Notes under the pieces: generated by a model | The model's input: the letters and a program-made list of their open reading frames with translations, nothing else | The model's database searches: none | What the model was told of the DNA's origin: nothing | From: Aigarchaeota archaeon | Lineage (GTDB): Archaea; Thermoproteota; Nitrososphaeria_A; Caldarchaeales; Calditenuaceae | Reading direction: 5' to 3' | Length of the DNA: 64,000 nucleotides | Assembly (NCBI GenBank): GCA_025059745.1 | Contig: JANXDH010000004.1 | Span: 659,646 to 723,645, forward strand | Translations under genes and position numbers: made by a program | Part shown: piece after piece, positions 1 to 64,000 of the stretch | Numbering within the stretch: the stretch's first letter is position 1 | Layout: the number at the start of each line of letters is the position of its first letter

Positions 1-558
1 ACTGGGTGGGGCAGTCCTATTTGGTACGACGGTAGAAGCGTCCCTAAGAGCCAGAGCGAAGGCCTTAGTCGCGGCCTCCACCTTATGGTGCTCGTTCCGC
101 CCGTACCTCACGTTCATGTGAAGCGTGCAGGGGACGTTCATCGCGAAACTCTCATAGAAGTGCACTATGTCCTCGGCGGCCATGTCCTCAATCACCTGAG
201 AGTCGACCTTCAGGTCAACCCAAGCGAACGGTCTGGTAACGAGATCAACCGCGACGTCTGCCAACGCCTCATCCATCGGAACTAGGGAGAACCCGAACCT
301 CCTTATACCGCGCCTCTCACCGAGCGCCTGACCGAAAGCTCTGCCCAAGCATATCGATAGGTCCTCAACGCCGTGATGTCTCAGGTCCCAAGTTGAGCTT
401 AGCTCGATGTAAAAAGATCCGTGAAACGCTATCAAACCCAAGAGGTGATCGAAGAACTTGATGCCCGAAGTGCCCTTGAGGACCCCGTCTCCCTCTATAA
501 CCACCCTCACCGTCACAGATGACTCATGGGTCCTCCGCTCAACCCTCCCCTCCCTCAC
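1..558 (-). CDS. hisB: imidazoleglycerol-phosphate dehydratase, partial at the left edge
   Basis: HisB dehydrates imidazole glycerol phosphate to imidazole acetol phosphate in histidine synthesis. Translating the complement gives 186 codons with no stop before the edge, so the C-terminus is missing. Family signatures are clear: FFDHLL near the N-terminus, LRHHGVED and MDEALADVAVD (metal-binding His/Asp/Glu), and NEHHKVEAATKAFA near the edge. The GTG at 558 is chosen because it overlaps the upstream stop in a GTGA, as expected for translational coupling, and leaves the normal short N-terminus. It is co-transcribed with the HAD phosphatase and hisG. Confidence 0.95.
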   Translation of the reverse strand, partial: MREGRVERRTHESSVTVRVVIEGDGVLKGTSGIKFFDHLLGLIAFHGSFYIELSSTWDLRHHGVEDLSICLGRAFGQALGERRGIRRFGFSLVPMDEALADVAVDLVTRPFAWVDLKVDSQVIEDMAAEDIVHFYESFAMNVPCTLHMNVRYGRNEHHKVEAATKAFALALRDASTVVPNRTAPPS

Positions 559-1748
559 GACACAACCACCTCCTTCAGGACCTTTGGGAGATCATTTAAC
601 GATTTAGCGATTACGTCAGCTCCCTGGGAGATGAACCTCTCTTCCTCCTCCTTCGGGTCCTGGGAGAGTCCGGTCACGGCGATGAATATGGGGCGCAGGC
701 CGTAGTTCTCTGCGCTCCTCGCCATAAGGAGGTCTTCCGTCGAGTTGCCCACGTAGATCACATCGTCGACCGCTTCAAAGGCCAACGCGGACTTGATCAA
801 CCCATACGGACTGGGCTTCCCGGCCACCTCGGGCGTCCCCCTCATGAACTCATCGAGCAAGAAGACACATGCCTTGGGGTTGAAGTACTCCCAGAGTTTG
901 CCAAGCACCTCTATCGTCGTTACGCTATCCCTACCGGTCACCATGCCGAGTTTCCTGCCTATCAACTCCGAGACCCCTTTCAAGACAGCCTCACTCACCG
1001 TCACGGATTCGTTCCTGAATAGCCCGCGAGGGTAACTGAAGTGGGGCCGACGACCGAAGAGCCTCATCACCACCTCATCGCCGTAGTACATGTCGTATAG
1101 GACGGTCTTAACTATGCTCTCTCCGTAGTCACCGTCGTACTTGAGCAGTTCCCTGAAGAGCAGGACTTCCTCCTCCACACCATTCTTTAGTGAGTAGTCG
1201 AATATCATCGACTCTATCGCTTTGACGTCGAAGTAGCGTCCGCTCTTGCTGAGGAACGTCAGCAGGTCGCGGAGCAGGCCGTCCGTGGTGGTGACGATAG
1301 GTTGAGGCCCCTCCTGATCGACGCGACTGGACAATCCCTCGATCAACGTGCTCAAGTCCTTAGATTGGACATCTCCCTCGACCTCCCTCATGGCTCTCCC
1401 CCACCTCCTGAGCACGTCCGTCGGGAAGGCGAGGAACGTCATCAGCGATAGGACGTATAGAGAATCTGTATCGCTGTTGAACCCACCGGTCCTCCTCAGC
1501 ATCGAGATCTCGGATCGTGTGACCTCTACGGGAAGGGTCTTTATCTTGAAGAGTACCTCAAAGATGAACGAGAGCCCCTCTATTATCGCCCTGTCGTATG
1601 ACTCTCTAGAGTCGATCAGAACGCCGTCGCAGTCCAAGATCACGCCACCGATCTTCACTGGTCCCCTGATGAGGTCCGAGGCCACCAGCACGCCGTCATC
1701 GATCTCCACGTACTTCCTCATCCCGCATACCCCTCGAGACTGAGACAT
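555..1748 (-). CDS. HAD-superfamily phosphatase in the his operon, candidate histidinol-phosphate phosphatase
   Basis: A 397-residue haloacid dehalogenase-type phosphatase. Motif I is DCDGVLID (nucleophile D39, acid D41), motif II is VTGRD around T271, motif III is GKPSPYG around K311, and motif IV is VGNSTED around 334-340, where the first acidic residue of the usual GD pair is replaced by N335. About 210 residues separate motifs I and II, far more than a normal C1 cap, and I recognise no domain there. It lies 17 nt after hisG and overlaps hisB by 4 nt, so a histidine role is likely. Histidinol phosphatase is the pathway step filled by non-homologous enzymes in different lineages, which makes it the natural candidate; this is inference. 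An internal ATG at codon 10 (1721) could be the real start. Confidence 0.75.
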   Translation of the reverse strand: MSQSRGVCGMRKYVEIDDGVLVASDLIRGPVKIGGVILDCDGVLIDSRESYDRAIIEGLSFIFEVLFKIKTLPVEVTRSEISMLRRTGGFNSDTDSLYVLSLMTFLAFPTDVLRRWGRAMREVEGDVQSKDLSTLIEGLSSRVDQEGPQPIVTTTDGLLRDLLTFLSKSGRYFDVKAIESMIFDYSLKNGVEEEVLLFRELLKYDGDYGESIVKTVLYDMYYGDEVVMRLFGRRPHFSYPRGLFRNESVTVSEAVLKGVSELIGRKLGMVTGRDSVTTIEVLGKLWEYFNPKACVFLLDEFMRGTPEVAGKPSPYGLIKSALAFEAVDDVIYVGNSTEDLLMARSAENYGLRPIFIAVTGLSQDPKEEEERFISQGADVIAKSLNDLPKVLKEVVVS

Positions 1749-1765
1749 TGAACGCAGTCTTCACC

Positions 1766-2782
1766 TCACTCACCGTCCAAGCTGGGCATGTCCTCGAGCG
1801 ATAGGAGCAGTTGAGGCTCGTGTATTACCAGGCCCTGTGCGAGCCTCCTGAGCCTCGGCATCAGGTTGAACAGTTGCGACTTATCGAGGACCGTGTTCAC
1901 TGCGTACCAGCCCTCTCTCGCGAGCTTGTTGACCGTGGGTGACTTCAACGAGGGCAGTATCGATAGCAGCTCCCCAAGGTTGTCCTGATGTACGTTCAGA
2001 AATATGTGGACTCTCTTCTGAGAATCGACCACGCCCCTGAAGAGCGCGACTATATCGAGAATCTTCTCCCTCTTCCAGGGGTCCGTGAGTGACTTCTTGC
2101 TGGCTATGAGCCTCGCAGTGCTATGTCTGATCGTCTCTAACACCGATAGGTTGTTCTGTTCCAGCGTGAGACCGGTTGCCGTGTTGTCGACTATCGCGTC
2201 AGCCTCCTCAGGCGGTTTGGCCTCCGTGGCCCCGAACGAGAGGAATATGATTACCCTGTTGTTACTTCCTATCCTGAACCAAGGGGTGACGACCAGAGGC
2301 TCCTGATCACCGAAGTACCTCCTGTAGACCTCCTTCCCTTTAAGGTACCTCCTCGTCAGATTGATGTACTCGGTTGATATCTTCACGTCGAGCCCCCTCG
2401 CAAGCCTCCTCTCCATCAGGTCGTCCATATCGCGGTACTTCTCCCGTGAGGGTGCCGCGACGACTAACCTGACCGGGCCGTACTCCAAGTCCATCAGCTC
2501 CTTGACGTTAGCACCTGTCTCCTCTATCCAATCGATTCCGGTTATCCCGAGATCGTAAAGTCCCTCTGCGACGTAGACCGGTATCTCCTGGGGCCTGAGC
2601 ACCTTCAGCTCTATCTCAGGGTCGTTTATCAACGGCCTGTACGTCCTGTCCTGTCCCCTGACCTCATATAATGCCCTCCTCATCAGATCGAACGTAGATG
2701 CCTCTAATGACCCCTTGGGCAGGGCGAACCGTAATTTCCTCTCTTGGACCCTCGCGGATTCGTATGCAATCGCCCGCGTCAC
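1766..2782 (-). CDS. hisG: ATP phosphoribosyltransferase, long form
   Basis: Catalyses the first committed step of histidine synthesis, ATP plus PRPP to phosphoribosyl-ATP. The 338-residue protein has the N-terminal catalytic start RFALPKGSLE (around residue 18), the GLYDLGITGIDWIEE segment and the phosphate-binding stretch DNTATGLTLEQNNL near 200. A C-terminal domain of about 80 residues (RVHIFLNVHQDNL onward) corresponds to the HisG_C allosteric domain of the long, HisZ-independent form, so feedback inhibition by histidine is expected. About 15 residues precede the usual start, so a shorter initiation site is possible. First gene of the operon, with a TATA-like element just upstream. Confidence 0.95.
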   Translation of the reverse strand: MTRAIAYESARVQERKLRFALPKGSLEASTFDLMRRALYEVRGQDRTYRPLINDPEIELKVLRPQEIPVYVAEGLYDLGITGIDWIEETGANVKELMDLEYGPVRLVVAAPSREKYRDMDDLMERRLARGLDVKISTEYINLTRRYLKGKEVYRRYFGDQEPLVVTPWFRIGSNNRVIIFLSFGATEAKPPEEADAIVDNTATGLTLEQNNLSVLETIRHSTARLIASKKSLTDPWKREKILDIVALFRGVVDSQKRVHIFLNVHQDNLGELLSILPSLKSPTVNKLAREGWYAVNTVLDKSQLFNLMPRLRRLAQGLVIHEPQLLLSLEDMPSLDGE

Positions 2783-2800
2783 CGAGTCTATAGCCCATCG

Positions 2801-2816
2801 TTTAAGTTATAAGTTT
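2801..2816 (-). promoter_or_regulatory. putative TATA box for hisG
   Basis: Read on the minus strand the element is AAACTTATAACTTAAA, centred about 27 nt upstream of the hisG start. This is where an archaeal TATA box sits for a leaderless or near-leaderless transcript. Confidence 0.5.
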
Positions 2817-2860
2817 ATGCTCTCTGAGATAGGTTAGAAATCTTAACTCGTTCAATCATT

Positions 2861-2900
2861 ACATTTATATATTGCTTATTTTCTTATCATCAATAAAAAA
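2861..2900 (+). promoter_or_regulatory. putative promoter region of the glutamate synthase operon
   Basis: A strongly A/T-rich stretch with two candidate TATA elements: TTTATATA (2864-2871, about 61 nt before the ATG) and AATAAAAAA (2892-2900, about 33-41 nt before the ATG). The first would give a leader of about 35 nt, the second a nearly leaderless mRNA. The surrounding spacer (2783-2932) holds no gene. Confidence 0.4.
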
Positions 2901-2932
2901 TGCTCCTTAACTCAGACCGAGTAGGTGTTTAA

Positions 2933-4252
2933 ATGTCATCTCAGGCTGTGAAGTTAGGGTTCGAGGCCTCTAAACCGAGGTTAATCATAGATAGGTTTCT
3001 CTCCTTACCGCCCCAGAGGGACGACGTCGAGTTCTGGAACGACAAAAGGATCAACCACATAAGACACCTCTCCTCTACCGGGAAACCTTATGCTGTCTGG
3101 GACCCTTGCAAGTACGAGCACCAGACCAGGATACTCGACAGGATCCTCTTCAAGAGGGAACTCGAGGAGACCGATAAGCCCGATCCGCAAGTCCACGAGA
3201 GACTGGAGGAGATCGACGTCTCAACTAAGATAGCTTACGGTCAGCTGGAGATGACCACGCCGATATACTTGGGTGACATGTCATTCGGCGCGTTGAGCGG
3301 CATCCCAAACATAGCGCTCGCGAGGGCCTCTGATATCGCAGGCACGATAACCGGCACGGGTGAGGGCGGTCTTCACCCAGAGGTCCGTAAGTGCAAGAGG
3401 ATAACCGTCCAGTGGGCGTCCGCAAGGTTCGGGGTGGACCTATCAGTGCTTAGGTGCGGGTTAGGCGTTGTCATAAAGATAGGCCAGGGCGCGAAACCCG
3501 GGATAGGCGGTCATCTACCGGGGAGCAAGGTAGTCCAGATAATATCCGAGACGAGGAGGATACCCGTCGGGGTGGACGCAATCTCTCCGGCCCCACACCA
3601 CGACATCTACTCGATCGAGGACCTCGAGCAGAGGATATGGGCACTGAAGGAGGCGACAGGTCACCCAGTCTTCGTGAAGGTCGGTGTGACGAACTACATA
3701 CCGTACATCGCGACGGGCGTGGCTAGGATGGGGGCCGATGGCATCATCATGGACGGTCAGGGTGCAGGTACTGGCGCAGCCCCGGCTGTCGTGAGGGACA
3801 ACGTAGGCCTCCCCATAGAACTCGCAGTCCCCGCTGTCGATGAGGCGTTGAGGAGGGACGGCGTCAGGGAGGGCTTCACGGTCATAGCAGCGGGACGCGT
3901 GAGTAGCGCGGAGGACAGTGCGAAACTCATCGCGTTGGGAGCGGACGTGGTCTCATTGGGCACCGCGGCCCTCATAGGTATGGGTTGCATCATGGTGCAT
4001 AAGTGCCACCTAGGGTTCTGTCCCGCGGTACTAACGAACAAGATCGTCGATAACCCTAACAAGCTGCTCTCCCTAGAGATAGCGACGAAGTGGACCGTCA
4101 ACCTGATAAACGGGTGGACCGCGGAGCTCAGAATGATAATGGAGAGGTTGGGCGTGAGCAGCATCGAGGAGCTTAAGGGTAGGCGCGATCTGTTGGTGGG
4201 CACTGGTCTCAGGGAGGACACCCTGAAGGTCTTGAAGATCAATAAGTTATGA
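2933..4252 (+). CDS. gltB: glutamate synthase FMN/3Fe-4S domain protein (stand-alone)
   Basis: Corresponds to the central FMN-binding synthase domain of glutamate synthase, which converts 2-oxoglutarate and ammonia to glutamate. Visible family features are [17 protein letters not shown] and [14 protein letters not shown], the TIM-barrel segment [11 protein letters not shown], and three cysteines [12 protein letters not shown] (C352, C358, C363) with the C-x5-C-x4-C spacing that ligates the 3Fe-4S cluster. At 439 residues it lacks both the amidotransferase and GXGXG domains, which are supplied by the third gene, and it lacks the N-terminal ferredoxin domain found in some archaeal homologues. 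It overlaps the next gene in ATGA. Confidence 0.92.
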
Positions 4253-5256
4253 GCGACTCCATATGGTCCAACAGAGTGAAGAGACTGCTGAGAGAGATGT
4301 CCGGAGCCGAGGGTAGGCAGGGCGGTGAGGCACCGATCGTTAGCATGGGAACCACAGCACCCCCGATGGTCGAGGTTCCAAGATTCATATTGGACCACTT
4401 GGTGTCTGATGGAGCACAGGTTACCAGGCCCAGCATAGATCCATACCGGGAACCGATCGAGACGCACGTCTACCTCTTCGAGGGTCAACTGAGACTCTCC
4501 ATGCCGGTCTTACTGAGTTGTATGAGGCTCCGCTCTCAATCCCACCTCCACACCGTCTACTCGGTCTCCTACAGGCTCGGTCTGCTGATGATGTGTTCCG
4601 AGGGTCAACTGAGCCACAAACTCGAGGAATGGGGTAAATTCATCGTGAGGGTCTCTGAGGAGAAGCATCGACTGAAGGACGGCAAGTACTGTAAGGAGGC
4701 CCGACTGATGAGGAGGGCCGGCTTAAACGAGACGGGAAAGGTCCAGAGACTCGCGATAGTGCCGTCGATCTTTGATACCGGGGCGGTCCTTGAGTTAGTT
4801 AGGGAGGGTTATGCGGGCATAATTATAGACGAGGATATCGAGGGATCCGATTGCCCCCTAGAGGTCGCGGTTTCTAGGACGGACAGGGCGCTGAAGGAGT
4901 CGAGGGACGTTGCTGGAGACCCGCTCAGATGGAGGGCGTCGATCATCGCCATCTCTAGCAGGGTGCGTGGCTCTCACGACGCCTTCAAACTCCTCGGATT
5001 AGGGGCCGACATAGTCGGGCTGGACGAGACTTGGCAGGTCGGTATCGAGTACTCGGAGGGTATGCCAGACGAGGACCTATCGGATCGTTTAGAAGCCTTC
5101 CTCCTCGCTGTACAGAAGGAGTTAAAGCTACTCGCCGGTGCAGCGGGCGTCAGTAGCCTCTACACCAGCCTCATAGGAAACCGCGAGCTGTTCAGAGGGA
5201 TCGAGCTAGATGCAGAGGTGAGGAGGCTCTTGGGGGTGAAGGCAGCCGGTGAGTGA
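4249..5256 (+). CDS. degenerate paralogue of the glutamate synthase FMN domain, probable non-catalytic subunit
   Basis: A 335-residue protein that aligns by eye with the preceding gene: [13 protein letters not shown] matches [31 protein letters not shown] matches [18 protein letters not shown], and the C-terminal helices [14 protein letters not shown] match [14 protein letters not shown]. The glycine-rich FMN-contacting segments and all three cluster cysteines are absent, so FMN and 3Fe-4S binding are unlikely. It is translationally coupled to both neighbours (4-nt and 8-nt overlaps) with intact reading frame, so it appears to be maintained. A structural or regulatory partner of the synthase is the most likely role; this is inference. 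Confidence 0.7.
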
Positions 5257-7279
5257 CCTCTTTCCATCCCAGGTCAAATCGGGGTGCGGCGTCTTCGGTA
5301 TACTGAGGAAGTATGACGCGCCAAAGATACCATCAGTCATACCACTCACCTCGATCGAGTGCGTGCGTTACAGGGGTAGCAGACTCGGGGCCGGGTTCGC
5401 TAGGTTCGATCAAAGGGGTGTGACCGGACGCAAGAGGCTCAAGGTCTTCGCTGACTCTCTTAAGACCATCTTCGCCCTCTCGAGGTACATCGCTGACAAC
5501 TTCGGGCTGAAGATAGGCGAGGTCTTTGAGGAGTATCAGTCTGAGAGCGGGACGTACGGCTCATACGTCGTTGAGCTCGAGCACTCTGATGATCTGGACC
5601 GCATAGTTAGAGAGGTCAACAGGACCTTCTCAGAGGGTAACTTCTCTGCAAGAGTGTACTGTTGGGGAGACTACGTGGACGTCTCAAAGGGCGTCGGCTA
5701 CCCGAAGGACATACACGAGTTATACAACCTCGCTGAGCGCTCGCCCCCGGGCGACCTTTGGTTGGCACATACGAGACAGCCCACGAACTCCCCGGGCATG
5801 TTACCTGTCTGGTCGCACCCCTTCTCATCGGGCGAGTGGGCGATAGTTCACAACGGCGACATCAGTTCGTTCGGTTCTAACATGGAATTCCTCTTCTCGG
5901 TCGGTTACAGGAGCTTCGTCGGGACGGACAGCGAGGTGATCGCGTACCTGCTGGACCACCTGACGAGCAAGGAGGGGTTGAGCATAGAGGAGGCCGCTGC
6001 GTTGCTCTGTAACGGCTTCGAGGACTTCCTCAACGGCGACCCCATCTTGCCGCTGAGGGTCAAGTACAGGGGGGCGGCACTTGACGGTCCTTTCACAGTC
6101 GTCGCTGGTCACTGCGACGGGAGTGACGTCTACCTCTTAGCACTTACAGACAGGTTCAAGTTCAGACCTATCGTCATCGGTGAGGACGACCACTACTACT
6201 ACGTCGCGAGTGAGGAGGCCGAGATAAGGGCCGTCTCGAGCAGAGCTAGGGTATGGACGCTAGGTCCTGGAGACTTCTTCCTAGCCTCCATGAATCGGGG
6301 AGTCATACACCCGACGGAACAAGTCAAGATCTATCACACACCTCTCACGTTCCATCAGCCCAGACCCCGGGACGGGGCCGTGATAATAGACACAGTAGGC
6401 TCGGATTACCGCGCCCTGAACTCGATGATCCGTAGCTACGTACGCGCGGGCATCAAAGAGATCGACCTAGTGAACGTCAACGGTCAAAGGTACATCGGGG
6501 CTGGCATAGAGGGTGACGCAAAGATAAGGATATACGGAACTCCAGGTAACTGCCTGGCTAATTACAACCAGACCCTGCACTTCGAGGTCTTCGGGAACGC
6601 GCAGGATGACGTGGGCGACGCTATGTACGGCGGGAGCGTTGTAATCCACGGAGATTGCAGGGACGTCTTGGGCCAGGTGCTCCAAGGCGGTTACATCTAC
6701 GTGATGGGCGATGCGGGCAACAGGTGCGGCATACAGATGCGTGAGTTCAGGGACCGGCGCCCCTTCTTGATTATCGGCGGTAAGGTCGATGACTACTTGG
6801 GCGAGTACATGGCAGGTGGGGTCATAGTGGTACTGGGACTGGGTCAGGTCAGGACGGATCGACCCCCCGTAGGCAGGTACGTCGCTACCGGAATGGTCGG
6901 TGGTAGGATATACATCCGGGGACGCGTGCCCCTGAAAAGGATCGGACTCAACCCGGTGCGTGCGGACGTGCTACAGTACCTAGAGGGACTCGTGATGGAC
7001 GGTCTATTAACGGCCGAGCAGTACGAGACGCTGAGATCGATGGAGGACCTCTCATATATCACTTTGGAGGAGGTGCTGCCGAGCGGCGCATACAAGGCCG
7101 TAAGCAGACTGTTCACGAACAAGTACTTCAAACCGTTGAGGGTGGAGTACCGGTACCTTACCCACGACGACCTGTCGTTGATAGGCCCCCACCTCAACAG
7201 CTTCGGCAGCCTCTTCAATCTGACCAGGGAGATCCATGAGGTCACGTCCGAGAAGTTCACCGTTATCGAACCGAGGTGA
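5249..7279 (+). CDS. glutamate synthase glutaminase domain fused to GXGXG domain
   Basis: A 676-residue fusion. The N-terminal class II glutamine amidotransferase begins GCGVFGILRK; the catalytic Cys is C13, so 12 residues would have to be removed to expose it. Further class II signatures are LAHTRQPTNSPG, HNGDISSF and GTDSEVIAYLL. A C-terminal GXGXG beta-helix follows from about residue 400, including NCLANYNQTL, GDAMYGGSVVIHG, GGYIYVMGDAGNRCG and GEYMAGGVIVVLG. In bacterial GltB the FMN domain sits between these two; here it is a separate protein. Last gene of the operon. No GltD-like flavoprotein is nearby, so the electron donor is not visible. Confidence 0.88.
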   Translation: MSDLFPSQVKSGCGVFGILRKYDAPKIPSVIPLTSIECVRYRGSRLGAGFARFDQRGVTGRKRLKVFADSLKTIFALSRYIADNFGLKIGEVFEEYQSESGTYGSYVVELEHSDDLDRIVREVNRTFSEGNFSARVYCWGDYVDVSKGVGYPKDIHELYNLAERSPPGDLWLAHTRQPTNSPGMLPVWSHPFSSGEWAIVHNGDISSFGSNMEFLFSVGYRSFVGTDSEVIAYLLDHLTSKEGLSIEEAAALLCNGFEDFLNGDPILPLRVKYRGAALDGPFTVVAGHCDGSDVYLLALTDRFKFRPIVIGEDDHYYYVASEEAEIRAVSSRARVWTLGPGDFFLASMNRGVIHPTEQVKIYHTPLTFHQPRPRDGAVIIDTVGSDYRALNSMIRSYVRAGIKEIDLVNVNGQRYIGAGIEGDAKIRIYGTPGNCLANYNQTLHFEVFGNAQDDVGDAMYGGSVVIHGDCRDVLGQVLQGGYIYVMGDAGNRCGIQMREFRDRRPFLIIGGKVDDYLGEYMAGGVIVVLGLGQVRTDRPPVGRYVATGMVGGRIYIRGRVPLKRIGLNPVRADVLQYLEGLVMDGLLTAEQYETLRSMEDLSYITLEEVLPSGAYKAVSRLFTNKYFKPLRVEYRYLTHDDLSLIGPHLNSFGSLFNLTREIHEVTSEKFTVIEPR

Positions 7280-7292
7280 TGCCCTTGACCAG

Positions 7293-7751
7293 TCACTCCT
7301 CTCTGAATATCGAGACTGGGTCCTCCTTCACGACCTCGAGGACCACGTGAGTGTGCGTCCTGTCGACGTAGGGCATCTTCAGGACCCGCTTAACGAACCT
7401 ACTCATGTCCTGTCTATCAATAAACCGCGCGATTATTATTGAATCGACCTCACCCGTCACGTCGTATATCGCTATCACGTTCTTCTCCTTGGCGAGCTCC
7501 CTCTGGACCTCTAATAACTTGCCTTCCTTTATGACCAGCTTGATGACCGCGGTTATCGTGAAACCTATCCTCTCGGTGTTTATCACGGCCGTGTATCCCT
7601 TTATCACTCCCTCCTTCTCCAGCTTAGAGATCCTGTTCGCAACGGTCGCTACGGATATCCCAAGCTTCTTTCCGATCTCCCTGTACGAGAGCCTAGCGTT
7701 CTGAGTCAGCTCTCGTATTATCTTCCTGTCTACGTCATCTATCGATTCCAT
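7293..7751 (-). CDS. Lrp/AsnC-family transcriptional regulator
   Basis: A 152-residue protein with an N-terminal winged helix-turn-helix (DRKIIRELTQNARLSYREIG, then GISVATVANRISKLE) and a C-terminal RAM/ACT-like effector domain (ITAVIKLVIKEGKL, YDVTGEVDSIIIARF). The family binds amino acids and regulates amino acid or nitrogen metabolism. It lies tail to tail with the glutamate synthase operon, 14 nt from its end, which makes that operon a plausible but unproven target. Confidence 0.92.
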   Translation of the reverse strand: MESIDDVDRKIIRELTQNARLSYREIGKKLGISVATVANRISKLEKEGVIKGYTAVINTERIGFTITAVIKLVIKEGKLLEVQRELAKEKNVIAIYDVTGEVDSIIIARFIDRQDMSRFVKRVLKMPYVDRTHTHVVLEVVKEDPVSIFREE

Positions 7752-7830
7752 GTGAGATAAGTAAAAGGCCTCGAGTGATAAGCTTGTCGTACCTCCGTCT
7801 GCTCAGAGGGATGACTTGCTAAATCGAGAA

Positions 7831-7841
7831 GACTAATAAAT
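7831..7841 (+). promoter_or_regulatory. putative TATA box for the gene at 7862
   Basis: CTAATAAAT lies 21-29 nt upstream of the ATG at 7862, consistent with a leaderless transcript. Confidence 0.4.
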
Positions 7842-7861
7842 CGCCAAACTCGACGAATCTC

Positions 7862-8341
7862 ATGGTCGCTCCCCAGATATTGGAACAGATATTGAGCCTG
7901 ATCGAGGCTCCTAACGTGGTGGGCATATCGACCCTGAGACACTACCCTATGGAGAGGAAGATATACAGCAGGTTCGGAAGGTGCGGGTTCGCCATAGAGG
8001 TAGTGGTCTCGTCTGAGGGGTCGAAGAAGGTCTACTCGATCTTGGTCGAGGCAAGGGCTCGCTCGAGCGGCGTTGACAGGGACAGGTCCTACGACCCCGA
8101 GCCAGGTCAGTTGGAGTGTCTCATCGCGGAGTTCACCAACGGTAGGGTCACCTACAAGACCTATAGAGGAGAGTACTCGAACTCGAACGAGCTCTTCAGC
8201 TACGTCGAGCGGGTGAGGAGCGCATTCTACTCTAAGTATCGCAGACTGAGATCCCTGAGGACCGGGGAGGATAGGCTGGTCAGCGAGGAGGTCTTCCACG
8301 CGGTTGGTATCGACGCATCTGATGTGCTTCTGGGGACTTGA
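7862..8341 (+). CDS. hypothetical protein
   Basis: A 159-residue soluble protein that I do not recognise. It has no membrane segment and no cysteine cluster. The middle (GFAIEVVVSSEGSKKVYSIL, then LECLIAEFTNGRVTYKTY) looks like alternating beta strands, and the C-terminal third is helical and arginine-rich. A TATA-like element sits at leaderless distance and codon use matches the neighbours, so it is probably a real gene. A long frame on the opposite strand across this region is treated as its shadow. Confidence 0.65.
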   Translation: MVAPQILEQILSLIEAPNVVGISTLRHYPMERKIYSRFGRCGFAIEVVVSSEGSKKVYSILVEARARSSGVDRDRSYDPEPGQLECLIAEFTNGRVTYKTYRGEYSNSNELFSYVERVRSAFYSKYRRLRSLRTGEDRLVSEEVFHAVGIDASDVLLGT

Positions 8342-8441
8342 GGGGAGAGAGACCCGCCTCATCAGACCATCCTCTGGTAGACCGAGACGACCGCAACACG
8401 TCAGGAGTTTTAGCTCCCGGAGAGCCATAGAGTGATTAGCC

Positions 8442-9419
8442 TTGCGCGTACTCATGGTCGGCCGCCGTCCCTCGGTCGCCCTCAACGACCTGAGGAGATA
8501 CTGGGGACACGTGGACTTCATGAGACCCCCCGGGATCCCACGATCGTCATACGACCTCGTGATCGCCCAAGAGCCCACTAAAAGGGTTGGGCCATTCGCG
8601 TACCTCGCGTCCAGACTGACCGGGTCGAAGCTGATAGTAGAGGTCCACGGGGACTACCTGAACTTTCTTCAAAGGAGGTTGGATAAGGGGTTGGCGATAC
8701 TATTGCTCAGGAGAGCTCACTACGTGAGGGGCGTGAACCATGGCATCATCAGATCGCTCCGGGCTCACGGTATTGAGCGGACAATCCTGATACCGGCCGT
8801 CTATGTAGACGTCCAGAAGTTTAGGTTCATCAAGAGACACGCATCGAGAGAGCCCGAGCTACTGTTCGTAGGTAGGCTAGAGCGCGAGAAGGGTCTAGAC
8901 TTACTCCTCAGGTCCTTCGAGATCGTCGCCTCGAGAGACGACCGGGTAACTCTGAGGATAGTTGGTGCAGGCTCCCTCTACCCCTACCTGCTCCGGTCGG
9001 TCCGATCCATGGGACTCAGCCATCGTGTCACGGTTTCGGGAAGGTGGATTCCTCAAGAGGAGCTCGTGAACATTTACAACTCATCATCTATCATACTCTG
9101 CACCTCAGATTACGAGGGCGGTCCGAGGGTCCTGTTTGAGGCCGCAGCGTGTGGTACACCCTTCGTCTCGACCCCAGTCGGATTGATATCTGAGGTCTGT
9201 GAGGACGGATCTGAGGGTTTCATAGTGAGGGGGAGAGACCCACGGATAATCGCAAAGAAGGTGCTGGAGGCGCTGCAAGACCCTGACCTCAGGGACAGGA
9301 TGGGCGAGGCGGGCAGGAGATTGGTCGAGGGGAGGTTCGAGTGGAACTCGGCAATACAGAGGTACGCCGAAAGTTACTTGAAACTGGTCGAGAGCGTCTC
9401 AACTAGACTGGTAGCCTGA
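8442..9419 (+). CDS. glycosyltransferase family 4
   Basis: A 325-residue GT-B fold glycosyltransferase acting on a nucleotide-sugar donor. The C-terminal domain has the donor-site pattern LLFVGRLEREKGLDLLLRSF followed by the E-x7-E motif in YEGGPRVLFEAAACGTP. The start is a TTG; no closer ATG preserves the N-terminal strand VLMVGRRPS. It converges with the GT39-type protein and overlaps it by 17 nt. Together they suggest surface polysaccharide, glycolipid or protein glycosylation; the substrate cannot be read from the sequence. Confidence 0.9.
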   Translation: MRVLMVGRRPSVALNDLRRYWGHVDFMRPPGIPRSSYDLVIAQEPTKRVGPFAYLASRLTGSKLIVEVHGDYLNFLQRRLDKGLAILLLRRAHYVRGVNHGIIRSLRAHGIERTILIPAVYVDVQKFRFIKRHASREPELLFVGRLEREKGLDLLLRSFEIVASRDDRVTLRIVGAGSLYPYLLRSVRSMGLSHRVTVSGRWIPQEELVNIYNSSSIILCTSDYEGGPRVLFEAAACGTPFVSTPVGLISEVCEDGSEGFIVRGRDPRIIAKKVLEALQDPDLRDRMGEAGRRLVEGRFEWNSAIQRYAESYLKLVESVSTRLVA

Positions 9420-10746
9420 CCAACCTCAGTAACTCTATGAGGGGCTCCGGCTTTACAGGGAACCAGATGGTGAACCAGGCGAGTTGAACAGCCATCAGGA
9501 AGTAGACCGTGTAGAGCGCGAACCTCGGGTAGTTAAAGAGTGCGGCGAGGCCTATCGCTATTGAGGGGAGGGTCTGAACGAAGTAGAAGCTGAAGACCCA
9601 CCTCTGAAGTAGGTAGGCCAGGCCGAAGTACGGCATGTAGTTGGTCACGATCCATATGAAGACGAAGATCTCTGCCCTGCTCTCACCGATGGGCCCTCCT
9701 CTGACGATCCTAATTATGGCCCTGATGCTCCCAATAACACACGATGCGAAGACTCCCCAGGTGACCCACCAGAGTGGACCGGAGATCCCGTAATATGCAA
9801 CGGGGTGCTGGACCTCTCCGTCGACCTCCACTGTGACGACGTAGTATGGTACCCTCTCCGCCGAGAGGCCGGGGATGGACCAGCCCAGAGGCAGCTCGAC
9901 CTTAACCCACCCACCGTCGTCGTAATGGGTGCAGGAGATGGGGCCGTTCCACTCGACGCAGTTGAATCGGAGAGACGAGTGATAGTTCATCATGAAGTCG
10001 ATGTGTGCGAACGGCGTCGGGTACGCCCTGTAATAGAAGTCGTAGGCTGCGATGCCCGCCACGAAGACCGCTGACGTGAGCAGGGACATTATGGCGACCC
10101 TGTCCAGAGCCCTGTTGAACCTCTTTCTCGTTCCCCCTCCCCTAGATAGCTCGTCGAGGAACGCGAGGAGCATCAGACCTATCCCGCCGAACAGGGCACT
10201 CATCTTGCAGAGCATCGCAAGCCCCAATGTTATGGAGGGTAGGACTGTCCTCCCCTTCAGGACCAGTAACACGGTCAATAGTAGGAAAGTGTAAGAGGGC
10301 GTATCGAGGATCCCCATGGAACTGATGTTGAACGTCGTGACGTCGGTGCCGTAGAGGACGCTAGAGACGTAGGCTGCTCCCCTCCTCCTTGTCAGCGCGA
10401 AAGCTATCATGCCGACTAGGAAGACGTTCATCGAACCTGTCAGGACAGGGATTATTCGCCAACCCAGAGGTCCATCACCGAATATCGATATACCGAGGAT
10501 CATCAACCACTTAGTCAGGGGCGGGTGCTCGTTGTTCGTGGGAAGCCCAGAGATCATCTTCCTAACTGCGGGCACGTAGTGAGCCTCGTCGAAGATGAAC
10601 CCGCAACCCTCCTTGGCCTCGTAACACTCAGACGGTTGAAGGTCGGGCGTGGGGACCTGTATTATGGCGAGCTTTAGCAAAAGGACGACGAGTGCGATGA
10701 CTGATAGTACGAACCTGTGATCCGAGAGTAAAGACCTGAGGCCCAA
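9403..10746 (-). CDS. GT39/PMT-like membrane glycosyltransferase
   Basis: A 447-residue polytopic membrane protein resembling dolichyl-phosphate-mannose protein mannosyltransferases. After the first membrane helix come FDEAHYVPA, with the acidic DE pair expected in the first extracytoplasmic loop, and NEHPPLTKWL, both hallmarks of the PMT/GT39 superfamily. Several hydrophobic helices follow (for example TPSYTFLLLTVLLVL), and a large extracytoplasmic loop carries cysteines. Such enzymes transfer a sugar from a polyprenyl-phosphate donor outside the membrane. The Dol-P-Man synthase-like GT2 at 39.8-40.5 kb could supply such a donor; this link is inference. Confidence 0.8.
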   Translation of the reverse strand: MGLRSLLSDHRFVLSVIALVVLLLKLAIIQVPTPDLQPSECYEAKEGCGFIFDEAHYVPAVRKMISGLPTNNEHPPLTKWLMILGISIFGDGPLGWRIIPVLTGSMNVFLVGMIAFALTRRRGAAYVSSVLYGTDVTTFNISSMGILDTPSYTFLLLTVLLVLKGRTVLPSITLGLAMLCKMSALFGGIGLMLLAFLDELSRGGGTRKRFNRALDRVAIMSLLTSAVFVAGIAAYDFYYRAYPTPFAHIDFMMNYHSSLRFNCVEWNGPISCTHYDDGGWVKVELPLGWSIPGLSAERVPYYVVTVEVDGEVQHPVAYYGISGPLWWVTWGVFASCVIGSIRAIIRIVRGGPIGESRAEIFVFIWIVTNYMPYFGLAYLLQRWVFSFYFVQTLPSIAIGLAALFNYPRFALYTVYFLMAVQLAWFTIWFPVKPEPLIELLRLVRLPV

Positions 10747-10754
10747 ACTACGCC

Positions 10755-11033
10755 TCAGCCCCGCGATAAGACTATCTCTATGAAGCTAACCGGTCTGGTC
10801 CTCCCCTCGCGCATCAGCATGTCGGTCCCTATCCTCATCTCCTTAACTCGTACGTCGCTCAGGAACGCCCCCCTCAAGAGGTTCACCACGTCCACTGACC
10901 TCGATATGTGTCGACCTCGAGCCCTCAGCCTGACCTCGCTGCTACCTGAGTTGAAGATGGTCACGATGGCGGTGACGTACCTGATCGCTGACTTTCTGCC
11001 GACTATTACGGTGTTCCCCTCCATGTTACTCAT
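10755..11033 (-). CDS. alba: Alba-family DNA/RNA-binding protein (divergent paralogue)
   Basis: An Alba chromatin protein of 92 residues. The core pattern is present: NTVIVGRKSAIRYVTAI (strand 1 and helix 1, with the usual lysine/arginine face) and VRLRARGRHISRSVDVVNLL. The start is the ATG at 11033, 5 nt past the stop of the preceding gene; an in-frame ATG at 11078 lies inside that gene and would add 15 unrelated residues. It follows the DUF2070 gene in an apparent operon. It is more divergent than the second Alba near 36.6 kb. Confidence 0.88.
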   Translation of the reverse strand: MSNMEGNTVIVGRKSAIRYVTAIVTIFNSGSSEVRLRARGRHISRSVDVVNLLRGAFLSDVRVKEMRIGTDMLMREGRTRPVSFIEIVLSRG

Positions 11034-11037
11034 CTTT

Positions 11038-12798
11038 CTACCATGAGGCTGTGATGAGACCCAACAACGTCGAGACACCTAACATGACGAAATAGAACCA
11101 TATGTAAAACCTCGCCCTGCCCGTGAGCGACTCCAAGGTATCGCTAGAGAAGACGTCCACACCCTTGTGTTCGACCCTTATACACTTGACCTCGGCAGGT
11201 CTCAGATCGTCGAATATCGCGTCGGATAGCCCCTCATATACCCTGCTAATCTCTCTCGAATCGATCTTCTTCCCCAACGGGACATACCCTATTCCTCCCA
11301 GCTTAACTCCGTTTACTATATGCGTGTCCGTCGTAACGAACTCTGCACCGTCCCATCCCTTCTCCTTCAACCTCTTGATCACCTGACTCCTGACCTCGGG
11401 CAGCGCGTTGTTTGCGTCCGCAACAGCAAGAGCAAATCTGTGCCCGTTCACCTCGAACCCCACCAAGGTGAACCCGTTCGGACCTACTCCGTCAGATAAC
11501 CCGTAGTCCGGCAGTATCCTCCTCTCCACACCGATCCTCAACACGCCTTTGAACCACCTTACACCACTACCATAATTCGTGAGCGCCTCCCTGATCCTCC
11601 CCACGTCCTCATCGCTCAGGTACTTGAAGCCCTCCATGAACGAATTATGAGAGTCCACGACGATCAAACCGCTATCGCGCCCTAACTCTGCGACCTCCTC
11701 TGGAAAGTCCTCCATGGGTGACGGGTGTAGCGTGGGTATGGCTAACACTCGGTCACCGAATTTAATCATGGACAACTTCACCCCATCGACCTCTACCTGC
11801 TCAGCGAGCGCGCAGTAACCTGTGAAGCCGTTCGTAGATTGGTCGATTATCGCGCGCTCTACCTGCTCCGCCAACCTAAATATTTCCTCTCTCGAGATTA
11901 CGTTGGACTCGTGAGACGAGCAGCCCTTCAGGAATATCCCCCGAATCCTGCGCCTGTTCAGAGTGCGTTCCAGCACATACGGCAGCATCGAGCTCCCGAC
12001 GTTCCGGTACGGGCCGGGGTGAAAGCTAGGTACTATGAGCGCTATCTGGAGACCGTCATCCGACCTCTTAGCATATATCACATCGGTCCACCCGTCCTTC
12101 TTCCCACAGATAGGCTTCAACGCATCCTCGAAAGCTTTCGCGTCTCCGTCGAGTAGGTCAGCTACGAACGCAGATGCTATCCTCAGAGGGCTTATCCTCT
12201 CTTTCATGGGCCGGAGGGCGATTGCGACGAAGAGTAGACCGAGTAGGCCACCAGACGCCACGCCAAGAAGGGAGCCCGTGAGGGTCAGGTGATTACTCAA
12301 CGGTATGAGACTGATGGAGAACGCCCGCAACATGGGGGTCACCAGACTCACCGACGCGGTCTTTAGGTGCTGTGCAGTGGTGAAGGAGCTAACGACGGTC
12401 ACGCGTATATATGACGATATCGAGAGGGTCATCAGACTGAACGCAGGTTTTAAGGTGTTGGTCTGGGAGACAAAAAAGTCCAGGACTGCACCGATCAGTA
12501 TTATGTACGTCTCGAATAGCGTGAGGGCGCTCAGCCTCCTCATGGTTATCCTCCTCACCGGCTTGAGGGGAGGTGATCTCTTGATTCCGAAATCAGCCCC
12601 CAGCGGTATTAGTGCCAGACCGATCAACCCCATGACCAGTGCGAATGCGAGATCGTGACCCTGCACCCAACACAGGAGGCCGTAGAATAACCCCGATGCG
12701 AGCAGAGCAAATTGAGCGTGATTCGTCCCCGGCACCCTGACCAGATACTTGTACTTCGGGGTCAGGTACTCGACTAACTTACTCATCCCCTTTGCCAA
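11038..12798 (-). CDS. DUF2070 family membrane protein
   Basis: A 586-residue archaeal membrane protein. The N-terminal roughly 200 residues hold about six hydrophobic helices in pairs (FALLASGLFYGLLCWV, LFETYIILIGAVLDFFV), and a long soluble domain follows with FHPGPYRNVGSSMLP, HPSPMEDFPEEVAELG and VVDSHNSFMEGF, the conserved signatures I associate with DUF2070. A final hydrophobic segment (FYIWFYFVMLGVSTLLGL) ends the protein. No function is established to my knowledge. The conserved His/Asp/Asn residues of the soluble part resemble a metal-hydrolase site, but that is a guess. Confidence 0.85.
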   Translation of the reverse strand: MAKGMSKLVEYLTPKYKYLVRVPGTNHAQFALLASGLFYGLLCWVQGHDLAFALVMGLIGLALIPLGADFGIKRSPPLKPVRRITMRRLSALTLFETYIILIGAVLDFFVSQTNTLKPAFSLMTLSISSYIRVTVVSSFTTAQHLKTASVSLVTPMLRAFSISLIPLSNHLTLTGSLLGVASGGLLGLLFVAIALRPMKERISPLRIASAFVADLLDGDAKAFEDALKPICGKKDGWTDVIYAKRSDDGLQIALIVPSFHPGPYRNVGSSMLPYVLERTLNRRRIRGIFLKGCSSHESNVISREEIFRLAEQVERAIIDQSTNGFTGYCALAEQVEVDGVKLSMIKFGDRVLAIPTLHPSPMEDFPEEVAELGRDSGLIVVDSHNSFMEGFKYLSDEDVGRIREALTNYGSGVRWFKGVLRIGVERRILPDYGLSDGVGPNGFTLVGFEVNGHRFALAVADANNALPEVRSQVIKRLKEKGWDGAEFVTTDTHIVNGVKLGGIGYVPLGKKIDSREISRVYEGLSDAIFDDLRPAEVKCIRVEHKGVDVFSSDTLESLTGRARFYIWFYFVMLGVSTLLGLITASW

Positions 12799-12887
12799 GA
12801 TCTGAGCTGATTGCAGGTATATAGGTTTGTGACTTCATCGATGTTGCAAGGTTCATTAGAAAGGTTAATTATCCCTCACCCTCCTTA

Positions 12888-13895
12888 ATGGTCGGATTTA
12901 CGGTGCTGAGCATAAGCTACGACAGGGGTCCTCGGTTGAGGAGGGACGAGACCGTCATCTCATTCGACTCGTCAAGGTCCGGGGACTTTCACTGCGTAAG
13001 CCACGCCCACGCAGACCACAGACCGAGTGACCCGGCGTACAGATCTCTGATGACCTTGTGGACGTCGAGACTACTGGCTGCGAGGGGCACCCCGATCAGC
13101 GGCTCCACTCACTTCTACAATTACGACATCGATGTGAAGGTGTATGACGAGATAGTAATTAGATTGGTGAACGCAGGTCACATGCTCGGGTCGTCGATGT
13201 TCGAGGTCAGGCTCGACGGTCACACACTCCTCTATACTGGTGACATTAATACGGAGGGGAGCATACTGGATGAACCCGCGAGACCGGTCAGGGCGGACTA
13301 CCTGGTACTGGAGGCGACTTACGGAGACCCGTCGTACAGGTTCAAACCAAGAGAGACTATCTACTCTATGATATTGAGGTGGATCGTGTCGACCCTGAGA
13401 GAGGGCTTCGTCCCCGCCTTCAAGGTCTACTCTGCAGGTAAATCACAAGAGATAATGGGGCTGGTGAACAGCTCGTTGGGCGTCCCGGTGATCTCGGACA
13501 GCAACATCGCTAGGGTCAGTGCGGTCTACAGAGATCAGTATCCTCAGATATCGTACTTCCACATACATAGCGAGGAGGGGAGAGAGGTCCTTAGGGACGG
13601 CGAGTACGTATTAATCTCGAGCGCGAGGATCGCGGAGAGGATCTCGGGACATAAACTTCACTGGGCCGTAGCGACCGGATGGGCACAAACCCGTACCTTC
13701 CCCTCATACAAGAAAGCCTTCCCGCTCAGCGCGCACGACGATTTTTACAGGTTGATGAGGTTCGTGGAGGAGGTCGACCCGCGTTTCGTGTTCACCGTAT
13801 ACGGCTTCTCAAGGAGACTCGCCGCAAACCTCAGGAGAACTGGGCGTAGAGCTCTAGCCATCGATGAATCTCAGATGAACCATTTCATCGACTGA
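12888..13895 (+). CDS. metallo-beta-lactamase fold protein, predicted exonuclease of the mRNA 3'-processing type
   Basis: A 335-residue MBL-fold protein. The zinc motif H-x-H-x-D-H is in SHAHADHR, with LVNAGHMLGSSMFEV, LLYTGDINTEG and LVLEATYGDP following in the order of the beta-CASP/SNM1-like exonuclease group, and a late SAHDDFYRLM matching the C-terminal His motif. The beta-CASP insertion looks short. A nucleic-acid processing role is likely. It stands alone with its own upstream A/T-rich element and points at the small zinc protein gene. Confidence 0.8.
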   Translation: MVGFTVLSISYDRGPRLRRDETVISFDSSRSGDFHCVSHAHADHRPSDPAYRSLMTLWTSRLLAARGTPISGSTHFYNYDIDVKVYDEIVIRLVNAGHMLGSSMFEVRLDGHTLLYTGDINTEGSILDEPARPVRADYLVLEATYGDPSYRFKPRETIYSMILRWIVSTLREGFVPAFKVYSAGKSQEIMGLVNSSLGVPVISDSNIARVSAVYRDQYPQISYFHIHSEEGREVLRDGEYVLISSARIAERISGHKLHWAVATGWAQTRTFPSYKKAFPLSAHDDFYRLMRFVEEVDPRFVFTVYGFSRRLAANLRRTGRRALAIDESQMNHFID

Positions 13896-13921
13896 TCTCC
13901 CTAAGGTCATTACGGGACTGG

Positions 13922-14035
13922 TTATTGACTGGCACAGGAGACACACAGGCCGCATACAGGGCACCTGTGGGCCTCGGCCGGGATCGGGTTGTGGCACCGG
14001 GGACACTCCTCTATGAGGTCCGGTAATACGACCAT
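13922..14035 (-). CDS. 37-residue zinc-ribbon protein
   Basis: A short frame starting with ATG at 14035 and ending TAA at 13922-13924. In 37 codons it encodes three CxxC pairs, CPRC, CPVC and CVSC, in a pattern typical of small zinc ribbons. Six of its residues are cysteine, far above chance. A TATA-like CTTATAAG (minus strand, 14066-14073) lies 31-38 nt upstream. I know no name for it. It is divergent from the L44e-S27e gene pair, both of whose products are themselves zinc-binding ribosomal proteins. Confidence 0.65.
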   Translation of the reverse strand: MVVLPDLIEECPRCHNPIPAEAHRCPVCGLCVSCASQ

Positions 14036-14060
14036 GGCCAATCTGATATATATATGGTAC

Positions 14061-14108
14061 AGCTACTTATAAGCCTTTTAAATGGTAGGCCTCTACCCTA
14101 TATAAAGA
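14061..14108. promoter_or_regulatory. divergent promoters for the small zinc protein and rpl44e
   Basis: Two TATA-like elements back to back: CTTATAAG (14066-14073), correctly placed for the minus-strand gene at 14035, and CTATATAAAG (14099-14108), 25-34 nt before the rpl44e ATG. Confidence 0.5.
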
Positions 14109-14132
14109 GGTGCCCACCTAGTCCAAATTACG

Positions 14133-14411
14133 ATGAAAATCCCTCAAACGATCTCATCATACTGCCCCAAGTGTAACGAGCACACCGACCATACCGTGAC
14201 AATCTACAAGAAGGGACAGGAGAGGTCGATGGCGATAGGAGCCCGGAGACACGAACGGGAGCTACGCGGCTACGGCGGTCAGAAGTACCCTATCCAGAGG
14301 AACAAGTCTAAGACGACTGACAAGAAGACGACGTGCCTGAAGTGCAAGAAGTGTGGACACGTCTCGATGCGGAGGGGCATAAGGATGAAGAAGCTCGAGA
14401 TAGTGAGGTGA
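14133..14411 (+). CDS. rpl44e: 50S ribosomal protein L44e
   Basis: A 92-residue large-subunit ribosomal protein found in archaea and eukaryotes. The zinc ligands are the CPKC pair near residue 11 and the CLKCKKCG segment near the C-terminus; the middle is very basic (ARRHERELRGYGGQKYPIQR). It matches the family's full length and is followed after 4 nt by S27e, the usual archaeal pairing. Confidence 0.97.
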   Translation: MKIPQTISSYCPKCNEHTDHTVTIYKKGQERSMAIGARRHERELRGYGGQKYPIQRNKSKTTDKKTTCLKCKKCGHVSMRRGIRMKKLEIVR

Positions 14412-14415
14412 GCAC

Positions 14416-14619
14416 ATGAGCAGGGTCGACGTCCAGCGCCTCATCCCTAAGCCGACCTCGAGGTTCATCAACGTGGTCTGTACGTCATGCGGTAATAGAC
14501 AGGTAATCTTCGAGCACGCTAAGACTCGCATCCAATGTAGGATCTGCGGTCAGACTCTCGCAGAGCCCCGTGGAGGAAAGGCGAGGGTGCTCGGGAAGGT
14601 CGTCGAGGTCCTAGATTAG
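14416..14619 (+). CDS. rps27e: 30S ribosomal protein S27e
   Basis: A 67-residue small-subunit zinc-ribbon protein with the four-cysteine knuckle CTSC...CRIC and the typical [19 protein letters not shown] core. Full length for the family. Its 3' end overlaps that of ilvC by 9 nt. Confidence 0.97.
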
Positions 14620-15591
14620 TTGCATCCTCCTCAGTTCCCTACCCACTGTCTCGAGGGGGTGTCTCTCAAGTTCCTCCATCTTTTTGCGTAAAATCTCGTA
14701 AGAGTCGGGGTTCCCAGTCCACTCATCCGCGAACCTCCCGGTCCGTATTTCGTTCAGCACCCTCCTCATGTTCTCTTTCACGTGATCATCAATTACCCTC
14801 GGTCCAACAACTAGCCCACCGTACTTCGCTGTATCAGAGACGGCACCGAACATGTTACTCAACCCTCCCGCGTATATCAGGTCCACTATCAGCTTCAGCT
14901 CGTTGCACACTTCAAAGTAGGCGAGCTCTGGAGGATAGCCGCTCTCCACGAGAACCTCGAACCCTTTCTTTATCAACTCCGAGACGCCCCCAACCAGGAC
15001 GGTCTGCTCCCCAAAGAGATCGGTCTCCGCCTCGTCCTTGAAAGAGGTCTCTACCACCCCCGCGCGGGTACATCCGAGCGCTTTCGCTATGCCTAGAGCC
15101 AACTCCCTCGCTCTCCCAGAGACGTCGCGGTGGACCGCGATCAGTGCGGGCACCCCTCTCTTCTCTTGATACTGGCGGCGCAAGAGCGGGCCAGGTGCCT
15201 TTGGAGCTACCATGATGACGTCGACGTCCGGTGGGGGAACGATCCTCTGATAGTGTATGTTGTAGCCGTGCGCGAAAACTAGAGCCTTTCCCTTTCTAAG
15301 GTGAGGTCTCACGAACCTCGCGTAAACGTCCGACATCGGCACATCCGGGACTAACATTAGTATCACGTCCCCCCTCTCCGCGGCCTCCTCTATGGGTATC
15401 GGAGAGAAGCCATCCGTCTTGGCGACCTCGAAACTTTTGCCCTCCCCTCTCAGGCCGACGATCACCTCAACTCCCGAGTCCCTTAAGTTCAGCGCCTGCG
15501 CTCGTCCCTGACTCCCGTATCCGATAACGGCAACAGTCTTTCCCTTGAGAGCGTCCAAAGAAGCGTCCTTATCGTAGAAGACCTTGACCAA
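14611..15591 (-). CDS. ilvC: ketol-acid reductoisomerase
   Basis: Catalyses isomerisation and NAD(P)H-dependent reduction of acetolactate or acetohydroxybutyrate in valine, isoleucine and leucine synthesis. The 326 residues fit class I KARI: Rossmann motif [48 protein letters not shown], the magnesium-ligand segment [12 protein letters not shown], and [14 protein letters not shown] in the knotted C-terminal domain. Last gene of the leuA-ilvB-ilvN operon. Confidence 0.97.
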
Positions 15592-15638
15592 ATGCTCACC
15601 AGTCTCTTACCTCCCGCGATCGAATTTAAGTTTGTCTT

Positions 15639-15938
15639 TCAGCCGCCCTCTCTCGTGAACGGGTACCTGAGGTCGTGCAGCACCAGATTCGGGAATGACC
15701 TGACCAGTAAACTGCCCGCCGAGCACCGTTCACCTATCGCGTCTATCAGTCTCTTAGCGTCCTCCGCGGTCGCCTCGAGCTCTATTACCAGGTCCCTCCA
15801 TCCCTCCTTGGAACGGGGTCCCAGGGACAGGCTACGAATCTTGTGCTCAGCCTCGGCGGGTATCGAGGAGATGAGGGAACGGCACTCACTCACCTTCGCG
15901 TGGATAACGTACTTCACAACACGATCCTCTGACGTCAT
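15639..15938 (-). CDS. hypothetical protein inside the branched-chain operon
   Basis: A 99-residue soluble protein between ilvN (7 nt upstream) and ilvC (47 nt downstream). It has a beta-alpha pattern: VVKYVIHAKV, a helix, then DLVIELEATAEDAKRLIDAI. The LVIELEA strand followed by a helix recalls Pcc1-type KEOPS subunits, but the Pcc1 signature NSYLRW is missing, so I do not assign it. It could be an operon-specific regulator or a passenger gene. Confidence 0.6.
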   Translation of the reverse strand: MTSEDRVVKYVIHAKVSECRSLISSIPAEAEHKIRSLSLGPRSKEGWRDLVIELEATAEDAKRLIDAIGERCSAGSLLVRSFPNLVLHDLRYPFTREGG

Positions 15939-15945
15939 GGACTAC

Positions 15946-16179
15946 TTACTCCTGCAGCGTTACCGATTCCAAGACCGGGAAGCTCAGTGACTTCCTCGAC
16001 AGCCAGAGGACCTTCTGATACTGGCCGACGACCTCCACCTGACCCCTGAGCGTACCGTCATCGCTCGCGACTAAGTTCATGGACTTCAGGCTCAGCTGAC
16101 CCTGCTTTATCAGTAACATCAACTTCGCCACCGCGTCGGGGTGGTTCCTAATGCTGACGTTAAGTCTGAAGCTTTGCAT
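15946..16179 (-). CDS. ilvN: acetolactate synthase small subunit, single ACT domain
   Basis: A 77-residue ACT-domain protein (FRLNVSIRNHPDAVAKLMLL, then LKSMNLVASDDGTLRGQVEV). It overlaps the 3' end of ilvB by 20 nt, the usual position of the regulatory subunit. It is much shorter than typical IlvN/IlvH (about 160 residues) and resembles the one-ACT-domain IlvM type. It probably activates IlvB and mediates feedback control by branched-chain amino acids. Confidence 0.85.
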   Translation of the reverse strand: MQSFRLNVSIRNHPDAVAKLMLLIKQGQLSLKSMNLVASDDGTLRGQVEVVGQYQKVLWLSRKSLSFPVLESVTLQE

Positions 16180-17878
16180 GCACCTCGAAACCCGGCGGGA
16201 CTATCACATCTGATAGATACTTCCCTGGGGGGACCATTGGGTACACCTTCTCGTCCTTGTGAATCGGTACGTCCAGCACCAAGGCCTCGTCGTTCGCCAC
16301 AGCCCGTCTCACCGAACTCCTCAGCGACTCCAGCGAATCGACGAAGACCGCCTCGACGCCGAAGGACTGGGACAGCTTTATTATGTCAGTGAGGTCCGGG
16401 ATGTCAGAGTCCTTTATCCGCTTCCTGTAGAACATGTCCTGCCACTGCCTGACCATGCCTAGGGTGCGGTTATCGAATACGACAACGATCACGGGATAGC
16501 CGTATTCAGCGATGCTCGCCAACGTCTGGCACGTCATCAGGAAGCTCCCGTCGCCGTCCATGTCAACTACTATCCTCTCTGGCGCGGCGACCTTGGCCCC
16601 GAAAGCTGCGGGAAGACCGAAGCCCATAGTGCCTAAACCGCTACTCGTTATAAAAGTGCCAGGTTCATAGACTCTGTAGAAGAGCTGAGCCCACATCTGG
16701 TGCTGCCCCACACCAGTAGTCACGATGGCATCCCTCGGGAGCTCCTCCCTCAGGATGCTCACGACCTTCCAGGAGGTTATCGTTGAGCTACCCATCTCAT
16801 TGATCATGTACTCGTCGTAGCTCCGTCCTATCTCCTTGAACTTGGTGACTTTGTCCTCGATTGGCCTGTTGTCTACGTACGACTCGATATCGGCCAATAT
16901 CATCGAGAGGACCTCTTTGGCGTCGCCCACGATTCCTATGTCAACGCTGACGTTCTTCCCCACCTCGGACGGGTCGACATCGATGTGTATGATTCTCTTG
17001 TTCGAGGAGAAGTCCTTGGGAGGTCCGACCGCTCTATCGGAGAGGCGGGTACCGACGCACAACACTAAGTCCGACTCTATAATAGCGAGATCGGCCTCCA
17101 GCCTGCCATGCATCCCCACCACTCCCAGGACTAACGGGTGGTCTTCGGGTACGGCGGTCTTGCCGGGAGTCGTAGTCACCACCGGCGCGCCTATGATCTC
17201 GGCCAACCTCAAGACCTCCCTCGTTGCGTTGGATGAGTACACGCCCCCTCCGACCAATATGACGGGCCTCTCCGAGAGGGAGATCGCTTTACAGGCGGAG
17301 GCTATGAGATCTTTGGACGGTGCGGGAGGTCTTCGGACGAATTGCTTCTCGGGTAATAAGTCGTGTAACGCTGTTGAGTCCACGTCCGCTTGCATCACGT
17401 CACGCGGTACGTCCAATAGAACGGGTCCCTGTCTCCCGGTCATGGCGTTCTCATACGCGTTCACGAACTCCTGAGCGAGCCTGTGGGGGTCCATGACCGT
17501 GGTCGCGTACTTCGTGTGTGGCAGCACCAGCCCAACTATGTCAGCCTCTTGGAACGCATCAGTCCCCATAAACTGCCTGACCACCTGACCCGTGATGGCG
17601 ACCACGGGGGTGCTGTCCATCCATGCGTTGACAAGACCGGTGATCAGGTTGGTGGCTCCGGGGCCCGAGGTAGCGGTGACCAGCCCAGGCTTCCCCTTCA
17701 CGCGCGCGTAACCCTCTGCTGCGTGGATGGCCTGTTGCTCGTGTTTCATCAGTATGGATTGGATGCTCGAGTCGTACAGAGAGTCGTAGAGCGGGAGGTT
17801 GGCACCTCCAGGTATTCCGAAGATAACCTCCACGCCCCTCCGAGCCATCTGATGGACCAGTGAGTCTACCGCCTTCAT
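16160..17878 (-). CDS. ilvB: acetolactate synthase catalytic subunit
   Basis: Thiamine-diphosphate enzyme condensing two pyruvates, or pyruvate and 2-oxobutyrate. At 572 residues it is full length, with the glutamate of MKHEQQAIHAAEGYARV that activates TPP, the FAD-type central domain (GDAKEVLSMIL), and the metal/TPP motif GDGSFLMTCQTLASIAEYG ending in FDNRTLGMVRQW. It overlaps leuA in ATGA and ilvN by 20 nt, so the three are translationally coupled. Confidence 0.97.
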   Translation of the reverse strand: MKAVDSLVHQMARRGVEVIFGIPGGANLPLYDSLYDSSIQSILMKHEQQAIHAAEGYARVKGKPGLVTATSGPGATNLITGLVNAWMDSTPVVAITGQVVRQFMGTDAFQEADIVGLVLPHTKYATTVMDPHRLAQEFVNAYENAMTGRQGPVLLDVPRDVMQADVDSTALHDLLPEKQFVRRPPAPSKDLIASACKAISLSERPVILVGGGVYSSNATREVLRLAEIIGAPVVTTTPGKTAVPEDHPLVLGVVGMHGRLEADLAIIESDLVLCVGTRLSDRAVGPPKDFSSNKRIIHIDVDPSEVGKNVSVDIGIVGDAKEVLSMILADIESYVDNRPIEDKVTKFKEIGRSYDEYMINEMGSSTITSWKVVSILREELPRDAIVTTGVGQHQMWAQLFYRVYEPGTFITSSGLGTMGFGLPAAFGAKVAAPERIVVDMDGDGSFLMTCQTLASIAEYGYPVIVVVFDNRTLGMVRQWQDMFYRKRIKDSDIPDLTDIIKLSQSFGVEAVFVDSLESLRSSVRRAVANDEALVLDVPIHKDEKVYPMVPPGKYLSDVIVPPGFEVHAKLQT

Positions 17879-19419
17879 TTGGTCACCTCACTCTTGACGT
17901 TCACGGACTGCAGGTACTGGCTTATCGCACTTGCAACAGCTAACGAGAGTGCCGCTGAGGGGTTATTGCTGATGCCCCTGCCTACATACTGTTGACCGTT
18001 CCTTGAGACCACGACCTCTGCCTCACTCACGTTCCTCTCATCGTAGGGAGGGGTGTAAATCGTATAGTCGACCAGCTCGAAATTACCGATCACCTTCGAG
18101 AGGGCGCTGATAGTCGCCGATATCGTGACCATGTGAGCGCTACCGCCTCTCGCGCTCCCCGCGACCGACTCTCCGGCCACGTTAAGTACGACGCTACACT
18201 CGTGAGTGTTCATGGTAGAGGTGACTCTAAGATCCTCCAAGCTCACCAGCGGCCTTATCTGGTTCCCTAGGACCTCGACCAAGATGTTCACCAACCTGTA
18301 CTCCGTCATCTTAATGCCGGCGTCTGCATACTCCTTGACCTTGTCCAGTACGCGCCTCACCTGATCGGGTGATAGGTTGTACCCGAACTCCCTCAATACC
18401 CTCTCCATACCATGAGTCCCGGAGTGCTTTCCAAGCACGATCCTTCTCCTCTTCCCCACGACCTCCGGCATTATGGGCTCGTACGTGTAAGGGTTGTTCA
18501 GCACGCCGTGAACGTGTATGCCACTCTCGTGGGTGAAGGCGTTATCGCCCACTATCGACTTGTTCTTAGGTATTATCATACCGGTCAACTTGGAGACTAA
18601 TCTAGAGACCTTGTCGAGTTCGGTCAGTTTGACATTCGTCTCGACCCCGTAGAGGAACTTCAACGCCACAACGACCTCCTCCAGGCTGGTGTTACCGGCC
18701 CTCTCACCTATCCCGTTTATGGTCACGTGAACTATCTCAGCACCACCCTCCACCCCTGCGAGCGTGTTCGCGGTGGCGAGGCCCATGTCGTCGTGACAGT
18801 GGACGGCCACTGGCAGGTTGGTCACCTCTTTCGCTCTGATCACCAACGACCTCATTACGTGAGGCAGGGCAAACCCCACAGTATCGGGTATGTCTATGCT
18901 GTCCGCGCCAGCCCTCTTTACGGCCTCATAGATCTTCATGAGGTAATCCGGGTCCGAGCGGGTCGCGTCCTCTGCAGAGAAGTGCACAGTCAGTCCGTGA
19001 GACTTCGCGTAATCGACCATCTCAACAGCCCTTGAGAGGACCTCCTGCCTGGTCATCTTCAGCTTGTCCCTCAGGTGGGCGTCGGAGGTCGCTATGAAGA
19101 GGTGTATCCACTCTGCATCGCTCTCCAGCACCCTGTCGATGTCTTTCCTCTCGCACCTGCTCAGTACGCAAACCTTCGACGGTATACCCAGTTTCGCGAC
19201 GTCCTTGATGGTCTCGAACTCTCCACGTGAGACGACGGGGAACCCCGCCTCTATGATATCGACTCCGAGGTCCGCGAGCGCCTCGGCTATTAAGATCTTA
19301 TCCTCCCTCCTCAGAGATACTCCGGGAGTCTGCTCTCCGTCTCTCAGAGTCGTGTCGAAGACGTATACTCTCTCAGGCAATCGATATACTCCATCCAAAT
19401 AAGATCTCCATGCCATCAT
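17875..19419 (-). CDS. leuA: 2-isopropylmalate synthase (or citramalate synthase)
   Basis: A 514-residue Claisen-condensing enzyme using acetyl-CoA. The catalytic barrel carries DTTLRDGEQTPGVSL, VHCHDDMGLATANTLAG (the HxH metal site) and GIGERAGNTSLEEVV. The C-terminal part (about 380-510, VTSTMNTHECSVVLNV, AALSLAVASAISQYL) is the LeuA_C regulatory dimerisation domain that binds the end product. The keto-acid substrate (2-ketoisovalerate versus pyruvate) cannot be decided by eye, so CimA is the alternative. First gene of the ilv operon. Confidence 0.9.
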   Translation of the reverse strand: MMAWRSYLDGVYRLPERVYVFDTTLRDGEQTPGVSLRREDKILIAEALADLGVDIIEAGFPVVSRGEFETIKDVAKLGIPSKVCVLSRCERKDIDRVLESDAEWIHLFIATSDAHLRDKLKMTRQEVLSRAVEMVDYAKSHGLTVHFSAEDATRSDPDYLMKIYEAVKRAGADSIDIPDTVGFALPHVMRSLVIRAKEVTNLPVAVHCHDDMGLATANTLAGVEGGAEIVHVTINGIGERAGNTSLEEVVVALKFLYGVETNVKLTELDKVSRLVSKLTGMIIPKNKSIVGDNAFTHESGIHVHGVLNNPYTYEPIMPEVVGKRRRIVLGKHSGTHGMERVLREFGYNLSPDQVRRVLDKVKEYADAGIKMTEYRLVNILVEVLGNQIRPLVSLEDLRVTSTMNTHECSVVLNVAGESVAGSARGGSAHMVTISATISALSKVIGNFELVDYTIYTPPYDERNVSEAEVVVSRNGQQYVGRGISNNPSAALSLAVASAISQYLQSVNVKSEVTK

Positions 19420-19606
19420 CTACCACCTCAGTTAAGGAGCAGAAGCGAGGATAGGGGGGTTCGTTGGCTGACGGTTAAGGCCGTCTCAATAAACCCCGAA
19501 GCAATAATCTTTCACCTATTCGATTAGAGATGTTTTAACTTACTAATAAATCTTGTGATTTATCAGGCGTTTAAATTTAAAAACAATATGTTACTCAATA
19601 ATCCCG
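19420..19606. promoter_or_regulatory. divergent intergenic region between leuA and a small-protein operon
   Basis: A 187-nt spacer with no open frame worth reporting. Its right half is very A/T-rich, with several TATA-like stretches (TTTTAACTTACTAATAAATC around 19531-19550 and GCGTTTAAATTTAAAA around 19568-19583). The second lies 24-39 nt before the TTG at 19607. I see no clear leader peptide or riboswitch for leuA. Confidence 0.35.
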
Positions 19607-19858
19607 TTGAGGGAGACCAAGTACCTTGTCGAGGTTCAGACCTCAGAGAAGCCCGCGAAGATCGATAAATCATTACTAGAGTCGTTGAAGGGAGCCGTAA
19701 GCAACAAGCAGATCTCTGCGATGAGGAGGGAGTACATATCGTGCCCAGTCATAAACCAGAATGTGGCTTTTCTTCTTTGCTTCAACTGCGTCTCTTTCAT
19801 CAGGCGCGTCTCCGGCCAAGTACACTGTGAGGGTATTGAATACAAGGTCAAGGTATAG
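19607..19858 (+). CDS. small cysteine-containing protein of unknown function
   Basis: An 83-residue protein beginning with TTG. Four cysteines near the C-terminus (YISCPV, LLCFNC, VHCEG) are spaced like a zinc-binding knuckle, and the first half is lysine-rich and helical. The next gene begins 2 nt after its stop, so the two are probably one operon. I do not recognise a family; metal binding is inferred only from the cysteines. Confidence 0.6.
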   Translation: MRETKYLVEVQTSEKPAKIDKSLLESLKGAVSNKQISAMRREYISCPVINQNVAFLLCFNCVSFIRRVSGQVHCEGIEYKVKV

Positions 19859-19860
19859 TC

Positions 19861-20130
19861 ATGTACCCCGGGCTGGTGATCTCAGGCCTCATAACCCTCA
19901 CAGTCGGGGCGGTGGTGATGATAGCGGGGTTTACGATATTCGTACTTTTAACGATCTTCGGTCTGCTCATGGTCATCTGGGGACTCCTGACGGAGCCGAG
20001 AGAGGACGTCGCGCCCTCTGATCCCACGAAGAAGTTTTGCTGGTACTGCATGGAGGAGATAGATGGGGAGGAGACCCGGTGTCCGTACTGTGGGATACGT
20101 CAGTACAAGGAGACCAAGGGGAGTGCCTAA
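19861..20130 (+). CDS. small membrane protein with C-terminal zinc ribbon
   Basis: An 89-residue protein with two N-terminal hydrophobic helices (GLVISGLITLTVGAVVMIAG and FVLLTIFGLLMVIWGLL) and a cytoplasmic zinc ribbon, CWYC...CPYC, at the end. The arrangement resembles small archaeal membrane-anchored zinc-ribbon proteins of unknown function. Its stop overlaps the convergent PIN-ATPase gene by 4 nt. Confidence 0.75.
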   Translation: MYPGLVISGLITLTVGAVVMIAGFTIFVLLTIFGLLMVIWGLLTEPREDVAPSDPTKKFCWYCMEEIDGEETRCPYCGIRQYKETKGSA

Positions 20131-21950
20131 TCGTGAACGATGCAGGTGATCTCTCTCCCCGCTAGCACCTCTCTGAGCAACAACTTGCCGTTCTGGGAGC
20201 TCTTGGATATCCTGACCTTGCCGACCTTACCCGTGGTTGCGGTGAAGAGGTAACGACCGTCCGAATAGAGGCTGACCCTCTTGACCGACCCGACGCCCTC
20301 TACGCGTACCTCGAGCGAGTTCCCAACCTCGGAGACCTCGGTCTTTACGGGCCTGCCCGTGCTAAGGATCCTCGGTTCTACGTTGATCTTCATCTTTAAC
20401 CTCCTCTCTAACCTCCTTACGGTCTCCCCCCTCCTCCCCAACACCTTAGGTAGATGCCTCTGGTCGACTAGGAGCCTGATGGAGTTAATCCCCTCGGGTT
20501 CCACGTCTACATCTGTGACCCCCACCAACTCCCCCAGCAGCCCCCTCACCATGGCTCTCAACTCATCGAGTGACTCAAGGCCTTCTCTCGGTTCCACCCT
20601 TATCGGCACCGTTACCACCTCCTCACCGAATGTGTACATCTCGTAGATGAGTTCCCCGTCCTCGAAGTCTGTGATCTCTACGACCGGCCGCGCCAGACCC
20701 TCGTCTCTCATCCCCGTAGGGACCTTTATGGTCAGGGACAGCTCATATACCCTCTCTACCCTACCGTTTTTTATGAAGATCACGGTATCGACGACGTGGG
20801 GTAACATGCCGAGCTCCACTCTCGAGACGAACCTCTGGATGGCGTCTATCGGACTGCTCGCGTGAACGACCCCGACCATCCCGACCCCTGCCAACCTCAT
20901 GTCCGCGTAAATCTTGAAGTCCTTCTCCCTCCTCATCTCATCGAATATCGTGTAGTCCGGGCGCACCAACAGGAGCAGCTCGGCTGCCTTCTCGAAGTCG
21001 CCCTCGAGCGGCCCGTACTGCGTGACCTCCGGCCTTACCTGAAGGTCCCTCGGGGATTCCAAGGTCTTGACTATCTTGCCAAGCCCGGTGTAGTAATCTG
21101 CTAAACAAGACGCGAAGGTAGTCTTCCCTGATCCCGGAGGTCCAGCTATCAACACTCCCTCGGCCCTCTTAGCAAGCCTCTCCAGGAGTTTACTGCTGAG
21201 TCTGTAGTCGTCGAGGGTTAGCTTTACAACCGGTTTGACGATAGTGACCTCATAATCGTCACTGAAGGGTGGCCTCGTGATAGCTACCCTGTATTGACCT
21301 ATCTGGACCACCATGGCGCCCTCCCTAGCTATCTCTATGCTTGCGTCAGAGGACCTGTGAGCCCTGTCCAAGATGTCCTTGATCACTTGGTCGATCTCCT
21401 CGTGAGTCATCGGCTCCTCCCTCAACCTCATCAGGACGAAGCTCCCCGCGCCCCCTCTCTTCGCTAGAGGTGGTGTACCTCGCTTCAGGTGCAGACTCAT
21501 CGTGTCGTACGTCATGAAGTCCTCGAACTTCAGTCTCCCCAACCCCTTCTCCTTCGTGATGTAATGCGTTGGTATCCCCTCAGCCTCTCCGACGAGGTGC
21601 TGGACGAAATCGCTCGTGTAGAGGATCGCCCCCTCAGACTTGGCCACATCCCGGATCAGCGCGTCTATCCTCCCTCCCCTCGCCAGCTTAATATCCTCCA
21701 GTGTGGGCCTCTGACCCGCGAACCTGATCTTGATGCCCGCTGACTGACCGAGCTCACGGATTCGTTTGATCTCCTGCAACCCTATGATACCCTCGGACCT
21801 ACCCTTTGAGGCCTGGGCCTGAAGCTCATCCAGCGCCGCAGCCGGTATTATGACCTCGACACCACTCAGACCACCCTCCTCGATCATCTTACTGATGGCA
21901 CAGTCTATGATGACGCTAGTGTCTAGTACAATCTTCTCTATCCCCGTCAC
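20127..21950 (-). CDS. PIN domain-ATPase-KH domain fusion protein
   Basis: A 607-residue three-domain protein. Residues about 1-140 form a PIN nuclease-like domain (VLDTSVIIDCAI, with later acidic residues DALIRDVAK and LYTSDF). Residues about 215-430 form a secretion-ATPase-like (VirB11/PilT) module with Walker A GPPGSGKTTFAS, the segment YTIFDEMRREKDF and GVVHASSPIDAIQRF. Residues about 480-540 are a KH domain with an intact GxxG loop (LPKVLGRRGETVRRLERRL). This architecture is known in archaea, and an RNA-linked role is likely, but its function is not established. Confidence 0.88.
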   Translation of the reverse strand: MTGIEKIVLDTSVIIDCAISKMIEEGGLSGVEVIIPAAALDELQAQASKGRSEGIIGLQEIKRIRELGQSAGIKIRFAGQRPTLEDIKLARGGRIDALIRDVAKSEGAILYTSDFVQHLVGEAEGIPTHYITKEKGLGRLKFEDFMTYDTMSLHLKRGTPPLAKRGGAGSFVLMRLREEPMTHEEIDQVIKDILDRAHRSSDASIEIAREGAMVVQIGQYRVAITRPPFSDDYEVTIVKPVVKLTLDDYRLSSKLLERLAKRAEGVLIAGPPGSGKTTFASCLADYYTGLGKIVKTLESPRDLQVRPEVTQYGPLEGDFEKAAELLLLVRPDYTIFDEMRREKDFKIYADMRLAGVGMVGVVHASSPIDAIQRFVSRVELGMLPHVVDTVIFIKNGRVERVYELSLTIKVPTGMRDEGLARPVVEITDFEDGELIYEMYTFGEEVVTVPIRVEPREGLESLDELRAMVRGLLGELVGVTDVDVEPEGINSIRLLVDQRHLPKVLGRRGETVRRLERRLKMKINVEPRILSTGRPVKTEVSEVGNSLEVRVEGVGSVKRVSLYSDGRYLFTATTGKVGKVRISKSSQNGKLLLREVLAGREITCIVHD

Positions 21951-21961
21951 CCCATCCCTTC

Positions 21962-22717
21962 TTGGATGTGAGAAAATTTAGAGTTAAATCTACCGTCGAA
22001 CGGTCGGTATACGGAATGAGAAGGAGGCTGGATCCCTTCGTGCCGACCCCGAAGGACGTCGTGGAGGGAATAATAGAGTTCTCAGGGGTCGACGAGCATC
22101 AGGTCTTGGTCGACGTGGGGAGCGGTGACGGTAGGATACCCATCTCTGCCTCCCGATCTCGGGGATGCCTCGGCGTGGGAGTGGAGATAAACCCTCAACT
22201 CATAGAGATAGCGAGGAGGAAGGCCTCAGACCTAGGCCTCTCAGACAAGACGTTGTTTCTAGAGCAGGACGCGAGGAGGATCGATCTCTCGTTCGCGGAC
22301 GTGGTCGTTCTCTATCTGACGTCCAATGCGTTGGAGTCGTTGAGGGCAACCTTGGATACGTTGAGGCCAGACGCTGTTGTGGTCACCCACGACTACCCCA
22401 TACGTGGGTGGTCGGCTTTAGAGAGGGAGGTCCTCAGATCGAGGGAGGACGGGAGGGTTCATATCCTCTACAAGTACGTCCCACGTTACAGCAGACCGGT
22501 CCTCCGCAGTATCGCAGCGACCGCAGCGGTGTCTTCTACGGCCACGCCGACGCTCTTGAAGACCGTCAACTCTTCGTCAGAAGTCCTACCGGGCTTCAGA
22601 CCCATCGCGACCTCACCGATCTCACCCCTCACCATATCCCACGAGAAGAGTCCCTCGCTGATCGGGATTATCAGGTCGCCCGCCTCCTCCTTCGCTGAGT
22701 CCAAGTGGTCGACGTAG
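21962..22717 (+). CDS. class I SAM-dependent methyltransferase with read-through 3' end
   Basis: The recognisable methyltransferase is residues 1 to about 175: VLVDVGSGDGRIPISAS (SAM motif I), GVGVEINPQLIEIARRKA, and ADVVVLYLTSNALESL, resembling small archaeal methyltransferases. After VHILYKYVPR (about 22486) the frame enters the antisense of the ornithine cyclodeaminase-family gene and has no stop until 22717, so about 77 C-terminal residues look unlike protein. A lost stop codon or sequencing error near 22486 is possible. The start is TTG 21962 or GTG 21968. Confidence 0.7.
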   Translation: MDVRKFRVKSTVERSVYGMRRRLDPFVPTPKDVVEGIIEFSGVDEHQVLVDVGSGDGRIPISASRSRGCLGVGVEINPQLIEIARRKASDLGLSDKTLFLEQDARRIDLSFADVVVLYLTSNALESLRATLDTLRPDAVVVTHDYPIRGWSALEREVLRSREDGRVHILYKYVPRYSRPVLRSIAATAAVSSTATPTLLKTVNSSSEVLPGFRPIATSPISPLTISHEKSPSLIGIIRSPASSFAESKWST

Positions 22718-23433
22718 ACGCTCGATGAGGTTATCGTCTCCGTGCTGAGCTCCCTCTCGTTGGGCTTGTAAGACCCTATGGCGTTTATATGTGTCCCGTC
22801 GCTCAACCACTCACGCCTCACCACTGGTGTAGGTGAATTGGTGGCTGTGATCACTATGTCCGCACCCCTTACGGCCTCTTCAGCAGATTTACAAGCCTTC
22901 ACATCTATCGAGTGTCTATCCATGACCTCCTTCACGAACCTCTCCACCCTCTCACGCGTACGCGAGTAGACTCTGACGCGCTCAACATCCCTGACGGTCA
23001 AGACGCCTAAAAGTTGATACCTCGCTTGGACTCCAGTACCTATCACCGCGACTATCATCGAGTCTCCCCTAGATAGGTACTTCGTTGCCACTGCGCTCGC
23101 TGCACCGGTACGATATGCAGTAACGATGCCTGCGTCGAGCGTCGCGAGGACCTCACCGGTCTCAGGCCTCACCGCGATTATGCTCCCTTGGATCGTCGGT
23201 AACCCCCTCTTTGGGTTATCGTTGTTGACCGTAACGACCTTGACGGTGGAGAGGTCGAAGTGACTCGAGTAGGCTGGCATTATCAAGACGTCAGTCGATC
23301 CGGACGTCAGTCTTGTCCTCACGGGCATGACGCTCTCTCGCCTGCTTAGCTCCTTCAGGACCTCCTCGACAACCTCCACGATGATTTTCATTGATATGAG
23401 TTCATCGATCTCGGATGCAGTTATGTGCCTCAA
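22486..23433 (-). CDS. ornithine cyclodeaminase/mu-crystallin family dehydrogenase
   Basis: A 315-residue NAD(P)-binding enzyme. The Rossmann motif GTGVQARYQLLGV, the N-terminal SRRESVMPVRTRL and the STDVLIMPAYS segment place it in the OCD family, which includes ornithine cyclodeaminase, archaeal alanine dehydrogenase and imine reductases. DHLDSAKEEAGDLI follows where the family has its conserved aspartate. The substrate is not determined. Its start overlaps the stop of rlmE by 4 nt. Confidence 0.9.
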   Translation of the reverse strand: MRHITASEIDELISMKIIVEVVEEVLKELSRRESVMPVRTRLTSGSTDVLIMPAYSSHFDLSTVKVVTVNNDNPKRGLPTIQGSIIAVRPETGEVLATLDAGIVTAYRTGAASAVATKYLSRGDSMIVAVIGTGVQARYQLLGVLTVRDVERVRVYSRTRERVERFVKEVMDRHSIDVKACKSAEEAVRGADIVITATNSPTPVVRREWLSDGTHINAIGSYKPNERELSTETITSSSVYVDHLDSAKEEAGDLIIPISEGLFSWDMVRGEIGEVAMGLKPGRTSDEELTVFKSVGVAVEDTAAVAAILRRTGLL

Positions 23434-24077
23434 CCGTTCTCCTCCACCATTAATGAGACCTCAGATACTCTCTTCCCCACACACAAGAGGTAAAGCTCAG
23501 AGCTGTGCCTCCTCAGGGTCGGGGGCGGAATAACCCTCCTGTAGAACCTGAAACCCCTCTTGAGGGCCGTCTCAACACACTTGACCTCCTCGCACTCGAA
23601 GGCCTTTAGTAGTGCCGACCCTCCATCCATGAGCACACTATCACCTATCTCAACGGCCCTCCTCGTCAGACGGATCTGGTTCGCCATATCTATCTCCTTG
23701 ACGCCGGAGAACTTCGGGGACGCGTCTGATATTAGGACGTCGCATTTCCTGCCCCCAAGCGCTTCAAGTATCAGATCGACTACACTACTCGAGAACAGAT
23801 CGAGCTCCAGATATACGACGTTACTCATCGAGAACGTTAATGGTTCAGTGTCTACTGATACGACCCTACCGTCACTACCGACCAACCGAGCTGCAACCAT
23901 GCTCATGCCACCCGGTGCCGCACCGAGGTCGACGACCGTATCGCCTCGGTGAATGAGGTCGTACTTCTTCTGAACGTGAATGAGTTTATACGCCGCCCTC
24001 GAGGGATAACCTTCGTCCTTAGCCATCCTGTACCATGGATCGGCCCTCCTCTCTGCATGCCATCTGCCCCGTCCCAA
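23430..24077 (-). CDS. rlmE: 23S rRNA 2'-O-methyltransferase RlmE/FtsJ
   Basis: A 215-residue FtsJ-type RNA ribose methyltransferase. It starts with the expected SRAAYKLIHVQKKY (first K of the K-D-K-E tetrad), followed by VVDLGAAPGGMSMVAARLVG (SAM site), LISDASPKFSG (D), LLKAFE (K) and RRHSSELYLLC (E). It probably modifies rRNA or tRNA ribose. First gene of an operon with the OCD-family enzyme; TATATTAA-like sequence lies about 20-32 nt upstream on the minus strand. Confidence 0.95.
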   Translation of the reverse strand: MGRGRWHAERRADPWYRMAKDEGYPSRAAYKLIHVQKKYDLIHRGDTVVDLGAAPGGMSMVAARLVGSDGRVVSVDTEPLTFSMSNVVYLELDLFSSSVVDLILEALGGRKCDVLISDASPKFSGVKEIDMANQIRLTRRAVEIGDSVLMDGGSALLKAFECEEVKCVETALKRGFRFYRRVIPPPTLRRHSSELYLLCVGKRVSEVSLMVEENG

Positions 24078-24134
24078 TCCATCAACAACTCCCCTCGCTT
24101 GATATATTAACGGTTCGCCAAGAATAAGAGCACG

Positions 24135-24144
24135 TTTTTAATAT
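24135..24144 (+). promoter_or_regulatory. putative TATA box for grpE
   Basis: TTTTTAATAT ends 26 nt before the grpE ATG, the normal archaeal TATA distance. Confidence 0.5.
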
Positions 24145-24169
24145 CGGTCATCTATCTCTATTCGGTGGG

Positions 24170-24652
24170 ATGGCCGAGGCTGCTGAGAAGATCAGGGAGC
24201 TTGAGGGCGAGATAGACAGGCTCAGAAGGGAGATGCTCTACTACGCGGCTGAGGTCGAGAACGTGAGGAAGTTGCTAGAGAGGGAGGTTAGGTTGACCGA
24301 ACAGAGGACGGTCGAGCGGCTGATCGCTAAGCTCGTCTCGGCCTACGAGCAGATTGAGAACGCTCTGAATCAGTCTCCCAGAGTCATCGAGTCACCCGAG
24401 CAGCTGATCGAGGGACTCAGGCTAGTCCTCAAGGAGCTCTGGAGGTCGATCGAAGAGGAGGGGGTGGAGGTGATACCCACCGTGGGAGGCAAGTTCGATC
24501 CCCACCTTCACGAGGCTGTGGGATTCGTGGAGACGGACGAGGTCGATGATCTGACAATCGTCTCTGAGGTCGCAAAGGGATATCTGCTGAGGGGACGGGT
24601 GATGAGGCCATCGAAGGTGGTCGTGTCGCGGAGGGCTGACCGTTCATCTTAA
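24170..24652 (+). CDS. grpE: nucleotide exchange factor GrpE
   Basis: A 160-residue GrpE that releases ADP from DnaK. The N-terminal half is a long coiled coil (EKIRELEGEIDRLRREMLYYAAEVENV), and the C-terminal beta domain shows GGKFDPHLHEAVGFVET and GYLLRGRVMRPSKVVVS, the family signature. Together with dnaK and dnaJ it makes a complete Hsp70 system, an acquisition from bacteria where present in archaea. Confidence 0.96.
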   Translation: MAEAAEKIRELEGEIDRLRREMLYYAAEVENVRKLLEREVRLTEQRTVERLIAKLVSAYEQIENALNQSPRVIESPEQLIEGLRLVLKELWRSIEEEGVEVIPTVGGKFDPHLHEAVGFVETDEVDDLTIVSEVAKGYLLRGRVMRPSKVVVSRRADRSS

Positions 24653-24660
24653 TATTTAAG
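24649..24660 (+). promoter_or_regulatory. putative TATA box for dnaK
   Basis: TTAATATTTAAG overlaps the grpE stop region and lies 33-44 nt upstream of the dnaK ATG, suggesting that dnaK has its own promoter as well as any read-through. Confidence 0.45.
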
Positions 24661-24692
24661 TACGGCTGATATTATTCAATCGGAGCTCCGTT

Positions 24693-26489
24693 ATGACAGA
24701 GAAGATAATCGGGATCGATCTGGGTACAAGTAACTCCGCGGCTGCCGTTGTGATAGGTGGCAGGCCGGTCATGATCCCGAGTGGCGAGGGGACCTCGATG
24801 TACGGCAAGGCCTTCCCCTCTTACGTCGCCTTTACCAAGGACGGACAGCTTCTCATCGGTGAGCCAGCGAGGAGACAGGCGGTGACGAACCCCGAGGGGA
24901 CCGTGACCGGTTTCAAGAGGAGGATGGGGACCGATTACAGGTACTCGCTCCACGGCAGGGATTACACGCCCCAGCAGCTCTCCGGGTTCCTGCTCCAGAA
25001 GATAAAGAGGGACGCGGAGGCATTCCTGGGCGAGGAGGTCAAGAAGGCGGTCATAACCGTACCGGCGTATTTCAACGACAACCAGAGGCAGGCGACCAAG
25101 GACGCCGCAACGATCGCTGGTCTGGAGGCGGTGAGGATAATAAACGAGCCGACTGCAGCCGCTTTGGCGTACGGTCTCGACAAGACCGACAAGGAGATGA
25201 AGATACTGGTCTTCGATCTGGGCGGAGGTACTCTGGACGTCACTATAATGGAGATGGGAGGTGGCGTCTTCGAGGTCCTCGCGACATCGGGCGACACGCA
25301 GCTTGGCGGGAGGGACATGGACGAGGCGCTCCTGAGTTACGTGACCGATAGGTTCAAGTCTGAGTCCGGAATCGATCTGAGGAAGGACCTCGCGGCCATG
25401 AACAGGCTGCGCGAGGCTGTCGAGAGGGCTAAGATAGAGTTGTCGAACGTCTACGAGACCGAGATAAACCTCCCGTTCATCGCCTACGATAGCTCGGGAC
25501 CTAGGCACCTCGTCATGACCATCACTAGGTCGAAGTTGGAGGAGCTCGTCAGGCCCATAGTGGAGAGGTGCAGGGGACCGACACTGCAGGCGTTACAGGA
25601 CGCAAAACTGAGACCTGAGGAGATAGACAAGATAATATTGGTGGGTGGTCCAACCAGGATGCCTGTAATCAGGGAGTTTATCAGGGAAGTCTTAGGAAAG
25701 GAACCGGAGAGGGGGGTCGACCCGATGGAGTGCGTGGCGATGGGTGCGGCAATCCAGGGCGCCATCATATCAGGGGATATAAAGGGAAAGGACATCGTCT
25801 TACTAGACGTGACGCCTCTCACTTTGGGCGTCGAGGTCTTAGGAGGTCTGGTCGAGCCGCTGATAGAAAGGAACACCACCATACCAGTGAGGAGGAGTAA
25901 ACTGTTCACCACGGCCAGCGATTTCCAGACCGCAGTGGAGATACACATCGTTCAGGGCGAGAGGCCTATGGCCTCCGATAATGTATCACTGGGTAGGTTC
26001 ATTCTTGACGGCATACCGCCCGCACCGCGCGGCGTTCCCAAGATCGAGGTGACCTTTGACATAAACGTTGACGGCATACTCACGGTCACTGCGAAGGACG
26101 TGGCGACGAACAAGGAGATCAGCACCAAGATAACCGCGCCCCACAGGCTGTCAAAGGAGCAGATAGAGAAGATGATGAAGGAGGCCGAGAAGTTCGCGGA
26201 GGAGGACAGGAGGAGGAAGGAGCTGGTAGAGACGAAGAACGAGGCAGAGACCATGATCTATACAGTCGAGAAGGCGCTGAAGGAATACGGGGACAAGATA
26301 ACCTCTGAGGTGAGGCAGAAGATCGAAGCCGCTATCAACGAGTTGAGGGAGGCCTTGAAGGGCAACGATTTACAGGCGATCAAAGGTAAGCTGGAGGCGT
26401 TACGTAAGTCCGCTCAGGAGATCGGGACGGTCATCTATCAGAGCACGCCCCCCCGCCAGCCGGGATCCGAGGGCGAGAAGAAGACCTAG
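24693..26489 (+). CDS. dnaK: molecular chaperone DnaK (Hsp70)
   Basis: Full-length Hsp70 of 598 residues. The ATPase domain shows [50 protein letters not shown] and [14 protein letters not shown]. The substrate domain begins at [14 protein letters not shown]. The linker and lid follow, and a helical tail ends in a Gly/Glu/Lys-rich segment. The length matches the archaeal/Gram-positive type without the extra loop of the proteobacterial ATPase domain. It lies between grpE and dnaJ. Confidence 0.98.
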
Positions 26490-26548
26490 TCGTTCACCTT
26501 TAAGTCGAGTCACTTCTCTATCATACTCGGGAGTGCCCGGGTGGTGAG

Positions 26549-27655
26549 ATGCAGAGGGACTACTACGAGGTGCTAGGGGTGGACAGGAACGCGACCAAGG
26601 ACGAGATCAAGCGCGCCTACAGGCGGTTGGTCCTGCAGTATCACCCGGACAGGAACAAGTCCCCTGACGCGGAGGAGAAGTTCAAGGAGATCAGCGAGGC
26701 TTACGCGGTGCTCATGGACGACGAGAAGAGGAGACTCTACGACACATACGGCCACGCTGGCGTATCTCAGACCTACGCCAGAGAGGACCTCTTCAGGGGG
26801 AGGGAGGCAGACTTCGAGGAGATATTCAGGGATTTAGGGTTCGGTGATATCGGGTCCATATTCGAGAGGTTCTTCAGGGACTTCGGCATAGGCTTCGGGT
26901 TCGGCGAGAGGGAGAGGCGAGTCATCGATCTAGAACTCTCCATCGGTGAGGCATACCGAGGGGCGAAGAAGACGATCAACATGCAGCTTGAGGAGGTCTG
27001 TGAGTCTTGCAACGGTTCGGGTGCTGAGAAGGGCGGGCTTCAGGTGTGTAGGGTCTGCAACGGTAAAGGCCAGGTGGTCAGCAAGAAGCAGACGGGGTAC
27101 GTCTTCATGACGTTCGCGTCTACTTGCAGTCACTGTAGGGGCGTCGGTAAGGTCATAGAGAAGCCGTGCAAGCTGTGTAAGGGCAGGGGCAGGGTCAGTA
27201 TCGCGAGGGATCTGACTGTAGACGTACCTCCGGGCGTGAGGGACGGCGATTTGCTCAGGCTCAGGGCCCCATTCAAGTTTGCGCCAGAGGCTGATCTACT
27301 CTTAAGAATCAGGATCCGTAAGAGCGAGAACCTCGAGCTGGAGGGCGAGCACATACACCTACACGTACCGCTGCTCCCGAGCGAGGCCCTTTTAGGTCGC
27401 AAGTTTAAACTGAAGTATTTCGACGGCGAGATAGACCTCAGAGCACCACCCGGAGTCAGGTCTGGCTTCACCCAGGTGATAAAGGGCAGGGGGCTCATGG
27501 GCGATATCGGCAGGGGAGACCTGATAATACACTTCCACATCGTGACCCCAGATACCAACAGCGCCGAGTTAAAGAAATTATACCAAGAGATATACAAGAT
27601 GGAGTCCGCGATCGGTGAGAGACTACGCGGTGAGGCGTTCAGGGACCTCGAGTAA
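26549..27655 (+). CDS. dnaJ: co-chaperone DnaJ (Hsp40, type I)
   Basis: A 368-residue type I J-protein that stimulates DnaK. The J-domain has the HPD motif in [10 protein letters not shown] Gly/Phe-rich linker ([19 protein letters not shown]) leads to four CxxCxGxG zinc repeats ([32 protein letters not shown]). The C-terminal substrate-binding domains include [16 protein letters not shown]. All expected parts are intact. 59 nt after dnaK. Confidence 0.98.
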
Positions 27656-27673
27656 CCGAGCCTATTTAGTTCT

Positions 27674-29110
27674 CTACCTTGATACTCTCAGATTTCTAAG
27701 CCTCACGCTCGGGCCGCCGAACCATACCGGTATCGCCTGCATCGGATCCCCTTTACCACAGTAGCCTGCGTAGAACCTTAGGTCATTGCCTACCGCATCG
27801 ACCAAGCTGAAGAAGGAACGAGTGGTCACCTCTAGCACGGGCTCGAATACGGGCTTGGTCAATCTCCCGTTCTCTATCAGGAACGACTCGACACCCACGT
27901 ACTTCTGATTCCAACGCTTGTCGTCTATGTTCCACTCGTGATAACTCTTGATGAAGACCCCAAACCTGACGCCCTCGATCAGCTCCGTCAGCGATAGGTC
28001 ACCGGGTTTCATGTAAGTGTTAGCCATGCGAACCAAGGGCTCCCTATTGTAGGAGCTAGCGCGCGATGCACCGTTAGATGAGGTCGCGAAGGCGGGTGCG
28101 GTATACCTGTTATGCAGTAGCTCCCTCAACCGTCCCTTCTCTATAAGCGAGCGCTCCCTCGCCCTGACGCACTCCTCATCGTACAGGTAGAACCCGAACG
28201 ACCCAGGTAAAGTAGGGTCATCAACTATCGTGACCTCCTCAGACCCGATCAGACTGTCCATGAGGTCCGGTTGTATGTACGTCTCTCCAGCCTGCGCACC
28301 CTCACGGCCCATCATCCTGTCTGCCTCGCCCGGATGACCGGCTGATTCATGGCACACCAGTCCGACTATCTCTGACCCTACCACAACGTCTACCGGCTCC
28401 CTCGGGGGCGCCTCACCCTTAGCCAAAACCAGCGCTATGTTCTCGACTTCCTCCCTAATGTCGCCTGAGTAGACCCACCTCTCGGCAGCCTCCCATCCGG
28501 ATGTTTGACCTAGATTCTCGTGTCTCTGTAACGATCGCTCGCCCCTCACCAATATGTAGTCGTAGTTCAACATACAGTATGGGGTCAGAGAGTAAACGTT
28601 CCCACCATCCGATGTCATTACGTGCTTCTCCACGGTTCCACACCCGACGTTCATGGTCCTCGAGACCGCCTCAGCCCCCCTATTTCTGCTCACCTCCACG
28701 ATAATACTGTCGAGGTCCTTCAGCAGTTCGACTCTCGACTTGTTGTCCACACAATCGAATTTTATCCGAGCGTTTGTAACGACCCTATCTCGACCTAATT
28801 TCTCGTCGGATAGGCGGTAGCCGGCCTTTATCAGCCTCCTGGAGACCCTCGCCATGTTTACCGCCTCTCGGGCCGCAGACCTCACTCCTCTTCTACTGAT
28901 GGAGCTCGTCGAGGCGAAACCGAAAGCCCCTCCAAGATACACTCTTACGGAGATACCGCCATCAAAGGTACTCTCGGTGAGGTCACTCACACCGTTTCTT
29001 AGATACGTGTACTCAATCCGTTCTGTCTGCTGACGTACCTCAGCGTACTCAGCACCTCTCTCGATCGCCACCCTCAGTCCCAGTGAGAGGAGGTCCTCGT
29101 CTACCCCCAA
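27674..29110 (-). CDS. tldD: TldD/PmbA-family metalloprotease subunit TldD
   Basis: A 478-residue TldD-type protease subunit. The zinc motif H-E-x3-H is in CHESAGHPGEADRM, and the third ligand region YAGYCGKGDPMQ is near the C-terminus. TldD normally forms a heterodimer with TldE (PmbA), but no tldE lies next to it here; either the partner is elsewhere or the protein works alone. Its start overlaps the preceding coiled-coil gene by 10 nt. Confidence 0.93.
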   Translation of the reverse strand: MGVDEDLLSLGLRVAIERGAEYAEVRQQTERIEYTYLRNGVSDLTESTFDGGISVRVYLGGAFGFASTSSISRRGVRSAAREAVNMARVSRRLIKAGYRLSDEKLGRDRVVTNARIKFDCVDNKSRVELLKDLDSIIVEVSRNRGAEAVSRTMNVGCGTVEKHVMTSDGGNVYSLTPYCMLNYDYILVRGERSLQRHENLGQTSGWEAAERWVYSGDIREEVENIALVLAKGEAPPREPVDVVVGSEIVGLVCHESAGHPGEADRMMGREGAQAGETYIQPDLMDSLIGSEEVTIVDDPTLPGSFGFYLYDEECVRARERSLIEKGRLRELLHNRYTAPAFATSSNGASRASSYNREPLVRMANTYMKPGDLSLTELIEGVRFGVFIKSYHEWNIDDKRWNQKYVGVESFLIENGRLTKPVFEPVLEVTTRSFFSLVDAVGNDLRFYAGYCGKGDPMQAIPVWFGGPSVRLRNLRVSR

Positions 29111-29409
29111 ACCCGCGTCCTCGACTTGAGGTTCCTCTGGTCCCTCTCGTTCATCTCTATCAACGATATGGCCTCGCTGCTCAGAGTCTTCGCCTCCTTC
29201 TCTATCGCGAGTAACTCGTTCTTCTCGCCCTCCTCGAGGTCCTGCCTACCCAGTAGGCTGTTTACAGTCTCTATTATTTCCTCTAACTGCTCTATGACGA
29301 ACTCAAGCCTCGATCTGGACTCAAGCATCGACCTCACCAATTTTAGGGAGTCCCGCAACTCTATCACTATTCGACTGACAGCCGGCTTATTCTCCATCCT
29401 TGAGGACAA
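29101..29409 (-). CDS. coiled-coil protein upstream of tldD
   Basis: A 102-residue, almost wholly helical and highly charged protein (LVRSMLESRSRLEFVIEQLE, ELLAIEKEAKTLSSEAISLIEM). It has no cysteines or membrane segment. The N-terminal helices weakly recall Snf7/CdvB proteins, but charged coiled coils resemble each other by composition and I do not assign it. The 10-nt overlap with tldD indicates a shared transcript. Confidence 0.55.
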   Translation of the reverse strand: MSSRMENKPAVSRIVIELRDSLKLVRSMLESRSRLEFVIEQLEEIIETVNSLLGRQDLEEGEKNELLAIEKEAKTLSSEAISLIEMNERDQRNLKSRTRVWG

Positions 29410-29486
29410 TATGTAACTGGTTATGTATAAGTGTTATTTTATCGAGAGACTTACCAATCACATCTTCAGAGGACCGAGCAGTGAGA

Positions 29487-29500
29487 GTTTTATACTTTTA
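29487..29500 (+). promoter_or_regulatory. putative TATA box for coaD
   Basis: GTTTTATACTTTTA lies 20-33 nt before the GTG start at 29520, in a 110-nt spacer between divergent genes. Confidence 0.5.
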
Positions 29501-29519
29501 TCTGGGAGAACTATGAGGC

Positions 29520-30251
29520 GTGAAGTTAGTCGAGTGCGGTGAGCTCTACGCTCTGTTACACGAGGAGGTGCGTTCGTCGCCAACCTTTTCACAGAAGAAA
29601 TTATATATACTCAAGAACGTGATACCCTCGAACTTCTCGATCGACGTCGACGGGTTGCAACGACTAATGAACTTGACGAGGGGTGAGGCACTGATACTGC
29701 TCCGGGAATGCAGGCTCTGGTCTCACGAGGTCCTCGAGGAGATATCGGTGTCCTCATACATAAGGCCAGTCTTTAAACTGGCCGGCATTGGTGGTACCTT
29801 CGACATCATTCACTATGGTCACCTGATCCTTTTGAACACGGCCTTCAGGCTGGCCGAGAGGGTCACGATAGGTCTGACCTCGGACGAGTTCGTGAAGGGT
29901 CTGAAGAAGTCTCACGCGGTCAGGGAGTACGAGGCGAGAGAGGAAGACCTAAAGAGAACTTTGCGAGAGCATGGCTGGTCTAAGCGCGCGGAGGTAATGA
30001 GGTTAGAGGATCCCTACGGGCCACCGGCTGCCGATCCGAGGTATGAGGCGCTCGTTGTAAGTCTGTATACATACGATCAGGGAGAGGCGCTGAACAGGTT
30101 GAGGGTCAGCAGGGGCCTAAGGCCCCTCAGGGTAGAGCTCTGCCCCTTAGTCATAGCGGAGGACGGTAAGCCCATCTCAACGACCCGCATATACAACGGC
30201 GAGGTATCCCCGGACGGCAGAGTCATATCAGGCCAAATATCAGGAGGGTGA
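29520..30251 (+). CDS. coaD: archaeal phosphopantetheine adenylyltransferase with N-terminal extension
   Basis: Adenylates 4'-phosphopantetheine to dephospho-CoA. The nucleotidyltransferase core starts at about residue 87 with GIGGTFDIIHYGHLILL (the T/H-x-x-H site), then GLTSDEFVKGLKKSH and near the end KPISTTRIYNG, equivalent to the ISSTRI motif. Residues 1-85 are an extra domain, mainly helical (LQRLMNLTRGEALILLRECR), not part of the usual archaeal enzyme of about 150-160 residues. The start is GTG. The 3' end overlaps the convergent membrane protein by 29 nt. Confidence 0.9.
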   Translation: MKLVECGELYALLHEEVRSSPTFSQKKLYILKNVIPSNFSIDVDGLQRLMNLTRGEALILLRECRLWSHEVLEEISVSSYIRPVFKLAGIGGTFDIIHYGHLILLNTAFRLAERVTIGLTSDEFVKGLKKSHAVREYEAREEDLKRTLREHGWSKRAEVMRLEDPYGPPAADPRYEALVVSLYTYDQGEALNRLRVSRGLRPLRVELCPLVIAEDGKPISTTRIYNGEVSPDGRVISGQISGG

Positions 30252-31101
30252 GGTAGGAGATCCCTGCGGACACGAAGACGACCTTGAGAGAGAAGCCGTA
30301 TAGACCTCGCATGGTCAGACCTACATAAGCTAACAAGATGACCCAGGCGATCGCTGACGCCACGTAAGCGATGAGGGCCGGTTGGACCTCCGGTTGGAAC
30401 CTGTATGACTTGTACGTATCTACCTCCAACCTCTCCCACATCAACCTCTCCACACTCACATCTCCCAGCTTTATGATCTCATCGTTCACCCTGATCGTGG
30501 CGCCTCTCAGCTCTACCTTCCAATGCTCGTCCAACCCATTACCAGTTGAGTTAGACCTCTCCATTTTCGCGATAAGTCCATCGGCCCGCATCATTATCGC
30601 GCTCCTATTTATCGTGGTTCCATTCACGATCAGGGTGCCTGATAGCTCAACGTTCTCCATCTTCAGCCCCTCGACCTCCAGCTCGACGAGCTGTATCGTA
30701 ACGTTCGGGGAGGTTAACGCCACTGGGAAGAGCAGGAGCGAGAAGATCGCTAAAATCACGTAGGAGTGCATGATGGCACTGATCAGAGAGGAGGTCTTGC
30801 TCTCCTTGACCTCTAAGAAGAAGACGATGAGCCTCTGGACCAGAACGAGCACCAAGAACGTCAGGACCACGTAGGTCACTCTGCCGAATACCAGGTCCCG
30901 GAGGGAGGTCCCCGGTACGTATATCTCGGATAGATTTGGTATGGTGAGGTCGAACTCCAACTTGACGAACTGATAGTAGGCCTCTGTGAATATCATGGTG
31001 GTTAAAGATAGCCCGAATAAAATGCTACCTCTGATTATGCTGTTCCGGTCCCTCAGGGCCCTCCCCAAAGCGAGGGGGCTGAAGACCTCTAAAGCCCACA
31101 A
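30223..31101 (-). CDS. membrane protein with extracytoplasmic domain, unknown function
   Basis: A 292-residue protein with about six hydrophobic helices: three in the N-terminal half (SILFGLSLTTMIF, YVVLTFLVLVLVQRLIVFFL, SYVILAIFSLLLFPVAL) and three near the end. A loop of about 110 residues between them is rich in Asn-x-Ser/Thr sequons (NVT, NGT, NRS, NST), suggesting an N-glycosylated outer domain. The layout recalls Yip1-like archaeal membrane proteins, but this is not certain. Its start overlaps nth by 13 nt. Confidence 0.7.
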   Translation of the reverse strand: MWALEVFSPLALGRALRDRNSIIRGSILFGLSLTTMIFTEAYYQFVKLEFDLTIPNLSEIYVPGTSLRDLVFGRVTYVVLTFLVLVLVQRLIVFFLEVKESKTSSLISAIMHSYVILAIFSLLLFPVALTSPNVTIQLVELEVEGLKMENVELSGTLIVNGTTINRSAIMMRADGLIAKMERSNSTGNGLDEHWKVELRGATIRVNDEIIKLGDVSVERLMWERLEVDTYKSYRFQPEVQPALIAYVASAIAWVILLAYVGLTMRGLYGFSLKVVFVSAGISYLTLLIFGLI

Positions 31102-31835
31102 TCCAGAGATCGCTCCTCCTCGCTCCTCATATATCTGATGTAGCGCCCCCTCTTAGTTTGATAATACTTACAGAGACTACTGAGAGAGCACGTATGGCAG
31201 TGCGGGTTGATCGGTTTGCACACCCTCCTCCCGTGAGTTATCAGGAGAAGGTGCGCCTCGTGCCTGAGATGGGGGGGAAACAGACTATCGAGTCTCGATC
31301 TGACGTCCTCATACCCGTCCCCCTCCTCGGATATGCCGAGACGCTTACTGATCCTGAAGATGTGGGTATCGACCGGTACGGTCTGAGACATACCTGTCGT
31401 CACTAGCACCACGTCAGCGGTCTTCGGGCCTATCCCCTTGATACTCGTTAGATACCTCCTCGGATCTACAACCCCACCCCTCAAGAGGCGCGAGAGGTCG
31501 CCTGAGAAGTCCCTTTGAACGATCCTTGAGACCTCCTTGATCGTTCTCGCTTTCTGTCTATATAGACCAGCGCTCCTTATAGCCGACCGTATTCTCCTCA
31601 GATCTGCCCTCGCGAGCCTGGACGGCGAGACGCCGATCGAGTCGTTCAACTTACGGAAGGCCTCGAATGCAACTCTGTCCGTAGAGTTCTGGGAGAGTAT
31701 GGTGGCTATCAAGACTTTGAACGGGTCGGATGTTAACCTCGCTACGTAGGACGATATGAAGCGCTCGAGCTCCACCTCGTGCATGGACCTCAGCCGCGCG
31801 ATGATCTCGGTCCCGGATCGCTCAACCAAAGACAT
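31089..31835 (-). CDS. nth: endonuclease III-family DNA glycosylase
   Basis: A 248-residue base-excision repair glycosylase/AP lyase for oxidised pyrimidines. The helix-hairpin-helix SIKGIGPKTADVVL carries the catalytic lysine, VPVDTHIFRISKRLG contains the catalytic aspartate, and the 4Fe-4S loop is CKPINPHCHTCSLSSLC (C-x6-C-x2-C-x5-C). Eighteen to twenty residues follow the cluster. Divergent from nuoI. Confidence 0.95.
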   Translation of the reverse strand: MSLVERSGTEIIARLRSMHEVELERFISSYVARLTSDPFKVLIATILSQNSTDRVAFEAFRKLNDSIGVSPSRLARADLRRIRSAIRSAGLYRQKARTIKEVSRIVQRDFSGDLSRLLRGGVVDPRRYLTSIKGIGPKTADVVLVTTGMSQTVPVDTHIFRISKRLGISEEGDGYEDVRSRLDSLFPPHLRHEAHLLLITHGRRVCKPINPHCHTCSLSSLCKYYQTKRGRYIRYMRSEEERSLDCGL

Positions 31836-31904
31836 ACGTTAGATCGTTTACGAAGTAATAGACTTAAATTATGGATCGACGATTGGTTGCATAAAGCGGG
31901 TAAT

Positions 31905-32822
31905 ATGAGCGCGCTCAAGGACCTTCTGAGACCTATGTTCACCGGTCTTAAATTGTTGTTCCAGAAACCCTACACCATAAAGTACCCCTACGAGGAGATG
32001 CCTAACCTCCCCGAGACCAATTACAGGTACGACCCTAAGGCGAGTATAGCGTATCCAGGATACAAGGGCCGTCACGTGCTTTACATGGATAAGTGCACCG
32101 GGTGTAGCCTCTGTGACATAGCGTGCTCCTACGTCTCCGAGGCGATCACTATGGTCTACGCATTCGAGGTCAAGCTTCAATTCGATGAGAGGGTGTACGG
32201 CATGATTAAACAGGGGAACCCAACAGCGATCGAGGCGATCGATACACTCGCAGCTAACATCTCGGATATTAACAGCGAGGTTTACCAGAAGAGAGGCGCC
32301 TCACATCCATTGATGTGCCTCCTGATAGACCTCAAGCAGGTCACGAAGGTAGAGAACCAGTATCAACTCAGATTCAACGCGGACACGATATGGGAGCACA
32401 GCAGCGACCTCTTGGTGGAGAGATACCTCAGGGGTGGATTGGGGGAGCTAGAGGGGAAGGGTTGGAGCGTTGAGCTCATAGAGGACAAGTCACCAGAGAG
32501 TGTGATGTATAAGATAGAGAGAGACGGTCTGACCTTCTTCCTTTCGATCTCCAAATCCGACTTCAAGTTAACCAACAACAAGAAGTCCTACTTTCCACAG
32601 GTTGATTACGGCCGTTGCGTCTTCTGCGGCCTCTGCGTGGACGCTTGCCCGTTCTACGCGCTCGAGATGAGTCCGGACGTGGAGCTATCTGCCCTGGAGA
32701 GGCCAGGACTCGTCTACAACCCCATATCGTTAGCGCCCAAGAAGATCTCGACCGTGCAGCCATCGATCAACCCGATCGACGCCTTCTATGGGTGGTTCAG
32801 GAGGAAAATCAGGTGGGAGTAG
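31905..32822 (+). CDS. nuoI: complex I subunit NuoI-like ferredoxin with a large insertion
   Basis: A 305-residue protein with two 4Fe-4S motifs typical of the 23-kDa complex I subunit: CTGCSLCDIAC (C64, C67, C70, C74) and CVFCGLCVDACP (C238, C241, C244, C248). The N-terminus (LFQKPYTIKYPYE) and the YKGRHVLYMDKC lead-in fit NuoI. In ordinary NuoI the motifs are separated by a few dozen residues; here about 163 separate them and the inserted part has no known motif. The proline after the first motif is absent. The ATG at 31905 is chosen; earlier in-frame codons read into nth. NuoH and NuoA are just downstream, convergent. Confidence 0.82.
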   Translation: MSALKDLLRPMFTGLKLLFQKPYTIKYPYEEMPNLPETNYRYDPKASIAYPGYKGRHVLYMDKCTGCSLCDIACSYVSEAITMVYAFEVKLQFDERVYGMIKQGNPTAIEAIDTLAANISDINSEVYQKRGASHPLMCLLIDLKQVTKVENQYQLRFNADTIWEHSSDLLVERYLRGGLGELEGKGWSVELIEDKSPESVMYKIERDGLTFFLSISKSDFKLTNNKKSYFPQVDYGRCVFCGLCVDACPFYALEMSPDVELSALERPGLVYNPISLAPKKISTVQPSINPIDAFYGWFRRKIRWE

Positions 32823-32823
32823 C

Positions 32824-33168
32824 TTGCTGCTCGAGAAGAGCGAGGAGGTCAGAGACCTCTGGTTCGTGCTGAGAACCATAATAAAGAATCTGAGGAACTT
32901 CCTCGATACCGAGAACTACGGCTACGTGGTAGAGGCTTACAAGGCGCACACGAGGATACACTCCGAGGACCTGAGCCAGAATCTGTGGGGGTGGACTGAT
33001 CTGGTCGAAAACCTCAGGTCGATGTACGAGAAGGTCACCTCCAACGATATGAAGCTGTCAACTATAGAGCACGGATCTTTGGTACAGCAGGCCGTCTACA
33101 CCATCAGTAGGGCGAACATAATGTGCGTCGGTCTGGAGTTCAGGCTGAAGAGGCTCAAGGGAGGCTGA
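32824..33168 (+). CDS. hypothetical protein coupled to nuoI
   Basis: A 114-residue helical, charged protein starting with TTG one nucleotide after the nuoI stop. Features include EEVRDLWFVLRTIIKNLRNF and WGWTDLVENLRSMYEKV; there is no membrane segment and only one cysteine. I do not recognise it. The position between nuoI and nuoH makes a complex I accessory or assembly role plausible, but nothing in the sequence proves it. Confidence 0.6.
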   Translation: MLLEKSEEVRDLWFVLRTIIKNLRNFLDTENYGYVVEAYKAHTRIHSEDLSQNLWGWTDLVENLRSMYEKVTSNDMKLSTIEHGSLVQQAVYTISRANIMCVGLEFRLKRLKGG

Positions 33169-34212
33169 TCAGAGGAATTCTACGAATAGTATCACTATGA
33201 ACAAGTTCAGGAAGCCTAGTGGTATTAGGTACTTCCACCCAAGGTCTAGGACCTTCTCAATTGTGAACCTCGGAAATATGGCCCTGAACATAAAGATTAC
33301 CGTCAATACCAAGAAGGTCTTGATCATCAGCCAGAAGGGGGCATAGATCGACTCAGGCAGACCGGGTATAGGAGGACCGTGCCAACCGCCAAGGTAGAGC
33401 AGTGAGGTCAGGACGCTCAGTGCGATGAGTTTCTCGTATAAAGCGAGATATATCATAAGGAAGTAGGCCCCGGAGTACTCTGTACCCCAACCCGATACTA
33501 TCTCACCCTCGGCCGTCGGTATATCGAAGGGCACCCTCTCAGCCTCTGCCAGCACAGTGGTGAAGAAGACGATGAACCCTATGATCTGAGGAATTATGAA
33601 AGGCACGGCGGACTGAGCCTCCACGATCTTGACTAGGTTGAAGGACCCAGACATCAACACGACGCCCGTGAGGGCGATAAACATAGGAATCTCATACCCG
33701 AAGAGCATCAACGCAAGCCTCGTAGTCCCGATTAGTGGGTACTTGCTCCCCGAGGCGTAGCCTGCGACCAGAAGAGGGACCGGAGTGAGCGCGGAGACCG
33801 CGAAGAATAGAAGCAACCCAATCTCTGAGGGGAATATAATCCAACTGGGACTGAATGGGAGGAAGGCATACAAGAGCAAGCTTAAAATGAGGACTGTCGC
33901 CGGCATGAGCACGAAGAGGGCCTTGTTCGCGTTCTCGGGTACGATCCTCTCCTTGCTCAGCAGTTTCAACCCGTCAGCGAGCGTCTGGAGTATCCCGCTC
34001 ACCTTTCCGACGTGGAGAGGGCCGACTCTAAGCATGATCCTAGCCAGTAGTTTCCTCTCGTACCAGAGGGCGAAGAGCCCCAGCAGGGTGCTGAAGATCG
34101 CACCGGGGAAGATTACAGCCTTGACGAAGGCCTCGCTGAATATGAACCTCATCAGGAGTTGTAACGCGCCCGGTAGACTGTTATACAGTGGTAGGATCTC
34201 CTCGCCGACCAA
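33169..34212 (-). CDS. nuoH: complex I subunit NuoH
   Basis: A 347-residue membrane subunit at the quinone-binding junction. About eight hydrophobic helices are visible, with the family loops GPLHVGKVSGILQTLADGLKL and AEAERVPFDIPTAEGEIVSGW in the expected order. Follows nuoA by 4 nt. Its stop codon abuts that of the convergent gene. Confidence 0.96.
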   Translation of the reverse strand: MVGEEILPLYNSLPGALQLLMRFIFSEAFVKAVIFPGAIFSTLLGLFALWYERKLLARIMLRVGPLHVGKVSGILQTLADGLKLLSKERIVPENANKALFVLMPATVLILSLLLYAFLPFSPSWIIFPSEIGLLLFFAVSALTPVPLLVAGYASGSKYPLIGTTRLALMLFGYEIPMFIALTGVVLMSGSFNLVKIVEAQSAVPFIIPQIIGFIVFFTTVLAEAERVPFDIPTAEGEIVSGWGTEYSGAYFLMIYLALYEKLIALSVLTSLLYLGGWHGPPIPGLPESIYAPFWLMIKTFLVLTVIFMFRAIFPRFTIEKVLDLGWKYLIPLGFLNLFIVILFVEFL

Positions 34213-34216
34213 GGTA

Positions 34217-34600
34217 TCACACCCTCTGCTTCAACTTCGGGATCTGGGTGCTGAGGTAGAACGAACCAAGAGTGATGGCCCCTATTACGATCAGGGCCCT
34301 CAACGCCCCCTCCCTCGTCACCAATAGGGGTGTCACGGAGAAGAAGGCTATCAATGCCAGGACCGCGTAGGAGACGTATATTATCACGTAGGGGAAGTAC
34401 TCGATCGGGTACCTCGAGAAGCTCCAGGGTATGGGCGTCTGGCCCGACTCGAACGCCATCCTCTTTATCCTCTTTGGTCGCGAGGGCGCGAGCAACCACG
34501 AGATCTCATAGAACCCGATGGGCGCTAGGATGAGAAGGATCACATAGAGAACGAAGGGATCGCTCAGCGGGCCGAACTCGCTCATAGTTACTTGATCCAT
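34217..34600 (-). CDS. nuoA: complex I subunit NuoA
   Basis: A 127-residue three-helix membrane subunit. The conserved loop is FESGQTPIPWSFSRYPIEYF, with helices LYVILLILAPIGFYEISWLL, YVIIYVSYAVLALIAFF and ALIVIGAITLGSFYL. It starts a two-gene nuoA-nuoH unit. The other complex I subunits (B, C, D, J-N) are not in the window. Confidence 0.93.
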   Translation of the reverse strand: MDQVTMSEFGPLSDPFVLYVILLILAPIGFYEISWLLAPSRPKRIKRMAFESGQTPIPWSFSRYPIEYFPYVIIYVSYAVLALIAFFSVTPLLVTREGALRALIVIGAITLGSFYLSTQIPKLKQRV

Positions 34601-34652
34601 TTAGAGCTCTGAGGCCCTTAATATAAATATGAAAAATTACAACGTCTTGGCG

Positions 34653-35972
34653 CTAAGGCGTTAACCTCGTTCTATCGCGAGGGAAGAGGGTGGCCTCCCT
34701 GACGTTCATCCTGTTCGTAATGATCATCAGTAGCCTCTCGTACCCTAGGCCCCATCCCGCGTGGGGCGGCATCCCGTAGTCGTATATGTCAAGGTGGTGC
34801 TGAAAAGAGGCCGGGTTGAGCCCGCTATCTACAATCCTCCTCTCCAGCAGAGACCTCTCCGAGATCCTCGATCCGCCCGATGCGAGTTCCAACCAGCCGT
34901 GGACTAGGTCGAAAGACTCCGAGACCTCGGGTTTACCGTCTCTCGGCTTTATGTAGAAGGGCTTGGTAACCGTTGGGAAGTCGGTTATGAAGTAGAACCC
35001 GTCATACTTCGATGTCAACGCCCTCATATCCCTCACGCTCAGGTCCTCTCCCCACCTCTTCTCCATCCCGACCTCCCTCAGGTATTCGAGGGCCTCATCA
35101 TATGTGACCCTCATGAAGGGCAACTGGGGTACCCGTATATTCAGATTAAGCAACGAGAGTTCCCTCCCCCTCTCATCTATGACCCTTTGATAAACGTGGA
35201 CCATTAATTTCTCTAGGACCTCCATCACTTCATTGTAATCGGCAAATGCGGCCTCTATATCGATCGATGTGAACTCGTTTATATGAACCGTGGTATTGGA
35301 CTCCTCCGCGCGGAAGAACGGCCCTATCTCGAAAACCCTCTCGAATACCGTGACCAACTCCTCCTTGTAGAGTTGGGGACTCTGAGCCAGATACGCTCTC
35401 CTGTCGAAGTAGTTGACCTCAAAGAGCGCTGCACCGCCCTCAGTCGCGGTAGCTATTATCCGGGGCGTCCTGACCTCTATAAATCCCCGCTCCCTCAAGA
35501 ACGACCTGCAGGCTGAGAGTACCGTGTCCCCGATCAGAAATATCGCCCGGTTCTCGGGCCTCCTGAGGTCGAGTATCCTGTGATCTAACCTAGTGTCGAG
35601 TTTGGCGTCGACCTTTCCGGTCACGTCGTAGGGCACGGTCCGTTCCGTCCTTGAGATCACCTCAACTTCTCTGCCCTTGAACTCGACGCCGGCCCGCGCC
35701 TTGGGTTCCCTCGTGACCCTGCCCCAGACCTTGACGACGGACTCGTTGGTGATGCCCCTGACTCTTCTCACTACCTCCTCGGGTGTATCCGCAACCTTGA
35801 TGCTGACCTGACATAAACCTGTACCGTCTCTCAATACGACGAATATGAGGTGTCCTAAGTCTCTGACCTCGTGAACCCACCCTAAAACGTAACCCTCCTT
35901 GCCGTCCAATTGTGGACTCAGAGAACCTGCGGGTATCCTCCCCGGGACGGTGCTCGAGTTCACCTCACCCAA
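34653..35972 (-). CDS. aspS: aspartyl-tRNA synthetase
   Basis: A 439-residue class IIb synthetase of the archaeal type: N-terminal OB-fold (GYVLGWVHEVRDLGHLIFVVLRDGTG), motif 1 region FIEVRTPRI, motif 2 FRAEESNTTVHINEF and motif 3 GWGLGYERLLM. It could also charge tRNA-Asn if the genome lacks AsnRS; the window gives no answer. The start overlaps the NusA-like gene by 8 nt, forming an operon with it. Confidence 0.95.
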   Translation of the reverse strand: MGEVNSSTVPGRIPAGSLSPQLDGKEGYVLGWVHEVRDLGHLIFVVLRDGTGLCQVSIKVADTPEEVVRRVRGITNESVVKVWGRVTREPKARAGVEFKGREVEVISRTERTVPYDVTGKVDAKLDTRLDHRILDLRRPENRAIFLIGDTVLSACRSFLRERGFIEVRTPRIIATATEGGAALFEVNYFDRRAYLAQSPQLYKEELVTVFERVFEIGPFFRAEESNTTVHINEFTSIDIEAAFADYNEVMEVLEKLMVHVYQRVIDERGRELSLLNLNIRVPQLPFMRVTYDEALEYLREVGMEKRWGEDLSVRDMRALTSKYDGFYFITDFPTVTKPFYIKPRDGKPEVSESFDLVHGWLELASGGSRISERSLLERRIVDSGLNPASFQHHLDIYDYGMPPHAGWGLGYERLLMIITNRMNVREATLFPRDRTRLTP

Positions 35973-36456
35973 TCCTGATGTTCACACCCTTCAAGGACCC
36001 GACTATCTCCTCGACTATGTTCGGAGCGTCACCCATCTTCCTTACGTCATCGACCGATATCCTCAGCTCCTCGCTGCCATCGGGTAACCAGACGCGTCTT
36101 ATCGAGACTATCCTAGCGGGGTGAACCAGTTTAGTGATGAAGTCATTTACGTTCTCCTCGTCTCTCACGATCTTGACCCTTGACTTCAACCTCTCCGCGA
36201 CGTAACTCGAGAGTTGCTGCACTCCCTTCTCATCGATATTAGCGCACTTAATCATGACTGCCATGAGTTCTCCAGATAGACGTCTGGACCTCAAGTACTC
36301 GCAGCCTCGGAGAAAGGTGAACCTCTTCTCCCCCTCAACCAAGACCCTCATCACCTCTATATCGAGCGTGGATATCTGACCGGAGGAGAGCTTCTGTTCA
36401 CACCTACCGCAGAGGCTACCGCTCCTTAAATCGAACTCACATATAGGAGTTATCAA
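35965..36456 (-). CDS. NusA-like zinc-finger/KH-domain protein
   Basis: A 163-residue protein. Its N-terminus carries three cysteines in CEFDLRSGSLCGRCEQKL, a pattern I associate with an archaeal zinc plus KH family often called NusA-like. The GxxG loop expected in the KH domain is replaced by DEKGVQQL, and a second unit ends in IRRVWLPDGSEELRI. RNA binding by the first KH is therefore doubtful. Upstream partner of aspS. Confidence 0.65.
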   Translation of the reverse strand: MITPICEFDLRSGSLCGRCEQKLSSGQISTLDIEVMRVLVEGEKRFTFLRGCEYLRSRRLSGELMAVMIKCANIDEKGVQQLSSYVAERLKSRVKIVRDEENVNDFITKLVHPARIVSIRRVWLPDGSEELRISVDDVRKMGDAPNIVEEIVGSLKGVNIRIG

Positions 36457-36512
36457 AGTCTGCTAAAAAGGAGAGGACGTCGATATATTTGCTTGACGGT
36501 CGAGCGGTAATC

Positions 36513-36782
36513 CTACTGAGTTACCTTGATCTCTATAGTGCTCACGTTGACCGTCCTGCCGTCCTGCCCGGTCAGCTGCTCGGATCCAAGCTTCACGTCT
36601 TGTATCTTCAGCTCCTTTACGAACCTGTTCTTCAGGACCTGGACAACATCGACGGCACGCCCTATAGCCCTCCCCCGAGCCTTCACGACGACGTTTTGGC
36701 CCTGTTGCAACGACAGCAGACACGCCAGCACATAACTCATCAGCGGTTTCTTACCTACCAGAATCGTAACCTCTGATTGCAC
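36513..36782 (-). CDS. alba: Alba chromatin protein (canonical)
   Basis: An 89-residue Alba protein with TILVGKKPLMSYVLACLLSL (lysines that contact nucleic acid and are acetylation targets in the family), NVVVKARGRAIGRAVDVVQVL and the C-terminal strands VNVSTIEIKV. This is the standard form; the other paralogue (10755-11033) is more diverged. A TATA-like TTTATATT lies 42-49 nt upstream. Confidence 0.95.
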   Translation of the reverse strand: MQSEVTILVGKKPLMSYVLACLLSLQQGQNVVVKARGRAIGRAVDVVQVLKNRFVKELKIQDVKLGSEQLTGQDGRTVNVSTIEIKVTQ

Positions 36783-36820
36783 CCTCTCACCCTTGATCTT
36801 CGTATGTCTTCCGCCAACGC

Positions 36821-36840
36821 ATCAATATAAATCTAAATTT
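36821..36840 (-). promoter_or_regulatory. putative TATA box for alba
   Basis: Minus-strand AAATTTAGATTTATATTG, core TTTATATT at 36824-36831, implying a leader of roughly 15-20 nt. The rest of the spacer up to the tRNA gene (36841-36911) holds nothing I can name. Confidence 0.4.
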
Positions 36841-36911
36841 TTCATCGTGACTACTTTAGGTAAATCCGGGAGAACCAAGACCTCGAGTGTATGAAGAGAC
36901 GATACCTGGAT

Positions 36912-37013
36912 TGGGGCCGGTGGGAATCGAACCCTATCGGGCCCTCCTCGCCGGACGGGCCTCACGACCTCTGCTGTGTGAGAGCAGCGTCATCACCACT
37001 AGACCACGGCCCC
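36912..37013 (-). tRNA. tRNA-Val (anticodon CAC) with a 29-nt intron in the T-arm
   Basis: The 102-nt gene has a 7-bp acceptor stem (GGGGCCG/CGGCCCC) and discriminator A. The anticodon stem CTGCT/AGCAG encloses the loop CTCACAC, giving anticodon CAC. The variable region is AGGTC, and the T-loop TTCGATT is followed by CCCAC. The T-stem only pairs (GTGGG/CCCAC) if 29 nt (36934-36962) are removed, leaving exactly 73 nt. No CCA is encoded. A perfect TATA-like element lies upstream. Confidence 0.9.
36934..36962 (-). other. intron within tRNA-Val, between positions 51 and 52
   Basis: The excised stretch folds as a bulge-helix-bulge: inner helix GGCCC/GGGCC, central 4-bp helix GTCG/CGAT (one G-T pair), and two 3-nt bulges TGA and AGG. 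Cutting each after its second nucleotide, as the archaeal splicing endonuclease does, yields precisely the 29-nt intron and a perfect T-stem. Confidence 0.8.
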
Positions 37014-37030
37014 CACCAGATGACTACGCT

Positions 37031-37045
37031 CAAATATTTATAGCC
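37031..37045 (-). promoter_or_regulatory. putative TATA box for tRNA-Val
   Basis: Minus-strand GGCTATAAATATTTG lies 18-32 nt upstream of the mature 5' end. Confidence 0.55.
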
Positions 37046-37094
37046 TGCCTCAGGTGACCGACGTTAAGTCGACTCGATGGTTGACGGTCTCCCG

Positions 37095-37799
37095 TCACCC
37101 CCTCAGCAGCACCCTCTCTCCCGCACACAGGACCCTAGAGGCAACCACCCATGCAGGCAGAGCGCGTGGCGAGACGCTCACGTTCTTATCGCTCAGGGAG
37201 ATCACCTCGTCACTGAAGTCTCCATGGGGGAATCCGCCTATGACGAACAGAGGCCTCTCGGTGCACTCTATCATGCGCTCGACCTCTCCAATCGAGACCA
37301 GCTTACCCCTCTCTGACATCAGTACAACCTCGGTGGGCGAGAGACTCGATATCGCCTCCCTCACCCCTCCCCGTCTCACCGTCATCAAGACCCTCCCCTC
37401 GCTCGTTACGATCTTACCGTCTCTCAACAAATTCTCCATGAGTCCCTTGAACCTCTCATATACCCTCGGCAATCTCACCTCCGGGTTCAACTCAATTATC
37501 AGGTCGCCGCGCGTATGACAAGAGAACTCCAATGCGCCCCCTCTGTTCAACGGAGACTCCAGGAGCTCTAAGAGCGAGAGGTGCAATATGTCAGGCCTGC
37601 CCCTCTTGGCTCTATCAGCGAGCCTCTTCATAGCGCGGTGATGGTACGACGAGTCTAAGAGCGTGTACCTGACTTCCTTCCCACGTCTCTTGGCGTAGGC
37701 GACGACGCTGGGCTCGCTCCTTATCTCAGGCGGTATCAACTCTAAGGCCGCCTCAACGATCGCTATCAGGAGCCTCTTTTTACCCCCCACGGTCTGCAT
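37095..37799 (-). CDS. nep1: ribosome biogenesis methyltransferase Nep1/Emg1
   Basis: A 234-residue SPOUT-fold enzyme that N1-methylates a pseudouridine in 16S rRNA. Recognisable stretches are LLDSSYHHRAMKRLADRA, GRPDILHLSLLELLESPLN, HTRGDLIIELNPEVRLPRVY, RFKGLMENLL and the SAM-site loop VIGGFPHGDFSDEV. Length and motif order match the archaeal family. Confidence 0.95.
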   Translation of the reverse strand: MQTVGGKKRLLIAIVEAALELIPPEIRSEPSVVAYAKRRGKEVRYTLLDSSYHHRAMKRLADRAKRGRPDILHLSLLELLESPLNRGGALEFSCHTRGDLIIELNPEVRLPRVYERFKGLMENLLRDGKIVTSEGRVLMTVRRGGVREAISSLSPTEVVLMSERGKLVSIGEVERMIECTERPLFVIGGFPHGDFSDEVISLSDKNVSVSPRALPAWVVASRVLCAGERVLLRG

Positions 37800-37824
37800 G
37801 GCTGTCCCTCATACGCTCTTATTT

Positions 37825-37834
37825 GATTTATAAG
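37825..37834 (+). promoter_or_regulatory. putative TATA box for the Sm-like gene
   Basis: GATTTATAAG lies 24-33 nt upstream of the ATG at 37858, consistent with a leaderless transcript. Confidence 0.45.
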
Positions 37835-37857
37835 GGAGCACTTAGGGATGATCATGG

Positions 37858-38280
37858 ATGTCTACCGTAGCCCAGAAGCGGTTCTCGGACGAGTTCACCG
37901 CGGCACTTGACCGTTACGTGAGGGTGACTACGACGAGGGGTAACGTGATCGTGGGGAGGTTGTTGGCCTACAACGCATCGGACCTGAGTCTATGGCTGGC
38001 TGACGTGAAGGTGGAGAACGAGAGGACGCTCCACAGGTTGTTTGTGGCAGGCCACGAGGTCTCCACCATAGAGATCGAGGAGAGCGGCCCTGACCTCCAG
38101 AAGCTGTATGAGCGCATCAACAGGCTCTTTCCCAACATGGCTAAGTACTACAGGGAGGCCGGGGTCATAGTGGTGATGGACAGGATAAAGATCGGTAAGG
38201 ATGGAGTTATAGAGGGCAGCGGTCCGGCGGCGGAAAGGCTGCAGAAGCTCTATGAAGAGTGGTTAAGGGAGGAGAAGTGA
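37858..38280 (+). CDS. Sm-like archaeal protein with C-terminal extension
   Basis: A 140-residue Sm/Lsm protein. The Sm1 motif (YVRVTTTRGNVIVGRLLAYN, then DLSLWLADV) and Sm2 motif (LHRLFVAGHEVSTIEI) occupy residues 20-80. A further 60 residues (LYERINRLFPNMAKYY, VIVVMDRIKIGKDGVIEGSG) form the C-terminal domain seen in the SmAP3-like group. Expected to form a ring that binds RNA. Confidence 0.88.
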   Translation: MSTVAQKRFSDEFTAALDRYVRVTTTRGNVIVGRLLAYNASDLSLWLADVKVENERTLHRLFVAGHEVSTIEIEESGPDLQKLYERINRLFPNMAKYYREAGVIVVMDRIKIGKDGVIEGSGPAAERLQKLYEEWLREEK

Positions 38281-38287
38281 GGTTTTA

Positions 38288-39001
38288 TCAAGAACTCTCG
38301 AGCATGATACCGTATCTCGCAGACGTTTTTATCAGGTCCTCTACGTCACCGATGGGCACGTTCAAACCCGTGAGGACGGATAGCGCCTCGGCGGCCCTCT
38401 TTGCCGCGTAGTAATCAGGCACCGAGTCGCTTATCTCCACCAGCATCCCCATGTTCTCAACGCTCTTCATACCCGCGATAGTAGAGAGGAGTCCGACCGC
38501 GCCGACTATCTGACCGCTGTATACTTGACCGTCTACTATTTTCACGTACTTTTCAAGGTAGTCCCTCTTGCTTGAGGAGCAGTAAATCTCACGCCTGAGT
38601 GTTATCTTATCCTTCCCACCGAGCCCCCCGACCGTGAAGACCCTCGTGGCACCGTGGCGTATAGCTAGGTCCATAACTGTGTTACAGAAGACGTACTGCC
38701 CGTAACTGCTCGATGGTTGGGCGTTACCATACATCACCAAGACCGGTGCGGGCTCCTCGACCGCGTATACGTCCGTGAAAGTCGATAGTAGCTTGTTGTC
38801 TGAGACGTAAACCAAGTTCGGGAAGTGAAGCGAATGTATCCTGCATATCTTGGAGTGTTTGACCTTCGATAACAGGTAAGCGACCGCGATCTTCGCCACT
38901 AACCCTATCCCAGGCAGCCCCTCTATAAAGGAGGCGGACTCAAGCCTGTAATCCTCCATGTTGGGCTCGTATCTGACGAAAATGTCACGCACGCCCTTCA
39001 C
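38288..39001 (-). CDS. PAC2-family protein (proteasome assembly chaperone-like)
   Basis: A 237-residue PAC2-fold protein: FIEGLPGIGLVAKIAVAYLL, ALVMYGNAQPSS-like strand VLVMYGNAQPSSSYGQY, TVGGLGGKD and GAVGLLSTIAGMK follow the order of archaeal PAC2/PbaB-type sequences. The family helps assemble proteasomes or acts as an ATP-independent chaperone. It is divergent from another PAC2 gene 95 nt away. Confidence 0.85.
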   Translation of the reverse strand: MKGVRDIFVRYEPNMEDYRLESASFIEGLPGIGLVAKIAVAYLLSKVKHSKICRIHSLHFPNLVYVSDNKLLSTFTDVYAVEEPAPVLVMYGNAQPSSSYGQYVFCNTVMDLAIRHGATRVFTVGGLGGKDKITLRREIYCSSSKRDYLEKYVKIVDGQVYSGQIVGAVGLLSTIAGMKSVENMGMLVEISDSVPDYYAAKRAAEALSVLTGLNVPIGDVEDLIKTSARYGIMLESS

Positions 39002-39096
39002 GCTTGGATAATGGATAACCTATGATTTAACTCATATGTAGCATACGAGGGGTAATCCGGAGAAGTTTTTATTATTGACCAGTGCATTTCAAGAGT

Positions 39097-39816
39097 ATGC
39101 GGTTTAAGATACTCTCTATGCCCAGCAAGGTAAAGTTTCTGGTCGCAGGCTTACCTGATATGGGGAACGTCGCCGGTATAGTCATGGATCACTTGATAAC
39201 CAAGCTCAACATGGTGATCTTCGCGGAGGCAAGGGACGAGTGGCCCCCTTACGTCAGACACGAGAGCAGCAGAGTACACTTTGAGAGGGGCTGGTTCAGA
39301 GTCTACTTCAGAGACGGACTGAAGTTCATCGCGATGAACGGCACACACCAACCCGTGGAGTCGACCTCTCTCTACAACCTCTGTGAGTCTGTGATAGATC
39401 TCTCCCTTAACCTAAATATCGAGAGGGTCATAACAGTAGGTGCCGCACACACCACCGATGACGAGATCGAGGAACCGCGGGTGTTCTATGCGACTACCTC
39501 TGACCCGCTAGGCGAGGAGATTGAGGGTTACGGCGCAGTCAAGCTAGAGTCGGAGGGCTTCATAACGGGTTACAACGGGTTGCTGTTGGGTATAGCTAAG
39601 GAGCGAGGAATTAACGGGATCTGCCTCTTGGGGGAGATAAACGACCCCGGCGTGAAACAGTACCACGCCGCTAAGGCAGTCCTGCAGGTACTCTCACACT
39701 TTATCGGTGAGGAGATAAACCTCGAGGAGCTGGACGAGGAGATCGAGAAGATAAAGGCCATGAAGAAATTGGGCCGGATGTTACGAAGGAGGGACCGCCC
39801 CCCGGGCGTCATGTGA
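39097..39816 (+). CDS. second PAC2-family protein
   Basis: A 239-residue PAC2-fold protein with FLVAGLPDMGNVAGIVMDHL, TVGAAHTTDDEIEEPRVFYA and the C-terminal helix ELDEEIEKIKAMKKLGRML typical of the family's acidic tail. The ATG at 39097 is preferred: TTTTTATTATT (39066-39076) lies about 21-31 nt upstream. A GTG at 39082 would add five residues. The 3' end overlaps the convergent GT2 gene by 36 nt. Confidence 0.85.
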   Translation: MRFKILSMPSKVKFLVAGLPDMGNVAGIVMDHLITKLNMVIFAEARDEWPPYVRHESSRVHFERGWFRVYFRDGLKFIAMNGTHQPVESTSLYNLCESVIDLSLNLNIERVITVGAAHTTDDEIEEPRVFYATTSDPLGEEIEGYGAVKLESEGFITGYNGLLLGIAKERGINGICLLGEINDPGVKQYHAAKAVLQVLSHFIGEEINLEELDEEIEKIKAMKKLGRMLRRRDRPPGVM

Positions 39817-40545
39817 CCTTTTGAGCGCGACACCGAGACCCCAGGTCAAAAACGTTATGACGTCGCCGACCCTCAACTTACTCTTCCCCCCTTTTCTGGG
39901 TTTGAAGCGTATCGGGACCTCGATGATCTTTGCACCCATAGAAGCGTAAGTGCGCAACGTATCGACCTGAAAGACGTAGCTCCGAGGGGCGGCCTTCAGA
40001 ATGTCTATGCACCTCTCTATCAACCCCCTAGACATGGCCCTGTAACCGCTCGTCATATCCCCGATCCTGAGTCCTGTGACGGCCCTCGCGTAGACGTTAG
40101 CCACACGGCTGATGACGTATCTGCTGTTCCTGAGGTCCCAACCGCCCCCCCTCACATACCTCGAACCTATAACCACGTCCGCATCTCGACTCAGTATCGG
40201 CGTTACCAGTCGGGTCAGGTATGCGGGTTCGTGACTGCCGTCCGCGTCCATCTCAACTATCACCTCTACCTCACCGTGGTCCCTTATAACGTGCCTGAAA
40301 CCGTCTATGTACGCGCTACCGATACCCCTCTTGCTCTTCCGGACCATCACGTCGACCCTACCTGTGAGTTCGGCTAGCTCAAGAGCGATCTCCGCGGTAC
40401 CGTCGGGACTATCGTCATCCACGACGAGCACCGACCCGTCGATTGAACTCCTCCGGAACTCCTCCAAGCACCCCAGCACCGTCTCTCTCAGGTTCATCGA
40501 CTCGTTGAACGTCGGCATGACCACGACTACCTTGGGCAATCTCAT
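39781..40545 (-). CDS. GT2 glycosyltransferase, dolichol-phosphate mannose synthase-like
   Basis: A 254-residue enzyme that transfers a sugar to a polyprenyl phosphate. Signatures: VVMPTFNESMNLRETV, VVDDDSPDGTAEIA, IVEMDADGSHEP (the DxD site), VIGSRYVRGG and MTSGYRAMSRG. There is no C-terminal membrane domain, so it is the soluble DPM1 type. It may supply lipid-linked mannose to the GT39-type enzyme at 9.4-10.7 kb. Confidence 0.9.
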   Translation of the reverse strand: MRLPKVVVVMPTFNESMNLRETVLGCLEEFRRSSIDGSVLVVDDDSPDGTAEIALELAELTGRVDVMVRKSKRGIGSAYIDGFRHVIRDHGEVEVIVEMDADGSHEPAYLTRLVTPILSRDADVVIGSRYVRGGGWDLRNSRYVISRVANVYARAVTGLRIGDMTSGYRAMSRGLIERCIDILKAAPRSYVFQVDTLRTYASMGAKIIEVPIRFKPRKGGKSKLRVGDVITFLTWGLGVALKRSHDARGAVPPS

Positions 40546-40654
40546 TAGCCAACTCCGACATCTCCTTTAATATTTTTTATAATACGATGTCTCCGCTCGA
40601 GCTCCTCGACTACTGATGTATACATTGATATAAGAGCGTCTCAACAATCCTTAT

Positions 40655-41245
40655 ATGCCTAGGACCACTCTGGCTGTCGACTCGAGGTTAGCGGAGTCCC
40701 TCTCTGAGATCGCTAAGGCGAGGAGGGTAACCCTCTACGCCCTCGTCAACAATCTGATCGAGAACAGCATAAGCCTCCTCAGGGAAGGCGTGGACATCAA
40801 GTCGATCAGCGAGTTATGGAGCGTCTACAAAATGATGAGTCAAGTAGAGGGAGTGATCGTCCCGGGAGAGATCTTCGATTACCTCGTTGCCGCGTTGTAT
40901 GAGACAAAAGCTGATGAACTCAAGGAGAGGTTCAGGAGACTCGGCTACGACATCGGCACCATCCTCAAACTCTACGCCGGCACCCCCGAGGAGCTCGTGA
41001 AGGTCGGCGTGACATTCCTGAAGTATCTGCCCGTGAAAGGCATAGAGTATAAGAACCTCGGTGACAACGCCTATGAGATCGCCATCGTCGGAGTCGGTAG
41101 GCGCATGGAGACGACCCTCTGCATGAACGAGTTCCTCCACGGTCTACTGGAGGCCTATAAGGTCCAAGTGGTCAACGAGGAGATAACGCAGGGGTTTGTT
41201 AGGATAAGGTTCATCAACTCCAGCGTCGAGAACATAGCGGAGTAG
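40655..41245 (+). CDS. ribbon-helix-helix-like protein with unknown C-terminal domain
   Basis: A 196-residue protein. Residues 1-45 (RTTLAVDSRLAESLSEIAKA, then TLYALVNNLIENSI) match the ribbon-helix-helix DNA-binding fold. The remaining 150 residues, predicted mixed alpha/beta with a single cysteine, are not recognised; most RHH proteins are far shorter. A DNA-binding regulator with a sensor domain is plausible. TATA-like GATATAAGAG lies about 20-28 nt upstream. It heads a run with a thioredoxin-like and a phosphatase gene. Confidence 0.6.
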   Translation: MPRTTLAVDSRLAESLSEIAKARRVTLYALVNNLIENSISLLREGVDIKSISELWSVYKMMSQVEGVIVPGEIFDYLVAALYETKADELKERFRRLGYDIGTILKLYAGTPEELVKVGVTFLKYLPVKGIEYKNLGDNAYEIAIVGVGRRMETTLCMNEFLHGLLEAYKVQVVNEEITQGFVRIRFINSSVENIAE

Positions 41246-41262
41246 TCGGTGAGCGATCGATT

Positions 41263-41772
41263 GTGAAGAAACAGAACCTCAGAGCGATCTTGATAGTCAG
41301 CCTCTCTCTGCTGGCTTTCCTTCTCGGAGGTCTGATAGGGATGGTCAAGGAGGTGAATAGGACTGATGAGCGTGACCTACCCTCGGACGTTGTATCCATC
41401 ATCGGTTCGGAGCGGGGAAGGGTGATCCTGATAGATGTGATGAACACGAATTGCCCACCCTGTGTCAAGCAAGTGGCCGAGCTGAGAAAGTTCATCGTAT
41501 CGGCGAGGGCTGATGTAGCCGTCTACTCCCTCTCGTTGGAATTCCCCGGCTATGGGAAGGACTCAGAAGAATCGTTGAGGAGGTTCGCAGAGGAGAACGG
41601 AGTGAGTTGGAAGATCGTGATCGCTCAGAGGCCCTACGAGGTGATCTCGCGCTTAGGAATCTACGGAATACCTGCCATTATAGTCGTAAACAGGTCTGGA
41701 CAGGTAGTCTACACCCACGTAGGTATACTGGACGCTCAATCGCTCTCCGAGATAACGTCGCTCTACACCTAA
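41263..41772 (+). CDS. membrane-anchored thioredoxin-like protein (TlpA-type)
   Basis: A 169-residue protein. An N-terminal hydrophobic segment (AILIVSLSLLAFLLGGLIGM) anchors it with the rest outside. The redox motif is CPPC in NTNCPPCVKQVAELRKF, and the cis-Pro loop is YGIPAIIVVNRSG, as in TlpA/ResA proteins. It probably reduces or oxidises disulfides outside the membrane. The start is GTG, 18 nt after the preceding stop. Confidence 0.85.
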   Translation: MKKQNLRAILIVSLSLLAFLLGGLIGMVKEVNRTDERDLPSDVVSIIGSERGRVILIDVMNTNCPPCVKQVAELRKFIVSARADVAVYSLSLEFPGYGKDSEESLRRFAEENGVSWKIVIAQRPYEVISRLGIYGIPAIIVVNRSGQVVYTHVGILDAQSLSEITSLYT

Positions 41773-41785
41773 GCGTGATGGTGAA

Positions 41786-42613
41786 TTGACCGCTCCAACC
41801 CTCTCGGAGCTGAAGAGGTTGACGGATGACGTGGTACAGATCCTCTCCAAGGAAGGCCCGGTCGTGGAGTTTGAATCGGACGAGGTCGCGTTTGTCGGCG
41901 ACATCCACGGCGATTACGAGAGCCTCTCAAGGGTCCTGAGCTATTGGGAGAGCCGGATCTGCTGGCTTGGTGACTACGTGGACAGGGGTCCCGCGCAGAT
42001 AGAGAGCGTCATAGCTCTGATGGCTGCGAAGGTCGCGGAACCGAATAGAATTATCACGCTCAGAGGAAATCATGAGACTACGAGCATGAACTACTATTAC
42101 GGGTTTTACGACGTGGTGAGGAGGAAGTTAGGCGCCGCGGCCTACGGCCTCTTCGCTAGCTTTTTCGCTCAACTGCCCTTCTGCGCCGTATGGAACGGAG
42201 AGGTGGTAGGTCTTCACGGAGGCGTACCCGAGGGGGCTGAGAGCGTCAATTACCTGAAGTACAGGCTCAGGAAGGGTGAGGAGGACGTGACGGACCCGGT
42301 GGCTCTCCAGATTATCTGGAACGACCCGAGTGAGGAAGTGTACGAGTTCTCAGAGAGTCAGAGGGGGCCGGGGTTCAGGCTGTTCGGCAGGCGAGTCGTG
42401 GAGAACTTCTTGAGGTCTAGCAATGCGAGGCTACTTATAAGAGCACACGAACCGGTTGAGGGCGGATATTCAGTTATGTTCGATGGCATGCTGGTGACCG
42501 TCTTCTCGTGCAGGTACTACGGCGTGGGTCACTCGATCGCACTGATGAGGAGAGGTAGCGGTCCGCGGGGCGTGACGATAGACTCGCTTCAACGCTCCTC
42601 AAGGTACTTGTAG
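41786..42613 (+). CDS. PPP-family serine/threonine protein phosphatase
   Basis: A 275-residue metallophosphatase with the three PPP motifs GDIHGDYES, GDYVDRGP and LRGNHETTSM, followed by LIRAHEPVEGGY. The length and SMNYYYGFYDVVRRKLG stretch match archaeal PP1/2A-like enzymes. The start is TTG; the earlier ATG at 41778 is out of frame. 13 nt after the thioredoxin-like gene. Its 3' end overlaps the MBL gene by 25 nt. Confidence 0.92.
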   Translation: MTAPTLSELKRLTDDVVQILSKEGPVVEFESDEVAFVGDIHGDYESLSRVLSYWESRICWLGDYVDRGPAQIESVIALMAAKVAEPNRIITLRGNHETTSMNYYYGFYDVVRRKLGAAAYGLFASFFAQLPFCAVWNGEVVGLHGGVPEGAESVNYLKYRLRKGEEDVTDPVALQIIWNDPSEEVYEFSESQRGPGFRLFGRRVVENFLRSSNARLLIRAHEPVEGGYSVMFDGMLVTVFSCRYYGVGHSIALMRRGSGPRGVTIDSLQRSSRYL

Positions 42614-43497
42614 GTACCGATCGTTGAGATCTTCGCGGTGTTCTTCAGCGCTGGGTGCAAGCTACCCCCTCCGAGCCTCCTCTCCAACTCGTTCACCACG
42701 ACCCTCGCGCACTCCTCCGGGCTCAGGCCCCTCCGCTTTAACTCCTCCACTCCCCTGACCCATCTCACGTAACCTTCAGCCTCTTCACTGAAGAACTCCT
42801 CAGAGGGTATGAACGTCCCGTAGTGTGCGGAGAGGACCAGCCGGGGCGAGAGCTCCGAGACCCTCCTCATGCTCCTCAGGGCCTCTTCCAGATCGAAGTT
42901 CGGGGGCGGCGTGTTCGGTACAGCTATGCTTACGAACGGGTAACGCGTCGAGAAGACGTCAGCAGAGACCACGTACCGGACGTCCTCTATGAGGAGCACT
43001 AAGTGATGCGGCGCGTGTCCGGGGGCGTATATGCTTCTGAGCGTCATGCCTCCGAGGTCTATTACCTCGTCGTCGTGTATAACTCCCACGCGTTCCTCAT
43101 TGATGGGTTTCACGGTCCCGACCTTCGCGAGGAAGCTCTCATCATAGACCGTCCTCACGCTTGAAGTCAATCTCGATGGATCGATGACGTGTCGGTACGC
43201 CTTCTCGTGCACCAGAACGCGAGCCTGAGGGTAGTGGTCGACCAGCCAGCTCGCCCCTCCGTAGTGATCCAAGTGCAGGTGCGTGGGTATGATGTAGCGT
43301 AGATCAGGACCTGTTATGCCCACGCTGCTCAGAACGTCGACGATCCTCGTGGCGCACCTCGCGTACCCAGTGTCAAGGAGTGCTGATCCTTTCTGACCGA
43401 CCACCAAGTAGGCTGCTATCGTGTTATCGAACCCCGCACCACCTGTGTCGATGATGTGGACTCCTCTGGCGACTGACGCTATGTACACCGCCACCAT
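42589..43497 (-). CDS. metallo-beta-lactamase fold hydrolase
   Basis: A 302-residue MBL-fold hydrolase: THLHLDHYGGASWL (H-x-H-x-D-H), ILDTGYARCATRI-type lead SALLDTGYARCA, YAPGHAPHHLVLLIE and VLSAHYGTF provide the metal ligands in standard order. Close in style to glyoxalase II-like and lactonase-like archaeal proteins; the substrate is unknown. It overlaps the Nudix gene by 19 nt, implying one operon. Confidence 0.88.
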   Translation of the reverse strand: MVAVYIASVARGVHIIDTGGAGFDNTIAAYLVVGQKGSALLDTGYARCATRIVDVLSSVGITGPDLRYIIPTHLHLDHYGGASWLVDHYPQARVLVHEKAYRHVIDPSRLTSSVRTVYDESFLAKVGTVKPINEERVGVIHDDEVIDLGGMTLRSIYAPGHAPHHLVLLIEDVRYVVSADVFSTRYPFVSIAVPNTPPPNFDLEEALRSMRRVSELSPRLVLSAHYGTFIPSEEFFSEEAEGYVRWVRGVEELKRRGLSPEECARVVVNELERRLGGGSLHPALKNTAKISTIGTYKYLEER

Positions 43498-43916
43498 TCT
43501 ACCCCCTCCTCCTTATCGAAGTGCCTCTTTAAGAACTGGCGCGTGCTATCCGAGACGGGGACGTCCTCAATCGCCCTGAGAGGTATCCACCCCGCCTCCA
43601 GCACCTCATCAGAGCACCTCAACTCACCTCCCGTTATCCTACCCTCGTAGTTTATCACCACGTAGTGCTCCCTGACCTCGTCACCGGATCCTATGAAGAG
43701 ATCCACGACTTCTATGGTCCTCAACAGTTCGACTGTGAGCCCCGTCTCCTCCCTGAACTCCCTTATGGCAGCGTCTTGTAATCGCTCACCGAATTTCACA
43801 CGGCCCCCAGGTATCGCCCAGAGCCCCTCACTCGGGGGCCTAGCCCTCCTCACCAAGAAAACTCTCCCGTCTCTGACGCAGACGACTCCCACTGCGACCT
43901 CTGGTGACCTCTCCAC
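43479..43916 (-). CDS. Nudix hydrolase
   Basis: A 145-residue hydrolase of nucleoside diphosphate derivatives. The Nudix box is GRVKFGERLQDAAIREF followed by REETGL, with all conserved Gly/Glu/Arg residues. The strands VGVVCVRDGRVFLVRRAR and LWAIPGG complete the fold. The substrate (oxidised nucleotide, ADP-ribose or other) cannot be read. It shares an operon with the MBL-fold hydrolase. Confidence 0.93.
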   Translation of the reverse strand: MERSPEVAVGVVCVRDGRVFLVRRARPPSEGLWAIPGGRVKFGERLQDAAIREFREETGLTVELLRTIEVVDLFIGSGDEVREHYVVINYEGRITGGELRCSDEVLEAGWIPLRAIEDVPVSDSTRQFLKRHFDKEEGVEWWRCT

Positions 43917-43964
43917 AGCTATAATAAAAATAATAAGTGTAAATAAATTGTTACGCTACGATTA

Positions 43965-44591
43965 CTAACCGCTCTTCGAGAAACTGCTCTCGGTCGTACC
44001 GACGCTCTCGGGTATCTCGGGGAACGTCGTCTTCATTCGCTGTGTTGCGATCTCGGCCGCCTCCTGTAGTATCTTGTGCGCCTCCGCATCTGACACTGCA
44101 ACGCTGGCCCCCATCGCGCCAGAGATGCTACCTGCCTCGATTATCAGTCCCTCGAGCACCTCGTCTATATGCTTCAGGTTGTGCGCGACCTCAGGTACGA
44201 TGCCGGACAGGTCTGACTGGATCTGCTTTATTATCGTCGTGGCCGGTCCTAGCACGTACATGACGTCGCCGAACTCCTTGACGGTCTCCAACCTCAAGAG
44301 CACCTTCTCCAACGAGAGCTGACTCCGCACTATCACCTTTGACATCTTCCTCAGCTGGGCTATCTCGTTCGCGTATATGGTGGCTCTACCGACATCGCCC
44401 TCCTGCTGCGCCCTCACGCACTGATCGAATAACTCCTTACCCCTAGATATCATTCTCTGGGACGTCCTGTTCAGCCTCTCCGACTGCATCTTCAGCGCCG
44501 TCACAATCTCCAAGAACCTCGCGTCTGCCTGCCATGACTTGCCGCCGTGTATGGAGTTCCTGTCAGATCTGTTGATCAGGTTCTTTATCAT
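43965..44591 (-). CDS. cdvB: ESCRT-III-like cell division protein, CdvB family
   Basis: A 208-residue Snf7-fold protein related to Sulfolobus CdvB and eukaryotic ESCRT-III, which forms membrane-constricting filaments in division. Residues 30-150 show the long basic helices (LEIVTALKMQSERLNRTSQRM, AQLRKMSKVIVRSQLSLEKVL), followed by an acidic tail ending in FPEIPESVG, which resembles a MIM2-like element for CdvC binding. No C-terminal winged-helix for CdvA is visible, so it may be a CdvB paralogue. cdvA and cdvC are not adjacent. Confidence 0.85.
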   Translation of the reverse strand: MIKNLINRSDRNSIHGGKSWQADARFLEIVTALKMQSERLNRTSQRMISRGKELFDQCVRAQQEGDVGRATIYANEIAQLRKMSKVIVRSQLSLEKVLLRLETVKEFGDVMYVLGPATTIIKQIQSDLSGIVPEVAHNLKHIDEVLEGLIIEAGSISGAMGASVAVSDAEAHKILQEAAEIATQRMKTTFPEIPESVGTTESSFSKSG

Positions 44592-44763
44592 CTCGACAGG
44601 ATTCCAAAGTCATCTACCCTATTTAGGTGTTCTCAGTGACGTGGTTGTTCGGATTCCTTAGAGATTATCGTTAGTATCTCTGGATACATATCGGGATTAT
44701 TCTTGGAACTCATGGCCCTCCAGCGCACGTATATATTTCCCTGGCGATACCTCTCGACCAGAG
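44592..44763. promoter_or_regulatory. intergenic region between cdvB and the nucleotidyltransferase-like gene
   Basis: 172 nt with no supported gene. A TATA-like ACGTATATATTTCC at 44727-44740 lies 24-37 nt before the TTG at 44764. I see no tRNA, C/D box or repeat. Confidence 0.35.
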
Positions 44764-45372
44764 TTGCACGGCATTGCGATAATATGGACTGATTTCAAGC
44801 CAGTGAAGGGTATAGAGAGAGGCCTACTACAAATTAATAACAGGCCGACTATAGAGTACGTTCTGGAGGCTCTGCCCGACGAGATAGGAGAGGTATTTCT
44901 ATCGGTCAAGGGCGAGGCAGAAGCGAGGCTTTACAACGAGATCGCCGAGAGGTACTTCGCTAGGCTACACGTCGGGAGGGGGTTGCCCATGACCGAGGAG
45001 GTCGCGCGCCTGGTCGGCGATGAAGAGATAGATTCCTTCATCATACTCCCATGTGATGCTCCACTTCTCAACAAGGGTTTCACTTCTTTCCTCTTGGAGG
45101 GGACGAAGAAGTTCTCTGCGATAATACCGCGGTCATCAGACGAGAACTGCTATTACCTGTTCTCCTCGTATAGGTCCAGAGAGTTCGTCAGAGCATGCAA
45201 CAGCGCCGATAGGAAACAGTTCGATAGCGTCGTCAATCAGATGAACAACGTCCTCTACGTGAAGCTCAGCGCTCTCAGGGTATTCGACGAGAAATTAAAC
45301 ATCTTCATGAGGGTAAACGACTTCTCGGATACGAAGAGGATCGAGTCGATCATGCGTCAGTCAAAATCTTGA
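44764..45372 (+). CDS. MobA/CobY-like nucleotidyltransferase fold protein
   Basis: A 202-residue protein with the fold of guanylyltransferases that activate molybdopterin or cobinamide: IEYVLEALPDEIGEVFLSVK, FIILPCDAPLLNKGF (the D-x-P/L loop) and a C-terminal helical tail. The N-terminal glycine-rich LAGG loop that binds the nucleotide is replaced by IWTDFKPVKGIERGLL, so catalysis may be altered or lost. The start is TTG. Followed after 12 nt by a methyltransferase. Confidence 0.6.
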   Translation: MHGIAIIWTDFKPVKGIERGLLQINNRPTIEYVLEALPDEIGEVFLSVKGEAEARLYNEIAERYFARLHVGRGLPMTEEVARLVGDEEIDSFIILPCDAPLLNKGFTSFLLEGTKKFSAIIPRSSDENCYYLFSSYRSREFVRACNSADRKQFDSVVNQMNNVLYVKLSALRVFDEKLNIFMRVNDFSDTKRIESIMRQSKS

Positions 45373-45384
45373 TGAGTTAGGACT

Positions 45385-46149
45385 ATGGACTGGTTCGATC
45401 TGGAGAGGGCGATATTCTCGTTAGGACGAAATTACAGGAGGGTGAACAGGGCCATATCTCTCGGCCTCGACGTAAAGATCCGTCGTACGGGTATCATTAG
45501 AGCGGGAATCGGCGAGGTCGTTCTCGACGTGGGAGCGGGCGACGGTTCGCTCACAAGCGAGATCCTCACGATGTCTAAATCCTCATTCGTAGTGATGTTG
45601 GACCCCCTGAGGGGGATGCTCGAGTTAGCGATCAAGACGATGAGTCGTGAGGAAGCCGCGCGAACCTGTCCTATAGTGGGTATCGCAGAGTACATGCCCC
45701 TCAGACCAAACTCGGTAGACGGAGTGTTCATGGCCTTCTCGCTCAGGGACGTTATAGACCTCAACAGGTGCCTCAGTTCCATCAAAGCTACGTTACGGGC
45801 GAGAGGTCGTCTGGTAGTGATAGACTTAGGGAGGCCCGTCTCGAGACTAATCTTTGAACTGACCAGGATCTACTGGTCTCGCCTTGCACCCGTCATCGCT
45901 ACGTTGAGAGCTGGCAGGCCCGGTCGCTCAGTCAGAGAGATCTTGCCGTCGCTTGACCGCCTCCCCACGAACCCTCTCATGACCGGTCTGCTCGGTGAGT
46001 ACTTCAGGTTAGTCTGGAGGAAGTATTACCTCTTCGGGGCCGCACAGATACTGGTCTGTCAGAAGGAGTCCGCCCTCGATACGGATGAGCCGATCGGTCG
46101 ATCGAGCTTTATTACGATCCGCGATGAACGAGTGATGACGGGCCCGTAG
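45385..46149 (+). CDS. UbiE-like class I SAM-dependent methyltransferase
   Basis: A 254-residue methyltransferase. SAM motif I is VVLDVGAGDGSLTSEIL, followed by GIAEYMPLRPNSVDGVFMAF (motif II, aspartate/phenylalanine) and LVVIDLGRP. The order fits the ubiquinone/menaquinone methyltransferase group, though the lipid substrate is unproven. The last codons, including the TAG stop, lie inside the tRNA-Arg gene (10-nt overlap). That is real on this sequence. Confidence 0.85.
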   Translation: MDWFDLERAIFSLGRNYRRVNRAISLGLDVKIRRTGIIRAGIGEVVLDVGAGDGSLTSEILTMSKSSFVVMLDPLRGMLELAIKTMSREEAARTCPIVGIAEYMPLRPNSVDGVFMAFSLRDVIDLNRCLSSIKATLRARGRLVVIDLGRPVSRLIFELTRIYWSRLAPVIATLRAGRPGRSVREILPSLDRLPTNPLMTGLLGEYFRLVWRKYYLFGAAQILVCQKESALDTDEPIGRSSFITIRDERVMTGP

Positions 46150-46212
46150 CTCAGTGGATAGAGCGCCGGCCTTCGGAGCCGGAGGTCACGGGTTCGACTC
46201 CCGTCGGGCCCG
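46140..46212 (+). tRNA. tRNA-Arg (anticodon TCG)
   Basis: 73 nt, no intron, no encoded CCA. Acceptor GGGCCCG/CGGGCCC with discriminator G, D-arm GCTCAGTGGATAGAGC, anticodon stem CCGGC/GCCGG around CTTCGGA (anticodon TCG), variable AGGTC, T-arm ACGGG/CCCGT around TTCGACT. All stems pair perfectly. A TTTATTA element at about 46109-46115 could be its TATA box inside the methyltransferase gene. Confidence 0.95.
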
Positions 46213-46261
46213 CACGCGGGCCTTAAAATCCTCACGAACTTGAATTATGAATCGATCATAA

Positions 46262-46358
46262 TGCCCCGGGCCGGGCTCGAACCGGCGACCTCCCGGTCTT
46301 CAGCCGGGCGCTCTTGGTTTAGCGGACGAGACTAAACTCCCAACTGAGCTACCGGGGC
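46262..46358 (-). tRNA. tRNA-Phe (anticodon GAA) with a 24-nt intron in the D-arm
   Basis: 97 nt. Acceptor GCCCCGG/CCGGGGC, discriminator A. Anticodon stem CCCGG/CCGGG encloses CTGAAGA (anticodon GAA), variable AGGTC, T-arm GCCGG/CCGGC around TTCGAGC. The D-arm is 40 nt where 16 is normal (GCTCAGTTGGGAGAGC), so 24 nt must be removed to leave 73. No CCA is encoded. TATA-like TTTAAGAATATATTC on the minus strand is about 25 nt upstream. Confidence 0.9.
46314..46337 (-). other. intron within the D-arm of tRNA-Phe
   Basis: The inserted stretch contains the hairpin TTTAG/CTAAA, flanked by TTGG/CCAA and GAG bulges, resembling a bulge-helix-bulge. Its exact edges are ambiguous by a few nucleotides because of repeated G/A: a symmetric cut in that fold would remove 26 nt and leave a D-loop that is too short, whereas 24 nt gives a standard tRNA-Phe. 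I give the 24-nt reading. Confidence 0.65.
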
Positions 46359-46380
46359 TTCTCTTACCAGACTGACCCCC

Positions 46381-46400
46381 CAGAATATATTCTTAAATCG
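46381..46400 (-). promoter_or_regulatory. putative TATA box for tRNA-Phe
   Basis: Minus-strand CGATTTAAGAATATATTCTG lies 23-42 nt upstream of the 5' end. Confidence 0.5.
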
Positions 46401-46450
46401 AATCTCAGACACCTTAAAGCGATTTATCCTACCCCTCATGGTTAATTTGT

Positions 46451-48172
46451 GTGCGAGACTCCTCCGTGGAGCGGGGCGTACTCGAGACCATCTGGACAGA
46501 GCGATACCCGGAGGGAGTGAAGGGCAGGGTCGAGATACCTGACATGATGTACCACGATGTGGTGTTCAAGAGCTTCAAGGATAGAGGGTCCGTCACGGGA
46601 GCGATATTCCTGGGGTCTACGTACTCCAACAGCGGCCTACTCTATCACTCACTGAGGGTCGCATCCTTCCTCAGATCAATGGGGATAGGCCCTCGGTCGA
46701 GAGTGGGGCTAGTACTGCCTAACTCGCCCCAATTCGTCGTCTCGTACTTGGGCATCCTTGCGACGGGGGCGACGGTCGTGCCGATGAACCCTCTATACAA
46801 GGCATCCGAACTAAACTACATCATCAGGAGGAGTCGATTAGAGTCGATCGTAGTGCTAGATCTCTTCTACGATGAGGTCAGGAGGGCACTCGAGGGGACC
46901 GACGTGCGGTTCTCGATCATAACGAACGTCGCTGACATGTTACCTCCCCTGAAGAGGACTCTGGGGAGAACGCTCAGAAGGGTGCCAACCGCAGACGTAC
47001 CACCTGACCGGAACCTCTTCAAATTCACCCAAGTTATGAGGTCAAAACCTATGGACCCGGAGGAGGTATATAGTGGTGATCCGGATGAGACAATAGCCGC
47101 GATATGTTTCACGAGTGGGACCACAGGCCTACCCAAGGGGGCCATGCTATCTCACAAAAATTTAGTCTCTGACGTCCACCAGAGCTATGAGTTCGCAAAG
47201 TCGTTCCTATCGGATAACGAGAGGGTCCTAGCTGTCCTACCCTTCTTTCACATCTACGGCCAGACAGCGATCATGGGATTCAGCCTCATGCACGGACACA
47301 CGTTGGTCATCATACCGAGGCCGGACCTGAGAACGGTCCTCGAGTCGATAGGGAGGTTCAAGGTGAGCGTGGTCTTTGGCGTACCATCGCTCTACAACGC
47401 CCTCATAAATTTACCGAGCTTCGACCGCGAGAAGTTCTCGAGCGTGAAGCTCTGCATCTCCGGTGCCGACAAACTCCACCCTGAGATAGCGAAGAGGTTC
47501 GAGGAGACCACTGGACTTAAGATCATCGAGGGGTACGGCCTGACGGAGACTAGCCCGGTCACTCACCTCAACCCACCCAACGCACCGCGCATAGGTTCAA
47601 TAGGGCTACCGCTGCCGAACACGTACGCCTGGATAGTTAGAGAGGAGGGGGAGGAGTTCCTGCCTATAGGTGAAGTCGGCGAGATTGTGGTCTCGGGCCC
47701 TCAGGTGATGAAGGGTTATCTGGACGACCCAGACGCTGACAAGCACGTCTTCCTCCAGAAGATGGGCATGAAGTGGATCAGAACGGGTGATATAGGCAGG
47801 ATGGACGAGGACGGGTTCTTCTACGTACTCGAGAGGAGGAAAGACCTCATAAAGTACAAAGGATGGTCGATCTACCCCACTGAGATCGAGAATATCATAC
47901 TGCGCCACGAGGCTGTGAGGTCCGCCGCCCTGGTCGGAGTACCCGACGTGAACGTGGGCGAGAGAGTGGTACTCTTCTTGACGCTGAAACCAGAGTACGG
48001 AGGGAGGATAAACGAAGTGTGGTTCTTGGAGTGGTGTAGGTCAAACCTGCCCGCGTTCGCGGTGCCCTCCAAGATCTACTTCAAAGACGAGTTGCCAGTT
48101 AGCGTGACCGGAAAGGTCATGAGGAGGCTCCTCAGAGAGGAGGCGATAATGATGGAGAGTGGTAAAGACTGA
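46451..48172 (+). CDS. AMP-forming acyl-CoA synthetase (fatty acid-CoA ligase)
   Basis: A 573-residue enzyme that activates a carboxylic acid to its CoA thioester. The P-loop-like CFTSGTTGLPKGAML, the SGADKLHPEIAKRF segment, GYGLTETSPVTHLN, the hinge WIRTGDIGRMDEDGFFYVLE and RRKDLIKYKGWSIYPTEIE are all present, as is the C-terminal lysine in VSVTGKVMRRLL. Length and motifs fit medium/long-chain substrates; the substrate is not determined. The start is GTG. Confidence 0.94.
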   Translation: MRDSSVERGVLETIWTERYPEGVKGRVEIPDMMYHDVVFKSFKDRGSVTGAIFLGSTYSNSGLLYHSLRVASFLRSMGIGPRSRVGLVLPNSPQFVVSYLGILATGATVVPMNPLYKASELNYIIRRSRLESIVVLDLFYDEVRRALEGTDVRFSIITNVADMLPPLKRTLGRTLRRVPTADVPPDRNLFKFTQVMRSKPMDPEEVYSGDPDETIAAICFTSGTTGLPKGAMLSHKNLVSDVHQSYEFAKSFLSDNERVLAVLPFFHIYGQTAIMGFSLMHGHTLVIIPRPDLRTVLESIGRFKVSVVFGVPSLYNALINLPSFDREKFSSVKLCISGADKLHPEIAKRFEETTGLKIIEGYGLTETSPVTHLNPPNAPRIGSIGLPLPNTYAWIVREEGEEFLPIGEVGEIVVSGPQVMKGYLDDPDADKHVFLQKMGMKWIRTGDIGRMDEDGFFYVLERRKDLIKYKGWSIYPTEIENIILRHEAVRSAALVGVPDVNVGERVVLFLTLKPEYGGRINEVWFLEWCRSNLPAFAVPSKIYFKDELPVSVTGKVMRRLLREEAIMMESGKD

Positions 48173-50125
48173 TCACTCGCCCTTGAACTCTGGTCTCCTC
48201 TTTGCCAAGAAGGCCGAGATGCCCTCCACAAGGTCCTTAGTGTTGAAGAGCTTACCGAACAGGATCGACTCCAATCTCAACCCATCGGATATGTGCGAGT
48301 CTAGGGCGTTCCTCACGAGGAGCTTGGCGTAGCCCAAGGCAATGGGTGGAAGTTCAGCCAGCCTCAGGGCGTACTCCCTCACCTCCTCCTCGAATTTCTC
48401 TGCACTTACGACCTTATTGATCAGGCCTATCTTGTACGCCTCGTCTGCCTTTATCCTCTCACCGAGGAGCACGATCTCCATCGCTCTCATCACCCCCACG
48501 CTCCTCACGACCTTCTGTGTCCCCCCTCCGCCCGGTATCAGTCCCAGACGTATCTCTGGCAGGCCCACCTCAGCCCTCTCAGACGCTAACCTGAGATCAC
48601 ACGCGAGCGCTAACTCAAGACCTCCACCGAGCGCGAAACCGTTTATGGCGGCGATCACCGGTTTCGGACACGACTCAATTGTCCCTGTGACCCTGTGATA
48701 TTTCTCGGACAGCTCCGTGGCTCTCTTTGATCTATCAACCTCGTTGAAAGTTTCGGCGAAAGCGAAGACGTCTGCACCAACGGAGAACGCCCTCTCCCCA
48801 CTACCTCTTAAAACCAGTACCCTAACAGACGCCTCCTTCTCTAGCATCTTGATTGCGACCTCGAGCTCATCAAGCATTTTCGGCGAGACGGCGTTGAGCC
48901 TCTGGGGTCTGTTCAAGATCACCCAGCCTATGGGCGGATCGACCTTCACTATCAATTCCTCAAAGGAGTTACGGTCAGTAGTTGAACCGGTGTCCAACAG
49001 GTCGAATAGGGTGCGGACCGGTCTATAACCTTTGCCCAACTCTACCTCCAGCTCCTCGAGAGCCCTCAGGACCTCCTCACGCTTAAAATTCCTGACGTGG
49101 GCGAACAACGAAGTCGGTAGGTTGAGTCCGAGCCTCAGTGCCTTATCGACCTCCCCGGGACCTGCTACCTGATCCTCAATCAGCCGAGCGGCCTCGTTGA
49201 TCGCCGGTGCCAGTAGCCTGACCAGGTTGACGTTTTTTCCCTTTTCAGGACTCAGAGCCGGTCCAGCACCGGTGGGAGGGTAGGCGTAGAATCCCTTACG
49301 GGATTTGAGACCCAACTCTCCTGACCTGACTTTCTCCTCCAGTCTCTGATCGTACCTGAAGGTCGAATCCCTTGCGGTCAACACCTTCATGATAGCGAGG
49401 AGTACGTCCAGCCCCACGTAGTCCGCAAGCTCGAACGCTCCCATGGGCATCCCCAGTCTGAACTTCAGGGCTGAGTCAACCTCCTCTATACCATAGGTGC
49501 CCCTGGCGACCAAGTGGGATACCGTCTCAAACAGTCTAGCTATGACTCTGTTGACCACGAAACCCGGTACGTCTCTCTTAACGAGTACCGGAGTCTTCCC
49601 CAATCTCTCTATGAGGGATACCGCGAGGTCTTTCGTCTCGCTCGACGTTCTATCCCCCAATATCACCTCAACCAGTTCAATGACCTGTGGTGGGTTGAAG
49701 AAGTGCATGCCCAAGAACCTCTCCGGCCTACTCAATGCCTCCGCCAACTCGTTGATGGGGATCGAGCTCGTGTTGGTCGCTATCAGCCTAACTCTCTCCG
49801 CGCACTCCTCAGCCCTCCTCAGGACGTTAGCTTTCACGTCTTTGTCCTCAAAGACCGACTCGATCACGACGTCAGCGTCTACCACAGCTCGATCTAACGA
49901 CGAGTCCGTCTTTATGCGGCTGAGCACACTGTCCGCGTCCTCCCTTGAGAGTCTCCCCCTCTCCACCGATCGCTCTAAACTCAGCCTAACCCGCTCCAGT
50001 GCGCTCCTCAGGGCCTCCTCTGATATGTCCACCATCACCACCTCAAATCCGTGCATCGCAGCGACTTGTGCTATGCCGTGACCCATCGCCCCCGCCCCTA
50101 TCACTGCCAGCTTACTGATCTCCAT
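48173..50125 (-). CDS. 3-hydroxyacyl-CoA dehydrogenase/enoyl-CoA hydratase fusion
   Basis: A 650-residue bifunctional protein. The N-terminal part (1 to about 380) is 3-hydroxyacyl-CoA dehydrogenase: NAD motif GAGAMGHGIAQVAA, IATNTSSIPINELAEAL, RFLGMHFFNPPQVIELVEV. The C-terminal part (about 390-650) is a crotonase: GSGERAFSVGADVFAFAE, INGFALGGGLELALACDLRLA, PEIRLGLIPGGGGTQ with both catalytic glutamate regions. The dehydrogenase-first order is the archaeal type, and a similar fusion serves beta-oxidation and the 3-hydroxypropionate/4-hydroxybutyrate cycle in other archaea. Confidence 0.94.
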   Translation of the reverse strand: MEISKLAVIGAGAMGHGIAQVAAMHGFEVVMVDISEEALRSALERVRLSLERSVERGRLSREDADSVLSRIKTDSSLDRAVVDADVVIESVFEDKDVKANVLRRAEECAERVRLIATNTSSIPINELAEALSRPERFLGMHFFNPPQVIELVEVILGDRTSSETKDLAVSLIERLGKTPVLVKRDVPGFVVNRVIARLFETVSHLVARGTYGIEEVDSALKFRLGMPMGAFELADYVGLDVLLAIMKVLTARDSTFRYDQRLEEKVRSGELGLKSRKGFYAYPPTGAGPALSPEKGKNVNLVRLLAPAINEAARLIEDQVAGPGEVDKALRLGLNLPTSLFAHVRNFKREEVLRALEELEVELGKGYRPVRTLFDLLDTGSTTDRNSFEELIVKVDPPIGWVILNRPQRLNAVSPKMLDELEVAIKMLEKEASVRVLVLRGSGERAFSVGADVFAFAETFNEVDRSKRATELSEKYHRVTGTIESCPKPVIAAINGFALGGGLELALACDLRLASERAEVGLPEIRLGLIPGGGGTQKVVRSVGVMRAMEIVLLGERIKADEAYKIGLINKVVSAEKFEEEVREYALRLAELPPIALGYAKLLVRNALDSHISDGLRLESILFGKLFNTKDLVEGISAFLAKRRPEFKGE

Positions 50126-50234
50126 CCTTGTAGATCGTCCGGGACCTCCCTAATATCGTTATTTGGGCCTTTCCGTCACGGAGACAGGATATATTGAACC
50201 AAGTCCAATAGGGGATGAGGGGTAGTGGGATAGT

Positions 50235-51257
50235 GTGAGTCTCAGGGACGTCTCGGATCACGTGACTCAGGTGCAGCTCGAGCACCCCCAAGGCAAATAC
50301 CCTGTGAGCGTGAACGTTTACCTCCTTAGCGTAGATGAGGGACATCAGATCATGATCGACTCTGGTTTCAGATCGACGTCTGACGACTTGATAAACCTCC
50401 TGAAGGCGGAGGGAGTGCGAGAGATAACAGACCTGATAATTACGCACGCGCACCCGGATCACACAGGGGGTATGGAGTCGGTCCAAAGGGTGTTTGGAGC
50501 GAGGGCTCACGTTCATGAGCGGGAGCTCCTGGGGTTGAGGTCGATTGGGTCGTTTCTAGATGCAGGCGCTGAGGGCATTATCTCACCGGTGCTCTCAAAC
50601 CACATCAGACGCACAGAGTTCGACGAGATAAAAGCGATGATCCTAGGATACGTGCGCATAATGCCAGAGACCATATACCTGATCTCAGGCCATCGGAGAG
50701 ATCTTGGATGTCTGACGCTCCTCCATACACCCGGTCACACGCCCGGACATACCGCCGTCTTCGATAAGAGGGACAAGGTCCTGATATCGGGCGACCTGAT
50801 ACTAGCCGATGACACATCAAACGTGGCCTTCTACCCAATCCAAGGCTACGACCCCCTCCTCTCGTACCTCGAGTCCATGAGGGTCGTAGAGGGCCTAGGC
50901 TCGAGATGCGTCTACACCTCTCACGGAGACCCGATCACCAACCTCTCTGAAAGAATAGACCAACAGTTCTTGCACCACCAGAGGAGGCTCCTGGAGGCGA
51001 TAGGCTCCCTACAACCTAGAGGCACACTGATCGACGTCGTCCGGAACATCTCTTGGTCAAAGGGGCGCTTCGATGAGTTATCTGCCATAGACAAGTGGTT
51101 AGCCATCTCGGAGGCCATCTCACACGTCATTTTCCTCGAGAACAGGGGGTTGATCGTTCGGTCGTCCGGATCTCCCTTGGTCTACGAGAGGAGAGCTGAT
51201 GAGAATAGGGTCCGTGAGGTCATGAGGGCCATTAGGAGAGGTAGCTCAGTCACCTAA
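50235..51257 (+). CDS. metallo-beta-lactamase fold hydrolase
   Basis: A 340-residue MBL hydrolase with THAHPDHTGGME (H-x-H-x-D-H), HTPGHTPGHTAVFDK, LISGDLILAD and a C-terminal helical domain HHQRRLLEAIGSLQPRG of the LACTB2-like type. It sits among acyl-CoA genes, so a thioesterase-like role is possible but unproven. The start is GTG. Its 3' end overlaps the DUF35 gene by 12 nt. Confidence 0.88.
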   Translation: MSLRDVSDHVTQVQLEHPQGKYPVSVNVYLLSVDEGHQIMIDSGFRSTSDDLINLLKAEGVREITDLIITHAHPDHTGGMESVQRVFGARAHVHERELLGLRSIGSFLDAGAEGIISPVLSNHIRRTEFDEIKAMILGYVRIMPETIYLISGHRRDLGCLTLLHTPGHTPGHTAVFDKRDKVLISGDLILADDTSNVAFYPIQGYDPLLSYLESMRVVEGLGSRCVYTSHGDPITNLSERIDQQFLHHQRRLLEAIGSLQPRGTLIDVVRNISWSKGRFDELSAIDKWLAISEAISHVIFLENRGLIVRSSGSPLVYERRADENRVREVMRAIRRGSSVT

Positions 51258-51794
51258 CTTCGTGGGGACTAATACGTACGTCAGGTAGTTCTCAGGCTGT
51301 CGCCGCTCCACCTCTATCCTGACTGGAGTCCCCATCTCCAGCTCGGAGACGTCCGATGCTCGGACCCACGCCAAGACGTTGAAACCCTCTGGGAACCTAG
51401 CGACACCAACTATGTAATCGTCGTAGTGCAGGTAGCTCGTAGGTTTGACTACGACTTTACTGAACGTTAGTAGCTCACCAGTCCCTTCTATCCTCATCCA
51501 CTCCATCTCTCTGGTCCCGCATGAGGAGCAGTCTGGCTGAGGGGGGAAGTACTTTCTCCCACACCTTTTACACCTCGTGTAACGGACCTCTCCCTTAACG
51601 AGCCCCTCAAAGAAATCCTCTATTCCCTTTATCGGTAGCAGGTATCTGAGACGTAGCTCCCTCTGATCGAAGAACAGCGGGTCATTGGTCTTCTCGTCAG
51701 TAATTAACGGAAGCCCGCGTCGGCTCTTCTCGACCTCTATCGCGTTGAGGAATAGCTTGATGAATTCGTCTATCTTTGACCCTCTGTCACTCAT
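51246..51794 (-). CDS. DUF35 OB-fold zinc-ribbon protein, thiolase partner
   Basis: A 182-residue protein with a rubredoxin-like zinc ribbon (YTRCKRCGRKYFPPQPDCSSCG) and an OB-fold (GELLTFSKVVVKPTSY, VGVARFPEGFNVLAWV), the DUF35 arrangement. Archaeal DUF35 proteins bind CoA and bridge thiolase with HMG-CoA synthase. It is directly downstream of the thiolase gene on the same strand, the standard pairing. Confidence 0.9.
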   Translation of the reverse strand: MSDRGSKIDEFIKLFLNAIEVEKSRRGLPLITDEKTNDPLFFDQRELRLRYLLPIKGIEDFFEGLVKGEVRYTRCKRCGRKYFPPQPDCSSCGTREMEWMRIEGTGELLTFSKVVVKPTSYLHYDDYIVGVARFPEGFNVLAWVRASDVSELEMGTPVRIEVERRQPENYLTYVLVPTKLGD

Positions 51795-51824
51795 TTAGCA
51801 TCACCCGGTGCCCATTTAACGCGG

Positions 51825-52997
51825 TCAAATCGAGTATATAGCGACGTAGGCATAGTGTCCGGTGCCCCCAACGTTATGGGTTAACGCAACACCGTTCCTG
51901 ACATCGACCTGTCTTTGGGGGTCTGCGGCCCTCCTGAGCTGTTTCACAACCTCCACGGCCATTCCAACTCCTGTTGCGCCTATAGGGTGACCCTTCGCCT
52001 TTAATCCGCCGTCCGTATTGACGGGCACGATACCTCCTATGTAGGTCTGATGTTCTTTGACCAGCATGTAACCCTCTCCTCTGCGCACGAACCCTAGGTC
52101 CTCATAAGCCATGACCTCCGCTATTGTGAAGCAGTCGTGAACCAGCGCTAAATCTATCTGTCTGTGAGGCCTCGACGGGTCTATGCCGGCTCTCCGATAG
52201 GCCTCCCTCGCGGCCTTTCTCACTGCATCGAACCCCAACAGGTCATCACGTCTCGAGATGTTGGAGGTACCAGTCCCGGTACCTATCGATCTAATATAGA
52301 CGGGTGTGTCGGTAAATTCCCTCGCCTTACCTTCTGAAGTTACGATCAGGGCCGCAGCTCCATCCGTAATCGGTGAACAATCGAGCAACTTCAAAGGCCA
52401 AGCAACGTACCTCGACTTCATGACGTCGTCTACCGTCACTCTCTGCCTAAAGTACGCTTTGGGGTTCAGGCTACCGTAGTAGTGGTTCTTCACAGCGACC
52501 TCCGCCAGATCCTCCTCCTTGGCGCCGTAGATCTGCATGTAGGAGTTGGCGTAAAGTGCGTAGTAGGCTGGAAACGTGAGACCGAAGTTCTCGAACTCCC
52601 AGAAGTAGTTTCCCGCGCGCCCTATCAGTTCAACAACATTGGTCACAGGAGACTCGTTCATCCTCTCTACACCTATGACCATGGCGACCTCAGATTGACC
52701 AGATGTGACCGCGTCCGCGGCGACCTTTATCGCAGCACTCCCAGAAGCGCAGGCCGCCTCAACCCTCATGCTACCGTTACCGTCCAGCCCGAGATACTCG
52801 GATATCGTGACCGCGGGTAGTGGTTCTGAGCTCCAACCCCCCACGTTGCCAACTACGAGTAAATCGACGCCTTCCCGGTCTACACCCGCATCCCTCATGG
52901 CCTCCCACGCGGCCTCAAAAGCTATCTCGGCGAACGATCTATCTGTGATCCTCCCGTACCTAGTGATTCCTACACCGATCACTGCAGCCGACTCCAC
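51825..52997 (-). CDS. thiolase-family acetyl-CoA acetyltransferase
   Basis: A 390-residue SCP2-type thiolase. The nucleophilic cysteine is in RVEAACASGSAAIK, the catalytic histidine in KGHPIGATGVGMAVEV, and the C-terminal GGTGHYAYVAI replaces the cysteine-based motif of bacterial thiolases, as in archaeal enzymes. It likely cleaves or forms acetoacetyl-CoA or longer 3-ketoacyl-CoAs with the DUF35 protein. Confidence 0.92.
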   Translation of the reverse strand: MESAAVIGVGITRYGRITDRSFAEIAFEAAWEAMRDAGVDREGVDLLVVGNVGGWSSEPLPAVTISEYLGLDGNGSMRVEAACASGSAAIKVAADAVTSGQSEVAMVIGVERMNESPVTNVVELIGRAGNYFWEFENFGLTFPAYYALYANSYMQIYGAKEEDLAEVAVKNHYYGSLNPKAYFRQRVTVDDVMKSRYVAWPLKLLDCSPITDGAAALIVTSEGKAREFTDTPVYIRSIGTGTGTSNISRRDDLLGFDAVRKAAREAYRRAGIDPSRPHRQIDLALVHDCFTIAEVMAYEDLGFVRRGEGYMLVKEHQTYIGGIVPVNTDGGLKAKGHPIGATGVGMAVEVVKQLRRAADPQRQVDVRNGVALTHNVGGTGHYAYVAIYSI

Positions 52998-53030
52998 ATA
53001 CTAACTGATTTAGAAACTAGAAAATATCTC

Positions 53031-54233
53031 TTACATCTCGACGCCGAAGACTCTGCGCATCAAATGAGTCATGATCGTCAATCGTTGTATCTCCGCGGTA
53101 CCTTCGTATATCTTCATTACCTGACTGTCCCTCAAGTACCTCTCGACTTGACCATCTATCGCCACACCCATCCCCCCATGGACCTCTATCCCGCGCGAGG
53201 CGACGCGTTCAGCCAGCTCAGTCGCTAGCAGCTTAGCGAGTGATGCGGCGATGACCGCTTTATCCGTCAGGCCCTTGTTGATTAGGGTCGCGGCCCAGTA
53301 AGTCATGAGTCTCGAGGCCTGTAAATCCTTGAGCATGTCAACTATGTGAAACTGAATGGACTGAAACGATATTATTGGTCTCTCGAACGCGATGCGTTGC
53401 ACCGAATACTGGAGGACTCTCTCAAAGACTCCTTGCATCAATCCCACCGCCTGAGCGGCTATGCCGACCCGGCCGTAATCGTACGTCGCCACCGCGATCT
53501 TAAAACCGTCTCCGACCTCGCCTACGACCGAGTCATGGGGCACCCAGACGTTGTCCAGAAAGACCTCGCTCGGCTGACTCCCTCTGAGGCCAGTGACGTG
53601 GATCTTTTCGCCGACTCTGAGACCGGGCGTCCCCCTCTCCACTATGAACATCGTTAGGCCCCTCCACCTCTCCTTTCTGCTTGGCGGGTCAGAGGTCCTC
53701 GCTAGGACCACGAAGAAATCGGCCCTGTCAGCCCCCGTGATGAAGTACTTCTGTCCATTTATCAGCCACCCACCTTCTCTCTCTACAGCGCGGGTCTGTA
53801 TGCCCGCTATATCGCTACCGGCACCTGGCTCCGTCGTAGCGTGCGCGGCGAACTTCTCCCCGGTCGCCAAAGGTGGTATGTACCTCCGCCTCTGAACCTC
53901 AGTGCCGAATAACAGCACGGGTATCGAGAAGAGGCCCCTGACCAGAGACTCGGTCGCGAATGCAGGACAGACCCTGCTCACCTCCTCCGTGTAGATGGCC
54001 GTGTAGAGGTAGTCCGTGCCCTGACCGCCATACTCCTCGGGTATCCCTAGACCCAACAGTCCGATTTCGGCTGCCTTCTTGAGTAACTCATTCGGTATAG
54101 AGTTGGTGGACTCGATCTCCTTGACGCGCGGCTCCAAGTACTGCGTCACGAACTCCCTTACCTTCCTCCGGAAGACCTCATGCTCCTCAGATACCTCGAT
54201 CTTGAGGTCTAATAGGGAATCGAGGGGATACAA
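53031..54233 (-). CDS. acyl-CoA dehydrogenase
   Basis: A 400-residue FAD enzyme for the first oxidation of beta-oxidation. Signatures: AHATTEPGAGSDIAGIQTRA (FAD and substrate contact), YFITGADRADFFVVLART, YDYGRVGIAAQAVGLMQGVF and the C-terminal helix GGMGVAIDGQVERYLRDSQV, followed by YEGTAEIQRL, which holds the catalytic-glutamate region of the short/medium-chain type. Probably in an operon with thiolase and DUF35. Confidence 0.95.
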   Translation of the reverse strand: MYPLDSLLDLKIEVSEEHEVFRRKVREFVTQYLEPRVKEIESTNSIPNELLKKAAEIGLLGLGIPEEYGGQGTDYLYTAIYTEEVSRVCPAFATESLVRGLFSIPVLLFGTEVQRRRYIPPLATGEKFAAHATTEPGAGSDIAGIQTRAVEREGGWLINGQKYFITGADRADFFVVLARTSDPPSRKERWRGLTMFIVERGTPGLRVGEKIHVTGLRGSQPSEVFLDNVWVPHDSVVGEVGDGFKIAVATYDYGRVGIAAQAVGLMQGVFERVLQYSVQRIAFERPIISFQSIQFHIVDMLKDLQASRLMTYWAATLINKGLTDKAVIAASLAKLLATELAERVASRGIEVHGGMGVAIDGQVERYLRDSQVMKIYEGTAEIQRLTIMTHLMRRVFGVEM

Positions 54234-54301
54234 ACTTCAGACCGAACTACTCGGGAAACCTATATTAGTCTTTAACGTTCAGAGGTTGGTCGCCGACTGA
54301 T

Positions 54302-54637
54302 CTATCTGGTCTCCCTCAATAATCTCGCGAGCTCCTGAGCCTCAAGGACCTTACCCTGGACCTTCAGCCTCCCCGAGAGGAAGAGCGTTACGGGATCTGC
54401 CTTTCCCGCGAAGACGTCAAGCATGTCCCCCGATTTTGCGATTATAGTCACGGTCGGTGACTCGATGACACCTCTGACCACCTCGATATTGGGTCCTTTA
54501 ATCCGGAGGAAGAATGGTTCCCCGTCAGTCGGCTTGAACAGGAACTTCTTCTCGGTCTCGGTTAAGGTCTTTAGCGCCGAGGGGTTACTCTTGACCCTCT
54601 CGACTAGCTCCCTCAACCTAGCTTCTAATTCGCTCAT
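54302..54637 (-). CDS. SCP2 sterol carrier-like lipid-binding protein
   Basis: A 111-residue SCP2-fold protein: FKPTDGEPFFLRIKGPNIEV, ESPTVTIIAKSGDMLDVFAGK and DPVTLFLSGRLKVQGK match the fold. In this setting it may bind acyl-CoA or lipid for the enzymes downstream. The spacer after it (54638-54798) is A/T-rich, serving carA. Confidence 0.85.
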   Translation of the reverse strand: MSELEARLRELVERVKSNPSALKTLTETEKKFLFKPTDGEPFFLRIKGPNIEVVRGVIESPTVTIIAKSGDMLDVFAGKADPVTLFLSGRLKVQGKVLEAQELARLLRETR

Positions 54638-54758
54638 CCGGTATAGTTAATGGCTGGCTCAGTATCATAAATCTTTAGGATCCTAATTTTTTATGAAAAT
54701 TTAATGACTATTTATAATGAGTTTAAAAATAATTTAATATGATTGTAACGGTACAAGG

Positions 54759-54768
54759 TTTTTATAAT
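54759..54768 (+). promoter_or_regulatory. putative TATA box for carAB
   Basis: TTTTTATAAT lies 31-40 nt upstream of the TTG start of carA, inside a 160-nt A/T-rich spacer (54638-54798) with no gene. Several other TATA-like stretches (for example TTTAAAAATAATTTAATATG) sit further upstream. Confidence 0.5.
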
Positions 54769-54798
54769 GCTCCTTTAGGGAGTATGGGCTGAGGGAGT

Positions 54799-55881
54799 TT
54801 GAGGGCGACGCTGATACTCTCCGACGGTACGGTCTTCAGGGGTAAAGGATTGGGTTACGAGGGAAAGGCATACGGTGAACTGGTATTCTGCACTTCGATG
54901 TCCGGGTACGAGGAGGCCCTTACTGACCCCTCCTACAAAGGCCAGATACTGATCTTCACGTACCCTCTCATAGGGAACTACGGGTGCTACACAACGGAGC
55001 TGGAGTCAGATCGAATACAGGTGGAGGCTCTAGTCGTGAGGGAGGCATCTAAGGAGCCGTCACATCACGCGATGAAGAGGTCCCTACACGAGTTCCTTTA
55101 CGATCACAGAGTCCCCGCGATAGAAGGCATTGACACAAGAGCGCTCACCGTCAAATTGAGGGAGGAGGGGGTCATGCCGGCGATCATCCAAGTATCCGAG
55201 GAGGAGGTTGACGTCAGCGATTTGCTCTCTGAACTGAAAGACATGCCACCATACGGTAAGCTCGATTTAGTCTCACAGGTGACCAGGGGGGACGTGAAAC
55301 TCATAGACGTGAAGGGGAAGAGAACAGTGGCACTGATAGACTGCGGGGTTAAGAGGAGCATAATAAGGTCGCTCGTGAAACGCGGGTTGAACGTACTCCT
55401 GTTTCCGGCTTACACGTCCTCAATGGAGATCAGGTCTTACGACCCTGATGGTGTGGTCTTCTCCAACGGCCCCGGCGATCCGAGCGAGTTGAGGCCGGTG
55501 ATAGAGTGCGCGAGAGATCTCATAGAGGAGGTTCCCATATTGGGGATATGCCTAGGACACCAGGTCCTTGCACTCGCGATGGGTGGAAGGACTTACAAGC
55601 TGAAGTTCGGACACAGAGGGGTCAATCACCCAGTCAAGGACTTGGAGACGGGGAGGATCTTCATAACGTCCCAGAACCACGGGTACTCGGTGGACCCGCA
55701 ATCACTGGATGGCACAGGTTTCATCGTTACCCAGATCAGCCTGAACGACGGCTCGGTCGAGGGCATCGCGCATAAGGAACTGCCGGTGATGTCAACGCAA
55801 TACCACCCAGAGGGTCACCTGGGTCCTAGAGACAACGAGAGAGTATTCGATGAGTTCATGAGGAAAGTGGAGTCGTACTGA
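54799..55881 (+). CDS. carA: carbamoyl-phosphate synthase small subunit
   Basis: A 360-residue glutaminase subunit that feeds ammonia to CarB for pyrimidines and arginine. The N-terminal CPSase_sm domain begins LILSDGTVFRGKGLGYEG, with VFCTSMSGYEEALTDPSY. The triad GATase class I domain shows VLICL-type motif ILGICLGHQVLALAMGG (catalytic Cys), NHGYSVDP and QYHPEGHLGPRDNERVFDEF. The start is TTG. carB follows 10 nt later. Confidence 0.97.
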   Translation: MRATLILSDGTVFRGKGLGYEGKAYGELVFCTSMSGYEEALTDPSYKGQILIFTYPLIGNYGCYTTELESDRIQVEALVVREASKEPSHHAMKRSLHEFLYDHRVPAIEGIDTRALTVKLREEGVMPAIIQVSEEEVDVSDLLSELKDMPPYGKLDLVSQVTRGDVKLIDVKGKRTVALIDCGVKRSIIRSLVKRGLNVLLFPAYTSSMEIRSYDPDGVVFSNGPGDPSELRPVIECARDLIEEVPILGICLGHQVLALAMGGRTYKLKFGHRGVNHPVKDLETGRIFITSQNHGYSVDPQSLDGTGFIVTQISLNDGSVEGIAHKELPVMSTQYHPEGHLGPRDNERVFDEFMRKVESY

Positions 55882-55891
55882 GGGTGTCCTC

Positions 55892-58800
55892 ATGCCGATC
55901 GATAGATCGATAAAGAAGGTCTTGGTTATAGGATCGGGGCCCATAACTATCGGTCAGGCCGCCGAGTTCGATTACTCCGGCTCACAGGCCTGTAAGGCGC
56001 TCAGAGAAGAGGGTGTTGAGGTAGTTGTCGTCAACTCGAACCCAGCCACCATCCAGACAGATACAGACATAGCAGATATAGTATACATCGAACCTCTGAC
56101 ACCGGAGATCATCGCAGAGATCATCAGACGCGAGAGGCCAGACGGTCTATTAGCGACCATGGGAGGCCAGACAGGCCTCAATATTACTGTAAAGCTCGAC
56201 GAGATGGGGGTCTTGCAGGAGGTCGGGACTAGGGTCATCGGCACGCCCGTGAAGACGATCAAACTTGCAGAGGACAGGAAGCTCTTCTACGACCTCGTGA
56301 GGGGGTTGGGAGAACCCATACCCAAGTCAATCACCGTGACGTCACTCACAGAGGCAGAGGAGGCTGTTAAGGAGTTGGGCGGGTACCCAGTCCTTTGTAG
56401 GCCCAGTTACATGTTGGGTGGGGGAGGGTCTGGGGTGGCCTACAACAGAGACGAACTGATAAGCATAGTCAACAGGGGCTTGGCAGTGAGTCTGAACAAT
56501 ACTGTAGCGATCGATGAGTACCTGGATGGGTGGAAAGAGTTCGAGTACGAGATAATTCGCGACTCGGCCGATAACTGCATCTCAGTCTGTAACATGGAGA
56601 ACCTCGACCCACTAGGGATTCACACAGGAGAGAGCATCGTTGTTACCCCAGCACAGACGCTCACCGATGAGGAGCACCAGAGGTTGAGAGAGGTCGCCTT
56701 CAAGATAGTGAGGGCGTTGGGCGTGGTAGGCGCTTGTAACATACAGTTCGCGGTAAACCTAGAGAAGTTTGAGTACAGCGTGATAGAGGTCAACCCTCGA
56801 GTGAGCAGGAGTTCCGCCCTGGCTTCCAAGGCCACCGGTTACCCAATAGCGCGGGTGGCCGCTAAGATAGCGCTAGGCCTGAGGTTAGACGAGATAATGA
56901 ACAACGTGACTAAGAAGACCACCGCCGCGTTCGAACCTAGCATAGATTACGTAGTCGTCAAGATACCCCGATGGCCGTTCGACATCTTTCCAAACGCTGA
57001 CAGGACCATCGGCACACAGATGAAATCCACAGGCGAGACTATGGCGATAGGTAGGACCTTTGAGGAGGCCCTCCAGAAGGCCGTTCGCTCTCTGGACATA
57101 GGCAGGTACGGACTAGCCTCTGATGGTAGGGAACCAAAGATCGACGACCTCAATAGACTGATCGAGGGCCTGAAGGTCCCCTCCGATCTCAGGCTGTTCT
57201 ACTTATACGAGGCCCTCAAGAGGGGCGTATCTTCTGAGGAGATACATAGACTTACCAAGATCGATAAGTGGTTCATACGTAAGATAGAGAACATATTGAA
57301 GATGGAACGGAAGTTGAGGGGTCAGTCACTAGACTCAACCAATGCCGTTGAGTTGATTAGAGAAGCGAAGAAGCTCGGGTTCTCAGATTATCAACTCGGT
57401 CACCTCATGAACGCTACTGAGGAAGAGGTCCGGGCGTTCAGGATCAAGTACGGTATATTACCGGTCTACAAGATGGTCGATACCTGTGCGGGTGAGTTCG
57501 AGGCCGCGACTCCATACTATTACTCCTCCTATGAGGATTACGACGAGTGTAGGGTCACTTCAAACAAAAAGGTCATAATACTTGGCGGAGGCCCGATAAG
57601 GATAGGTCAGGGGATAGAGTTCGATTACTGTTCGGTTCATGCGGTCATCACACTGAAATCTATCGGTTACGAGGCTATAGTGATCAACAACAATCCCGAG
57701 ACGGTGAGCACAGACTTTGACGTCTCAGATAAGCTGTACTTCGAGCCACTAACGTTCGAGGATGTGATGAACGTAATCGAAAAGGAGAGGCCGATAGGGG
57801 TGGTAGTCCAACTCGGCGGTCAAACTCCGATTAATTTGGTGAGCAAACTGGCCCGCGCAGGGGTGCACGTACTCGGCACACCACCGGTTAGTATAGACAT
57901 CGCGGAGGACAGGGGTAGGTTCAACGAGTTCCTCCGCAGGCTGAACATATTGCAACCGCCGGGAGGTGCCGCGAGGTCCATCGATGAGGCCTTAGAGATC
58001 GCGAGGAAGGTAGGTTTCCCGGTACTTGTGCGCCCGTCCTACGTTCTGGGAGGGAAGGCGATGAAGATTGTGAGTTCTGAAGAAGAACTTAAGAGAATCG
58101 TAGAGAAAGCCACTGTGGTCTCTGAAGGTTATCCAGTACTGATAGACAAGTTCCTTTACCCCGCGATAGAGGTAGACGTAGACGCGGTATCTGATGGCAA
58201 GAGGACGTTCATCGCTGGGATATTGGAACACATCGAGGTCGCTGGCGTCCACAGCGGCGATGCCGCGATGGTCATCCCACCACAGAGCTTACCCCAAGAG
58301 GTCATAGACTCGATTAAGGACTATACCATCAGGATATCGAAGGAGTTAAGAGTATTAGGTCTAGTGAATATACAGTTTGCAGTCTACGAGGGGAAGGTCT
58401 TCGTTCTGGAGGTCAACCCTCGTGCATCGAGGACCGTTCCCTTCGTCAGCAAGGCCATAAGTATACCGTTGGCAAAGGTAGGGACACTCATCACACTCGG
58501 TTACACGCTCGACGAGTTGGGGATACCTAAAGAGGTACCACTTCAGTACGTAGCGGTGAAGGAATCCGTCTTCTCCTTCAGCCGGCTCGTTGGAGTAGAC
58601 CCCATTCTAGAACCCGTTATGAAGTCTACGGGAGAGGTCATGGGGATCGATGAGGACTTTCCGCTGGCGTACTTGAAGGCAGAGATGGCTGCAGGGATGC
58701 ACATACCATCGGGTGGAAGGGTGTTGATTCACGCCTCATCAGAGATGATACAAGACGCCAACTACCTCGTAAAGTGGTTCGCCGATAGCGGATTTGAGGT

Positions 58801-59134
58801 GATGGTCACGAGGAGTCTAGAGAAGGTGTCTGGTATCGCGAACTTGGTCGTAGTACCTGAGTCAATTCTCTCGAACGAGGTAGAGGCCGCTCGGTACATC
58901 AGGTCCAATAATGTCCGCATGGTGGTGAACTTAGCTCCCATAGGGGACGTGAAGGCTCAGGAGAACGGTTACGTATTGAGGAGGGCTGCAGTAATAACCT
59001 CGACCCCCTACATGACCACCTTGATGGGGGTACTCGCCTGCATCAAGAGTATCAGCAAGTTGAAAGACCACAGGATCAAGGTCAAGTCGATCAACGAGTA
59101 CCACCAAGTAGTGAAAGGCCTGCTACGGTCGTGA
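55892..59134 (+). CDS. carB: carbamoyl-phosphate synthase large subunit
   Basis: A 1080-residue full-length synthetase with two duplicated ATP-grasp halves. The first half holds VLVIGSGPITIGQAAEFDYSG and CRPSYMLGGGGSGVAYN; the second holds ILGGGPIRIGQGIEFDYC and VLVRPSYVLGGKAMKIVSSE. The C-terminal region (STPYMTTLMGVLACIKSI) is the allosteric MGS-like domain. Both active sites look intact. It is a single gene, not split as in some archaea. Confidence 0.98.
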   Translation: MPIDRSIKKVLVIGSGPITIGQAAEFDYSGSQACKALREEGVEVVVVNSNPATIQTDTDIADIVYIEPLTPEIIAEIIRRERPDGLLATMGGQTGLNITVKLDEMGVLQEVGTRVIGTPVKTIKLAEDRKLFYDLVRGLGEPIPKSITVTSLTEAEEAVKELGGYPVLCRPSYMLGGGGSGVAYNRDELISIVNRGLAVSLNNTVAIDEYLDGWKEFEYEIIRDSADNCISVCNMENLDPLGIHTGESIVVTPAQTLTDEEHQRLREVAFKIVRALGVVGACNIQFAVNLEKFEYSVIEVNPRVSRSSALASKATGYPIARVAAKIALGLRLDEIMNNVTKKTTAAFEPSIDYVVVKIPRWPFDIFPNADRTIGTQMKSTGETMAIGRTFEEALQKAVRSLDIGRYGLASDGREPKIDDLNRLIEGLKVPSDLRLFYLYEALKRGVSSEEIHRLTKIDKWFIRKIENILKMERKLRGQSLDSTNAVELIREAKKLGFSDYQLGHLMNATEEEVRAFRIKYGILPVYKMVDTCAGEFEAATPYYYSSYEDYDECRVTSNKKVIILGGGPIRIGQGIEFDYCSVHAVITLKSIGYEAIVINNNPETVSTDFDVSDKLYFEPLTFEDVMNVIEKERPIGVVVQLGGQTPINLVSKLARAGVHVLGTPPVSIDIAEDRGRFNEFLRRLNILQPPGGAARSIDEALEIARKVGFPVLVRPSYVLGGKAMKIVSSEEELKRIVEKATVVSEGYPVLIDKFLYPAIEVDVDAVSDGKRTFIAGILEHIEVAGVHSGDAAMVIPPQSLPQEVIDSIKDYTIRISKELRVLGLVNIQFAVYEGKVFVLEVNPRASRTVPFVSKAISIPLAKVGTLITLGYTLDELGIPKEVPLQYVAVKESVFSFSRLVGVDPILEPVMKSTGEVMGIDEDFPLAYLKAEMAAGMHIPSGGRVLIHASSEMIQDANYLVKWFADSGFEVMVTRSLEKVSGIANLVVVPESILSNEVEAARYIRSNNVRMVVNLAPIGDVKAQENGYVLRRAAVITSTPYMTTLMGVLACIKSISKLKDHRIKVKSINEYHQVVKGLLRS

Positions 59135-59162
59135 GGGGGTGATGTCTTTCCGCCTCTCTAAG

Positions 59163-59975
59163 CTAAAGTAAACCCCAAACGATAAACGCTACCACCGCAC
59201 CGGACCCAGTGCAGATTAAGTTCACCACGTGAGTGTTCACCAGCCGATACCCTTTTAATGGGACGGCTACGACCCCGCAGTGGACAGAGCTCTCGACAAA
59301 CTCGTTACAGCACGCGCACCTGTAAGTACGTTGCCATAGCTGGCCTGCGACGCTATCCATGGTTGTGCCCACCAGACCCGATACTAATATGATCACGAGG
59401 GTGTACGGCAGAATCTTAGCGTTGGATGCGAAAAAGGACGTAGCGATGAAGAGCACGCAGCCCGAGAAGATTGCCCCTAAGAACCCGTAGGGAGTCACGC
59501 CCCCCGGAGCTCCTGCATACACCTCCCTGAACCCTATGATGTACCTGACCCTGCCTCGATATAACAGGCCCACCTCGGTCGACATAGTGTCAGAGAAGGC
59601 CGCAGAGATCGCACCCAGATAGACCGATGTGTAGAGGTCGACGTTACCCGGGTCGGCGATGGACATCACCCCTAATGAGAACGGTATCGCCCCATTTCCC
59701 CATACGTTCCTCCAAGACCTCATGTGATCGTTCGGTTCCTCCCTTAGCACTTGCCTCTTGTATGATGCCTTGTACTTCGTAAAGACGCTAGAGACTAAGA
59801 AGAACGTCACGAGGGCTACCATCCCAACCCGGCCGATACCTAAATAAGTCGAGTACCCCACGAGGACCGCAGAGAGACTCCCCCATCCGTCCAGCAGACG
59901 CATCCTATACGATATCACGCCGAGTACCGAGATGACTATCGTGGCCTCTAGCAGTACGTAAGAGTTCAACGTCAT
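59163..59975 (-). CDS. DUF92 family membrane protein
   Basis: A 270-residue protein with about seven hydrophobic helices. The DUF92/TIGR00297 signatures AISAAFSDTMSTEVG, PGGVTPYGFLGAIF and VVNLICTGSGAVVAF are clear, and a CxxC...HCG loop lies before the last helix, normal for the family. A related plant protein is a phytyl-phosphate kinase, so isoprenoid phosphate recycling is a plausible role, not established. Its start overlaps hisS by 4 nt. Confidence 0.88.
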   Translation of the reverse strand: MTLNSYVLLEATIVISVLGVISYRMRLLDGWGSLSAVLVGYSTYLGIGRVGMVALVTFFLVSSVFTKYKASYKRQVLREEPNDHMRSWRNVWGNGAIPFSLGVMSIADPGNVDLYTSVYLGAISAAFSDTMSTEVGLLYRGRVRYIIGFREVYAGAPGGVTPYGFLGAIFSGCVLFIATSFFASNAKILPYTLVIILVSGLVGTTMDSVAGQLWQRTYRCACCNEFVESSVHCGVVAVPLKGYRLVNTHVVNLICTGSGAVVAFIVWGLL

Positions 59976-61345
59976 CGATCGTGTTCCCTGATGGCGTTCA
60001 ATATAGCGTCCGCGTCCATGCCTACCTCGACTTGGCGTCTGTGTACCAGGTCTCTCAGGGCGACTACGCCCTTACGCACCTCCCTCTCACCGAGGACTAA
60101 GGCGAATCTCGCACCGCGTCGCTCGGCGTAGCTCAAACCCTCTGAGAGTCCCCTTCCCACCACATCCTCCTCGACCGGCACACCCCTCCTTCTCAGTTCA
60201 GTGGCGATCTTAGCCCCAATCGTGACGTTTGACCTCTCCCCTAGAGTGATCAGATATATCAGTTGATCGTCGCCTCTAAATTTTAGTTCGGTCCTCGTAG
60301 TGATGTACTGATGGATCCTCGACACGCCTATCGCGAAACCGACCGCCGGGACCTCTCGCCCTCCAAATAGCTGAACTAATTGATCGTACCTCCCTCCACC
60401 AGCCAGCGCTATCGAGGACTCTGGCGCATAGACCTCGAATATCATGCCTGTGTAGTAGGCCAGGCCTCTGGCGAAGACGGGGTGGTAGATGAGCTTCGGT
60501 CGTTCGGGCGCGAGACTCCTAAATGAGTCAGTGATCTCTTGGAGGTTCGCTAACGCCCTCAAGGCGCCCTCGAAACCGCGTAACAGCTCAGCGACCTCTC
60601 GTTCTATCAGATGAAACTCCTTGGGCTGAAGGTCCTGTAGCTGATTGAAGATCTGTAATATTGACCCACTTGCACCCCTCGATCTAAGCAGGTTTAGGGC
60701 CTCATCGAACCTTCCCCTGTCTAATAGCGAGAGTACGAGGTCCTGAACGTCTTCGTGGATGTTACCCTGGCGCATTACACTCCTCAATAGACCTACGTGT
60801 CCGATCTTGATGTGAACGTCGTTCAGTCCTATCTCCGTGAAGTAATCGGTAGCTATCCTGAGGATCTCTAGGTCCGCCATCGGTGAAGAAGACCCGAATA
60901 ACTCGAAACCCGCGTGAAAGAACCTCCTCCGCCTCCCCCACTGCGGCTCGTCAAGCCTGTAGCAATCTGCGACGTATCCTAACCTCAACGGCATCGGCCT
61001 CCTACTCAGCTTACCCGCAACGAGCCTCGCTATTGGTGCTGTCATCTCGGGTCTCAGAGCTAATTTCCTACCGTGAACGTCCTCGAAGACGTACATCCGC
61101 TCACGTATCTCCGCCCCCGACTTCGCCGCGAACAACTCGTAGTACTCAACAGTCGGTGTATCGACCTCACTATATCCATAGAGCTTGAAGAGTCTATGCG
61201 CCGCATCGATCAACCTCTTCATCACCGCGGTGTCTTCAGGAAGCAAATCGTCCATTCCTCTGGGCGGTTCAAGCGGTATCTCGGTCAATTCTCTAACGAA
61301 TTGAATGTCACACCTTATATCTTTAAACTCACTCAAAAAGTGCAA
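59972..61345 (-). CDS. hisS: histidyl-tRNA synthetase
   Basis: A 457-residue class IIa synthetase. Motif 1 PPRGMDDLLPEDTAV, motif 2 FVYECYR-equivalent PLRLGYVADCYRLDEPQWGRRR, the HisA segment FARGLAYYTGMIFEVYA and motif 3 GGGRYDQLVQLFGG ... VGFAIGVSRI are present, with a C-terminal anticodon-binding domain. The N-terminus is 28 residues longer than usual, so a later start is possible. Confidence 0.96.
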   Translation of the reverse strand: MHFLSEFKDIRCDIQFVRELTEIPLEPPRGMDDLLPEDTAVMKRLIDAAHRLFKLYGYSEVDTPTVEYYELFAAKSGAEIRERMYVFEDVHGRKLALRPEMTAPIARLVAGKLSRRPMPLRLGYVADCYRLDEPQWGRRRRFFHAGFELFGSSSPMADLEILRIATDYFTEIGLNDVHIKIGHVGLLRSVMRQGNIHEDVQDLVLSLLDRGRFDEALNLLRSRGASGSILQIFNQLQDLQPKEFHLIEREVAELLRGFEGALRALANLQEITDSFRSLAPERPKLIYHPVFARGLAYYTGMIFEVYAPESSIALAGGGRYDQLVQLFGGREVPAVGFAIGVSRIHQYITTRTELKFRGDDQLIYLITLGERSNVTIGAKIATELRRRGVPVEEDVVGRGLSEGLSYAERRGARFALVLGEREVRKGVVALRDLVHRRQVEVGMDADAILNAIREHDR

Positions 61346-61667
61346 ATTCGTTGGAGGCGATATGGACGATATGAACTGCGTATGTTACCGAGCCGGCGCT
61401 CGTATTCACATGAGGTCACCACAGTTAGATTAATTACGGGGCAAGTCACACCAACGTGAAGGGAAATCCCAGCATCTCATCGCGCCCTGTACATATCTCT
61501 TGACGATTGAACTCTGCTCGGCCACCCTCATCCAGTACGTGAAACCCTCAGCCTTTATCAAGGTTATTTACCTACCTATGATCTTTAAGAATCGCCCTCT
61601 CAAGGTATCACCCTCCTCTTGCCTAAACGATTAAAATAAAGGAAGTTATCATCATAATTGCCAGCAG
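61346..61667. other. 322-nt gap between hisS and ttuA
   Basis: Holds no confidently supported gene. A minus-strand frame 61430-61561 (TTG start, 43 codons, beginning MIKAEGFTYWMRVAEQ) could be a small protein, but its end is Cys/Trp-rich and I would not call it. The left part contains a stretch that continues a shadow frame. TATA-like GATTAAAATAAAGG (61629-61642) could serve ttuA. No tRNA, repeat or C/D box was found. Confidence 0.3.
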
Positions 61668-62660
61668 ATGAAGTGTAAAGGAGACCCTTCTTTACTCGAC
61701 TCAAGGGATCGGACTCTCTGTAGCAGATGCGAGGGTGAACCCCCGGTCACTCACAGGAGGTACTCGGGAGAGAGCCTCTGCAGGTCCTGTTTTGTCGAGA
61801 GTTTCGTGAAGAGGGTCTACAAAACGATCTACAGGTACAAGATGTTCAAGGAGGACGACACCATAATGGTCGCAGTATCTGGTGGGAAGGACAGCCTCTC
61901 GCTGTTGAAGGTGTTGAGCGAGGTTGAGAGACGATTCGATAGAGTCAGGCTCATCTCGGTCACAATAGACGAGGGGATACGTGGGTACAGGGACGAGTCG
62001 TTAGAGGTCGCGGGTAACTTCTCGAGGTCTCTTGGGATAGAGCACCACGTCCTCTCCTTGAAGGAGCTGTACGGTCACAGCGTGGACGAGGTCATCGATG
62101 GAGGACTCCACAGAACGCTCAACTTGAAGGCGTGCTCCGTATGCGGAGTCTTGAGGAGGCAAGCACTCGATAAGGCCGCTAAATTACTCGGTGCGACCGT
62201 GATAGCAACTGCACACACGTTAGACGATATAGTCCAGACCTATATAATGAACCTGCTACGGGGTGACAGACCTACGACCCCCCTCTCTGAGAGGAGAGGC
62301 GGAGAGGGAGTAGTGCCGCGCGTCTCACCCTTCAAACTGACCCCCCAAGATGAGGTCGTCCTGTACGCCTACCTAAACAAGATACCCTTTCAGGAGGTGC
62401 CCTGTCCTCACTCCTCGTCTTCCCAACGCGAACCCATAAAGGAATTCCTCTCGAGGTTCGAGGCGACTTACCCAGGCACTCTATATACGGCCCTGAGGAC
62501 GATCGAGGAGATGATCGCGATCAGTGGACGGGAAAACAGAGATATGAGGACGTGCGAGAGGTGCGGTCACCCGACCTCGAGGCGTCTCTGCAGAGCTTGC
62601 GAGATATCCTGTGTCCTCAACGAATCTATCGACCGGACTCGCCTGCTGACGTCAGAGTAG
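61668..62660 (+). CDS. ttuA: TtuA/Ncs6-type tRNA 2-thiolation enzyme
   Basis: A 330-residue PP-loop enzyme that 2-thiolates tRNA (U34 or T54; the latter gives thermal stability). The N-terminal zinc finger (CSRCEGEPPV...CRSC), the PP-loop AVSGGKDSLSLLK, the CSVCGVLRR Fe-S cysteines with a third at EVPCPHSS, and the C-terminal zinc finger CERCGHPTSRRLCRAC are the TtuA order. TtuA versus Ncs6 cannot be decided from sequence alone. Confidence 0.85.
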   Translation: MKCKGDPSLLDSRDRTLCSRCEGEPPVTHRRYSGESLCRSCFVESFVKRVYKTIYRYKMFKEDDTIMVAVSGGKDSLSLLKVLSEVERRFDRVRLISVTIDEGIRGYRDESLEVAGNFSRSLGIEHHVLSLKELYGHSVDEVIDGGLHRTLNLKACSVCGVLRRQALDKAAKLLGATVIATAHTLDDIVQTYIMNLLRGDRPTTPLSERRGGEGVVPRVSPFKLTPQDEVVLYAYLNKIPFQEVPCPHSSSSQREPIKEFLSRFEATYPGTLYTALRTIEEMIAISGRENRDMRTCERCGHPTSRRLCRACEISCVLNESIDRTRLLTSE

Positions 62661-62745
62661 TGTAGAGGACGTAGAGCGCGATCACCAGTATGATGATCGG
62701 ATAAGTGTAAAAGTACAGTTGGTCGAAGAGTCTGGCGAGGTCCAT
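62626..62745 (-). CDS. 39-residue single-membrane-span protein
   Basis: A short frame with ATG at 62745 and TAG at 62626-62628. It has an N-terminal polar part MDLARLFDQLYFYT, one strongly hydrophobic helix (YPIIILVIALYVLYTTL) and a short tail. Small one-helix proteins are easily missed and this one has a sensible start and composition. Its 3' end overlaps that of ttuA by 35 nt, so it needs expression or conservation evidence. Confidence 0.4.
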   Translation of the reverse strand: MDLARLFDQLYFYTYPIIILVIALYVLYTTLTSAGESGR

Positions 62746-62786
62746 CCTTCTATCGGAGATTACACGGAGTTACTAAATAAAAATCT

Positions 62787-64000
62787 TCACTCCTTGAGCG
62801 GACACTTAGCTATAAGTGTTATCTCCTTGTGAAGGGACTTTAAGACCGACTGATAATCAAGTTCGCCCCTCTCCAAAGAGTCCATCGTCTCCTCCAGCTG
62901 CCTCGTGAGCTCCTCAGAGACCATCGAGCTATAATTAGTCGCAAGGTACTCGTATACCTGCCTGCCGAGCTTCGTGGGGATCAGACGTCCGGCGTTCTCG
63001 AAGACGTAACCTCTATCGAAGAGAACTTTCACTATCTTTGAGTAGGTGCTGGGTCTTCCTATCCCACGCTCTTTCATCAGCGATATTACGTCTCCCTCTC
63101 TGAAAGGCCACGCTGCAGGGACTCGCTTCACGGACATCTCGATGACCTTGTATGTCCCAGGGAGTAGTGGTTGACTCTCCTTGATGAAGGGTGTGAAGGA
63201 CAGGAAACCCGGCTCAATGACCCTCACCGTCCTCTCGATCAGTCTATCGAGTCCATCGAGTCTGGCACTACTGACTTGGACTTGGACTCTCGCGGGAGCC
63301 ATCTGACTGGAGATGAACCTCTTGAATATCAGGTCGTAGAGCCTCGACTCGTCTCTCCCGACCGGGGCGACTGTCCTAAGCAAACCCGTGTTTAGGTACA
63401 CCTCTAACTGCTTCGCGTCTATCGGTCTGGTCGGCCTTATACACTCATGTGCACCCTCGGACTTCCAAGTTCTCGGCTGGAAGTAGGCTAGTCTGTCGCT
63501 CTCCTCGAGATATTGACGGGCGACCGCTATACCCGTTGAGGAGACGGTAGTTGAGTCAGTCCTGTGGTACGTTATCAGACCCGACTCGAACAGAGTTTGC
63601 GCTAGCCTCATGGTGTAATTTACCCTAAAGCCAAGGTAGTTGGCGGCGGTCTTAAGTAGGCTATCTGTAGTGAAGGGGGGCGGAGGGTTCACGAGGTCTT
63701 CGCGCAACTCGATCTCTTTGATGTCCACCGTGAGATTACCCTCCTCGAACTTTTTACGAATCGGCCCTAAGTCGAGTTGTAGATCGGTGAATTCTAACTT
63801 AGTCCCATCGCTCAGGACCGCGTGTAGGAGCTGCCTCCGCTTCTTGGACTCATCGATCTGTCTCACCACCCATCCGAGGACCGGTGTCTGAACTCTCCCC
63901 GCGGAGAGCGTCTTTCTCCCGAATTTCTCCCAGAGGCGTCTGCTCAGCTCAAATCCCACCCATCTGTCCTCGATGCGTCTGACTATCTGGGCATCGACGA
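62787..64000 (-). CDS. rgy: reverse gyrase, C-terminal topoisomerase part, runs off the right edge
   Basis: The frame is open to the end of the window, so the gene starts outside it. The visible 404 codons are a type IA topoisomerase. QIVRRIEDRWVGFELSRRLW and KTLSAGRVQTPVLGW match reverse gyrase rather than topoisomerase I, and the active-site segment is LITYHRTDSTTVS with the catalytic tyrosine. GAHECIRPTRPID and the closing KERGIGRPSTYSKIV follow. Reverse gyrase adds positive supercoils and is a hallmark of hyperthermophiles; the N-terminal helicase half is not visible. Confidence 0.85.
   Translation of the reverse strand, partial: VDAQIVRRIEDRWVGFELSRRLWEKFGRKTLSAGRVQTPVLGWVVRQIDESKKRRQLLHAVLSDGTKLEFTDLQLDLGPIRKKFEEGNLTVDIKEIELREDLVNPPPPFTTDSLLKTAANYLGFRVNYTMRLAQTLFESGLITYHRTDSTTVSSTGIAVARQYLEESDRLAYFQPRTWKSEGAHECIRPTRPIDAKQLEVYLNTGLLRTVAPVGRDESRLYDLIFKRFISSQMAPARVQVQVSSARLDGLDRLIERTVRVIEPGFLSFTPFIKESQPLLPGTYKVIEMSVKRVPAAWPFREGDVISLMKERGIGRPSTYSKIVKVLFDRGYVFENAGRLIPTKLGRQVYEYLATNYSSMVSEELTRQLEETMDSLERGELDYQSVLKSLHKEITLIAKCPLKE

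Follow-up and report, generated by a model that had tools for sequence, protein, structure and literature searches.

Introduction

Few parts of complex I are as conserved as NuoI (Nqo9/TYKY), whose two clusters are usually separated by a short linker. How archaeal complex I without an NADH module is fed with electrons is in general mostly unknown. In the F420H2 dehydrogenase (Fpo) of methanogens, an archaeal complex I core is combined with an alternative input subunit, FpoF. Cyanobacterial NDH-1L, which also has no NADH module, has the small subunits NdhS, NdhV and NdhO at its ferredoxin site; NdhS is reported to be seated in an NdhI groove and to keep NdhV in place for the binding of ferredoxin in a positive pocket (PMC7021789). 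Ferredoxin has likewise been suggested as the electron source in Desulfitobacterium, whose enzyme has 11 subunits (PMC11238625).

Here we describe a nuo locus from an Aigarchaeota archaeon of the order Caldarchaeales, found in a stretch of 64,000 nucleotides (hereafter the window). Its NuoI resembles the thaumarchaeal type in the two 4Fe-4S motifs, core sequence, fold and nuo neighborhood, and differs from it by an inserted domain. The complex is similar to NDH-1L (PMC7021789) in lacking the NADH module and in having a small lineage-specific subunit candidate next to the NuoI homolog at the input end; in NDH-1L, however, the added parts are proteins of their own, and NdhI lacks a domain of this kind. 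The insert is not mentioned in the open-access PMC literature as far as it was searched, nor in the text accessed of two published surveys of the group (PMC6053391, PMC10547907).

A NuoI With a Domain Between Its Two Cluster Motifs

Judged by its sequence, the open reading frame at the center of the locus (Table 1) encodes NuoI of complex I, nearest to the thaumarchaeal type. Pfam detected 4Fe-4S matches at both ends of the protein and nothing else. The best NCBIfam family was NuoI (TIGR01971), for which the protein scores 80 bits and the cut-off is 113; the ordinary short relative L043 also stays below the cut-off (89 bits). The core fold matches subunit I chains of complex I with Z-scores of 9-11 over about 93 to 117 residues (for example 6khi_I, Z 11.0, rmsd 3.4, 99 aligned residues). 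Translation, which met no stop in the frame, confirmed what a sequence-only reading of the window had noticed, namely that both CxxCxxCxxxC motifs are complete and that they lie many times the normal distance apart. Between C74 and C238 there are 163 residues, and the distance from first cysteine to first cysteine is 174, versus 42 in the five nearest short NuoI (L042, L043, L032, L034, L035) and 42, 40 and 33 in L037, L038 and L044, L036 being left out of this comparison. The same reading had counted about 145 extra residues. The insert is indeed large, but a little smaller than that: about 132 residues relative to the nearest short relatives, and 111 to 135 over the 28 measured rows of the order.

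Table 1. Features of the nuo locus, given as positions in the window.
Feature	Coordinates	Strand	Basis
nuoI with inserted domain	31905..32822	+	305 aa; open frame; NuoI as best NCBIfam family; core fold match
First 4Fe-4S motif (C64-C67-C70-C74)	32094..32126	+	Translation; all Cys invariant across the 36 aligned NuoI rows
Inserted domain, about residues 84-219	32154..32561	+	Alignment with short NuoI; structure models; profile search
Second 4Fe-4S motif (C238-C241-C244-C248)	32616..32648	+	Translation; all Cys invariant across the 36 aligned NuoI rows
Small conserved gene (dORF), candidate new complex I accessory subunit	32788..33168	+	Shared distribution; conserved family; nearness to nuoA
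nuoH	33169..34212	-	Pfam NADHdh, 1.5e-93
nuoA	34217..34600	-	Pfam Oxidored_q4, 3.8e-8

By alignment, the domain follows directly on the strand 'AITMV' and stops short of 'NKKS', which places it within the hairpin joining both halves of the ferredoxin fold, and it spans 119 to 143 residues including a few flanking ones, compared with 2 to 10 in nine short forms. AlphaFold predicted it confidently as a separately folded domain. The whole-NuoI model (36 sequences) has a mean pLDDT of 82, with values above 90 for the greater part of the domain and a loose loop spanning residues 121-140, and the model of the domain alone (30 sequences) contains the same elements (mean pLDDT 82, pTM 0.77), in the order strand, two helices, short strands, long helix and three strands. 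In the whole-chain model the domain is bordered by strands 81-93 and 209-217, so it would sit on a lengthened hairpin with both cluster sites untouched.

Relatives of the domain were not found in Pfam or PHROGs, and nothing appeared below E 0.16 in a sequence search of the PDB or below E 0.27 when Foldseek was run with the domain model. The best VIA-align result was the kinetoplastid protein 6xyb_C (Z 6.0, rmsd 3.0, 90 aligned residues), tied with 6xyd; because this score is tied and below the meaningful level, we claim the domain neither as a known nor as a new fold. Three candidate relatives were rejected by hhalign: a domain duplicated from NuoC, considered because strands and helix follow each other in a similar way (probability 0.2), the small downstream protein (3.3) and a two-helix membrane protein encoded upstream of nuoB (0.1).

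Among 30 aligned rows, the net charge of the domain ranges from -9 to 0 (mean -5.6), and no cysteine is conserved in even half of the rows, so the domain is not a further cluster site. The domain is under purifying selection (of 13 pairs, two are saturated and the other 11 give dN/dS 0.05 to 0.27), but this is weaker than that on the NuoI core, where one of 13 pairs is saturated and the other 12 lie between 0 and 0.05.

Distribution and Origin of the Domain

Domain-bearing NuoI was detected in 30 of the 44 genomes of the order (matches at E <= 1e-12). No short linker, which would have pointed to an assembly or frame error, was found among these close relatives: all 30 orthologs carry the domain, 28 of them in one unbroken frame and two (G001 and G033) together with an intein at the second motif. 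The remaining 14 genomes (G012, G015, G027, G030, G031, G032, G035-G038, G040-G043) have no NuoI of this kind, and NuoA is present in 13 of them, G027 being the exception. A profile of the domain gave 30 strong matches in 398 genomes of the phylum, by which the domain appears specific to Caldarchaeales. One weak match in G054 (E 1.3e-4, positions 54-111) falls in a 118-aa open reading frame without a Pfam match, and those in five other genomes (0.010 to 0.035) were taken as chance. Outside the order, nine aligned NuoI lack the domain, their open frames being 152 to 209 aa long; a tenth, L033, also has no domain and contains an intein.

On a tree of the NuoI core (39 rows), the 28 domain rows form one group (support 90/95), placed beside a set of five short thaumarchaeal-type NuoI with weak support (84/86). 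With the domain rows in a single group, one insertion in an ancestor is the simplest reading. A second complex-I-like gene set occurs at L082 (G012), L083 (G036) and L084 (G026). Its short NuoI (112 aa in L082, 147 aa in L084) both branch far away on the tree and belong to a different, paralogous complex. Both complex types are present in G026, where the second set adjoins the domain-bearing NuoI.

A Small Downstream Gene and an Extended NuoB

Directly downstream of nuoI lies a small gene, dORF. As listed it encodes 126 aa; an in-frame TTG at 32824 would give 114 aa, closer to the length of its relatives (about 115 aa) and without overlap with nuoI. Across 23 aligned rows, 11 columns are invariant; the small protein is more strongly conserved than the domain, with K121 and R122 near its end. 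Values of dN/dS were 0.05 to 0.13 in the seven pairs with both copies, some rows of which include untrimmed codons upstream of the start, and dORF is under purifying selection.

No family match specific to dORF was found in NCBIfam, or in Pfam for the 23 members, and the NdhS, NdhV and NdhO families were not among the Pfam matches of these members at E <= 1. Several weak hits were set aside. Peptidase_S41_N matches three alignment members (best 6.6e-5) and DUF6664 four (best 0.0064), with 16 or more members not matching in either case, and both were taken as chance. The best PDB hit, a histidine kinase-Gcn4 chimera (E 0.0019), was taken as a helix match.

The dORF profile gave 29 strong matches in the 398 genomes of the phylum, corresponding to the 30 domain carriers minus G008, whose genome is 57% complete; weak matches in five further genomes (0.011 to 0.047) were regarded as chance. 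In all 29 genomes dORF lies within 1.7 kb of nuoA, and in 26 it is also within 3 kb of nuoI. In the other three (G001, G004, G006) nuoI has moved away and dORF has stayed with nuoA. The profile search found dORF in none of the 14 genomes of the order without domain-type NuoI, which indicates that dORF goes with the domain-type complex.

A third feature was found in NuoB, which has about 50 extra N-terminal residues in all eight domain-type genomes that were read. The profile of this extension produced 29 strong matches in the phylum, namely 28 of the 30 domain carriers and G030; the two carriers without a match, G004 and G008, also yielded no NuoC. Weak matches in 24 genomes (0.0016 to 0.05) were put down to chance. 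Domain, dORF and NuoB extension thus share their distribution. As all carriers derive from one ancestor, the matching distributions represent few independent events.

In G030, rated 95% complete, nuoA, nuoH and the extended NuoB are located on G030:C122 and G030:C18. Neither domain-type NuoI nor the small gene was found in this assembly, which may reflect missing assembly or joint loss of both.

The full gene order is best seen in G013, where the genes for a 209-aa protein, nuoB, nuoC, nuoD, nuoI, dORF, nuoA and nuoH follow each other head to tail on one strand. NuoA, NuoB, NuoC and NuoH were found in the genome of the window, and NuoD is known here from relatives. Proteins of 200-211 aa with two likely membrane helices near the end were observed at L087:8703-9335 (G000:C3), L048, L049, L090, L091, L093 and L094; L090 has the gene next to nuoA, the other six loci upstream of nuoB. 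This protein has no Pfam family above the cut-off and was not seen in L088 or L092, and is therefore less constant than dORF.

Electron Input and Possible Roles of the Additions

NuoF was found in none of the 30 domain carriers and in four of the 44 genomes of the order, all non-carriers (search controls were positive in 9 of 14). NADH would therefore not enter by the usual route. An FrhB/FpoF-type protein, which would liken the complex to Fpo with its FpoF, is present in just nine of the 30 carriers and in none of the 12 genomes of the family of the window, so the donor may differ among carriers. Given that NuoF is missing and FrhB/FpoF-type proteins occur in few carriers, N6a in NuoI is the likely entry point for electrons in the domain-bearing complex, and by analogy with other complexes the donor to N6a is probably ferredoxin.

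The domain-bearing NuoI is real, conserved and order-specific, and is a member of a three-part set. Together, the domain, dORF and the longer NuoB suggest that the order rebuilt the part of complex I near electron entry. We see about an even chance that these parts are an addition peculiar to this lineage, made to the peripheral arm of a complex I that has no NADH module, and serve as a platform near clusters N6a and N6b. The domain would have been inserted once, in the hairpin joining the two ferredoxin-like halves of NuoI, and would most likely form, with the small protein and the N-terminus of NuoB, a platform on the peripheral arm beside N6a, N6b and N2. Because the small protein is more conserved than the acidic, variable domain and carries K121 and R122, we infer that the domain may be a fixed foothold keeping the small subunit at the open end of the arm, and that the small protein may be the working part. 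A cytoplasmic donor, most likely ferredoxin, would pass electrons to N6a at this open end, in an arrangement that could be likened to NdhS holding NdhV beside NdhI in cyanobacterial NDH-1. The sequence-only reading had proposed a new arm contacting an alternative electron donor or a partner. The separate predicted fold, the co-distributed dORF and the lack of NuoF in the carriers agree with this, but the negative charge of the domain, as opposed to the positive pocket of NDH-1L, speaks against the domain itself as the ferredoxin-binding face. A bolder version, in which the three parts are a new input module replacing the NADH module, with the small protein as a new subunit and a donor other than NADH and, in the family of the window, other than F420H2, seems to us doubtful.

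The main rival to the foothold and working-part reading is a purely structural role, which we regard as a possible though less probable explanation: domain, dORF and NuoB extension would stiffen or assemble the peripheral arm, for example against heat, and would have no part in donor binding. Other complexes I have gained accessory subunits with only a stabilizing role, and an acidic, variable domain without conserved cysteines would suit such a function. Yet other archaeal lineages of hot habitats, for example those of L036 (Pyrodictiaceae) and L038 (Desulfurococcales), have a short NuoI that lacks the domain, so heat alone gives no reason for it. A surface domain that evolves fast and has a small partner of its own would also be compatible with a supercomplex or regulatory arm, by which the complex would dock to a regulator or a different membrane enzyme instead of an electron donor; the position of the domain between the NuoI clusters points to the input end, however, and we think this docking role unlikely. 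That the domain is an artefact (frame error, misassembly, gene fusion or decayed intein) is hardly credible. The existence of inteins in NuoI of relatives gives the last of these some footing, but the domain itself has no Intein_splicing or LAGLIDADG match in Pfam, no initial cysteine and no terminal His-Asn|Cys, and the genuine inteins of G001 and G033 are inserted not here but at the second motif, and both proteins carry the domain as well. These features, with the profile search and the recurrence of the same domain in 30 genomes, rule out such errors, and the earlier idea that the frame might belong to a fusion was rejected on the same recurrence and on the gap-free frame in 28 genomes.

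A three-part, order-specific addition at the input end offers concrete proteins for study, and a likely accessory subunit, dORF, would be missed by annotation because no family model exists for it.

Inteins and Neighboring Genes

The NuoI inteins were located at L039:9252-11270 (G001), at L040:8601-10490 (G033) and in L033 (VBPQ01000061.1, a thaumarchaeal MAG). They occupy two sites at the second 4Fe-4S motif, before the third cysteine in G001 and before the first in G033 and L033. No paper combining intein and NuoI was found in the open PMC literature. In Pfam, the intein of G001 matches LAGLIDADG_3 (1.7e-13) and, weakly, a splicing domain (1.4e-4).

Elsewhere in the window, three consecutive open reading frames on the forward strand (2933-7279) presumably represent glutamate synthase domains encoded as separate genes, as they read by eye. 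Just upstream of nuoI, an open reading frame on the reverse strand (31089-31835) reads, again by eye, like endonuclease III. A homolog of this reading frame adjoins nuoI in L046, L050, L052 and L054, the f1 loci that cover the stretch.
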